From Marine Group II euryarchaeote MED-G34 (lineage in GTDB: Archaea; Thermoplasmatota; Poseidoniia; Poseidoniales; Thalassarchaeaceae), in contig NTJT01000009.1 in the NCBI GenBank assembly GCA_002457605.1, forward strand, positions 1 through 39,455: 39,455 bases of DNA, read 5' to 3'. Made by a program: the position numbers and the translations under genes. The notes under the pieces were generated by a model, which ran no database searches, was not told the DNA's origin, and worked only from the letters and a program-made list of their open reading frames with translations. Positions 1 to 39,455 of the stretch are shown piece after piece. Numbering within the stretch: position 1 is the stretch's first letter; every line of letters starts with the position of its first letter.

Positions 1-178
1 CGAGAAGGTCATGCACGTTAGAATCAGAATCTCGAACTTAGTACGTGGAAAAATCGTACTAGTATCGGAGGACAATACAGTAGCGGTCGCTAAGGGTCAG
101 TTCAAGATTGAGTCCTACCCTGGTAGCGAACCCTCAGATGTGATTACTGAGGTGATACTATCAATGTTGGATTCCTAG
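1..178 (+). CDS. 3' end of an unidentified protein (partial)
   Basis: An open frame enters from the left edge (first full codon at base 2) and runs 58 codons to a TAG at 176-178. The visible tail is hydrophilic with a beta-rich part (VRGKIVLVSEDN) and ends in SMLDS. It lies directly upstream of the ferredoxin on the same strand. Only the C-terminus is present and no family is recognisable, so no function is proposed. An internal ATG exists at codon 4, but the frame is open through the edge, so truncation by the window is more likely than a short gene. Confidence 0.55.
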   Translation, partial: EKVMHVRIRISNLVRGKIVLVSEDNTVAVAKGQFKIESYPGSEPSDVITEVILSMLDS

Positions 179-200
179 TTGCTAGGGGCAGTTCCCGAGC

Positions 201-215
201 AAGTTTATTACTCGA
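201..215 (+). promoter_or_regulatory. TATA-like promoter element before the ferredoxin
   Basis: The AT-rich string AAGTTTATTA (201-210) stands in otherwise GC-richer sequence about 32-41 bases before the ATG at 242. This spacing fits an archaeal TATA box with a leaderless or very short-leader transcript starting near 235-242. There is no clear Shine-Dalgarno motif in front of this ATG, which agrees with that reading. The assignment rests on composition and spacing alone. Confidence 0.35.
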
Positions 216-241
216 TTATACGTCCCCCGAAACGAGCAAAC

Positions 242-520
242 ATGACTCATGTCGTAACTAGTGCGTGCGTTCGCTGCAAATACCAAGATTGCGTTGCAGT
301 CTGCCCCGTTGAGTGCTTCAGGGAAGCTGATGAGTACCTCGTCATCGATCCCGATGAGTGCATCGACTGCGCCGCTTGTGTTCCAGAGTGTCCGGTCGAT
401 GCAATCTATGCAGATACGGACCTACCTGAAGAGGAGATGAGCTGGTTGGACAAGAATGAAGACGAGTCGCCCGACCTTCCCCTAGCAGAAGGCGATTCGC
501 CGGTATTGGCAGATTCTTGA
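242..520 (+). CDS. fdxA: 7Fe ferredoxin ([3Fe-4S][4Fe-4S], FdxA type)
   Basis: This is a small soluble electron carrier of 92 residues. Its cysteine pattern matches the Azotobacter FdI/FdxA class: C9, C17 and C50 for a 3Fe cluster, and C21, C40, C43 and C46 for a 4Fe cluster, with an extra C12. The spacing is that of FdI shifted by one residue, and the conserved phrases CKYQDC, DECIDC and PECPVDAI are present. The C-terminal third is acidic and probably flexible. The frame is open upstream to a TTG at 179, but the ATG at 242 begins exactly where family members begin (MTHVVTSAC), so that start is chosen. It stands alone between an unknown gene and pdxS. Its redox partner cannot be told from the context. 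Confidence 0.92.
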
Positions 521-571
521 TTACAGGTTTGACCTGAATAGGTTCTTGAGTGCGTACCCAGAGGCATTGCT

Positions 572-1564
572 ATGTCCAAGTTGGTCGACCTGCAAAAGAT
601 GCGTCACGGCACCGAGTTGCTAAAGCGTGGATTCGCCAAGATGCAAGAGGGTGGCGTCATCATGGACGTGGTCACTCCTGAGCAAGCGCACATCGCCGAG
701 GATGCCGGGGCGACTGCAGTGATGGCACTAGAGAGGGTTCCAGCAGATATCAGATCTGACGGAGGTGTCGCTAGGATGAGTCATCCCGATCTAATCAGAG
801 GTATCATCGATACAACCAGCATCCCAGTGATGGCCAAGGCACGTATTGGGCATGACGAGGAAGCCCGGGTGCTACAGACACTCGGAGTCGACATGGTCGA
901 CGAGAGTGAGGTGCTGACCCCAGCAGATCCATTCTATCACATCGCCAAGAACGACTTTACCATTCCCTTTGTGTGCGGCTGCACCAACCTTGGTGAGGCT
1001 TGTCGCAGGATAATGGAGGGAGCAGCGATGATCCGTACCAAAGGCGAAGCGGGCACAGGCAACGTCGTCAGCGCCATACAACACGCAAGACTAGTGGCCG
1101 AGGAGATTGCGCTACTACAGAGTGCTAACGACGCGGAGTTTGAGGTCATCGCACGTACAATATCCGACGGTTTCCGAAGAATCGAGTCAAAGAGCGAGCA
1201 CGATATAGTAGTTCAGAACACACCCTTCGGCAGCATGGATGCCTGCCATGACTTGATTGTCGAGATTATGGGTGAGGTGAGGGAGATGAGTCGGTTGCCA
1301 GTAGTAACATTCTCGGCCGGTGGGATCGCGACTCCAGCGGACGCCGCTCTGCTGATGAAGCAAGGGATGGATGGAGTGTTCGTCGGATCGGGTATTTTCA
1401 AGTCTGAGCACCCAGCGACTACTGCCTCGGCCATCGTAATGGCCACTCATCACTTTAACGATCCTGGGAAGGTAACTGAAGCCTCGTCAATGATGGCTGG
1501 AAAGCCCATGGATGGCCTAGAGATTGACAAGTTAGATATCCGTATGGAAGAGCGTGGCTGGTAG
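572..1564 (+). CDS. pdxS: Pyridoxal 5'-phosphate synthase lyase subunit PdxS
   Basis: This is the synthase subunit of the DXP-independent vitamin B6 route. It builds PLP from ribose 5-phosphate, glyceraldehyde 3-phosphate and ammonia supplied by the glutaminase PdxT. The 330-residue length suits the SNZ/PdxS family. Visible hallmarks are the two catalytic lysines, K89 in the MAKARIGH motif and K157 in [10 protein letters not shown], the phosphate-binding [15 protein letters not shown] segment, and [11 protein letters not shown] near the C-terminus. The ATG at 572 gives the expected N-terminus. No pdxT lies in this window, so the glutaminase must be encoded elsewhere. The stop codon abuts the stop of the convergent coiled-coil gene with no spacer. 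Confidence 0.97.
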
Positions 1565-2551
1565 TTAGTCTCGCTTCCCTCTTGTGGTGCCTAATCTCCT
1601 AGGCCTCTTCCTTTCCTTCTTACTAGACTGGGGCTTAGAGTCGGCACCCGTCCTAGTTCCGCCCAAGGTGATGGAGCCTTTCTCTAGAAGTTCGTCAGCA
1701 AGAGATGAGGCGAGTTCCTCGTCCTCGTCTGGCGTTCTGAGCGCATCCCGTACAGACTGACTGTGTTCCCTGATTAACCTCTCTCGCTCCTCACGCTGGG
1801 CCTTGAGCTCGTCACGTATCTCGTTGACCTGATCAAGTAGGATTTTGATTTCGGAATGAACGTTGTCTGCACCCTCTCTAGAGGTGACGAATGCGTTGTG
1901 CAGCCTGTCTCCTTCAGCCCTTAGGAAGTCCCTCTCCTCAAGCATCGGCTTAATCTCCTCCCAGATACCGTCTGCCTCCTTGTTGGCATCCAGCATGGCC
2001 TTATGCTGGGAGTCTGCCTCAGCCTTGAGTAACTGAATTGAGCCCTCCATATCTCCGAGATCTATTTCGATAATCTGAAATTCCTCGGCTATTGGCATCA
2101 ACTCATCTCGCTTGGCGATTAGCGACTTGAGTTTCTTCAGCATCGCATTCTCTTTATCTAGAGTCAACGAACCATCTGTCATTATACGGTTCTCGATTCT
2201 GTCTATTTCTCCAAGGGTCTCTGACAATTGGATGACAACTGACTTGGTGCCGTCATCACTCCTCTTGCCTCGACGCTGGGTTATCAGCTCGCGCATCTGA
2301 GTTTGGATTTCATCACGCTTGGCCTGATGCACCTTAGCCCTGACACGAACCTCTTTTTGCTCATCCAAGCGTTCCTTAATGCGTTCTCTGAGCTCTTTGG
2401 ACTGTTGTTGGACTGAATCACGAGAATCAGCGGCCCGTCGAGCGTTCTCGTTGTGTCCGTTCCTCTGCTCGCGCATCCGCCTAAGTCTGGTCTCCATGGC
2501 ATGCAGCCTAGTCCTAAGGTCGTCATCGGACCTTACTTCGTCATCCGGCAC
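1565..2551 (-). CDS. Coiled-coil protein, COG1340-like (paralogue 1)
   Basis: A 328-residue, highly charged protein that is nearly all heptad-like helix rich in E, K, R and Q, with no membrane segment or signal peptide. A central stretch around residues 113-150 (IDRIENRIMTDGSLTLDKEN) has the form I..IE..I.T..L....E that recurs in archaeal COG1340-type coiled-coil proteins. The C-terminus is a basic tail (KKERKRPRRLGTTRGKRD). The start is GTG. It is one of four related genes in this window (others at 6463, 7290 and 8332). The shared basic LG(T/V)TRG tail links it most closely to the protein at 7290. The molecular role is unknown; a scaffolding or nucleic-acid-associated function is only a guess from the charge pattern. 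Confidence 0.75.
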   Translation of the reverse strand: MPDDEVRSDDDLRTRLHAMETRLRRMREQRNGHNENARRAADSRDSVQQQSKELRERIKERLDEQKEVRVRAKVHQAKRDEIQTQMRELITQRRGKRSDDGTKSVVIQLSETLGEIDRIENRIMTDGSLTLDKENAMLKKLKSLIAKRDELMPIAEEFQIIEIDLGDMEGSIQLLKAEADSQHKAMLDANKEADGIWEEIKPMLEERDFLRAEGDRLHNAFVTSREGADNVHSEIKILLDQVNEIRDELKAQREERERLIREHSQSVRDALRTPDEDEELASSLADELLEKGSITLGGTRTGADSKPQSSKKERKRPRRLGTTRGKRD

Positions 2552-2590
2552 AGGTAGGGCAGAGGGAGATGCCCTTTGAATCGACCTGAA

Positions 2591-4156
2591 TCACAATCCC
2601 AGTAGGTTCAGTAGGAATGGGAGCATTGGAGAGAGAACTGCAATCGCTGCCCCGACCATGAAAAGGCCGCCCAGCGTCATCTTGATTCTCGTGAGTAGGT
2701 CGGATCTGACCTGTACTGTCAGTACCCGCCCTGAAATCAGATTCCCTGCATCGTCCTCAAGTCTCACTGTTACTGTCGACTCACCCATCGACGATGGCAG
2801 TAGGCTTTGCCATACGATGTTAGTCGCAGAGATGGTGCTGAGCAGCGACGATGAAATATCGAGGGGGAGATTTTTCGAATCGTCTGAGAATGGTTCTATC
2901 CTGAGTCTGTATACGCACTCGTGCGGCCTAAAATCAGGAGTCTGGACCTTGAGTACAACGTCCCTTGGTTCCTCCTCTTCGTTGAGCACGAAAGCGAATA
3001 GGTTGGCCTGACCGACTACTAGGTTCTCCATATCCACATCGAGCCATATGCCATCTTCAGTATGTCCGCCAATACGTCGCATCCTGATTCTATCATGCAG
3101 TCTGAAGAATGGGGGGCATTCGCTGCGGGCGCGTGAGAGGAGTCGGTCCCAGGTCTCCTCGCCAAGCTCGGGGTGGCTGAACAGCCCCTCAATGGCGGAC
3201 GAGTCCACCATCGACTCCAAAGTGGCTCTGAACTGACCTTCATCAATTAGGGATGAGCGTCGCAAGTACAGCAGATGCAGTAGAGTCTCCTGCAGTTCCC
3301 CCCTACTACTGTTCTCATGTATCTTGGAATCTAGTAATCCTAGATACTGAGATATCCTGACTGCGAGCAGAGGATCGATGTGAGCCCTGATTACATCGGC
3401 GAACGGTCGACTGAGTAGAGCCGGATGGATTGGCGGAGAGAATGCCTCCAGCATACCCCACGGCTCACTTGTATTGAAGCGTGGACGGTCTGAAACCATG
3501 TGCACACCGTGCCCCGAAAGCAGAGCCCCTGTCGAAAATGCCACCAGTATCGGAGTAGCAACGACTTCCTCTGGAAGCCATAAGCTCGCTGCTAGTAGAA
3601 TGGCAGCCAAGGCCATCAGTATTATGGTGACTCCCAGTTGCCTGATTGCACCGTCTATGGTGGCCCTCATCTCGGCATAACCATGAGCACTGTTGAAAGT
3701 CAAACCAATTGTAGTCAATTCCTTCGCCTCAAGTCTGAAAATCGTCCTCGTAAGCACCATCAGCCTCAGCAGTATCAGCAGCAAAGCGGTGTCGGCCACC
3801 AGCATCAGCAAGGATAATCCATAGATTCCTGTCGACATACCCAGCCCCCCAACAGCAGCTTCAATGTGATTAGCCCACCATTGTGGATTCGATGTGATGA
3901 AGGTTTGAGCCAGCCCATAGAGGGCTATCACCACCAGTGGGAGAAACAGGACGAGTCTTGCTCCGTCACTGATAAGGAGTCGGTCTGCTCTGAGTAGGAG
4001 TTCCTCCTGTGACTTTAGCCTCTTGATCTCCCCTGCATCCCTAGAACTACGCTGTGGTTCAGACATCGATCGAGGAGGCATCTCGGGGGCTGGAGGGACG
4101 GTATTCTCCAAGGATTCAGCCAGTGCCTCGAGATCATCTGTCCGGACGTCTTCCAT
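2591..4156 (-). CDS. Multi-pass membrane protein of unknown function
   Basis: A roughly 521-residue protein not assigned to a family. A hydrophilic, proline-containing N-terminus of about 60 residues is followed by hydrophobic segments near residues 68-90, 112-136, 176-194 and 198-216. A large soluble region then follows, part helical (about 240-350) and part beta-like (about 350-490), and the protein ends in one C-terminal membrane anchor near 497-520. The start is the ATG at 4156, which overlaps the preceding regulator's TGA by one base (TGATG). A GTG one codon earlier is also possible. It is the last gene of a tight minus-strand operon with the DtxR-type regulator and the zinc-ribbon membrane protein. 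The beta-like segment could be an Ig-like or CARDB-like fold, by analogy with the operon's first gene. Confidence 0.75.
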   Translation of the reverse strand: MEDVRTDDLEALAESLENTVPPAPEMPPRSMSEPQRSSRDAGEIKRLKSQEELLLRADRLLISDGARLVLFLPLVVIALYGLAQTFITSNPQWWANHIEAAVGGLGMSTGIYGLSLLMLVADTALLLILLRLMVLTRTIFRLEAKELTTIGLTFNSAHGYAEMRATIDGAIRQLGVTIILMALAAILLAASLWLPEEVVATPILVAFSTGALLSGHGVHMVSDRPRFNTSEPWGMLEAFSPPIHPALLSRPFADVIRAHIDPLLAVRISQYLGLLDSKIHENSSRGELQETLLHLLYLRRSSLIDEGQFRATLESMVDSSAIEGLFSHPELGEETWDRLLSRARSECPPFFRLHDRIRMRRIGGHTEDGIWLDVDMENLVVGQANLFAFVLNEEEEPRDVVLKVQTPDFRPHECVYRLRIEPFSDDSKNLPLDISSSLLSTISATNIVWQSLLPSSMGESTVTVRLEDDAGNLISGRVLTVQVRSDLLTRIKMTLGGLFMVGAAIAVLSPMLPFLLNLLGL

Positions 4157-4821
4157 CACAGCACCTCGTCGGTCCTAGCAAGGATACGGAGAGAGATGGC
4201 TTTCGTCATTTTGACAATATTACCGTTACAGGTAATGCCGTCTTCGGTCGAACTAACCTTGGCCCCTATCTCTACCCCAGTAACTTCGAGAGTTCGGACG
4301 TCAGTCGGCCTCATTACCATCATCTCGATAGTAGCAGTAGACCCCATTGGCAGGGCTGATAAGGGCAGGAGTAACCCTGACCTCATAGGCTCCAACTGCC
4401 GCTCTATGATTGGGATACGTTCTCCACTCGGTGTTTTCTCAGGATAACCGAGCATCTTGTCGAGTGCCATTTCAAGTTCCTCATCTATAGCATGCTCAAT
4501 CTTGCAGGCCGCCTCATTGACATCTCCTTCAAATCCGATGACCTCGGTCAACAGGATTTCGAGGAGCCCTTCGCGACGCTTGATCATCGCCGCTTGTTGG
4601 AATCCATCCGGCGTCAGTCTGCAGCCCTTGTAGGGAATATGGGTGACTAGATTTCGGCTGGCTAGTCGCTGAATCATCTCTGTGGTCGATGCCGGACTGA
4701 CATCCATCATCTCAGCAAGTTGAGTGGTTTTGACAATGTCGCTAGGATTGTCCACGTGCGCTTCGAACAGACGTTTCAGATACATCTCCTCAAATTCGCT
4801 CAGTTCAGTCATCTGGCTCAC
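4156..4821 (-). CDS. DtxR/MntR-family metal-dependent transcriptional regulator
   Basis: A 221-residue regulator with the three-part layout of the DtxR family: an N-terminal winged helix (about 1-70, with SPASTTEMIQRLASRNLV as recognition-helix region), a metal-binding and dimerisation domain (about 72-140, ending GYPEKTPSGERIP) and a C-terminal FeoA/SH3-like domain (about 145-221). By hand alignment to DtxR, M13, C106, E109 and H110 match M10, C102, E105 and H106. The ancillary-site histidine H79 is replaced by E84, while E88 matches E83. The family represses iron or manganese uptake genes when metal-loaded. The GTG start overlaps the upstream gene by 17 bases, and an ATG at 4812 would shorten the overlap. 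No metal transporter is adjacent, so its targets are open; the palindrome at 6415-6433 is a candidate. Confidence 0.88.
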   Translation of the reverse strand: MSQMTELSEFEEMYLKRLFEAHVDNPSDIVKTTQLAEMMDVSPASTTEMIQRLASRNLVTHIPYKGCRLTPDGFQQAAMIKRREGLLEILLTEVIGFEGDVNEAACKIEHAIDEELEMALDKMLGYPEKTPSGERIPIIERQLEPMRSGLLLPLSALPMGSTATIEMMVMRPTDVRTLEVTGVEIGAKVSSTEDGITCNGNIVKMTKAISLRILARTDEVL

Positions 4822-6370
4822 CGACCTCGGCCATGAATTCAGTTCTGCAAGCCGGGCATCTCGAGCGGACAGGTCTGCGCTCGATAGGGACCTTTAGTTG
4901 CTGATTACACTGTGGACACGACAGTATCTCCTCATGAGACCTGACCACAGGTTCACTGGCTGTTGTGGTGTCTTCATTGAGGGTATCTTGCGACTCCTGA
5001 ATCGATTCCTGTAAATCCGAATCCCCCTCAATCGAAGCGGCTGAGAATTGGGTCGTGCAAGCCGGACACCTGACAGAGCCAGTATGTTCCATCGGGATGC
5101 TCAACCGCTGCTCACAACTAGGACACTTGACTTCCTTCTTAGGGGGTGTTCGCTCTAGTCTACGAGCAATTCGCGAATCCCTCAGAATGTTCGAGTCTTT
5201 TTCCGTGCTCGGTGTCTTCTCCGACACCGCTCGCCAGACAATTAGCCCTACGAGAACTACAGCAAAGCCCAACACAGCACCGTATACAGCTGCCATTGCA
5301 TCGAAAGGTAATTCCCAACCGCCCCCATTCTCGGACTGTGAAAATACCGTTAGCGGGGCTGTAGTCGTAGAACCGTCCATTTCCCACGCGACCTCGGCTT
5401 CGACCATAGGTGCATCTGGCCAGGGCCCTATACTTAGTACTCCTGAAGATGACCCTCCTCCAGATATCGACGAGATGGTAATCTGCGCCAGTACCATTCC
5501 GTCAGACGTACTCACGACCTTCAATATGCCCGGGAGCGTTGCCGCGTCCCCTGAATTATTGAGCCAGTATGGCAGATTGACGAAATCACCAGTCCCAGGT
5601 CTGTCTGGTTCATGCACCCCGATTGAGACAGAGGGCGAGATAGAAGGTGGTGTGACACTAGTCTGCCATGTCAGGTTTGCCTCTGAATTGGAAGATGTCC
5701 AACCATTTGATTCCAGTGTCACTGAGATGTAATCGGCTTCAGGATGCCCCAGGTCCAGAGACAGTGCCCTGAGTCCCGGGCTTAGGGTGATTTCGAACCT
5801 CTGCACCTCTTCTTCGATTCCTTGACTGATCAGAGATACTGAGATATTTACATCGCGTTTCTTCCCATCAGTGAGGGATGCAGATAGGTCGCATTCCAAG
5901 CCATTCGCGAGAGACCACTCTACTGCATCGAATCTCAACCCTAGTGTCTGAGATTCATACACCTGCACCTCGAACGATCCGCTCAATTCCGAAGAGACTC
6001 CTCCATCATCGCTTGTGACCTCCCAATTCAACTCCAGCGCCCCGGCTGAGGTTGGAATCAATGGAGCCAAGACCTCGCGACTAGATCCGGGGCTGATTGG
6101 AATCTCATGCCCAATGGACAGGTTGTTTCCGGATGAGTCGGAGAGCACTAACCTCACTGAACCGGTGTACGAACCCTGATTGTTGACAAGTATGGAAGCC
6201 GTGATTTCATCACCAACGTGCACTGGTTCTCCAGTCACTGCAATGTCGGAGGAACCAGCAGGATAGAACATCTTCTCACCCTCGCCGGAAACTGGAGCGG
6301 ACATCAGAATAAGAATAAGGGCCAATACGGCGGTTTTCCGCAGCCCCGAAACCGAACAGGCAAGGCCCAT
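4805..6370 (-). CDS. Signal-peptide membrane protein with cytoplasmic double zinc ribbon
   Basis: About 521 residues. An N-terminal signal peptide (LRKTAVLALILILMSAPVSG) leads into a long extracytoplasmic beta-rich region resembling CARDB/Ig-like repeats (about residues 40-345). One membrane helix follows near 358-380 (AVYGAVLGFAVVLVGLIVW). The cytoplasmic tail carries two zinc ribbons, C416/C419/C435/C438 and C485/C488/C505/C508, each with a CP.C...L.VP spacing and a CPAC partner. The frame opens at a TTG (6388), but the ATG at 6370 gives a better signal peptide. It is the first gene of an operon with the DtxR-type regulator and a second membrane protein. The layout, an outside sensor domain linked to an inside zinc ribbon, suggests signalling or recruitment, but the ligand is unknown. 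Confidence 0.78.
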   Translation of the reverse strand: MGLACSVSGLRKTAVLALILILMSAPVSGEGEKMFYPAGSSDIAVTGEPVHVGDEITASILVNNQGSYTGSVRLVLSDSSGNNLSIGHEIPISPGSSREVLAPLIPTSAGALELNWEVTSDDGGVSSELSGSFEVQVYESQTLGLRFDAVEWSLANGLECDLSASLTDGKKRDVNISVSLISQGIEEEVQRFEITLSPGLRALSLDLGHPEADYISVTLESNGWTSSNSEANLTWQTSVTPPSISPSVSIGVHEPDRPGTGDFVNLPYWLNNSGDAATLPGILKVVSTSDGMVLAQITISSISGGGSSSGVLSIGPWPDAPMVEAEVAWEMDGSTTTAPLTVFSQSENGGGWELPFDAMAAVYGAVLGFAVVLVGLIVWRAVSEKTPSTEKDSNILRDSRIARRLERTPPKKEVKCPSCEQRLSIPMEHTGSVRCPACTTQFSAASIEGDSDLQESIQESQDTLNEDTTTASEPVVRSHEEILSCPQCNQQLKVPIERRPVRSRCPACRTEFMAEVGEPDD

Positions 6371-6414
6371 TGCAAGTTCTCGGCGCAATCGGCGGTATGA
6401 ATCAAACCCCTAGC

Positions 6415-6433
6415 AAGGTCACATAGTGACCTT
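6415..6433. promoter_or_regulatory. Perfect 8-3-8 palindrome, candidate operator
   Basis: AAGGTCACATAGTGACCTT is a perfect inverted repeat with 8-base arms around ATA. It sits in the short divergent space between the minus-strand operon that encodes a DtxR-type regulator and the plus-strand coiled-coil genes. Its size and symmetry suit a dimeric winged-helix repressor, and its position would let one protein control both promoters. Assignment to the neighbouring regulator is inference. Confidence 0.5.
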
Positions 6434-6462
6434 TAATGCAGGTTCTCCTGTGCCCCGAACCT

Positions 6463-7293
6463 ATGGACCCTGAGGCCCTGCTTGCAGTGACTCCCGAGGA
6501 GCTCGCACAGGCACTCCTGCTTAGGAGGCAGGTGCTGAAAGAGGAGTTACCAAATGTCATTCGCACACTTGAGGCTGAGGAGGAGTCACTAGAACCTCGA
6601 GTGCAGAGGATTGTGACCTCTCACAGGTCTACTAACGATAAGGTGTCTGAGTTGAAGAAGAAGCGCAACAGTGCGCAAAAGGAAGCCGGGGCGATACTGG
6701 GTGTGGTGAAGGGAGCTAGAGACAGTCTCGCTGTAAGCGGTAAGATGGTCAATCTGGACCCTCATTGGAAAAAGGAAAAGCTTCTGGATGAACTTGAGCA
6801 AATCGAAGATAGTATACAGACCTCGGCGCTGGACCACAGGGCGGAAAAGAAACTGCTCGACCGGCGGAAAAAGTTGCTTGAGGAGAATGATCGTTGGCTG
6901 AAGTCACGGCGTGAATCCAATCCTGAGATGGCGACATTCATAGACTCAAGATCCAAGATGAATACGCTATACCGAAAGGCTGACAATGCTCACCGGAGAA
7001 TGATTGAGATTGTCGAGAAAGCGCAGCCAATGTATGAGAAGAAGGTTGTCCTAACAGCTGAACTTAGAGAAATCAGAAGGCAGTTGGACAGGGCCAAGGA
7101 ACTGCTCGCTCAGTCTGACCACGCCATCGCTCACTGGGAAAGGCGTCTGAAAGACGGTTTCGGAGAGCTCGGAGGAGGTTTTCCTGACCTCATGGCAGCC
7201 AATATCCGCGTCTCCAAAGGAGGTAGATCCTCCTTCGCTCGTAATTCCAAACCAAAGAGGGGCGGAGCCGCCCCGAGAGGTGAAGAGGAATGA
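6463..7293 (+). CDS. Coiled-coil protein, COG1340-like (paralogue 2)
   Basis: A roughly 276-residue, almost wholly helical charged protein without membrane segments. A central part (IEDSIQTSALDHRAEKKLLD) matches the I..IE..I.T..L....E pattern of archaeal COG1340-type proteins. The C-terminus is basic and glycine-rich (SKGGRSSFARNSKPKRGG), like a disordered nucleic-acid-binding tail. The ATG at 6463 is preferred because the region between 6436 and 6463 reads as an atypical leader (MQVLLCPEP), but the ATG at 6436 remains possible. It overlaps the next coiled-coil gene by ATGA, so the two are translationally coupled. The function is unknown. Confidence 0.72.
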   Translation: MDPEALLAVTPEELAQALLLRRQVLKEELPNVIRTLEAEEESLEPRVQRIVTSHRSTNDKVSELKKKRNSAQKEAGAILGVVKGARDSLAVSGKMVNLDPHWKKEKLLDELEQIEDSIQTSALDHRAEKKLLDRRKKLLEENDRWLKSRRESNPEMATFIDSRSKMNTLYRKADNAHRRMIEIVEKAQPMYEKKVVLTAELREIRRQLDRAKELLAQSDHAIAHWERRLKDGFGELGGGFPDLMAANIRVSKGGRSSFARNSKPKRGGAAPRGEEE

Positions 7294-8267
7294 GTACGGA
7301 TGCACAGAACGAGTCATTCGATGACCTTGAGGAAATGGACCACAGTGACATCAAAGAGATGCGCGGTGACCTTGAGCGTGATTTGCGCTCTGTTGAAAGG
7401 CAGCACCGGGAACTCAGGGAAGAGCGGCGGGACCAGATTGACCTAGTGCGCTCACTTAGATCCGCGGTCGGTGAGATGAAGTCGGCTGATGGTGCCCGTA
7501 AGGGTTTACTGAGAGAATTTCACTCTATCAGAAAGTCAGCTGAGAAAGCTCGCCAGAAGAGAGATTCCGTAAACACCTGCATCCCTCCGCCCGCAGACGT
7601 ACTCGTCGAATGGTTGGATGAGACTCATCGACGCTTGGTTACCATCGACAATGACCTTACTGCCGTCCCGACTCTAGCTAGAGAACTGGATTCATTCGGA
7701 CGATTCTTCGAACTCCAAGCCGCTATAGTAAGAAAAAGTAAGTCGGAGGAAGCTCATAGCGAGTATGTCGGACACGTCAAGAAGATGAGGGATGTGACGG
7801 CAAAATTGGATGCGACGAGGAAGAGTAGTCGAGAGAAGGTAGACGGTGCTCTGGACGAGACAGAACTGGACTCGGACAACATTTCTCGCTCTGATATTCG
7901 AAAGACTAGTCGCCGCATTGACAAAATCGACAAGAATCTAGATGACCTAAGTTCAGAAAGGAAGGGGATGCGTAGAAGGCTCGGCAGAATCAAGGCCTAT
8001 CAGAAGATAACTCTCAGGGGCGGCAGAGCGATTCGTCTAGCTGACGTGAAGGACCGGGCTCAGAGCGGCGGTTCACTAGATACCAGTGAACTTGAGGCCT
8101 TATTGAATTCCGGAGGTCTGTCCGAGATAACAGAGGCTGGGTCGTCTGACAATCGGCCCAAGCCGAAGACCAAACAGAGCAGAAAGAAAAGAGGGATGAA
8201 GCTGGGTGTCACTCGCGGTGGCTCGAGGAGAGGCACAATGGCTGCTCGTAGAGAGGGAGATGAATAA
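7290..8267 (+). CDS. Coiled-coil protein (paralogue 3)
   Basis: A 325-residue, highly charged helical protein. Heptad-like segments cover about residues 15-100 and 150-245. A short motif near 255-275 (GGSLDTSELEALLNSGG) is shared in form with the end of the next protein (SGDTLSTEELMALRRN). The basic tail ends with KLGVTRGGSRRG, echoing the LGTTRGKRD tail of the gene at 1565. The start ATG overlaps the previous stop by four bases. Together with its neighbours it forms a family expansion. No enzymatic motif is visible and the role is unknown. Confidence 0.72.
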   Translation: MSTDAQNESFDDLEEMDHSDIKEMRGDLERDLRSVERQHRELREERRDQIDLVRSLRSAVGEMKSADGARKGLLREFHSIRKSAEKARQKRDSVNTCIPPPADVLVEWLDETHRRLVTIDNDLTAVPTLARELDSFGRFFELQAAIVRKSKSEEAHSEYVGHVKKMRDVTAKLDATRKSSREKVDGALDETELDSDNISRSDIRKTSRRIDKIDKNLDDLSSERKGMRRRLGRIKAYQKITLRGGRAIRLADVKDRAQSGGSLDTSELEALLNSGGLSEITEAGSSDNRPKPKTKQSRKKRGMKLGVTRGGSRRGTMAARREGDE

Positions 8268-8317
8268 CATCAAATTAACCTCCACCAGCCCTAAATGATG
8301 TATCAAGTTCGGAAAAA

Positions 8318-8325
8318 AAGGAGGT
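8318..8325 (+). promoter_or_regulatory. Strong Shine-Dalgarno site for the third coiled-coil gene in the cluster
   Basis: AAGGAGGT lies six bases before the ATG at 8332. It follows an A-rich run, is the clearest full-length anti-16S match I noticed in the window, and fixes the start codon of the gene at 8332 rather than the ATG two codons later. Confidence 0.6.
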
Positions 8326-8331
8326 CTTTGG

Positions 8332-9222
8332 ATGGTTATGGAATTCGACGAGGTCAGAGAGATCCTACAGCCTCTGCGTGATTCCCTAGGAAGTAAGTCA
8401 ACCGGCCACCGCGACACCAGAGATGAGTGGAATGCCAAGGTAAGGGAGTTTCTTGACGATAGGAATGAGATTAACCGTCAGGTGAAGGAGCTAATCAACG
8501 AGGTCCAGACCCAGAAGGCGATTAGGGACGAGGCAAACCAGCGGGTCAAGACTCTCAAGGGCACACGGGCAGAGCTCTCGGAGCGCCTCAAGGAGGTCAG
8601 AGAAGTACTGCGGGGCAAGCTGGATGAGCAGCGGGAGAATCTCGAGGAACAGAAGAATCGAGCGAAACGTGGCCCCTCCGCTGGAAGAATCAGGGCAGAA
8701 ATGGAAAAGCTCGAGAATCAGTACATGACCGGGCAGTTCCTAGGAAAGAGAGAGAAGGACTACTTCAAGAAGATGAAGCAAATGTCTGTGGCCCTGAAAG
8801 AAGCGTCTAAGAATAAGGAGAAGGGAGACTTACGGGATTTCAAGGACTCTGTCAGAGATGCAGAGCGACTACAAGAGGACGCTCACAAATCGGTAGAGAA
8901 GGCTGTCATGAAGGCACAGGAGGCCCACGACCTGATGGTAGAACTGTCAGAAGAGGTAGACCGTTTGAGAGAGAAGGCCAACACAGCCCATACCGGATTA
9001 ACTAGATCTAAGCGCGAAGCAGACATGCTACACGGCCAATACATCGTATCGCTACGATGCATTCACTCGATTCAGGATATGATGAAGGCCATGGAATTGA
9101 GAGAGAAGAAGGAAGAGGATCCCGACGGAGGAGAGAAGTTGGAACTCACAGATCTGATGTCGAGACTGATGTCGGGAGATACTTTGTCGACAGAAGAGTT
9201 GATGGCACTTCGACGTAACTAA
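8332..9222 (+). CDS. Coiled-coil protein, COG1340-like (paralogue 4)
   Basis: A 296-residue protein dominated by coiled coil (about residues 25-245), rich in K, E and R, with no hydrophobic segment. The segment LENQYMTGQFLGKREKDYFK corresponds to the I..IE..I.T..L....E core of the other paralogues. It ends in a short conserved-looking tail (MSGDTLSTEELMALRRN) that resembles the internal motif of the protein at 7290. It has its own leader with a strong Shine-Dalgarno site, 64 bases after the previous stop. The stop codon abuts that of the convergent gene. It is probably cytoplasmic and oligomeric, and the function is unknown. Confidence 0.75.
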   Translation: MVMEFDEVREILQPLRDSLGSKSTGHRDTRDEWNAKVREFLDDRNEINRQVKELINEVQTQKAIRDEANQRVKTLKGTRAELSERLKEVREVLRGKLDEQRENLEEQKNRAKRGPSAGRIRAEMEKLENQYMTGQFLGKREKDYFKKMKQMSVALKEASKNKEKGDLRDFKDSVRDAERLQEDAHKSVEKAVMKAQEAHDLMVELSEEVDRLREKANTAHTGLTRSKREADMLHGQYIVSLRCIHSIQDMMKAMELREKKEEDPDGGEKLELTDLMSRLMSGDTLSTEELMALRRN

Positions 9223-10161
9223 TCATTCAATCTCGTAGAGTCTTCCATTCCTACCATGAAGGGCCCGTGTCTCTAATCCATCGGCATCAATAATCCATCC
9301 GGGAATAGCCAACGAACCCTCACTGAGGCTAGTCGAATCGGGATCCAGTCGCCACCACTCCAGCATGATGCTGCTCACCGGACCCGTGTCTGAATCAGGT
9401 TCTCCCTGCTTGCGCTGATCTAGTAATTTGAGTAAATCTGTTGGCATCCCCCTCAAATCAGTCCAACTCTCACCAGGGGGATCAATCATCCTCAGTTTCG
9501 GAGGGTGTAGTAGTTCATCCTCAGGTTTGTGAATAGACAGGCTTCCTGACCATGGATCCTCAACTATATTCCAGACACAAGATTCCATACCTCCCTCAGG
9601 ACCTTTCAGACAGCCGTCAACGACCCAAAGTCTAGCCGACAGTAGGACGGGTGATGTATTGGCGTCATCCCAGCCCCGTTGTATTAACCACGAATCTAGT
9701 TCTACTAGAGGCCTGAGTGCGACAACAGGAGATATTGGTTCAGCAATCAGGACCTCGTCGTGCTCAATATTGGAATGGGCATCTAAAGAAGGCGAATGGG
9801 CGACTAAATCACCTGTCAGAACCGCTTCTCCAATCCACCTAGCCATCCGTTCCGGGCCCCAAATTACCACATCGATAGACTTCAGTGAATCGAGAGTTGC
9901 CTCGTCAAACGGACGTTCGCTGAGGATCCAGTGCCTGCCCCCCGGGGCATCGACACTCCACCTCTCTATCTCTGTGGAGGATAAGGGCAGGATGTCCACA
10001 GGTACGTGCCAGACGTGTACCATCGACCCAGGATCCTCTCCTAGTTCGGGCACCCTCTCGGCCACGCCCATACACCTGAAGCCGTGAATCTCTGGGGCAT
10101 CTTCAGCTGGACGGAGTTTAACGGCTCGTAAGGCCAGTAGGTCACGCACCGCCTCGTCCAC
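9223..10161 (-). CDS. Hypothetical protein, no recognised family
   Basis: A 312-residue soluble-looking protein with a GTG start, many tryptophans and acidic residues, and no signal peptide, membrane helix or cysteine cluster. I do not recognise a catalytic motif. It lies downstream of rpl30e on the same strand, 82 bases after it, where many archaea carry nusA and rps12, so it may be co-transcribed with the RNA polymerase operon. The sequence shows no resemblance to NusA KH domains. It is coding by length (a 313-codon open frame), composition and tight packing with both neighbours. Confidence 0.6.
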   Translation of the reverse strand: MDEAVRDLLALRAVKLRPAEDAPEIHGFRCMGVAERVPELGEDPGSMVHVWHVPVDILPLSSTEIERWSVDAPGGRHWILSERPFDEATLDSLKSIDVVIWGPERMARWIGEAVLTGDLVAHSPSLDAHSNIEHDEVLIAEPISPVVALRPLVELDSWLIQRGWDDANTSPVLLSARLWVVDGCLKGPEGGMESCVWNIVEDPWSGSLSIHKPEDELLHPPKLRMIDPPGESWTDLRGMPTDLLKLLDQRKQGEPDSDTGPVSSIMLEWWRLDPDSTSLSEGSLAIPGWIIDADGLETRALHGRNGRLYEIE

Positions 10162-10243
10162 GCGACCAGCGGTGGCACTGTGAACTTGAAGCGAACGCCT
10201 GAAGAGATAGTCGCACGGGCATTAATCCCGGTGTGTATGGAAG

Positions 10244-10540
10244 TCAGACGTTTGGTGACAGTGAGAGCAATTCGCTCTGCCCGGGGTCGGTGACACAAAG
10301 AGCACTGACAGGGAACGGCTTGGCGCAAGCCGCACCCAACTGGCTGTTAACCAACTGGACTTGATGGACAGGCACATCAGGGTGACCATCGGTCAACTCG
10401 GAGATGTAGTTGACCGGGCAGTTGGCAGCCACGATAACTAGTCTAGCATCTCCCTTAGAGCAAGCGCTCATAGTCTGCCTCTGTCCAAACAGGATGCTGC
10501 CCGTACTCATACTCTGTTTGAGTTGCCTAGCCAGATCCAT
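10244..10540 (-). CDS. rpl30e: Ribosomal protein L30e
   Basis: A 98-residue protein of the L7Ae/L30e fold, a component of the large ribosomal subunit. Recognisable features are the N-terminal helix (MDLARQLKQSMSTGSILFG), the GDARLVIVAANCP strand-loop typical of L30e, the VPVHQV segment and the C-terminal PVSALCVTDPG. Position supports it: in archaea rpl30e follows rpoA2, as here, with a 13-base gap. The ATG at 10540 is preceded by AGAGG and is preferred over an in-frame TTG at 10546. The usual downstream genes nusA, rps12 and rps7 are absent. Confidence 0.9.
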   Translation of the reverse strand: MDLARQLKQSMSTGSILFGQRQTMSACSKGDARLVIVAANCPVNYISELTDGHPDVPVHQVQLVNSQLGAACAKPFPVSALCVTDPGQSELLSLSPNV

Positions 10541-10553
10541 AATCAATCCTCTT

Positions 10554-12125
10554 TCAAACGCTCTCTGGGATGTAGTACAGGTCGACGCTCCCGGTCCCTA
10601 GTGCAACCGGTTGACCCACGATGATATTCTCAGTGACTCCGCTGAGCTCGTCCCTCTCGCCTATCACTCCAGCCTGTAGTAGATGTGTAACAGTAACCTC
10701 GAAGGCCGAGCGTGCTAGGATACTGTGCTTGGTGCCGCTGACTCCATGCCTACCTATGGCGCGAACTGTACCTTCACTGGACATAACGTCGGCTACCGTC
10801 AGCAAGTGACGTATGTCGACATCGAGTCCAGCTCCCTCGAGAGTATCATACATCTCATTGATAATCGCCTGCCTAGCGGCTTCGATACCGAGATACTGAT
10901 TAATCTCAGAGATATTGTTAGTGTAGGTCCTAGCCCTATCCACTCCAGCGAACTCACTGACCTTAGCCAGATTCGATCCGATAGTAGAGATGTAGTACTC
11001 GCCGGTGTCTCTGCTCGGACCCTGGACGTTAGCGCGGGTGATATCAGCCAGACCTTTGAGCCTAAGTTTCTTGATTTTCTCCTCGAGTTGGAGAAGTGCA
11101 GTGTAGGTCGCAGGATCTGATGCTAGTTGCGCTAGGTCCTCTTCCTTAGTTACGCCTGGAATTATCGTGAGGACTTTTGGGCGTTCATCGTTATCTGCTT
11201 GGATGAACAACCGCAGCGCCCTTGACAGTTTGTCCCTGACTTCAGCGCCAGTCATGGCCTTGATTCGCATATTGGGATTACTGAGTTGAAGACTGATGTG
11301 TCGCTGGGTGACTTCGACATTGATTCTGGCGATGTCCGGTGTGGTGGTTGTCTCCAGTGCGGCAGCGATTTTTCGACAAGCCTTCTCATTGGTGTTGAGA
11401 GGTTTTCCTTTGGAGTTAGTTTCTTCGAGATAAATTAGCATCGTGGGGGTCTTCGGAACCTTCCGAGCATCCACTATCTCGATGACTCTGGGAAGACCCT
11501 GGGTCACGTTGACGGTAGCAACCCCTGCATAGTGGAAAGTCCTCATAGTCATCTGAGTGCCTGGCTCACCGATTGATTGGGCGGTGGTGATACCGACAGC
11601 CTCGTGTGGATCCGCCCTAGCTGTGGCCAAGAAACTCTCCGAAGAATTCAGCACCTTCTTGGCTTTAGCGGGAGTCAGTTTGTCAATGCCCCTAGAGCGA
11701 ATCCCCTCGGCTAGATCACCTAGAATACGAGGAGTCATAGAGAGATTCATCTTGATTGAGGTATCTTGGAGCAGTTGGTATATCGCATCGTCCGTGTCGA
11801 TATCACGGAGAATTTGCTTAAGCTTGGCTTCCTCGTCATATTCCTGAAGTGGGAGAGCCTTCTTCTTACGTCTCCTAGAGACTGCCCTTCTCCTCACGAT
11901 AGTCTTCTCAGCGGATGCAGTTGCCCTGGATGGTTTAGCGGACGCCTCCATCACTTTGAATATCTCTTGGGAGGTGCCAGAATCGATACCGCAGATTTGG
12001 GCTATCTGACCTGATGTCAGTATCTTCACATCGTCCCACTTACGATCATCCGCGAGCTTGTGTGAGTACTCCTCGGCCACACCGAGATCCATGAGTTTCT
12101 TCTTGGTGGCACTCTTGACTACCAT
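10554..12125 (-). CDS. rpoA2: DNA-directed RNA polymerase subunit A'' with extra N-terminal domain
   Basis: This is the C-terminal half of the largest polymerase subunit (RpoA''), which supplies the trigger loop and part of the jaw. The core begins near residue 95. The segment around 178-215 ([36 protein letters not shown]) is the near-invariant trigger-loop region. At 523 residues it is longer than usual because about 90 residues precede the core: a 60-residue helical domain (1-60, [20 protein letters not shown]) and a basic linker ([12 protein letters not shown]). That domain is clearly homologous to the N-terminus of RpoH in the same operon, with 23 of the first 50 positions identical in my hand alignment. 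It abuts rpoA1 (shared base 12125). Confidence 0.96.
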
Positions 12126-15100
12126 CAGTTCCCACCTCCCAAGGCATCGTCTAGAACTTGTGAGACATCGAATGGAGATCCTTTACGGCTGCGGGCAGGG
12201 TCAATGCCGTCCTCGCCATACTCGAACTGGATGATGCGTTTGGCAGTGTTGCGTACTGAATTCATGCCGTCATTGGCGACCTTCAGATCGTCCATGGCAT
12301 TGATTAGTCGACGCTGCATGTAACCTGACTTGCTGGTTCTGACAGCAGTGTCGACCAACGACTCGCGCCCCGATACAGAGAGCATGAAGAACTCAGTCGG
12401 CTCAAGCCCGCGCTTGAAGGAAGATGATACGAAACCTTTCTCTTGAGCGCCCTTCACTCCACGCGGGAAGTGTGGCAGCACACGATTCTGGTAGCCTCTC
12501 TCAAGGCGCTTGCCGCGAACCTTAGGTTGCCCTATGGAACCAGCCATCATGGCGAGATTGTCCATTGAACCACGGGCTCCGGAAACCGCCATCATAACAG
12601 CAGGGTTGTCTGAGCCGAGATGATCCTTTGCGACTTCACCAGAATCAGCCTTGCCTTTGTCCAGAATACCCAAAATGTTCTCCTCTAGAGTCTCAAGAGG
12701 GGTCCTTCCGGGGCGAGATTCGTAGCGTCGGCCGTCCTTGCCGAACTTCGCGAGCTCGGCATCGACATCGGCGCTCGCCTCAGCGTTGATTTCAGCAATT
12801 CTTTCCTTGGCCTTGAGTGGTAGGTCCTCATCATCGATTCCGGTGGTGAAACCCATTGAAGAGCAAATAGCGATAGTCATCTTCGTCATCCTGTTCAGGA
12901 ACTCAGCACCAGCATCGGAACCGTGGGTCTGGACGACAGCGTCAAGCAGGCGACCGTCCTCAGCACCAATGCCACGCTTGTCTATAGTGCCGCTGACATT
13001 ACCTGCAGTCACATTGACCTGATCGCCGGATCTGCTCGTATACTGCAGGTTAAATCCAGCAGGAACGATGAGGCTCAGTACATCAGTCCCGCGGTATCCT
13101 ACGGTGCCATCCACCTGTACTTCCTCAGGCAGGTCGCCAACCCAATCAATGGCGCCCAATATCTCCAAAACCAAGTTCTTGGGTAGGATGCGGTCACCAT
13201 GAGTCAACAGGTAGGCACCAGAAATGTGATCGTGGATACCACCTATCACACTGCCCCCATAGCGAGGAGTGATGATGTGCTCCTGAACTCGCATCAGAAT
13301 CTTGGCCTCTGCGCGAGCCTCCTCACTCTGGATGACGTGCAGATTCATTTCGTCGCCATCGAAGTCGGCGTTGTAGGGTGTACAGTCAGCTAGGTTGAAC
13401 CTAAATGTCTTACCAGGCATGACGCGTATCTCATGGACCATCATAGACATCCGGTGCAGCGACGGCTGGCGGTTGAATATCGCAACGTCGCCGTCGATAA
13501 GGTGCCTCTCGACTATGACACCGGGCTTCGGGTTACCTTCTCTATCCAGTGTACTCAACCTGTCCTCAATTTCGGTCGAGTAAGTCCCTCCGTATTCGTC
13601 TTCAATTTCAGGGCTGCCGCAGTGAGGGCATGATACCTCTAGGTGATCTGGGAAGTACTCGTTGGGGTTGGAATGCTCCCACTTCCACCTGTTGTGAATT
13701 ATGGCCTTGGGATCATCCTCCTTCAGTGACTGTCCCTTAGCGTCCTCTCCCTTGAGATTCAAAATCGTAGCCTCCAAGTCGACCGCCCACTCTTCCTCAA
13801 GATCGCCGATGGCGTTCCTACGCATCTGGCGCTTTAACTCGAGACCAGGTAGGAAGTTCGGAGCGTGAAGAACCTCGTTTAAATCGGGCCTGTAACCAGC
13901 ATAGGGCTCATCTTCGCTTCCACAATCGCACTCAGGGTTGAGACATCTGAATCCAGACCATATGTACTTCGTTTTATCCGTAATCCGGACTCTGAAGTGA
14001 TCTCCTCGCATGATATAGTTGACACCTGGGTGCACATCGGGTCCGCGTAGGACCATCTGGCGCAACTGTTCTCTGTTGCGACTGGTGACTCTGATTGGGA
14101 CCGTGAGCTCCTTGGCAGTCTTCTCAGGCACTCCAACCTCGTTGATTCCGAGATTCGGATCGGGGCTGATTACGGTGCGAGCGCAGAAGTTGACTCGCTT
14201 ACCTGAGAGGTTGCTGCGGAACCTGCCCTCCTTGCCCTTGAGGCGCTGGGCGAGTGTCTTCAGAGGGCGTCCAGAGCGGTGCCTAGCAGGAGGTATACCA
14301 CTGGTCTGGTTATCGAAGTAAGTAGTGCAGTGATACTGTAGCAACTCCCATAGGTCCTCTACAATCAGTTGGGGGGCTCCAGCATCCCGATTCTCTCGCA
14401 GACGCTGGTTGATTCTAAGGACGTCTACCAACTTGTGAGTGAGGTCGTCTTCAGAACGATCGCCGCTGTCGAGAGTAATCGAGGGACGAACTGTGATTGG
14501 AGGGACAGGGAGGACCTTCATGATAGTCCATTCGGGGCGGCTGGAGTCCTTATTCATCCCAAGGAATATCAGATGCTCGTCGGGAATACGCTCGAGCCAC
14601 TCTCGGATATCGCGGGCGTTCAGTTTATGCTCGCCTTTGTCTGCCTTCTTCTCCTTAAAGGTCGAAGGCTTGTCAAGCATAATCTTGCCTTGCTCTGAAC
14701 CGCAGTGCATGCAGATGGTCCTCTTCTTACTGGAGCATTCCTTTTCGATATCCTTGATGATAGTCTTGAACTCACGAGAGCCCACGCCGTGCTTGATGAT
14801 GATGTCATGTACTCGATCTCGGTAGTAATCCTGCTCGGATTTCTCTGGATCTAGAGGATGGGTCTCGGCCGAACTGTGAAGCAGTATCTTGCTACAGGTG
14901 TTGCAAGTCGACTTGAGTGAGGTCTTGATTAGATTGGTGAAACCGATATGGAGAATAGGTAGCTCAAGTGCAATGTGTCCGAAGTGGCTCGGGCACTCCT
15001 CGTGCTTGTTACCGCAGGTCTCACAGCGAATTCCTGGGTCTATGACTCCCATCTTTGGGTCCATCAGACCTTGCTTGTATGCGTGCCCGTCGTCCTTGTA

Positions 15101-15217
15101 GGTGTCAGCTGTCTTAATTTCAACAGATGACATCTTACGAATCTCATTGGGATCCATCAATCCGAACTTGATTGATTCGATCCTCTTTGGGATCTTGGCT
15201 GCATCGCGGGCACTCAT
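12125..15217 (-). CDS. rpoA1: DNA-directed RNA polymerase subunit A'
   Basis: This is the catalytic N-terminal part of the largest polymerase subunit, 1030 residues. The Mg-binding [10 protein letters not shown] motif is intact (D618, D620, D622). The clamp zinc sites are C65/C68/C75/H78 and C105/C108/C169/C172. The segments [19 protein letters not shown] and [13 protein letters not shown] are canonical. It is longer than typical archaeal A'. Part of the excess is an insertion of roughly 150 residues (about 415-565) between the HFRVRIT strand and [11 protein letters not shown], carrying C425, C430, C432, C530 and C533. A second charged stretch near 800-870 ([18 protein letters not shown]) is ordinary for the family. 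It overlaps rpoB by ATGA. Confidence 0.97.
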
Positions 15218-18200
15218 CTTCGGTCCTCCAGTTCCAATCGCATTGCCACCCCGAGACTCTTCATCTCGTCAAGTAGCAATTTGAACGCATAGGAAGTTTG
15301 TACCTTGTGAACATCTGATCGGTCTCCACAGTAAGGACAGACAGTAGTTCGGCGCTTCCAGTCGTAGTAAGCGACGTGTCCGCATCCCGAAGTGTTGCAG
15401 ACCATCAAGTCCCAGCCGTCCGACTCGTCCAGAAGTCTGTCCTTGATTACCATCGACGCGCCGTGAGAAATCAGACAGTCGCGCTCCATCTCACCAAATC
15501 TGAGACCTCCTTGACGCGCCCGTCCCTCAGTTGGCTGGCGCGTTAGGATTTGTACTCGACCGCGACTGCGAGCATGCAGCTTGCTGCTAACAAGGTGGTG
15601 TAGCCTTTGGTAGTAGATGACACCGGTGAAAACGTCGGCAGTGTAGTTCTCACCTGTTTCGCCATTCATCATCGCCTCACGGCCAGTATGGTTGAATCCG
15701 TTACGAAGAAGTCCCGAACGCAGGGAGTCTTCCTTCTCACCAGTGAATGCAGTTCCGTCGATCTTGCGGCCCTCCATGGAGCCAACCTTTCCGCCTATCA
15801 TCTCAAGAACGTGGGCCACAGTCATCCGCGAAGGGATAGCATGTGGATTGATGAGAAGATCCGGTATAACGCCGTCGACGGTGAAAGGCATATCCTCTTC
15901 GTTTACAAGTCGTCCAATGATTCCTTTCTGACCGTGGCGGCTGGCAAACTTGTCACCGAGTTCGGGTATCTTGTTAGTGCGTAGAGTAATACGGACGAGA
16001 CGTCCAGAGTCGAGGGACTCCGTGACGAACACGTTGTCGACCCAGCCCTCCTCGCCATGCCGCACCAGCATCGAAGACTCTCGCCTCTCCTGAGCTTGCA
16101 AGAAAGCACCGTGTGCCTCCTCAAGGAATCGCGGAGGACTAGTCTTCCCAACCAGAACCGCCCTGTCCGACTTGTCCAGAGTGGACAGGTACTCCTCCGG
16201 CACTGGCAGTCCGTCTCTCTCGAGATGAGCGTAACTATCGAACGACTTCAGGCCCTTGATTTCATCGAGACCGGTTCCGGGTACTTCGATTCGCTCCTCT
16301 TGGCCGCCGGGAAATCGCTTGTTCTCAGCGTTGTAAGTTCTTACGAAGGCCGAACGCCCTAGAGCGCGCTCGACGGAAGCTCTGTTCATGATGACGGCGT
16401 CCTGCATGTTGTATCCATGCTGGCTCATGATGGCAACTACGAAGTTCTGGCCTCCTGGCCTGTTGTTGAAATTAGTCGACTGCATTGCGCGCGTGCCGAC
16501 AATTGACTGTTGAGGATAGTGCATTATGTGAGCCCGGGTATCTGGGCGCAGTCTGTAATTGGCACTTGGTAGACCCAGGCTCTGCTTGACCATCGCTGTC
16601 CCACCAGTCACTCTCGGAGTGGAGTTGTGCTCAGGGTAGGGTACGAGGGACGCGCATACACCGAGGATAAGTTGGGGATCTATCTCAACGTGAGTGTAAA
16701 TCAGAACAGTGTGGCCCTTTGTCTGCTTCCTCTTGAGAGAATCGGTTTCGCTCTGGTAGTAGTTCAGGGGACTCGTGAACTCCTCGAAGACTGTCTCGCC
16801 ATTGGGGAGATGTACCTCAGCCCTCAGTTTAGCTTCGGATATCTCCTCATCACCGAGGTTCATCCACTCCACCTTAGCCGGATTGATTGGCCTGCCGTGC
16901 TTGGGCGATATTTGAGGGAGATCGAATGGCCTAGGAGCGATGAGAAGATCCTCCTCCTCTTCAGCATCGACCCACTCTACAACGCCAGAAGAAACCAAGT
17001 CGGCGAATGTAAGCTCGCCGGATCTCAGGCCTTCCAAGTGTAACTTTGTAAGATTCAGGCTACCGTGCTCGATAACTAGCAGAGGACGGAGAACCCTGCC
17101 TCTGTCAGTGTTGATGAATACGTCCTTATTAGCGGTGTCGTGACGAATGCAGACCTCTGGCCTTAGTCTGCCCGAGCGTCGACTCCTCTTGATTCTAGAA
17201 ACCAGTTTTGCGGGCCTCTTGTGTAGACCGAAGATGTCACCATTGACGTGAATCCTCGAGCCGTCAGCCCACTGGTCAGGAGAAGCGTTGACTCCGGCCT
17301 CCATCAGCAGTTCCTTAACATCGTCCTCGGGAACCTCCTCGGATACGTCAATCATCTGAGCTGCGTTCTTGACTAGTCCGCAGTTTTGACCCTCGGGAGT
17401 CTCGTTAGGGCAGAGCCTGCCCCAGTGAGTAGGATGAAGATCACGGGCCTCGAAGTGCGGCTGACTGCGTACTAGGGGGCTGGTTACCCTACGCATATGC
17501 GAGAGTGCGGCAATGTATGTTGTACGGTCCAGTAACTGGCTGACACCAGAGCGTCCCCCAACCCAGTTACCAGTCGCTAGAGCGTGCATAATCTTGGATG
17601 TCAGGACGTCCGGCCTAAGACACGAGTTAATCTTCAATTCTCGCTTGCGGTTGTGATGCCTCTCAAGTTGATACTTGAGGTCCCTAGCCAATTGCTGCAA
17701 ACTGACCCTGAACAAATCTTCCATGAGATCACCGGCAAGTCGAACGCGTTTGTTGGCGTAGTGATCCTTATCGTTTGGATCGCGGTTGGTGATGGCCATT
17801 TCTAGGACCTGTCTGACGATGCGACCAAGGAAGATGGCTTTCTTCTCCCGGTGATCGAGTTCGGAACCTAAGTGAGGAAGGAGTTCCTTGTCGAGGAGGT
17901 TCTGAATTCGTGACTCACGGTACTCCTTCTGCTGTCCGGCTGCGAACTTCTTCTCAAGCCAGGCAATCGCCTCCTCCTCTGTCTCGACGGCATACTCATC
18001 GTTGTCCTTGACATCATTGAGGTTGGCGACGGTGTACTTCATCGCCTCGACTGGGCCTGCGATTGCAGCGAAAATCTCCTGATCGTTCTCCATTCCCAGA
18101 GCCCGCATTAGGAGCACTACTGGAATCGCCGTGGTGCCGGCGCTTGGAATCTTTACCATCAGCATACCGTCACGTCGCTTCTCGACGTTGATTGGCTTGC

Positions 18201-18927
18201 GTACGCCGTCACGCTGAGAGAAAATTTTGGCGACCTCGGTCTCGTGAGCGTATTTCTTATTCTTCTCTACGGTGACTCTGTTAGGAGCGAGGTCTTCCAT
18301 CGAGATGAGTACACGTTCAGTGCCGTTGATAATGAAGTAGCCACCTGGATCGAGGGGATCCTCACCAGCCTTCCTGAGAAGTTGGGTAAGGTACTCAGTA
18401 TCTTCGACTGAGGTCTGAGGAGATAGTTTTCTGTTCTCGTCGATATGGTCGGAGTGCACGTTGCATCGGGCCGAGCGAACCATGATTGGGAGGTTGCCTA
18501 TGTGGACTCCATCTTCCTCGATGTAGCCAAGGTCACCATCCGGTGTCGCGGGCTCTATGTCATCCCTGTAAATCCGGAAGTCCATATACACGGGCGAGAA
18601 GTAGGTTAACTTGCGAATCCTGCACTCCAGAGGAGTAGCGGGATGCTCGGCGCCATTGGCCTCGCGGATAGTAGGGCGTCCCAGTCTGATTCCCTTGAGG
18701 CGCACTATAATCTCCTTGTCGAGGACGTCGAGTTTGATGCAGCCACCAGCCTCCGCTCCGCCAGGCAGATCCTCGACTGGTTCGTCCGTCCCTACCCTGA
18801 TGTTGCGAACTATCCGCTCCATTCTGCTGAGGCGTCCATCGCCTGAGGGGATGCAGTCATTGTATGACATCAACTGGTGATTTACTAGACTTCTCTGCTT
18901 GAAGTAACTCTCAACTATTTCCTTCAT
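15214..18927 (-). CDS. rpoB: DNA-directed RNA polymerase subunit B (unsplit)
   Basis: This is the second-largest catalytic subunit, 1237 residues in one chain, unlike the split B'/B'' of many methanogens and haloarchaea. Conserved blocks are in the normal order: GRLCPNETPEGQNCGLVKN, the active-site region around MSQHGYNMQDAVIMNRAS, GDKFASRHGQKGIIGRL, and the C-terminal clamp zinc ribbon C1177/C1182/C1197/C1200. The ATG at 18927 has a GAGGTGAT Shine-Dalgarno sequence and lies nine bases after rpoH. The end overlaps rpoA1 by four bases, so the operon is translationally coupled. Confidence 0.98.
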   Translation of the reverse strand: MKEIVESYFKQRSLVNHQLMSYNDCIPSGDGRLSRMERIVRNIRVGTDEPVEDLPGGAEAGGCIKLDVLDKEIIVRLKGIRLGRPTIREANGAEHPATPLECRIRKLTYFSPVYMDFRIYRDDIEPATPDGDLGYIEEDGVHIGNLPIMVRSARCNVHSDHIDENRKLSPQTSVEDTEYLTQLLRKAGEDPLDPGGYFIINGTERVLISMEDLAPNRVTVEKNKKYAHETEVAKIFSQRDGVRKPINVEKRRDGMLMVKIPSAGTTAIPVVLLMRALGMENDQEIFAAIAGPVEAMKYTVANLNDVKDNDEYAVETEEEAIAWLEKKFAAGQQKEYRESRIQNLLDKELLPHLGSELDHREKKAIFLGRIVRQVLEMAITNRDPNDKDHYANKRVRLAGDLMEDLFRVSLQQLARDLKYQLERHHNRKRELKINSCLRPDVLTSKIMHALATGNWVGGRSGVSQLLDRTTYIAALSHMRRVTSPLVRSQPHFEARDLHPTHWGRLCPNETPEGQNCGLVKNAAQMIDVSEEVPEDDVKELLMEAGVNASPDQWADGSRIHVNGDIFGLHKRPAKLVSRIKRSRRSGRLRPEVCIRHDTANKDVFINTDRGRVLRPLLVIEHGSLNLTKLHLEGLRSGELTFADLVSSGVVEWVDAEEEEDLLIAPRPFDLPQISPKHGRPINPAKVEWMNLGDEEISEAKLRAEVHLPNGETVFEEFTSPLNYYQSETDSLKRKQTKGHTVLIYTHVEIDPQLILGVCASLVPYPEHNSTPRVTGGTAMVKQSLGLPSANYRLRPDTRAHIMHYPQQSIVGTRAMQSTNFNNRPGGQNFVVAIMSQHGYNMQDAVIMNRASVERALGRSAFVRTYNAENKRFPGGQEERIEVPGTGLDEIKGLKSFDSYAHLERDGLPVPEEYLSTLDKSDRAVLVGKTSPPRFLEEAHGAFLQAQERRESSMLVRHGEEGWVDNVFVTESLDSGRLVRITLRTNKIPELGDKFASRHGQKGIIGRLVNEEDMPFTVDGVIPDLLINPHAIPSRMTVAHVLEMIGGKVGSMEGRKIDGTAFTGEKEDSLRSGLLRNGFNHTGREAMMNGETGENYTADVFTGVIYYQRLHHLVSSKLHARSRGRVQILTRQPTEGRARQGGLRFGEMERDCLISHGASMVIKDRLLDESDGWDLMVCNTSGCGHVAYYDWKRRTTVCPYCGDRSDVHKVQTSYAFKLLLDEMKSLGVAMRLELEDRR

Positions 18928-18936
18928 CTTATCACC

Positions 18937-19524
18937 TCAAGCGCTCTCTACAATCAACCTGTACGCCGTGCTGGAACCTGCTGAACGACTGTACCTGACT
19001 ACTCTGACAATCCTGTTTGTAAGCCAACCTGCAGGGAGTTCATCGTCTCCAACCTCGACTGCTTCTTTGATTGCCTGCACAGCAGGATCAGTGATGAGTA
19101 TCTTTGGCAGTAGTTCCTTGGCCAATCGGGTGGTGCCGTCAGCGTTCTCCTGAGACAGATCCCATGGAGCCAGCGCGGCCTCTTCTTCGTCATGAGGAAC
19201 TAATTCATGATGGGGGACTAGGATGTGATTGAGTACGTTGAACCTGTCATCGCCTTGGGGGATATCGGCATCAAGCAAGGCCTTCCTGGAGATAGTTACC
19301 CTACCAGTGCGTGTCCTCTTTCGTGACGCCATCTGCTCTCTGATTACAGCCATCACATTCTCAAGATCGGCGTCACCAGTCTCTAGCTCGAGTTTTTTGG
19401 CGACTTGATCGACTGACATGCGCTTGATAGCATCCATGTTCGCATCGTCGGCTAGCCGGTGCGCGTGAGTCTCGGATACACCGAGTTCCATCAGGCGCTT
19501 TTTCGTAGAACTCTTTACTGCCAT
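18937..19524 (-). CDS. rpoH: DNA-directed RNA polymerase subunit H with extra N-terminal domain
   Basis: The archaeal Rpo5/RPB5 C-terminal-domain homologue, an assembly-stabilising jaw subunit, is normally about 75-85 residues; here it has 195. The classical domain starts near residue 95 (RFNVLNHILVPHHELV) and includes LPKILITDPAVQAI and the ending IVRVVRYSRSAGSSTAYRLIV, with a short insertion before the final strand pair. It is preceded by a 60-residue helical domain (MAVKSSTKKRLMELGVSETH) and a basic linker. That domain matches the N-terminus of RpoA'' and has a helix-hairpin-helix-like look (LMELGVSETHAHRLADD). The ATG at 19524 is chosen over the upstream in-frame start at 19545, because MAVKSS aligns exactly with MVVKSA of RpoA''. 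It is the first gene of the polymerase operon. Confidence 0.93.
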   Translation of the reverse strand: MAVKSSTKKRLMELGVSETHAHRLADDANMDAIKRMSVDQVAKKLELETGDADLENVMAVIREQMASRKRTRTGRVTISRKALLDADIPQGDDRFNVLNHILVPHHELVPHDEEEAALAPWDLSQENADGTTRLAKELLPKILITDPAVQAIKEAVEVGDDELPAGWLTNRIVRVVRYSRSAGSSTAYRLIVESA

Positions 19525-19540
19525 ATCACGCCCCCTGCCC

Positions 19541-19573
19541 CGCAAAAACCGTGAGCCTGAGGCGTTGTCAGGC
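19541..19573 (-). terminator. Hairpin plus T-tract after tRNA-Lys (terminator or processing signal)
   Basis: On the minus strand, the 3' end of the tRNA runs into GCCTGA-CAACGCC-TCAGGC (19573-19555), a perfect 6-base-pair stem, followed eight bases later by TTTTT (19548-19544). This could end the tRNA transcript or mark 3' processing. The T-tract also lies about 20 bases before the rpoH ATG, so it could instead be part of the rpoH promoter. The stem is certain, the role is not. Confidence 0.35.
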
Positions 19574-19646
19574 GGGCCTGATGGGATTTGAACCCACGGC
19601 CGTCCGGTTAAAAGCCGGATGCTCTACCTGACTAAGCTACAGGCCC
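19573..19646 (-). tRNA. tRNA-Lys (anticodon UUU)
   Basis: The minus strand folds into a complete cloverleaf: acceptor GGGCCTG/CAGGCCC, D-arm GCTT...GAGC with the AGTCAGGTA loop, anticodon stem TCCGG/CCGGA around CTTTTAA (anticodon TTT, lysine), and T-arm GTGGG-TTCAAAT-CCCAT. The discriminator base is G. There is no encoded CCA, which must be added after transcription, and no intron. It lies 48 bases before rpoH on the same strand. Confidence 0.96.
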
Positions 19647-19820
19647 ATAGCAAGTGCTGGGCCTTCAGCGGACCGAGGGGGGGTTGAAAAAGATTACTGA
19701 AAGAGCAATGCTACGCTCCGCACGGATGCGACTCCTCCTTGGGGGGGCGGAGATATCGAATCGGTGTCAGGGGCCTGTACGAATAAAGGTTTTCAGAATC
19801 TACCTGTAGCGGAGGTCCAG

Positions 19821-21185
19821 ATGTACGAAGAACACCGCCATCCTCACCACAGAGCAGGGGGCAAATCGACATCATCAAAGTTCGAAATCGGAGATTCAGG
19901 GCCGTGGGAAATAACGGTCCCACACACAGTTTACCCTCCTCGTGAAGACACCGCCCTACTAGGCCGAGCGTTACTACGGCTGTCTGGTGACTGTGGACAG
20001 GCTACCGAGATTGGATGCGGTAGTGGAGCACTCTCGATTCTGCTCGCCTCGATGGGGTGGAAGGTTGCTGCATGTGATGTCAACCCGTTCGCTGTCGCAG
20101 CGGCTAGGGGCAATGTGGAGAAAGCCGGTTTCGCAGACGTGGTTAATGTCGACGAAGGTGGTCCTGGAGAGCCGGAGTGGGAATTACAAGAAGGGGTTAA
20201 TCTAGTAGTTTGGAACCTACCATATCTGGACCCTTTGGAACATGATGGAGTTTCTCTTGAACCCATTGAAGAGGCTTCGATGTCTGACCTCCCTAGAGGT
20301 TGGTCGGATAAACTTCTAGAGATTGTCGATGATGATCTAATTGATCCGCGTTGCCTAGTAGTTATGCTTCACCGCACCGATCCCGAAAGTCGCAGCAAAC
20401 CTGACAGTTGGATTCGGAACGGATGGTCTTGCAGGCAATTGGACAGTATGAGGCTGGCTGATGAGAGACTCGAGGTGCTGTGCTACTGGAGACCTGGAGC
20501 AGGAGGGGCTGTCACGGTCATGGCTGAGTGTGAATCGACGATGGACGAGGCAAAACAACTCATTGATGGAGGCTGGCAGAGGTTACTTTCTCTCTCACAG
20601 ACCTCCGGCCGAGGCAGGAGAGGAAGTTCATGGCAGACTCAGGAAGGAGGGTTAGCATGCACTTGGGTTCTTTCTGAGGAGATTTTGAAACGGTACCCTC
20701 CTGGACTCATACAGACCTCGGTCGGTGCCGCGGTTTCAGAAGCCTTGGGCTGTTGTGTCAAATGGCCAAACGACTTGGTGACCGAAGATGGTAGGAAACT
20801 GGGAGGTATACTCGTAGAAGGGGATTCAGAGGATGATGGCATCAGAGTTGGTATCGGGCTCAACAAACGGGGCGGTATTATCGATGAAGTGGCTGTAGCC
20901 GGATGGGATGAATACGTTGGAGAGAAAACAGCGATCGAGGTCTTCGACATACTAGATCCGGTTATCTCATCGTACTTCGAGGAGCATTCCCTTGCACCCC
21001 CTGTGGAGGAGAATGAATTGGTGGCACTGTCTTGGAAGAGTCTAGCAAGGTCGCTTTCAACAGGAGTAGGTCTCAAATCCAAGGGATTACGTGTGAGGGC
21101 AGTGGGTTTGAGTTCGGGGGGCCATCTGTTGACCGAGTTCAATGGATTGGTTGTAACGGTTGATGATATCAACACACTCGACTGA
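19821..21185 (+). CDS. Fusion: HemK/Mtq2-like methyltransferase and biotin protein ligase (BirA)
   Basis: 454 residues in two domains. Residues about 25-225 form a class I SAM methyltransferase of the HemK/PrmC/Mtq2 type: VYPPREDTALL entry motif, SAM-binding EIGCGSGAL (63-71), CDVNP acidic strand, and NLPY (132-135) where release-factor methylases have NPPY. Residues about 232-454 form a biotin protein ligase: ESTMDEAK, GRGRRGSSW (263-271), KWPNDL (314-319) and KLGGIL (326-331). The latter should biotinylate the carrier at 35872. No HTH repressor domain is present. The start at 19821 has GGAGGT four bases before it and a TATA-like AATAAAGG about 30 bases upstream; an in-frame GTG at 19764 is less likely. 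The fusion is uninterrupted in one frame. Confidence 0.88.
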   Translation: MYEEHRHPHHRAGGKSTSSKFEIGDSGPWEITVPHTVYPPREDTALLGRALLRLSGDCGQATEIGCGSGALSILLASMGWKVAACDVNPFAVAAARGNVEKAGFADVVNVDEGGPGEPEWELQEGVNLVVWNLPYLDPLEHDGVSLEPIEEASMSDLPRGWSDKLLEIVDDDLIDPRCLVVMLHRTDPESRSKPDSWIRNGWSCRQLDSMRLADERLEVLCYWRPGAGGAVTVMAECESTMDEAKQLIDGGWQRLLSLSQTSGRGRRGSSWQTQEGGLACTWVLSEEILKRYPPGLIQTSVGAAVSEALGCCVKWPNDLVTEDGRKLGGILVEGDSEDDGIRVGIGLNKRGGIIDEVAVAGWDEYVGEKTAIEVFDILDPVISSYFEEHSLAPPVEENELVALSWKSLARSLSTGVGLKSKGLRVRAVGLSSGGHLLTEFNGLVVTVDDINTLD

Positions 21186-21191
21186 ATCCTA

Positions 21192-21503
21192 TTACGTGAG
21201 ACCTTTCTTACCTATTCCGAGCCTCTCCCTGACCAACTTTATCTTCCCTGATCTCGTAATCGTACGACAGCCCTCGTCGGAGTTGATTCTAGATGTGGCT
21301 GCTTCGCAATCATTCAACGGCACCTTGACTATAGCTCCCACGGAGCCATCGGGCTCTATGTAGTGATCATATAATCTCCAGTGTAATCCCTCAAGGAGCC
21401 TTCCTAGAATTTTCTCGCAGGCCTCGCGACTCTCTGCCTGCGAACTGAATCTCACGCCTATCCACCTGCGCTTGCCCCTAGCAGCCTTACCAAGCCCTGC
21501 CAT
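21192..21503 (-). CDS. rnp2: Probable RNase P protein subunit Pop5/Rnp2
   Basis: A 103-residue basic protein. After a short basic leader, KRRWIGVRF resembles the first strand of Pop5 (RRRYI.F). The central GSVGAIVKVPLND corresponds to the family's GIVRC strand. The C-terminus (TITRSGKIKLVRERLGI) matches the typical T...SGTIK..R.RL ending. Pop5 binds the catalytic domain of RNase P RNA with Rpp30 and stimulates tRNA 5' maturation. Assignment is by pattern and length only. An unrelated small RNA-binding protein is the alternative. It is convergent with the methyltransferase-biotin ligase gene, six bases apart, and is followed upstream on the same strand by the FtsZ-like gene. Confidence 0.6.
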   Translation of the reverse strand: MAGLGKAARGKRRWIGVRFSSQAESREACEKILGRLLEGLHWRLYDHYIEPDGSVGAIVKVPLNDCEAATSRINSDEGCRTITRSGKIKLVRERLGIGKKGLT

Positions 21504-21537
21504 GATGGGTGGACAGGGTGACCCTTAATCGAGTTGG

Positions 21538-22443
21538 TCAAAGACCACTGACTACTGCGACCAACCTGATTCGCCCCCTCATCTCGTCACTTGCCCTTGC
21601 TCCCATGATTACTTGGCAATCAGGATCGAGGGAGGAGACGAATGCCTCTGTAACCTCATTCAGATGAGCTAGTGTCATGTCAGGACCTCCCTCTACCTGT
21701 ATCATGCACCCTTTGGCACCATCAACTCTAAGATCTGATAATGGTGACTTACGTGCCTCGCCAACCACCTTATCTGGCCTGTCAGTGGTCCCGGTTCCGA
21801 CAATCAGAGTGGCGTTCCCTGGTCTATTGATTACAGTCCTGAGGTCCATCAGATCGAGATTGATCTTCCCTACCTTAGCAAGAGTAGTCACCAGCCCTTC
21901 AACCAATTCACCAATCCATCCCGATCCTGTCCTCCAGTCATCGTCCCTGTGTCGCGCCTGCCATGCCAACCTCTCCATACTGACTCTGATACAAACGTGG
22001 GAGTTCTCCTCTAGTGCTTGAATTGCGGTCTCGGCAATCTTGCATCGCAGAGGCTGTTCAGCGAAAGGCAGACCTGCGATGGCGATTACGAGACAGTCGT
22101 TCTCATACGCCAGAGAAGCCAATTCAGCCGAGGCACCCGAACCCATCCCCCCTCCGAGTCCTGTCATTATGACTACGAGTTCGGCCTGCTCAAGTAATGG
22201 AGCTACAGAGTCAATGCCGTCCCTGAGGCGGTGAGCTGCCAGTGCGGGAAGAGCGGCGGTGCCTCGGCCATCCCCTCCTGCATCGAGATGCAGGCAGTGT
22301 GCTGCCGAGGCCCCAGCGAATGAAGCCTCATCGGCATCTATGAGCAGTAAGTCAGCTAGTTCGGAACATTTTGTATGAGCCCTCTCAGCCCATGTGCAAC
22401 CTATTCCTCCGACGCCGGCAACGAGAATCGCACCCTCGTCCAT
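21538..22443 (-). CDS. Divergent FtsZ/tubulin-family GTPase
   Basis: About 301 residues spanning the FtsZ core. The T1 loop is GVGGIG (10-15), the tubulin signature T4 is GLGGGMGSG (95-103), the T7 catalytic loop is N195-x-D197-x-x-D200 (INLDLMDLRTVI), and the C-terminal domain has EGGPDMTLAHLNE (251-263) and the final DPDCQVIMGA...GRIRLVAV strands. Differences from canonical FtsZ are M100 where the signature has T, a serine in place of the guanine-contacting asparagine (VSMERL), and no C-terminal tail for FtsA/SepF-type partners. The ATG at 22443 is chosen because the conserved core begins immediately after it. An ATG at 22486-22488 would overlap the TPR gene. It may be a regulatory paralogue rather than the main division ring protein. 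Confidence 0.8.
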   Translation of the reverse strand: MDEGAILVAGVGGIGCTWAERAHTKCSELADLLLIDADEASFAGASAAHCLHLDAGGDGRGTAALPALAAHRLRDGIDSVAPLLEQAELVVIMTGLGGGMGSGASAELASLAYENDCLVIAIAGLPFAEQPLRCKIAETAIQALEENSHVCIRVSMERLAWQARHRDDDWRTGSGWIGELVEGLVTTLAKVGKINLDLMDLRTVINRPGNATLIVGTGTTDRPDKVVGEARKSPLSDLRVDGAKGCMIQVEGGPDMTLAHLNEVTEAFVSSLDPDCQVIMGARASDEMRGRIRLVAVVSGL

Positions 22444-22480
22444 GCGACACCCCTCGTGGCGGGGGCCGTTTAGAATGTGC

Positions 22481-22786
22481 TCAATCATAAGTAAGGAGGC
22501 GCTGGTATCTCCTTCTCTCATCTCGTGCCCAAGCATTGTCCGGCTCAATCTGCAATACGCGTTCATAGTACTCGATGGCCTTCTCCCATTCAGACAGGTA
22601 GCGACCATACATGTGACCCAGATTATTGAGTACTGGAACACAATCAGAATCTCCCTCCAATAGTTCTATCAGAATGGATTCGGCGTTATTTATATCCAGC
22701 ATCTCCATGAGATTCTCTGCCTCTTCGAGACGTTGCAACTGCTCCTCAGAGAGACGGTATACATTACGCCATTGAGGTCCTGACAC
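22481..22786 (-). CDS. Small TPR-repeat protein
   Basis: A 101-residue, fully helical protein with a GTG start. It contains about two tetratricopeptide units: NNAESILIELLEGDSDCVPV then LNNLGHMYGRYLSEWEKAIE followed by YYERVLQIEPDNAWARDE. The last has the typical A..YYE.AL...P.....A form. TPRs mediate protein contacts. It is the first gene of a minus-strand pair with the FtsZ-like GTPase (37-base gap), so a role as partner or adaptor for that GTPase is plausible but inferred. Confidence 0.75.
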   Translation of the reverse strand: MSGPQWRNVYRLSEEQLQRLEEAENLMEMLDINNAESILIELLEGDSDCVPVLNNLGHMYGRYLSEWEKAIEYYERVLQIEPDNAWARDERRRYQRLLTYD

Positions 22787-22827
22787 AGACGCCGCTGGGA
22801 GCGCTATCGTTTGAGGTTTCGTGAATA

Positions 22828-22846
22828 TCTAATGAGTATCATTAGA
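22828..22846. promoter_or_regulatory. Perfect 8-3-8 palindrome before the respiratory operon
   Basis: TCTAATGAGTATCATTAGA is a perfect inverted repeat with 8-base arms around GTA. It is in the 149-base space between the divergent TPR/FtsZ-like pair and the Rieske/cytochrome b operon. A TATA-like CGTTAATATCC lies about 40 bases further downstream, before the GTG at 22936. It has the same geometry as the palindrome at 6415-6433 but a different sequence. It is a likely binding site for a dimeric regulator. Confidence 0.5.
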
Positions 22847-22935
22847 GCGACAGATGCGAGTCCTTCCGAAAGAGGCAAACTGGAACGTTAATATCCCTAT
22901 TCAAGGTGGCTTCGTCCGTACCTTGAGGTGTTAGC

Positions 22936-23751
22936 GTGAGCAGGGTTGGAGCATACTCTCAAAGAGCCTTCATACTCGGGCTAATTGCCCTGCTCATAGC
23001 AGGAGGGACACAGGCGTCGCACCTCGGTATCGGAGGCGATGCCAACGGTGACGGAGATGTTTCCATTGCAGGATGCACTTGCCATAGCGAAGACCCCGAT
23101 AACTCTGTGACCATATTAATCGAGGGAATGCCATACCATTACGAGTCGGGGATTCAATATAATCTGGTCATCCAGTTAATCGGAGGGCCTGACATAGACA
23201 CCTCCTCAAACACTGGTGGGTTCTCAATGATGGTCAGTTCGGGAGTCCTCAGTGCTGGAGAAGGATTTGAAACAATGGTCCAAAACTGGGAGGATGACCT
23301 CACTAGATTGACTCATACAAACTCAGGATCGCAAACGGAAGATAGGAGTTGGCATGTTGTCTGGACAGCTCCTCCTTCGGGAGAAGGTGTAGTCACGATG
23401 TGGCTCGCAGGGAACGCGGTTAATGGCGATCAGATACCCAGTGTTTTAGACAAGTGGAATAGACTCACGGCTACTGTCGATGAAGGTTCTGATGATGGAA
23501 GGACTCGGACAGTCTTCTCCGGAAACGGTGAGATTGAGCCCCCAGCCCCTGCCGAACATGGTGTACATATCCATGAAATGGGTGCTGGACTCAGGGCGCA
23601 CTGGCTCGGCTTGCTGGGATTCGCAGCAGTAATCATCGTCCTGCTCTTCTGCGGATTGTTTCTCCGTTATGGATTCTCCAGGCACTATGTAGGGAGGAGT
23701 AATCTTCTGCGTCTCAGAATCAAGCATCTTCGAAGAGGTGATCAACTGTGA
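22936..23751 (+). CDS. Secreted/membrane-anchored C-x-C-H protein (choice-of-anchor/Reeler-like)
   Basis: 271 residues with a GTG start. An N-terminal signal peptide (residues about 10-27, FILGLIALLIAGGTQA) is followed by a calcium-binding-like loop (GDANGDGDVS), the motif GCTCHS, a beta-sandwich region (about 55-190) with GGF, W.APPSGEG and WLAGNAVNGD typical of choice-of-anchor/Reeler-like domains, and a C-terminal membrane helix (about 226-248) with a basic cytoplasmic tail. The motif is C-x-C-H, not the classic haem c site CxxCH; it might bind a haem or metal, or be structural. It is the first gene of the operon that contains Rieske and cytochrome b, so an extracytoplasmic electron-acceptor or anchoring role is inferred. 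The next gene starts within its stop codon. Confidence 0.72.
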   Translation: MSRVGAYSQRAFILGLIALLIAGGTQASHLGIGGDANGDGDVSIAGCTCHSEDPDNSVTILIEGMPYHYESGIQYNLVIQLIGGPDIDTSSNTGGFSMMVSSGVLSAGEGFETMVQNWEDDLTRLTHTNSGSQTEDRSWHVVWTAPPSGEGVVTMWLAGNAVNGDQIPSVLDKWNRLTATVDEGSDDGRTRTVFSGNGEIEPPAPAEHGVHIHEMGAGLRAHWLGLLGFAAVIIVLLFCGLFLRYGFSRHYVGRSNLLRLRIKHLRRGDQL

Positions 23752-24197
23752 AAGAAGACATCGTGATGAAATTGCTCAGACAAGTAAAGTCTGGTGAGGT
23801 CAGCGTAGAGGACGCACGCGTTGCTCTTGAGGATACCGTTTTGACAGTAGAGGAGTTCGGCGCAGCCGTCGACCATGGGGTGTTCAACGAGCCTGAAATG
23901 GGCACGGTCGTAAGAGCCTCTGTATCGCCCTTCGGAGACTCTATACTGATTCTACTACTGTCCCTTTGGGGTATATTGTGGAGTCTTTACTGGGCAGGGG
24001 CGTTGACCTATGGACTGTTCAATGGTTGGGATCAGCAATCGCTGTCATTCCATATGGGTATGCTCATGCTGACTATAATCATCATAGGTATGGTATATCT
24101 GAAGTTCGTGATGCCCGACGTTGTCATAGTCAAGCACAGGGGCAACAAGTACATCACTTCAAATGACCCTGATGGGTGGAAACAGTACGAGGTATGA
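23748..24197 (+). CDS. Two-helix membrane protein of the respiratory operon
   Basis: 149 residues with a GTG start overlapping the previous stop by four bases. The N-terminal helical stretch LLRQVKSGEVSVEDARVALE resembles SHOCT-like or DUF2089-like segments. Two membrane helices follow near 65-90 and 103-122, then a short hydrophilic tail. It lacks haem-ligand-like histidine pairs and cysteines. Its fixed place between the C-x-C-H protein and the Rieske gene, with overlaps on both sides, suggests an accessory subunit or assembly factor of the complex. No family is recognised. Confidence 0.7.
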   Translation: MKEDIVMKLLRQVKSGEVSVEDARVALEDTVLTVEEFGAAVDHGVFNEPEMGTVVRASVSPFGDSILILLLSLWGILWSLYWAGALTYGLFNGWDQQSLSFHMGMLMLTIIIIGMVYLKFVMPDVVIVKHRGNKYITSNDPDGWKQYEV

Positions 24198-25054
24198 TGA
24201 TGGCGAGAAGATTCAGACTCAGGCCCGTTCCCGGTGAAGCTAGTGCCTCTTCGGAGCCTCCAAACATGATTGATAGGAGGGAGTTCATGCGCCACTCTTT
24301 CAACACCGCTGCGGGTGTCATCACTATGGCGAGTATTGGCGCTATCGGCTTCGCATCTCTCCTAATGGGACAGTCTGATGCAGACGGCGGGGACTCTTCT
24401 GTGCGCTTCTGGGTACCCACCGGTGCCGAGGATTCTGCTTGGTACGGTGACTTGCACCTTGAGCAGATGGACTTTCAGTCCTTCGTCGATGCAGCTGCAA
24501 CCTCGACTACTGGGATGGCGGGGGCTTCTGGAGTTTGGTCCGGCCTCCCTGTCAATGTGATTTATGTCCCTCACGATGAGAACTCTCAGTCCGCACTAGA
24601 GGAAAACAAGCCCCGATTCCAATTCATGGATGGTTACAACGAGAGCGGTGCCTATGTGGGCTCTGGCTTCGAGGTCGACGAGAAACCTGAATACGAGGCC
24701 CTTTCGATTCATGACAACATGATTATCATATTCTCAAGGTGTCCACACTTGTGCTGCATCCCGGGTTGGCAACTGGTTGCAAATGACTTCACTAGTGATC
24801 AATGGAGTCCAGGGGGTGCTGATGCTGGCGGCAACAAGTTGTTCTGTATATGTCACTCCAGTAGGTACGACCCCACGGTCATCGAGAAGAATCGTAACAG
24901 GAACAGGACCAATGGAACCGAGTTCGACTTCATAGGAGTGAAGAGAACCGGGGGCCCTGCGCCAATGGGTATGCCATTGATTCCATTCGAGGTCAACGGG
25001 GGAATCATCGAGGCTCTCGACGACTTCAAAGATTGGTACACATTTTGTGAGTAG
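24194..25054 (+). CDS. Rieske [2Fe-2S] protein with Tat-type signal anchor
   Basis: 286 residues. Near residues 28-57 a twin-arginine-like signal (RREFMR followed by a hydrophobic helix) suggests folded export by Tat and retention as an anchor. The Rieske fold has both cluster boxes: box 1 C183-P-H185-L-C-C188 and box 2 C218-I-C220-H221-S-S. C183, H185, C218 and H221 are the cluster ligands, and C188/C220 the disulfide pair. The box 2 serine and the tyrosine that raise Rieske potential are present (HSSRY). The insertion between box 1 and the N-terminal part is long. The ATG at 24194 overlaps the previous stop (ATGA), with two more in-frame ATGs directly after it. It should accept electrons from quinol at the Qo site of the following cytochrome b. 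Confidence 0.94.
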   Translation: MMMARRFRLRPVPGEASASSEPPNMIDRREFMRHSFNTAAGVITMASIGAIGFASLLMGQSDADGGDSSVRFWVPTGAEDSAWYGDLHLEQMDFQSFVDAAATSTTGMAGASGVWSGLPVNVIYVPHDENSQSALEENKPRFQFMDGYNESGAYVGSGFEVDEKPEYEALSIHDNMIIIFSRCPHLCCIPGWQLVANDFTSDQWSPGGADAGGNKLFCICHSSRYDPTVIEKNRNRNRTNGTEFDFIGVKRTGGPAPMGMPLIPFEVNGGIIEALDDFKDWYTFCE

Positions 25055-25062
25055 GTGATTTA

Positions 25063-25929
25063 GTGATTCAGTTCTGGTTCCTGTGGCTTTTCATTGCCAT
25101 CGTTGTGGTCCTCGTGGCCTTCACACTACGCAAGGAGAGGGACGAAATGCCGAGGACCGATATCCTGCGGGCTGTAGAGACTAGTGCGGGCAGTATGGGT
25201 CTCGCAGAGAAGGGATTCCTGTGGGCATTCTCCTGGCTCGATACAAGATTCCGAATCCAAGACTACTGGGGGATGAGTAAGGATGCATACCACCACATGC
25301 ACAGGCAGATGCCACTTACACACGCTGAGAAGTACAAGTTGCGCATCATCTGGTACTGGTATCCCTTGTATTGCCTCGGAGGAATCTCCTTCCTCGCTTT
25401 CATAATACTGGTAATATCAGGGACGGTACTGGGCCTTTACTACGTCCCCGGAGGAGAGGGGACTCCTTCTCCTGCTTACCTCAGTATGGAGTTCATCATG
25501 GTCGACTTACCGTTCGGCTACATCATGAGATCGATACACCACTGGACGACTCACTTCATGGTGGCGGCGGTGTTCCTTCACATGTGCAGAGTATACTTCA
25601 CCGGAGCGTACCGTAACCCACGTGAGTTGAACTGGCTCATCGGGGTCGCATTGATGTTCTTCACTATCTTCTTCGGCTACTCCGGTTACCTGTTGCCTTG
25701 GGACAGTCTGGCCTTTGGAGCTGCTACCATAGGCATTAACATGGCCAGTTCGACTCCACTAGTAGGTGGTTGGATGGCCAAGGCGCTGTTCGCAGGCACC
25801 ACCCTATCCGGCCAGACGGTGACTAGAATGTACTTCCTGCATGTCTTCATCCTCCCTGTCCTAGTGACCGGCCTGATTCTAGCGCACCTGTTCATCGTAT
25901 GGGTACAGGGTATAGCGGAGCCGCATTGA
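25063..25929 (+). CDS. Cytochrome b, N-terminal (b6-type) subunit
   Basis: A 288-residue membrane protein with a GTG start. An extra N-terminal helix (about 5-22) and a soluble linker precede the four-helix haem bundle. Haem ligands by alignment with cytochrome b6 are H159 and H173 (RSIHHWTTH...FLHMCRVY) and H260 and H275 (FLHVF...AHLFIVWVQG). The 15-residue spacing of the second pair is that of b6 rather than mitochondrial-type b. The sequence TGAYRNPRELNW also matches b6. It carries the two b haems of a bc-type quinol-oxidising complex. It ends ten bases before the gene for the C-terminal half. Confidence 0.95.
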   Translation: MIQFWFLWLFIAIVVVLVAFTLRKERDEMPRTDILRAVETSAGSMGLAEKGFLWAFSWLDTRFRIQDYWGMSKDAYHHMHRQMPLTHAEKYKLRIIWYWYPLYCLGGISFLAFIILVISGTVLGLYYVPGGEGTPSPAYLSMEFIMVDLPFGYIMRSIHHWTTHFMVAAVFLHMCRVYFTGAYRNPRELNWLIGVALMFFTIFFGYSGYLLPWDSLAFGAATIGINMASSTPLVGGWMAKALFAGTTLSGQTVTRMYFLHVFILPVLVTGLILAHLFIVWVQGIAEPH

Positions 25930-25938
25930 GGTAATAGT

Positions 25939-28749
25939 ATGGGAATGATAGACAGGTTTGGGAGGATTGCTGATACCTACGTCAGCGAGAGAGACCAGTT
26001 GTTAGAGGCGGATGATGAGAGGCGCCGGGTATTCGTCGGTCATGCCTTTTGGCCAACCGAGATTATCCGGGACAGTATCATCCTAGCAGCGATGATTGCG
26101 GTAATCTCGTTCTACTCCTGGATTATCCCTCCTCCACTCCACAGTGCGGCCGACCCGTTTGCTCAGGCCGGGTTCGTCTTTCCAGATTGGTATGTACTGT
26201 TCTCGTACGGGTATCTGAGATGGGGCGAGTACCTCCCCCAGTTCATCATTCCCGCTGGGCCAATTGGGGACTTCTTTGGTTCACCGGTTATCGCTTGGAA
26301 CGCTGGTTGGTGGGGCTCGGCCTTGACAGGCATTCCCGTTGGCTTGTTGGCACTTCCTCCGTTCATCATCGGAAAGAGGGAGAAGCGGGGTGTCGAGGAC
26401 CCTTGGTTCGCCACTGCTGGGGCTGTTTATCTGGCTCATGTATGGTTCATCTCTGTATTCTCAATCAACATCTTCCTCGAACTCTACTCAAAGGACCTTA
26501 GCAACTATTGTTGGTCAGACTCTCACAACTACTTGTTTTGTGGACGGCAGGCTCCTTGGACGGCTGATGTATTCAACGCCATACCATGGGTCTTGACGGG
26601 TATATTCGTATTCGCTGCGTTATACTTCGGCGTGAGGTGGTTCGTACTGAACTCGATTGGTGCGAGACTCTCGCCGATTATCGGCAGACAGATTGCAATC
26701 GGCACTATCGTGGCTACCGTAATCATCTCAGTAGTGACATGGCCCATCTATGATAGTGGCTTCTGGGACTATGGGGGTCTCGGTGCAATGGACGAAATAG
26801 AGGATCTTGATGGGCTGCGAGCTCAGCCCTCGGACACTCTTGTGCACGAAGGCAAGGGTAACGTATGGGCAGAATGGGAGGATGACTGTCTCCCCTACTC
26901 GGAGACACAGAGTTTGGCAGTGTGGGATGGTTTCGACTTCGAACATGACGATTCCAGCGACTGGTGTGTGATAGCGGCAGCAAATTGGGCTGATTGGGGA
27001 ATCTACCAACCCACCAAGAAGATCATCATAGACTTTGCAGGAGACAACGGACATGCTGACGCCGGGATTGGAAGAAACACCGGTGGTTCAATCACTACAT
27101 ACCCAGGGAATGCAGATGAGTCGTCAATAGCAATCACCGATAGCAGCACATTTGAAGTCGAAAATCTCGGAGTTTCTAATGTCCCTGCAGATGTGGGTTG
27201 CACGTTCCGTACGGTTTACACAGATACAGGCGATTCTGCTCGTAATGCGGGCACCCACTCACAGAGTATCAAACTCCTAGACTCTTCTGGATCGATTCTG
27301 TGGGAGAACGAAGGTGGCGTGTGCGAGTCGGCTACAATCTACCTGCTAACTGGAGCGAGTTACACAGTTAGTTTCTCATTCAATTCAGAGGGTGTCAACG
27401 AATCTATTTCTATGGCCACAGACTTCTCGGCAGTGGCCCATCAGCCTCTCCTACTCAGCGATGACGGAACGGCTGTGGTTAGGTCTGAATCTTCTCTAAG
27501 TCTTGATGAGCTTGCCGCACTCTCCCTCGACAACCCGACTTATCACAAAAATCCAAAGGGACTCGATGCCAAGTTAATCTACAGCCTATCCATCCCCTGT
27601 CTCGGTGTAGGTGCGATTGTGTTCATGGTCATGCGTAGCATGGCCCGAGGATACGAGTGGGAAATGAACAAGTGCTACGGCTGCGACCTATGCGACGACG
27701 CCTGCCCAGTTAGACTATTCAACGCCGGTGACAAACTGAACATCATCTACAACACCTGGAACAACGAAGATGACGGTGTTCCACTGTATTCGTGCCTAAC
27801 TTGCACAGCCTGCACCAATGCCTGCCCACAGTTGGTGGACTATGACTCCTACGTCGACATTCGAAGGAATCTCATCGTCGGCGGCCCACCGGCCACCGAG
27901 ATTCCGCACACACTGCTTCAGGCTGTGCTGGCTGCAGAGGCCGAGGAAGATGCTGATGAGGCCTTTGTCTCAATTGAGGACTACCCGTTAGACTCCAACG
28001 TCGGCTACTACCCAGGGTGCGTAGATTACATCGATCAGGAGATGGTCTTCAGCCATGTAAACGAGGGGGAGATGAATCTCGGAGAGACTACCACTGCCGC
28101 CTTCACCCTCTTTGAGGAGATGGGCGAGGATGTCACCTACCTAGGCCGTGACTTCCTGAAGTGCTGCGGTCACGACCAGAAGTGGCAGGGCCTATCAGAG
28201 GTCTTTGAGAAACTGAAGGCATACAACCAGAAGAAACTGGGTGAAAGCGGTATTGACACTCTGGTCACCTCGTGTGCTGAGTGCTTCAGAACTTTCGCCC
28301 TAGATTACGAGTTGGACGAGATGAAGGTCATGCACACTACCGAGTACCTAGTCGAGAAGGGATTCGACATGGACTTGGCCGTGGACGACGACGTCACCGT
28401 AACCTATCACGACCCATGTCGCCTCGGGCGTCAAATGGACCTCTACGACAAGCCTCGTGATTTGGTCGAGTCGGTTGAGGGAGTAAATCTCGTAGAAATG
28501 GAGCATCACGGCGAAGACGCGTTGTGCTGCGGCGTCTCCAGCATGATGGCCTGCAACGAAAACAGTAGGGGCCTGCGTCTACAGCGCTTCGACGAGGTGA
28601 AAGCGACTGGGGCAGAAGTGATGCTTACGACCTGCCCTAAGTGTGTGGCACATTTTGAGTGCCTCAAGTTCGAGGGCGATCCGCGTCATGATTTCGAGAT
28701 TCTCGACGTTGTCAGTTTCCTTGCCCGCCAAGTGAACTCTAGAGAATAG
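25939..28749 (+). CDS. Fusion: cytochrome b C-terminal half + HdrD-like Fe-S/CCG module
   Basis: 936 residues. Residues about 35-275 are a subunit IV-like cytochrome b C-terminal region with five or so membrane helices and the Qo-site motif P82-D-W-Y85. Residues about 282-540 form an acidic, beta-rich, probably extracytoplasmic insertion. A membrane helix at about 546-568 leads to a cytoplasmic module: two ferredoxin motifs (C579/C582/C585/C589 and C619/C622/C625/C629), then two complete CCG domains (C694, C742-C743-G, C779/C782; and C827, C863-C864-G, C899/C902) as in HdrD/HdrB, GlpC and DsrK-type proteins. One reading frame spans all parts. Known families suggest that CCG domains hold noncubane or [4Fe-4S] clusters that act on disulfides or transfer electrons. 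The joint function is inferred. Confidence 0.92.
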   Translation: MGMIDRFGRIADTYVSERDQLLEADDERRRVFVGHAFWPTEIIRDSIILAAMIAVISFYSWIIPPPLHSAADPFAQAGFVFPDWYVLFSYGYLRWGEYLPQFIIPAGPIGDFFGSPVIAWNAGWWGSALTGIPVGLLALPPFIIGKREKRGVEDPWFATAGAVYLAHVWFISVFSINIFLELYSKDLSNYCWSDSHNYLFCGRQAPWTADVFNAIPWVLTGIFVFAALYFGVRWFVLNSIGARLSPIIGRQIAIGTIVATVIISVVTWPIYDSGFWDYGGLGAMDEIEDLDGLRAQPSDTLVHEGKGNVWAEWEDDCLPYSETQSLAVWDGFDFEHDDSSDWCVIAAANWADWGIYQPTKKIIIDFAGDNGHADAGIGRNTGGSITTYPGNADESSIAITDSSTFEVENLGVSNVPADVGCTFRTVYTDTGDSARNAGTHSQSIKLLDSSGSILWENEGGVCESATIYLLTGASYTVSFSFNSEGVNESISMATDFSAVAHQPLLLSDDGTAVVRSESSLSLDELAALSLDNPTYHKNPKGLDAKLIYSLSIPCLGVGAIVFMVMRSMARGYEWEMNKCYGCDLCDDACPVRLFNAGDKLNIIYNTWNNEDDGVPLYSCLTCTACTNACPQLVDYDSYVDIRRNLIVGGPPATEIPHTLLQAVLAAEAEEDADEAFVSIEDYPLDSNVGYYPGCVDYIDQEMVFSHVNEGEMNLGETTTAAFTLFEEMGEDVTYLGRDFLKCCGHDQKWQGLSEVFEKLKAYNQKKLGESGIDTLVTSCAECFRTFALDYELDEMKVMHTTEYLVEKGFDMDLAVDDDVTVTYHDPCRLGRQMDLYDKPRDLVESVEGVNLVEMEHHGEDALCCGVSSMMACNENSRGLRLQRFDEVKATGAEVMLTTCPKCVAHFECLKFEGDPRHDFEILDVVSFLARQVNSRE

Positions 28750-28859
28750 TTACGAATGTAGAGATTGCTGTAAGAGTCAGATTGATGCTGAGTCTCGCGC
28801 CATCCGGTGTAGTACCAAGGTGGCAGAGAGAAGCATACATTGAGAATGTGTGACTCTAG

Positions 28860-29201
28860 TTGCCGGACGTGACGGAGATACCAGACCTGCTGGCCCGCCG
28901 GGCCGCCGAACAGAGACGCATTCGGATGATGCTCGATTCAATGAGGGCAGAGGAGGAAGCTAAAATCAAGGGAGGAGAGGACGCTGTCGCATGGGTCAAA
29001 AAGGAACTGTGCATAGGTTGCGACCAGTGCACTATAGTCTGTGATGATGATGCCATTGAGCTTTACGACACCCCTCTCGCAAGTCCAATCATGGAAGTAG
29101 AAGTGAATCGTAAAGCAAAAATCCTGCGGGATGAGTGTACGGGATGCAAGTTGTGTGTGTTAGGCTGCCCGACCGATGCGATAATCATGATTGACAGGTA
29201 G
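28860..29201 (+). CDS. 2[4Fe-4S] ferredoxin with helical N-terminus
   Basis: 113 residues from a TTG start; a GTG at 28869 or an ATG at 28926 are alternatives. A charged helix (about 10-45) precedes two cluster motifs: C51/C54/C57/C61, where the usual proline after the last cysteine is D62, and C93/C96/C99/C103-P. Each cluster's fourth ligand would be supplied by the other motif in the usual way. It follows the cytochrome b-CCG fusion by 110 bases and is the obvious soluble or peripheral electron partner for that module's cytoplasmic Fe-S clusters. Confidence 0.85.
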   Translation: MPDVTEIPDLLARRAAEQRRIRMMLDSMRAEEEAKIKGGEDAVAWVKKELCIGCDQCTIVCDDDAIELYDTPLASPIMEVEVNRKAKILRDECTGCKLCVLGCPTDAIIMIDR

Positions 29202-29209
29202 GAATAGTC

Positions 29210-29509
29210 GTGGAAGATAAGGAGCCTTTGAGATTCGGGGCTGAGTTCGGCCCTAAGAGGAGCAGTCGCTCCAGTGGCGTCTCCCTTTCGACCTTCAAGA
29301 CACTAGTATGGGTGTCCAACATAGGTGGTCTAGTTTTGTTCGTGATTGGCCTTGAACTAATGATAGTGATGCAGTCATTCTACTTCGGTCTCGGTTGTAT
29401 AATGGCTGGGATAATCATCGCACTGTTCCCCTCGAACTACGAGATAGTGGGAATGGATGACATCGCTATCGGAGATGAAGATGGCGAATCTGAGGAAGAG
29501 ACGGGGTAG
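29210..29509 (+). CDS. Small two-helix membrane protein
   Basis: 99 residues with a GTG start, eight bases after the ferredoxin. A basic N-terminus (about 1-30) is followed by two membrane helices, about 33-55 (VWVSNIGGLVLFVIGLELMI) and 57-74, and an acidic C-terminal tail (DEDGESEEE). No cofactor ligands are seen. It is probably a small subunit or membrane anchor for the ferredoxin in the same complex, by position only. Confidence 0.68.
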   Translation: MEDKEPLRFGAEFGPKRSSRSSGVSLSTFKTLVWVSNIGGLVLFVIGLELMIVMQSFYFGLGCIMAGIIIALFPSNYEIVGMDDIAIGDEDGESEEETG

Positions 29510-29513
29510 TTCA

Positions 29514-30011
29514 ATGGATGTAGGAATCAGGGCGATTGCCACCCCCCTGGGTAGAATGGTCGTCGTGGCCAGTGAAGAAGGAGTTTGCAAGCTTGAGTGG
29601 AGTGAAGAGCCGGAGAACAAGTCTGTGGTGGGTAGACGTCACGTGGAAACGGCCAGAGAATGGGTGGGGGCTTTCTTCCAGAAGCGCGACGCCCCCGTTC
29701 CTGAGTTTGACATAGGGAATCTTACTATGTTCCAGAGGAAGATCCTCGGAGTTCTCCCGAAAGTTGCACCCTTCGGCGAAGTGATTAGTTACGGCGATTT
29801 GGCTCTAGCAGCAGGCCACGAGCACTCCAGCAGAGCTGTCGGCTCTGTCATGGCTAGCAATCCGTGGGCTCTGCTGGTCCCCTGCCACAGGGTGGTTCTC
29901 AGAGATGGTGCTTTAGGGAATTACAGCGGTTGCAACGGCCCTGAGACAAAGGCATGGTTGCTCAAGCATGAAGGTAGGGAGTTGGAACCCGGACTACGAT
30001 TGGCAAGATAG
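29514..30011 (+). CDS. ogt: Methylated-DNA--[protein]-cysteine S-methyltransferase
   Basis: A 165-residue suicide repair protein that transfers alkyl groups from O6-alkylguanine in DNA to its own cysteine. The active-site motif is P123-C124-H-R-V. It is preceded by the winged-helix DNA-binding region (FGEVISYGDLALAAG) and the SRAVGSVMASNP arginine finger region, and followed by GNYSGCNGPETKAWLL. The ATG at 29514, just after the previous stop, matches the family N-terminus; a longer frame to 29457 overlaps the membrane protein and is unlikely. The stop abuts the stop of the convergent asparagine synthetase. Confidence 0.95.
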   Translation: MDVGIRAIATPLGRMVVVASEEGVCKLEWSEEPENKSVVGRRHVETAREWVGAFFQKRDAPVPEFDIGNLTMFQRKILGVLPKVAPFGEVISYGDLALAAGHEHSSRAVGSVMASNPWALLVPCHRVVLRDGALGNYSGCNGPETKAWLLKHEGRELEPGLRLAR

Positions 30012-31811
30012 TTACTCAGGCCAGTCACTGACATCCTCAAGAAGTTCCATCATCGGCTTGTTAGCCCGTTGCTGGGGGTTCCCTGTCAGGTGAATCGAGT
30101 GGAACATTCTCATCCCTATAGCCATCTCGGGCTGGTCAGCGAGTTGCCCGCTCAGTCGGCCATATCCCTTGGCCCACTCGGTGGCGTGGGGCGTCAGTTC
30201 CTGTATCAACGAGGACACCAAATCTGGGGCCGTTGCTGTTCCAGCCGGGAGCTTTGGGCGCCTCACGATAATTTCTGGAAGGTCGGTCAAGGAAGCCGCC
30301 TCACGCAGCGCAAGTTTTTCCGTATCCGCAGAAAGTCTCCATCTCATAGGTAGCCGGTTGGACACGGTCCTATGCTGCGAACTCAGAAAAGGGACCCTTA
30401 CTTCCATACCCTGAGCCATGCTGTGCCTATCAGCTAGGCGCAATTGGAAGTTCGATAGCTGGCCCCTTTCAAGTTCGAATTGCAGAGTAGTGCTCAAGTC
30501 TTTGTAATGGTGTTCGGGAGCTATCTTGGTATTGAGCCAAGGTCGTCCTGGACCATGCTCGATACCAGAGATATCGAAACCTCCGGCTAGAGAAAGTCTG
30601 TTCGATACCAGTTGTGAGTGATTATCCAGTTCGCGGTATCGCGCATAGCCCGCATGTAGCTCGTCAGCTCCCTGGCCACAAAGCCCCACAGTCACTTGCT
30701 TTGACATCTCCTCAAACAGAGTCTGCCAGAACATTACGGTGATGTCGAGATCCTCTCCACTGGCAACGAAGCGAGGGAGGCCTTTCCAAAACGCGTCCTC
30801 CTCGATTATCTTGGTGTGATGTTCCAAATCATGATGCTGAGTAATCATCTTAGAGGCAACGAAATCTGGATTATCCTCGCTGCTGGCTACAGTCCAGCAT
30901 TCGGGAACTGGTTTTCCCGAACTCTGAGAAACCTGATGAGCGAGTGCAGCCACCAAGCTCGAATCTAAGCCCCCTGATAGCACGATTCCTATTGGGACGT
31001 CGGACATCATCCGGTCCTCAAGGCCGTCTCGAAAACTGTCGAGAAGAATTCGAGCTTCGACTGACGGATCCCAGTGCTCTGTAGGCGAGACGATGTTCCT
31101 AGAGTACCTAGAGACTCCATTCAGAACTGCTCTACCATCATCGTCCAAGGACCAAGACTCAATTGTCCCCGGAGCTACTTGTGTAACGTCTAGGAAGAGT
31201 GTTGTCATATCCATCGGATACTCATACGCGAGCCTAACTGCGAGAGCGTTGATGTCTGGTTGGGCTATGAATTCAGGATGAGCATGGAATGCCTTGACTT
31301 CCGAAGCGAACAGGAGTGTGCCATCAGGCAGTAGTGTTCTGAGCAGAGGTTTGACGCCCATTGGATCTCTGCTCAGAAGCAGTTCTCTTCTCACCGGATC
31401 CCAGAGGGCGAAGCCCCATATTCCATTCAGCAGAGAAACCCATCGGGCGTGGTCTACAGTCGAATCGCGGCTGGATGAAGTGGCAATCATGGCGTTCCTG
31501 TGTACAGCTAGAACAGCCTCGCTGTCTCCTGAAGTGCGCCATGGATAGGTATTGCACCGGGATCGTAGTTCCGAATGGTTGTATATCTCCCCATTCTGCA
31601 CCAATACTGCCCCGTGATCCGATCCGATGGGCTGCGAAGAGCCTTCGATATCGACTATCGACAGTCTAGCGTGACCAAACGCCACAGCTCCGTGTTCGAG
31701 TTCGTCGTAGAATCCACCGCCACCGTCGGGCCCCCTATGACTAAGGCAGGCAGCCATAGCCAGAGCAGTTTCCTGATTTGCATTTCCGAGCATGCCAGTG
31801 ATGCCGCACAC
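30012..31811 (-). CDS. asnB: Asparagine synthetase (glutamine-hydrolysing)
   Basis: 599 residues. The N-terminal class II glutaminase domain starts with the nucleophile Cys2 (MCGITG) and contains R49 (HARLSI), N73 (NGEIYN) and D96 (SGDSEA). The C-terminal synthetase domain has the ATP-binding PP-loop SGGLDSS (279-285). It converts aspartate, ATP and glutamine to asparagine. The start is GTG, fixed by the need for Cys at position 2. Some family members act in other amidations, such as amidation of cell-surface or cofactor groups, and the context does not decide. Confidence 0.93.
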   Translation of the reverse strand: MCGITGMLGNANQETALAMAACLSHRGPDGGGGFYDELEHGAVAFGHARLSIVDIEGSSQPIGSDHGAVLVQNGEIYNHSELRSRCNTYPWRTSGDSEAVLAVHRNAMIATSSSRDSTVDHARWVSLLNGIWGFALWDPVRRELLLSRDPMGVKPLLRTLLPDGTLLFASEVKAFHAHPEFIAQPDINALAVRLAYEYPMDMTTLFLDVTQVAPGTIESWSLDDDGRAVLNGVSRYSRNIVSPTEHWDPSVEARILLDSFRDGLEDRMMSDVPIGIVLSGGLDSSLVAALAHQVSQSSGKPVPECWTVASSEDNPDFVASKMITQHHDLEHHTKIIEEDAFWKGLPRFVASGEDLDITVMFWQTLFEEMSKQVTVGLCGQGADELHAGYARYRELDNHSQLVSNRLSLAGGFDISGIEHGPGRPWLNTKIAPEHHYKDLSTTLQFELERGQLSNFQLRLADRHSMAQGMEVRVPFLSSQHRTVSNRLPMRWRLSADTEKLALREAASLTDLPEIIVRRPKLPAGTATAPDLVSSLIQELTPHATEWAKGYGRLSGQLADQPEMAIGMRMFHSIHLTGNPQQRANKPMMELLEDVSDWPE

Positions 31812-31856
31812 GGATGCTCGAGAAACAAGCCCGCTATTATATCATGCAGGGGGTAA

Positions 31857-31976
31857 TCAGAAGTACACCACGAAGATAGCGAACGAAACCAGTGAAGCTA
31901 GGGTCCATATCAGAACATACGCGTTTTGAGATATAGGGGAATCTACGATGTCTCCGCTCGAACCCTCATCTGACAT
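31857..31976 (-). CDS. 39-residue single-helix membrane protein
   Basis: A short open frame with an ATG at 31976 and a TGA at 31857-31859. An acidic, serine-rich N-terminus (MSDEGSSGDIVDSPISQNA) is followed by one membrane helix (YVLIWTLASLVSFAIFVVYF) that ends the protein. It fills the otherwise empty 216-base gap between asnB and the polyprenol-kinase-like gene, on the same strand as both. The sharp split between a soluble head and a hydrophobic tail argues for real coding. Function unknown. Confidence 0.55.
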   Translation of the reverse strand: MSDEGSSGDIVDSPISQNAYVLIWTLASLVSFAIFVVYF

Positions 31977-32027
31977 GCTAACACCCTAGCCAAATGAAAC
32001 CGGATTGTAAAGATGACGGGTTAAGAC

Positions 32028-32681
32028 TCACAGGAAAGGGCTGAGAAGCAGTAGAGCGGCGAGAGGGAAGAGTATCATCGTCGCATTGTCATCGATGTAC
32101 TTGACCCTCGGAAGTTCCCCTAGAACTGTGAGAGGAGCTAGGAGGACGCATATCCAAAGTGGAGTACCAAGCCAAAAACTGCATCCGACCCATATGACAA
32201 AAGAGGCTGCCAGACCTGTGGTTATTGCTAGCCTCATATCTTGCTTCTGACGTTTTATTTCACCCATCAAGGGGTCGACGAAAGTAAGGCCAAAAATCAA
32301 CGGGATACCGTAAATTCCGGATTCAATTCCAGTACCATTTGAGAACGGCTCCATGTCTGTAATCAGAAGAGTTAGGCAGACTGCGAAAGCACCCCATGCG
32401 AGGGCCGAAATCTGCTTAGATTCATACTCCCTCTGACCAACAATGACGATTCCAAACCGCAGTCTGACGGCTTCGAGGACGAGAATCATGAGGAAGATGT
32501 AACTAACCAATTCATCGAGTCCGACTGAGAAATAGTCTGCGAGATCATCCCCGCGGGTATAGTATACTAACGGAATAGCTGCCATCGATACATGTGTCAG
32601 GCGCCTGAACGCGTGGCCACCGAACCCTCCAATTGAATGTTCCACGTGATCGATGTCGAAACTAGTCTCTGATTCGCCCAT
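32028..32681 (-). CDS. Dolichol/phytol kinase-like membrane protein
   Basis: 217 residues with about six membrane helices. The family signs are HAFRRLTH near residue 23, LVLEAVRLRF, REYESKQISALAWGAF, and the C-terminal ELPRVKYIDDNATMILFPLAALLLL. The last corresponds to the DDN motif of the SEC59/VTE5 family, which uses CTP or another NTP to phosphorylate polyprenols or phytol. In archaea it could serve salvage of geranylgeraniol or dolichol for lipids or glycan carriers. Phosphatidate cytidylyltransferase-like proteins are the alternative. It lies 21 bases downstream of meaB on the same strand, with no obvious pathway link. Confidence 0.65.
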   Translation of the reverse strand: MGESETSFDIDHVEHSIGGFGGHAFRRLTHVSMAAIPLVYYTRGDDLADYFSVGLDELVSYIFLMILVLEAVRLRFGIVIVGQREYESKQISALAWGAFAVCLTLLITDMEPFSNGTGIESGIYGIPLIFGLTFVDPLMGEIKRQKQDMRLAITTGLAASFVIWVGCSFWLGTPLWICVLLAPLTVLGELPRVKYIDDNATMILFPLAALLLLSPFL

Positions 32682-32702
32682 TCCAGAACCTCTCCTTACT
32701 TA

Positions 32703-33569
32703 CTATCTGAGCGATTCCACGGCCTCATCGAGCGTTATACTTCCGGTTTCAACATCATGCAGAACCTCATTTATCCTAGGGTGATCAAGGAGGCGGGAAT
32801 CCCACAACGAGAGCAGCCTCTCCTTAGTCCTAAGGCGTCCCCCGAGATTAGATACTGCGCATGCCTCAATTTCCTCTAGTAACTCGTCCACACCGGACCC
32901 GTCATGTGCCGAAACTAAGTGGACTTGGGGCTGAGAACCCTGGCTCAAAGCGAGAGCAGAACGCACTGAATCTGCGGCTTGTTGGGAATTTGGCATATCT
33001 GATTTGTTTATCGCGATGACGTCTGCCAACTCCATGATACCGGCCTTCTCAGCCTGCACTATGTCTCCTCTGTCCGGTCCGTCCACCAGAAGCACCCGGT
33101 CAGCGAAGGCGACAATTCGAATCTCCGATTGGCCAGCGCCGACTGTCTCGATGACTATCCTGCTCCAGCCGCATGCAGCTAGGCATTCGATCATTGGAGA
33201 AAGGCGGGAAGCCATCCCTCCGGGATGGTTCCTAGTGGCCAGTGATCTGACGAAGACAGCATCGCTTGAATCGGTAGACCCCATCCTCATCCTATCTGCG
33301 AGCAGAGCGCCGCCGCTGTTCGGTGAGGATGGGTCGACGGCCAGAACGGCAACTTTCTCCCCCCTATCAGTCCACTTGGAAATCAGCCTGCCTATCAATG
33401 AGGACTTGCCGACCCCAGGGGGCCCAGTGACTCCGAGTGTCCAGGGGTCTTGTGGTCCAATCTCAAAATTGTCACCACCCTCGATGGCAGTGAGAATCTT
33501 GGATAAATCTCTGCGATTCCCCGAAAGTGCTGAGTTCAGCAACTCGGAACCATTCAACCCCATCGCCAT
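32703..33569 (-). CDS. meaB: Methylmalonyl-CoA mutase-associated GTPase MeaB
   Basis: A 288-residue G3E-family GTPase that gates cobalamin loading and protects methylmalonyl-CoA mutase. The Walker A is GPPGVGKSS (K55), followed by VLAVDPSSPNSGGALLADRMRM (switch region), ETVGAGQSE and the guanine-specificity motif NKSD. The C-terminal helical dimerisation arm (residues about 240-288) is present. It overlaps the mutase B12-binding subunit by 16 bases, giving a strong functional link. Confidence 0.95.
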   Translation of the reverse strand: MAMGLNGSELLNSALSGNRRDLSKILTAIEGGDNFEIGPQDPWTLGVTGPPGVGKSSLIGRLISKWTDRGEKVAVLAVDPSSPNSGGALLADRMRMGSTDSSDAVFVRSLATRNHPGGMASRLSPMIECLAACGWSRIVIETVGAGQSEIRIVAFADRVLLVDGPDRGDIVQAEKAGIMELADVIAINKSDMPNSQQAADSVRSALALSQGSQPQVHLVSAHDGSGVDELLEEIEACAVSNLGGRLRTKERLLSLWDSRLLDHPRINEVLHDVETGSITLDEAVESLR

Positions 33570-33991
33570 CCAGAGTTCTCTCCTATCCCCACCGGCTCCC
33601 CCGACTCAATTCGGAGAGATATGGTCTCAAGGAAATCTAGGATATCAGAGGTGCGTGCGCCCGGTCCGAATATGGCCCGGACACCTTGGTCATGAAGCGA
33701 AGTGTGATCGCCTGATGGGATGATTCCACCAGCGAAGACTACTACCTCGGAGAGTCCCTCGTCCCTGAGTCCGTTGCAGACTGCAGGAACAAGTACCTCG
33801 TGAGCTCCTGAAAGAGTGGAAAGGCCGAGGGCTGTGGCGTCCTCATCCATCACAATTCGAACAATTTCCTCTGGTGTCTTGCGCAGTCCAGTGTAAACAA
33901 CCTCGTGGCCTCCGTCTCTAAGGGCTCGAGCGATGACTTTCGCCCCTCTGTCGTGACCATCGAGCCCGGGTTTAGCAATCACGATACGCAT
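33554..33991 (-). CDS. Methylmalonyl-CoA mutase, B12-binding small subunit
   Basis: 145 residues, a stand-alone cobalamin-binding domain. The lower-axial-ligand motif is D11-x-H13-x-x-G16 (PGLDGHDRG), followed by LGLSTLSGAH and VFAGGIIP, which line the dimethylbenzimidazole tail. It should pair with a separately encoded large mutase subunit that is not in this window. The ATG at 33991 gives the typical MRIVIAKPGLDGHD beginning; the longer frame upstream runs antisense into the carboxyltransferase gene and is spurious. It is divergent from pccB and followed by meaB. Confidence 0.94.
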   Translation of the reverse strand: MRIVIAKPGLDGHDRGAKVIARALRDGGHEVVYTGLRKTPEEIVRIVMDEDATALGLSTLSGAHEVLVPAVCNGLRDEGLSEVVVFAGGIIPSGDHTSLHDQGVRAIFGPGARTSDILDFLETISLRIESGEPVGIGENSGWRWG

Positions 33992-34051
33992 TTCGACAAA
34001 ACTGGGAGTTGGGAGACAGACTTCAAGCAACCGATGACGCGTGAGACTGGC

Positions 34052-34072
34052 AGCATTCTCGACGGGAATGCT
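34052..34072. promoter_or_regulatory. Inverted repeat in the divergent mutase/carboxylase promoter region
   Basis: AGCATTC and GAATGCT form a perfect 7-base inverted repeat with a 7-base spacer, about 32 bases before the carboxyltransferase ATG at 34104 and about 60 bases before the divergent mutase-subunit start. It may be an operator shared by both propionyl-CoA gene sets. Chance occurrence cannot be excluded. Confidence 0.3.
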
Positions 34073-34103
34073 CATTGGCGTGGTTTTCCTACCTTCAGGC
34101 ACC

Positions 34104-35657
34104 ATGGCTGAGTCTGATGAGCGCGTTGAGGAACTCCGCCGCAGGAAAGCGCATGCCGAAGGCGGTGGTGGGCAGGCTCGCGTCTCGGCGCAACACGCCA
34201 AGGGCAAGATGACTGCTAGAGAGAGAATTGAGTTGCTGCTCGACGAAGACTCGTTCATGGAGGTTGACACACTCGTGGAGCATAGATGCAGGGATTTCGA
34301 AATGGACCGTAATGTGATACCAGGAGATGGAGTGGTCTGTGGACACGGTACGATTGGAGGTAGGACGGTGTACTGTTTCGCTCAAGACTTCACGGTCTAT
34401 GGAGGATCTCTCGGCGAGATGCATGGTCTGAAGATATGCAAGATTCTGGACATGGCCCTCAAGACGGGGGCTCCAGTCATAGGACTGAATGACAGCGGAG
34501 GAGCTAGAATCCAAGAAGGAGTTGCCAGCTTGGGTTCATATGCTGAGATTTTCTTCAGGAATGTCAGGGCTAGTGGAGTCATTCCTCAGATTTCGGTGAT
34601 TATGGGGCCGTGCGCTGGAGGAGCGGTTTATTCCCCAGCAATTACTGACTTCGTAATTATGGTAGACCAGACATCTCACATGTTCATCACTGGTCCAGAG
34701 GTAATCAAAACGGTGACAAACGAGGAGGTCTCGTTTGAGGACTTAGGAGGAGCTTCGACCCACGCCACTAGGTCAGGAGTGACTCATTTCACAGCGAATG
34801 GCGACGAAGAAGCGCTGAATATAGTGAGGGAGCTCGTTGGGCTAATTCCATCAAACAATCTTGAAAATTCACCTGTCGTTGCAACGGCAGATCCCCATGA
34901 CAGAGTATGCAACGAGTTGGACACACTTGTTCCTGATGATCCCAGTCAGCCATACGACATCGTTACTGCTGTCGAATCTGTGCTAGACGATGGAGGCTTC
35001 CTAGAGGTCCAAGCTGATTACGCGAGTAACATAGTAGTCGGATTCGGGCGCCTTGGAGGGCATACAGTTGGAGTGGTCGCAAATCAACCCAAAGTGCTAG
35101 CAGGGTGCCTCGACATCGACGCTTCAATCAAGAGTGCTAGGTTTGTCCGATTCTGTGATGCGTTCAACGTGCCGCTCTTGACGTTCGTTGATGTGCCCGG
35201 GTTCCTCCCTGGAGCAAGCCAGGAATGGGGTGGCATCATCAGGCATGGGGCCAAGCTGCTCTATGCATATGCCGAAGCCACAGTGCCGAAGCTCACCGTC
35301 ATTACTCGGAAAGCGTACGGAGGAGCTTACGACGTGATGTCTTCCAAGCACATCAGGGGCGACTACAACATAGCCTGGCCGACAGCACAACTGGCGGTAA
35401 TGGGGGCTGACGGTGCAGTCCAGATAATTCATCGCCAGAGAATCCAGACTTCCGGAAATCCAGAGCAGGAGAGAGAAAGGTTAGTTGATGATTATGTGGA
35501 GACGTTTGCCAATCCCTACAGGGCTGCTGCGCTGGGATACCTCGACGATGTTATCCAACCACATCAGAGCAGGACTGTTTTGATTCGGGCCCTAGGGGCA
35601 TTATTGGAGAAAGAGGAGATTCGTCCTGCCAGGAAGCACGGCAACATCCCACTGTGA
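34104..35657 (+). CDS. pccB: Propionyl-CoA (acyl-CoA) carboxylase carboxyltransferase subunit
   Basis: A 517-residue biotin-dependent carboxyltransferase. It shows the two crotonase-like halves of the family: [16 protein letters not shown] at the start, [17 protein letters not shown] (oxyanion region of the N-half), [11 protein letters not shown], and in the C-half [30 protein letters not shown] and [11 protein letters not shown]. It transfers CO2 from biotin on the carrier to propionyl-CoA, or acetyl-CoA, giving (methyl)malonyl-CoA. Divergence from the mutase subunit and MeaB favours the propionyl-CoA reading. The ATG at 34104 is chosen over an upstream in-frame start at 34041. Confidence 0.94.
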
Positions 35658-35666
35658 GGAGCGAGA

Positions 35667-35867
35667 ATGGGGAAACGCGCAGACAGAGAAGCCAAGTTAC
35701 TGGCTGCAGCCATGGCTGCTGTCTTACTGGTGGTCGAGGAAGGTGAGGCCTTAGGGCCTACTGGGCAGAGGAAGTCAGGAGAACCTTGGTCCCGCGATCA
35801 CCGTCGGGTGCTGATTGGTAGACGTAACCTGTTCCGCGCACGCACGCGACGGAGCACCCCGAGGTGA
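35667..35867 (+). CDS. Small accessory subunit of acyl-CoA carboxylase (OadG/PccX-like)
   Basis: 66 residues between the carboxyltransferase and biotin carrier genes, preceded by GAGGAG. A hydrophobic alanine-rich helix (KLLAAAMAAVLLVVEEGE) is followed by a proline/arginine-rich tail with PWSRDHRRVLIGRRNLF. This layout, A-rich helix with E-E cap then PW.....R....RR, resembles the C-terminal segments of OadG-type and other small biotin-carboxylase accessory subunits. Such a small subunit is required by archaeal PCC in haloarchaea (PccX). Homology is not certain at this length. The conserved place in the operon is the stronger argument. Confidence 0.6.
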   Translation: MGKRADREAKLLAAAMAAVLLVVEEGEALGPTGQRKSGEPWSRDHRRVLIGRRNLFRARTRRSTPR

Positions 35868-35871
35868 ACCA

Positions 35872-36279
35872 ATGAGCGAGAAGAGAAAGGTCACCGTAGA
35901 TGGAGAGGAGTTTGAGGTCGATGTTGAGAAAGATGGTGAAACTTGGAAAGTACGAGTCGATGGTCGAGAATTCTCGATTCAAGTTGACGGTGGAGTACCG
36001 AGCGAGTCAACAAGACGTTCGACAGGTCGGGGCCGACGAAAGAATCGCTCTGGGACCATCTCGTCATCCATCCCGGGGAAGGTCGTTTCTCTACACGCAG
36101 TAGTTGGTGACCAAGTCAAAGAAGGAGAGGTTCTACTAATCCTAGAGGCCATGAAGATGCAGAATGAGATTCAGGCTCCTATCCCAGGTACTGTCAGCGA
36201 AGTTAATTGTGAATCGGGAGATAGTGTCGAGGCAAATATGCCGCTCGTCATTATCGAGCCTTTTGACGAATCTGTGTGA
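35872..36279 (+). CDS. Biotin carboxyl carrier protein
   Basis: 135 residues. The C-terminal biotinyl domain (about 62-130) has the EAMKM motif with biotin-accepting K95, and paired PGKVVSLHAVVGDQVKEGE and PGTVSEVNCESGDSVEANM hammerhead strands. An N-terminal beta-rich region (residues 5-40, VTVDGEEFEVDVEKDG) may contact the carboxyltransferase, and a basic Ser/Arg linker (42-60) joins them. The start at ATG 35872 has GAGGTG five bases upstream. The stand-alone carrier implies a separate biotin carboxylase subunit elsewhere. The biotin ligase at 19821 is the natural modifying enzyme. Confidence 0.95.
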   Translation: MSEKRKVTVDGEEFEVDVEKDGETWKVRVDGREFSIQVDGGVPSESTRRSTGRGRRKNRSGTISSSIPGKVVSLHAVVGDQVKEGEVLLILEAMKMQNEIQAPIPGTVSEVNCESGDSVEANMPLVIIEPFDESV

Positions 36280-36320
36280 TGATTCACAGAGTTCAAGAGT
36301 GGTGATTGACAGGGTTGTTT

Positions 36321-36551
36321 GTGCCGAAGTGCGATTATCCGAAGTGTGCGAATCAGGGTGAGCAAATTAGTCGCCTATCGCCCGAGGGATTCCTAGTGGC
36401 CACAGGGAGCAAGGCATACTCATTCAGAGAGGCCTATAGGCGATTCCACTACTGCAAAGAGCATCACGACGAGCTCATGACTTCTGTGTGGAATCGCGTC
36501 AGGGATTCGGAGGACAAAGGTGACGATCATGTCGCCCCCACAGCGATATGA
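36321..36551 (+). CDS. Small putative zinc-binding protein
   Basis: About 76 residues from the GTG at 36321 (in-frame TTG codons at 36306 and 36315 are possible starts). It has a CDYPKC pair (C-x4-C) near the N-terminus and a HYCKEHHDEL segment (C-x2-H-H) in the middle, which could form a C2H2- or C3H-type zinc site. The rest is hydrophilic with an acidic tail. It sits between the biotin carrier and threonine synthase on the same strand. No family is recognised and the function is unknown. Confidence 0.55.
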   Translation: MPKCDYPKCANQGEQISRLSPEGFLVATGSKAYSFREAYRRFHYCKEHHDELMTSVWNRVRDSEDKGDDHVAPTAI

Positions 36552-36588
36552 GCGGTAGGTTCATCGAATCGCCACCTGCAGTAAGTCC

Positions 36589-37812
36589 GTGGATTCTTAC
36601 GTCAGTCATCTCGAATGCGCTTACACTGGTCAGCACTACTCTGCCGACGGCCTCCATTCCATCTCCGATGTTGGCAAACCGCTTATTGTCAAGTACGACC
36701 TTGGAAGACTAGGCAGAGAAATCAGCAGATCCGATATTGAGGACTCCTCCGAACCAGGTTTCTGGAGATACTCCCCCCTACTCCCTGTAGCGAAGCTCGA
36801 AGACCGTGTCTCACTAGGTGAGGTCATCACTCCCTTGGTTAAACTAGAGAGGTCTGCTCACCTGATTGGTGCTGCACGGGGAAAGGTGATTGTCAAGGAC
36901 GAGTCGAGACTACCCACTGGCTCATTCAAAGCTAGAGGACTGGCACTAGCGGTTTCCATGGCCAAGCAACTAGGAGTCAAGCACCTCGCTGTTCCAACAA
37001 ACGGCAATGCCGGCTCCGCGCTTGCGGCATATGCTAGCAGGGCTGGCATCAAAGCCACGGTTCTGTGCCCCGACAATACACCCGAAATCAACACTCGGGA
37101 AACCGAGGCACAAGGAGGAGATACACATCTTGTCAATGGCCTGATTGGAGACTGCGGTAAGATAATCGCAGAGGGTTCCGATGATGTTGGTTGGTTCGCA
37201 GTTTCAACTCTGAAAGAGCCATACCGCATCGAGGGGAAGAAGACCATGGGTATTGAATTGGCTGAGCAGATGGGGTGGGAATTACCTGATGTCATTTTCT
37301 ACCCCACTGGCGGTGGAACTGGACTTATTGGAATGTGGAAGGCGTTCGCAGAATTGATTGAATTGGGATGGATAGACTGTGAATTACCTCGGATGGTAGC
37401 TGTTCAATCGACCGGATGTGCACCCATAGTCAAGGCCTGGGAAGAAGGTGCAGAGTTCGCTGATTTCTGGGAGAACGCAGAGACAGATGCATCAGGGATC
37501 AGAGTGCCTGCGGCCCTCGGAGATTTCTTGATTCTGAAGGCTGTGCGTGAGTCGGGTGGCTTTGCCATCGCTGTAAGTGACGAGGAGATACATAGTATGG
37601 TGGAAGGAATAGGGCAAGAAGATGGATTACTGATGTGTCCCGAGGGGGCTGCGACTGCTGCTGCATGTAAAACCGCGCTAGATAGAGGATTGATTGGAGT
37701 GGATGACACTGTCGTCCTGTTCAACACCGCTACTGGTCTGAAGTACCCTCTGCCAGAGGTGACCTCGTCTATCGACAAGAGAGTCGAGATAAACTACCAA
37801 ATGTTTGGCTAG
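36589..37812 (+). CDS. thrC: Threonine synthase
   Basis: A 407-residue PLP-dependent enzyme converting O-phosphohomoserine to threonine. The Schiff-base lysine is K114 in TGSFKARG, and the cofactor-phosphate loop is GGGTG (about residue 242). PTNGNAGSALAAYASRAGI and LLMCPEGAATAAA are typical of the family. The N-terminus starts like the class that begins with a one-Cys L.C...G..Y motif (LECAYTGQHYSADG), but the second cysteine pair seen in zinc-ribbon versions is missing. A GTG start is used. The end overlaps the convergent aIF6 gene by four bases. Confidence 0.92.
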   Translation: MDSYVSHLECAYTGQHYSADGLHSISDVGKPLIVKYDLGRLGREISRSDIEDSSEPGFWRYSPLLPVAKLEDRVSLGEVITPLVKLERSAHLIGAARGKVIVKDESRLPTGSFKARGLALAVSMAKQLGVKHLAVPTNGNAGSALAAYASRAGIKATVLCPDNTPEINTRETEAQGGDTHLVNGLIGDCGKIIAEGSDDVGWFAVSTLKEPYRIEGKKTMGIELAEQMGWELPDVIFYPTGGGTGLIGMWKAFAELIELGWIDCELPRMVAVQSTGCAPIVKAWEEGAEFADFWENAETDASGIRVPAALGDFLILKAVRESGGFAIAVSDEEIHSMVEGIGQEDGLLMCPEGAATAAACKTALDRGLIGVDDTVVLFNTATGLKYPLPEVTSSIDKRVEINYQMFG

Positions 37813-38471
37813 ATTAAGCCGAGTGCATCTTCGATGCGATTCAATTCCGGCCCCGTAGAGCCTGAACCAACAAGAGCGTGGGTATCACTGGCAGCGCATC
37901 CAGCTCCGACATAAGGTGAGCCGAATGTGACTGTCCCCACCATCACCGGGACCTTCATCACAGACTCAATAGATTCAGCCTCTGACCTCGATACATCGGG
38001 GTGAGCTAGTACTCCGTTACCATTGGCCACCAGCATGCTACCGACGGTGTCGTGTCCCGCCACTTTACTGCGGATAGCGTTCACTCCTAGGACCTCGCCA
38101 ATCATGTCCACACCATTCTGAGGCACTATAGGGCTGACCACGGCGCCGTGGTCGTTACACTCAATCAAATTACCCGCGGCGTTTACTCCGCTCTCCATCA
38201 CGACTACGTCACTGAAGCTTGTCAGTTCATCGAGGTCTTCCTCAGTAGCGATATCGGCCACAGCAATCCCCTTGGCGTTGCCACTGAGCAAGCTTCCGAG
38301 CAGTGAGGAGCCACCAACAAGGAAGGGATGCATCTCAAGATCGAATGCTGATTTCAGTTCCTCAGTGGCTGCATCATCGAGAGACCGAGGGTAGAACAGA
38401 ATCTTGTCGACAACTGACAGATAGACGCCGACTTGGGTGTGTCCAAGGATATCTCCGGTACTGATTGACAT
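37809..38471 (-). CDS. eif6: Translation initiation factor aIF6
   Basis: A 220-residue protein with the pentein-like five-fold repeat of the eIF6 family. Recurrent signs are GVYLSVVDKILFYPRSL, GNAKGIAVADIATEEDL, NGNGVLAHPDVSRSE, GTVTFGSPYVGAGCAASD and the ending GSTGPELNRIEDALGLI. It binds the large ribosomal subunit at the 23S sarcin-ricin region and blocks joining to the small subunit. It lies on the same strand as, and about 68 bases after, the 5S rRNA. The ATG at 38471 has AGGTG upstream, and an AT-rich stretch (AATTTACAAAT) between 38506 and 38520 may be its own promoter. Confidence 0.96.
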   Translation of the reverse strand: MSISTGDILGHTQVGVYLSVVDKILFYPRSLDDAATEELKSAFDLEMHPFLVGGSSLLGSLLSGNAKGIAVADIATEEDLDELTSFSDVVVMESGVNAAGNLIECNDHGAVVSPIVPQNGVDMIGEVLGVNAIRSKVAGHDTVGSMLVANGNGVLAHPDVSRSEAESIESVMKVPVMVGTVTFGSPYVGAGCAASDTHALVGSGSTGPELNRIEDALGLI

Positions 38472-38539
38472 TGTTTCACCTAGTTGTATTGGCTATGGCT
38501 CCGCCAGTGATTTGTAAATTGTTGCGGGGATGAAGGAGA

Positions 38540-38660
38540 GTGGCACAGCGACGAACTTTCCCGTGGGCTCTCGCGCCACAGTACAGGAATCGACGCAGGA
38601 GGGCTTGACTTCCGGGTTCGGTATGGGACCGGGTAGCACCCCTCCGCTGTGGCCGTGCAC
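38540..38660 (-). rRNA. 5S ribosomal RNA
   Basis: The minus strand contains the conserved 5S core: GGCCACAGCGG near the 5' end, CCCATACCGAACCCGGAAGT in loop B/C, AAGCCCTCCTGCG, and a 3' part GCGAGAGCCCACGGG. The terminal strands GUGCAC and GUGCCAC can pair with one bulge to close helix I. About 121 bases. Ends are estimated by helix I pairing and can be off by a few bases. It follows the 23S gene after about 80 bases. Confidence 0.9.
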
Positions 38661-38740
38661 AACTCTTCCTTCGAATGTGAATTGATATGCTCTGTTGGAC
38701 AGAGGCCCACAAGGGCCTTGGTGTTGTAGATATTTTTTTG
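38661..38740 (-). other. 23S-5S internal transcribed spacer with hairpin
   Basis: About 80 bases between the 23S 3' end and 5S. It includes AGGCCC-(4 bases)-GGGCCT at 38703-38718, a perfect 6-base-pair hairpin likely to guide rRNA processing. No tRNA is encoded in this spacer. Confidence 0.5.

Positions 38741-39455
<715 letters not shown>

What the first reader, a model, noticed from the sequence alone, without database searches (positions are those of the whole stretch)
22936..29509. A Rieske/cytochrome b operon merged with a heterodisulfide-reductase-type module
Seen: seven consecutive plus-strand genes with overlaps or short gaps encode a C-x-C-H surface protein, a two-helix protein, a Tat-Rieske, b6-type cytochrome b, a cytochrome b C-half fused to ferredoxin and CCG domains, a 2[4Fe-4S] ferredoxin and a two-helix protein. 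Known: bc complexes oxidise quinol and reduce extracytoplasmic acceptors, while HdrD/DsrK-type CCG proteins act on cytoplasmic thiols or ferredoxins. Inferred: one complex joins both, perhaps splitting or confurcating quinol electrons between a high-potential outside route (Rieske) and a low-potential cytoplasmic route. No cytochrome c1 is visible, and the C-x-C-H protein may stand in for it.
Basis: partly seen in the sequence, partly recalled or inferred. Interest (0 to 1): 0.88.

Follow-up and report, generated by a model that had tools for sequence, protein, structure and literature searches.

The report
Respiratory complex III with ferredoxin arm
Common surface-ocean archaea appear to build their respiratory complex III with a built-in cytoplasmic iron-sulfur arm of the disulfide-reductase kind, which may let low-potential electrons from metabolism enter the complex directly.

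Summary
The operon is real and nearly fixed in class Poseidoniia (Marine Group II and kin): 57 of 58 readable GTDB loci keep the order CxCH protein, DUF7318, Rieske, cytochrome b6-like half, fusion. The fusion joins a cytochrome b C-half (PDWY) to two [4Fe-4S] motifs and two HdrB/EtfD-type CCG domains. It is no assembly artefact: 80 of 80 loci share one junction at the tail of the last cytochrome helix. One family of the class splits the arm over separate genes of the same operon. Two other Thermoplasmatota lineages carry the fusion without the outer domain; nine genomes have the operon without the arm. I read it as a b6f-like complex III with a cytoplasmic electron-exchange arm, most likely feeding ferredoxin electrons to the inner heme/quinone site (0.5). 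The CxCH protein is predicted to fold like reeler domains (Z 11.1) and cytochrome f (Z 10.8), without detectable sequence kinship to cytochrome f. A 2022 paper already noted hdrD-like and rnfB-like genes beside complex III in Angelarchaeales and proposed ferredoxin entry (passages).

The parts
22936..23751 (+). Choice-of-anchor V (reeler-type) surface protein: signal peptide, CxCH (23074-23085), beta domain, C-terminal helix; cytochrome f-like predicted fold
   Evidence: NF041895; CxCH in 61 of 61 relatives read; model and fold comparison
23748..24197 (+). DUF7318 two-helix protein
   Evidence: PF24002, 27.5 bits against cut-off 27
24176..25054 (+). Tat-type Rieske protein
   Evidence: motifs; TIGR01416 below cut-off
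25063..25929 (+). Cytochrome b6-like half; Cys104 (25372-25374) at the heme-ci position of b6
   Evidence: PF00033; alignment to 1q90_B
25939..28749 (+). Fusion protein: cytochrome b C-half, outer domain, 2[4Fe-4S], two CCG domains
26182..26193 (+). PDWY (PEWY-type) motif of the quinol-oxidising site, residues 82-85 of the fusion
   Evidence: sequence; invariant in the 7-row alignment
26554..27549 (+). Two extra helices and outer beta domain, absent from the f22 and f25 fusions
   Evidence: alignment, model
27559..27642 (+). Last cytochrome helix, directly before the iron-sulfur arm
   Evidence: model; junction survey
27658..27837 (+). Two C..C..C...CP [4Fe-4S] motifs
   Evidence: 76 of 76
28006..28284 (+). 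CCG domain 1
28399..28656 (+). CCG domain 2 (PF02754)
28860..29201 (+). RnfB-like 2[4Fe-4S] ferredoxin
   Evidence: present with the two-helix gene in 64 of 67 loci
29210..29509 (+). Two-helix protein, no confident family

Best explanation
The operon encodes one membrane complex III of cytochrome b6f-like build, with a cytoplasmic iron-sulfur arm grafted onto the last helix of cytochrome b. Outside, quinol is oxidised at the PDWY/Rieske site and Rieske electrons leave through the reeler/cytochrome f-like protein, or directly, to a copper protein and the oxidase. Inside, the ferredoxin subunit, two CCG domains and two fused [4Fe-4S] clusters form a wire from cytoplasmic low-potential donors, most likely reduced ferredoxin, to the inner hemes (bH and, where its cysteine is present, heme ci) and so to quinone at the inner site. 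The complex would be both a quinol oxidase and a ferredoxin:quinone reductase. Shown: genes, order, fusion, motifs, predicted folds. Inferred: assembly into one complex, cofactors, outer acceptor, donor and direction of flow.
For: Order fixed in 57 of 58 loci; ferredoxin and two-helix genes stay near in 64 of 67, even when on the other strand (35). The arm begins at the same place in all 80 loci and in the f22, f25 and split forms (YExx[LM]NxC), just where the nine arm-less relatives end. Six predicted helices put PDWY outside and the arm inside (parity inference). CCG half models on EtfD, LutA, HdrB. Cytochrome b6 is the closest solved relative, and Cys104 aligns with b6 Cys35; Cys in 71 of 71 readable loci of 80. 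NuoF missing in 57 of 60 class genomes while NuoD-type PF00346 is in 56 of 60. Ferredoxin entry at complex III was proposed for Angelarchaeales.
Against: No biochemistry and no multimer model. The heme-ci link is loose: Ser in 13 of 18 loci of family f3, and Cys in one of nine arm-less genomes. Two complete CCG motifs suggest thiol or disulfide chemistry that a plain wire does not need. The closest CCG structure, EtfD, serves a flavoprotein (recalled). In f25 the next gene is HdrA/MvhD-like, not a plain ferredoxin. PF00346 is not specific to complex I: its control also rings in Methanocaldococcus jannaschii.
Confidence: 0.5

Rival explanations
1. The CCG arm is a docking site for a cytoplasmic flavoprotein (ETF-like, HdrA-like or a dehydrogenase), which feeds its electrons into the inner quinone site.
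For: Closest folds are EtfD (Z 22.2) and LutA (Z 21.9); in f25 the overlapping next gene is HdrA/MvhD-like; closest NCBIfam models include LdhH, GlpC, GlcF.
Against: A ferredoxin gene, not a flavoprotein gene, is the usual neighbour in the class (64 of 67). Separate CCG membrane proteins that look EtfD/EMO-like exist in the same class.
Confidence: 0.2
2. The arm does thiol/disulfide chemistry: quinone-linked oxidation of dithiols or reduction of a disulfide.
For: Both CCG motifs complete in 76 of 76 loci; fold like HdrB (Z 19.4); best NCBIfam model is TfrB, thiol:fumarate reductase (3.7e-29, far below cut-off).
Against: First CCG reads CSG in 13 of 17 readable f3 loci and in the f1 genome G098, so that site is not strictly kept. 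No thiol substrate is known to me for these cells.
Confidence: 0.13
3. One reading: quinol electrons are bifurcated, one to the Rieske protein and one through the b hemes to a low-potential cytoplasmic acceptor.
For: The layout has a high-potential outer exit and a cytoplasmic iron-sulfur exit; bc complexes bifurcate at the outer site (passages of PMC6037941).
Against: Quinol to ferredoxin is strongly uphill, and the inward step opposes the membrane potential (general knowledge). No result here points to that direction.
Confidence: 0.12
4. The arm is present but exchanges no electrons with the quinone cycle (structural, sensing or cluster storage).
For: Nine genomes have the same operon without it, so the core does not need it.
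Against: Cluster ligands of both ferredoxin motifs and CCG2 kept in 76 of 76 loci; the arm sits directly at the inner end of the helix.
Confidence: 0.05

Closest known systems
Cytochrome b6f complex
   Same: Split cytochrome b; b6 is the best solved match; cysteine at the heme-ci position; Rieske; a CxCH protein with a cytochrome f-like predicted fold and layout
   Different: Cytoplasmic [4Fe-4S]/CCG arm fused to the C-half; outer beta domain; CxCH instead of CxxCH; no detectable sequence kinship of the CxCH protein to cytochrome f
Complex III of Ca. Angelarchaeales with hdrD-like and rnfB-like genes nearby (PMC9038741, passages)
   Same: Same phylum; same association of complex III with CCG-type and RnfB-like parts; ferredoxin entry proposed in one sentence
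   Different: The passages speak of proximal genes; they do not mention a fusion, its junction or Poseidoniia
EtfD, LutA, HdrB/HdrD, TfrB (CCG proteins)
   Same: Two [4Fe-4S] motifs plus two CCG domains; fold Z 19-22
   Different: Here the membrane partner is a Rieske-type cytochrome b half; in EtfD and HdrDE-type enzymes it is another kind of membrane domain (recalled)
RnfB
   Same: Best NCBIfam model of the ferredoxin gene
   Different: 44.8 bits against a cut-off of 68.7, and only the ferredoxin part matches

Membership tests
Rieske/cytochrome b (bc-type) complexes | Cytochrome b with heme histidines and a PEWY-type motif | tested here: met
   Histidines line up with b6 in the printed alignment, 14 residues between the helix-D pair counted from it; PDWY
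Rieske/cytochrome b (bc-type) complexes | Rieske protein with both cluster boxes in the same operon | tested here: met
   CxHLxC...CxCHxSx[YF] in 63 of 65 Rieske ORFs read; order 57 of 58
Rieske/cytochrome b (bc-type) complexes | c-type heme subunit | tested here: inconclusive
   CxCH in 61 of 61; CxxCH in the G344 relative; a single cysteine in the G354 relative; heme itself not testable
Cytochrome b6f complex | Cysteine for covalent heme ci | tested here: met
   Window Cys104; 71 of 71 readable of 80 loci; but Ser in 13 of 18 f3 loci
Cytochrome f | CxxCH heme motif | tested here: not met
   CxCH in the window and in 61 of 61 relatives
Cytochrome f | Cytochrome f fold | tested here: inconclusive
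   Z 10.8, rmsd 3.2, 142 aligned, tied with reeler; not among Foldseek's top 50; profile comparison probability 0.1%
HdrB/HdrD-type CCG proteins | Two CCG motifs plus two [4Fe-4S] motifs | tested here: met
   76 of 76; fold
HdrB/HdrD-type CCG proteins | Heterodisulfide or other disulfide reduction | not testable with these tools
   biochemical
RnfB | Curated NCBIfam score | tested here: not met
   44.8 bits against 68.7; one of 60 class genomes has any match over the cut-off
EtfD/EMO | Works with ETF | not testable with these tools
   biochemical

The most novel reading that the evidence does not exclude
A two-entry complex III: quinol:copper-protein oxidoreductase outside and ferredoxin (or thiol):quinone oxidoreductase inside, wired through heme ci, with a reeler-fold, cytochrome f-like outer subunit that has a one-residue-shorter CxCH heme site. 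It would be the standard complex III of Marine Group II archaea.
Probability: 0.25. Interest if true: 0.92.

Novelty: new variant of a known kind. Interest (0 to 1): 0.72.

Why it matters
Marine Group II is called the most common marine planktonic Archaea across the surface ocean (title of PMC6741140, passages seen) and was described as lacking cultured isolates (abstract start of PMC6336850). The main genome survey says that it lacks canonical complex III and carries an RnfB without the rest of Rnf (passages of PMC6336850). This operon offers an answer to both: complex III is there in a fused form, and an RnfB-like ferredoxin belongs beside it (that it is the same RnfB is inferred). If ferredoxin electrons enter complex III, the energy budget of these cells differs from textbook respiration. 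It would also be a covalently fused counterpart of the long-debated ferredoxin:plastoquinone route through b6f (recalled), and makes that question testable in a new system.

Tried and rejected
Assembly artefact: rejected. No listed match has a stop inside, and the junction is present once in each of 80 loci.

Second bc complex in the same genome: the one Rieske Pfam match (contig C3) reads like a ring-hydroxylating oxygenase, by eye. That search did not list the window's own Rieske, so it cannot exclude another divergent one; the genome is 66% complete.

Strict link between heme-ci cysteine and the arm: 11 of 12 bearers had Cys and none of 4 readable non-bearers. It then weakened: 13 of 18 f3 loci have Ser and arm-less G344 has Cys. 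Within f3, the 13 Ser loci (all genus g24) have CSG in CCG1 in 12 of 12 readable; g23 has Cys with CCG (4 of 4); g25 has Cys with CSG (one locus). That is one lineage, so it is no independent evidence.

Single origin of the arm: the cytochrome b tree (24 rows) needs three changes, and only 1% of 200 bootstrap trees put the bearers on one side of one branch; the starred branches do not rule out one origin. The common junction speaks for one origin. Open.

Cytochrome f kinship by sequence: the PDB profile search listed no cytochrome f up to E 10; hhalign against one cytochrome f gave probability 0.1%; Foldseek listed only reeler domains at E <= 0.001 and no cytochrome f in its top 50. Control for the fold match: the search with the fusion model, which has another beta domain, listed no cytochrome f, but its list was filled by the CCG half, so the control is weak.

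f25 fusion of a gene-1-like domain to cytochrome b: seen by eye (C-x5-CH); the NCBIfam scan at E <= 1e-4 did not list choice_anch_V for it.

RnfB identity: ferredoxins at other places of the same genomes score as well as the one of this operon (in the window genome 47.8 bits at contig C24, 43.7 here), so that the published orphan RnfB is this gene is inference.

Model of the fusion: mean pLDDT 62.7, pTM 0.39; the cytochrome helices are poorly modelled. I use the CCG half and the outer domain only; the outer domain's match to GOLD domains is weak (Z 6.5).

Literature: ten searches. Passages seen of PMC6336850, PMC6037941, PMC9038741, PMC9287336, PMC3062577, PMC6741140; all else listings only. 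None of that text describes the fusion. Subscription journals are mostly not held. Haloarchaeal operons were not examined; a kinship through DUF7318 is a lead from recall.
Full report
Observation. Seven plus-strand genes occupy 22936-29509 as described. Gene 1 is a choice-of-anchor V (reeler-type) protein with CTCH, gene 2 DUF7318, gene 3 a Tat-type Rieske protein, gene 4 a cytochrome b6-like half, gene 5 a 936-aa fusion, gene 6 a 2[4Fe-4S] ferredoxin and gene 7 a short protein with two hydrophobic stretches. The Rieske protein escapes Pfam but has both boxes, with a long insertion between them.

Anatomy of the fusion. Residues 1-190 are the cytochrome b C-half with PDWY. Two extra helices and an outer beta domain (about 273-537) follow, then the last helix, two C..C..C...CP motifs and two CCG domains. 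Six predicted hydrophobic segments put both ends on one side, so PDWY faces out and the arm faces in (parity inference). In every arm-bearing family the module starts at YExx[LM]NxC. In the nine arm-less loci the protein ends there: five match YExxLNxxYYxxR-stop and four show variants of it. The junction occurs once in each of the 80 GTDB loci.

Is it fixed? In one search, 289 of 292 class genomes have some match to the fusion. By my count from that table 270 reach about 1e-69 or better, 19 have only weaker matches (a paralogue or a fragment) and 3 have none; many genomes are incomplete. Of 79 GTDB loci (L109-L187), 76 have the fusion with at least part of its cytochrome half; all 76 have both ferredoxin motifs and both full CCG motifs, and 73 have PDWY. 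Of 58 loci with enough upstream sequence, 57 show the full order; the exception, L171, lacks a detected Rieske ORF. Of 67 with enough downstream sequence, 64 hold the ferredoxin and the two-helix gene (58 with the two adjacent), the ferredoxin on the same strand in 29 and on the opposite strand in 35. The scan kept the best 80 of 519 relatives, so it says little about rarer bearers.

Variation. In family f3 of the class (Marine Group III by my reading; no call names it) the cytochrome C-half carries only the two [4Fe-4S] motifs, the CCG protein is a separate overlapping gene, and a ferredoxin of about 280-320 aa with more clusters follows. Outside the class, one MAG titled Thermoplasmata archaeon nzgw66 (G314) and the two f25 genomes G322 and G327 carry the fusion without the outer domain. 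In f25 the next gene overlaps by 4 nt and has an HdrA-like N-terminus, ferredoxin sites and an MvhD/FlpD domain. Of 70 non-class genomes that I chose from 255, 18 have a match to cytochrome b. Twelve are of this operon type by my reading, three with the arm and nine without.

Heme ci. The best solved relative of gene 4 is cytochrome b6 (1q90_B, 1.8e-41); window Cys104 aligns with b6 Cys35, which carries heme ci (recalled). It is Cys in 71 of 71 readable of the 80 GTDB loci and in G314, G322 and G327. It is Ser in 13 of 18 f3 loci (the CCG gene was readable in 17 of the 18). Eight of the nine arm-less genomes have Thr, Ser or Ala, and one (G344) has Cys. I treat this as a suggestion only.

The CxCH protein. 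CxCH is in 61 of 61 relatives read. The relative in G344 has CxxCH and the one in G354 a single cysteine. The model (pLDDT 81.5) matches reeler domains (Z 11.1) and cytochrome f (Z 10.8, rmsd 3.2, 142 residues); 15 cytochrome f entries score 9.9-10.8, above the next fold at 8.8. Foldseek alone listed only reeler domains at E <= 0.001 and no cytochrome f in its top 50. No sequence kinship to cytochrome f was found. The layout agrees with cytochrome f: motif about 22 residues after the likely signal cleavage (by eye), beta domain, C-terminal helix. Cytochrome c assembly proteins (PF01578) match in 59 of 60 class genomes, so heme attachment is possible in principle. If it binds heme, this would be a cytochrome f-like subunit with an unusual site. 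PMC3062577 (passages) notes that different c-type subunits were recruited to bc complexes several times.

How it works. The CCG half is of the EtfD/LutA/HdrB fold (Z 22.2, 21.9, 19.4). Its first clusters sit at the inner end of the last cytochrome helix, so exchange with the inner heme/quinone site is the simplest reading. NuoF is absent in 57 of 60 class genomes while PF00346 (NuoD type) matches in 56 of 60 (that family also matches hydrogenase-type subunits, as its control shows). PMC6336850 calls complex I canonical. A complex I without its NADH module points to ferredoxin as a currency. I therefore prefer ferredoxin-to-quinone entry (0.5), over flavoprotein docking (0.2), thiol chemistry (0.13), quinol bifurcation (0.12) and a non-redox role (0.05).

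Known or new. [quoted passage not shown] PMC6336850 (passages) reports cytochrome b and Rieske in Marine Group II without canonical complex III, and RnfB without the rest of Rnf. In the listings and passages I saw nothing describes the fusion, its junction, its spread through the class, the split form or the cytochrome f-like prediction. Hence: new variant of a known kind.

Noticed in passing
window 10554-12125 (-) and 18937-19545 (-): RNA polymerase subunits (PF04998, Rpo1C; PF01191, Rpo5) share an extra homologous N-terminal domain of about 60-80 residues (35% identity, E 8e-13).
   Followed up: partly
window 21538-22641 (-): FtsZ-family protein (PF00091, PF12327) on the opposite strand just upstream of the operon.
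   Followed up: no
window 19764-21185 (+): A methyltransferase-like domain and a biotin/lipoate ligase domain in one frame.
   Followed up: no
L054, L060: Separate 665-673-aa membrane proteins with [4Fe-4S] and CCG motifs elsewhere in genomes of the class, read by eye as EtfD/EMO-type.
   Followed up: partly
L097:5714-6313: A glutaredoxin-like domain (PF05768) protein follows the arm-less operon in G354.
   Followed up: no
L246, L247, L249: Other Thermoplasmatota carry different cytochrome b genes next to proteins with 8-12 CxxCH motifs.
   Followed up: no
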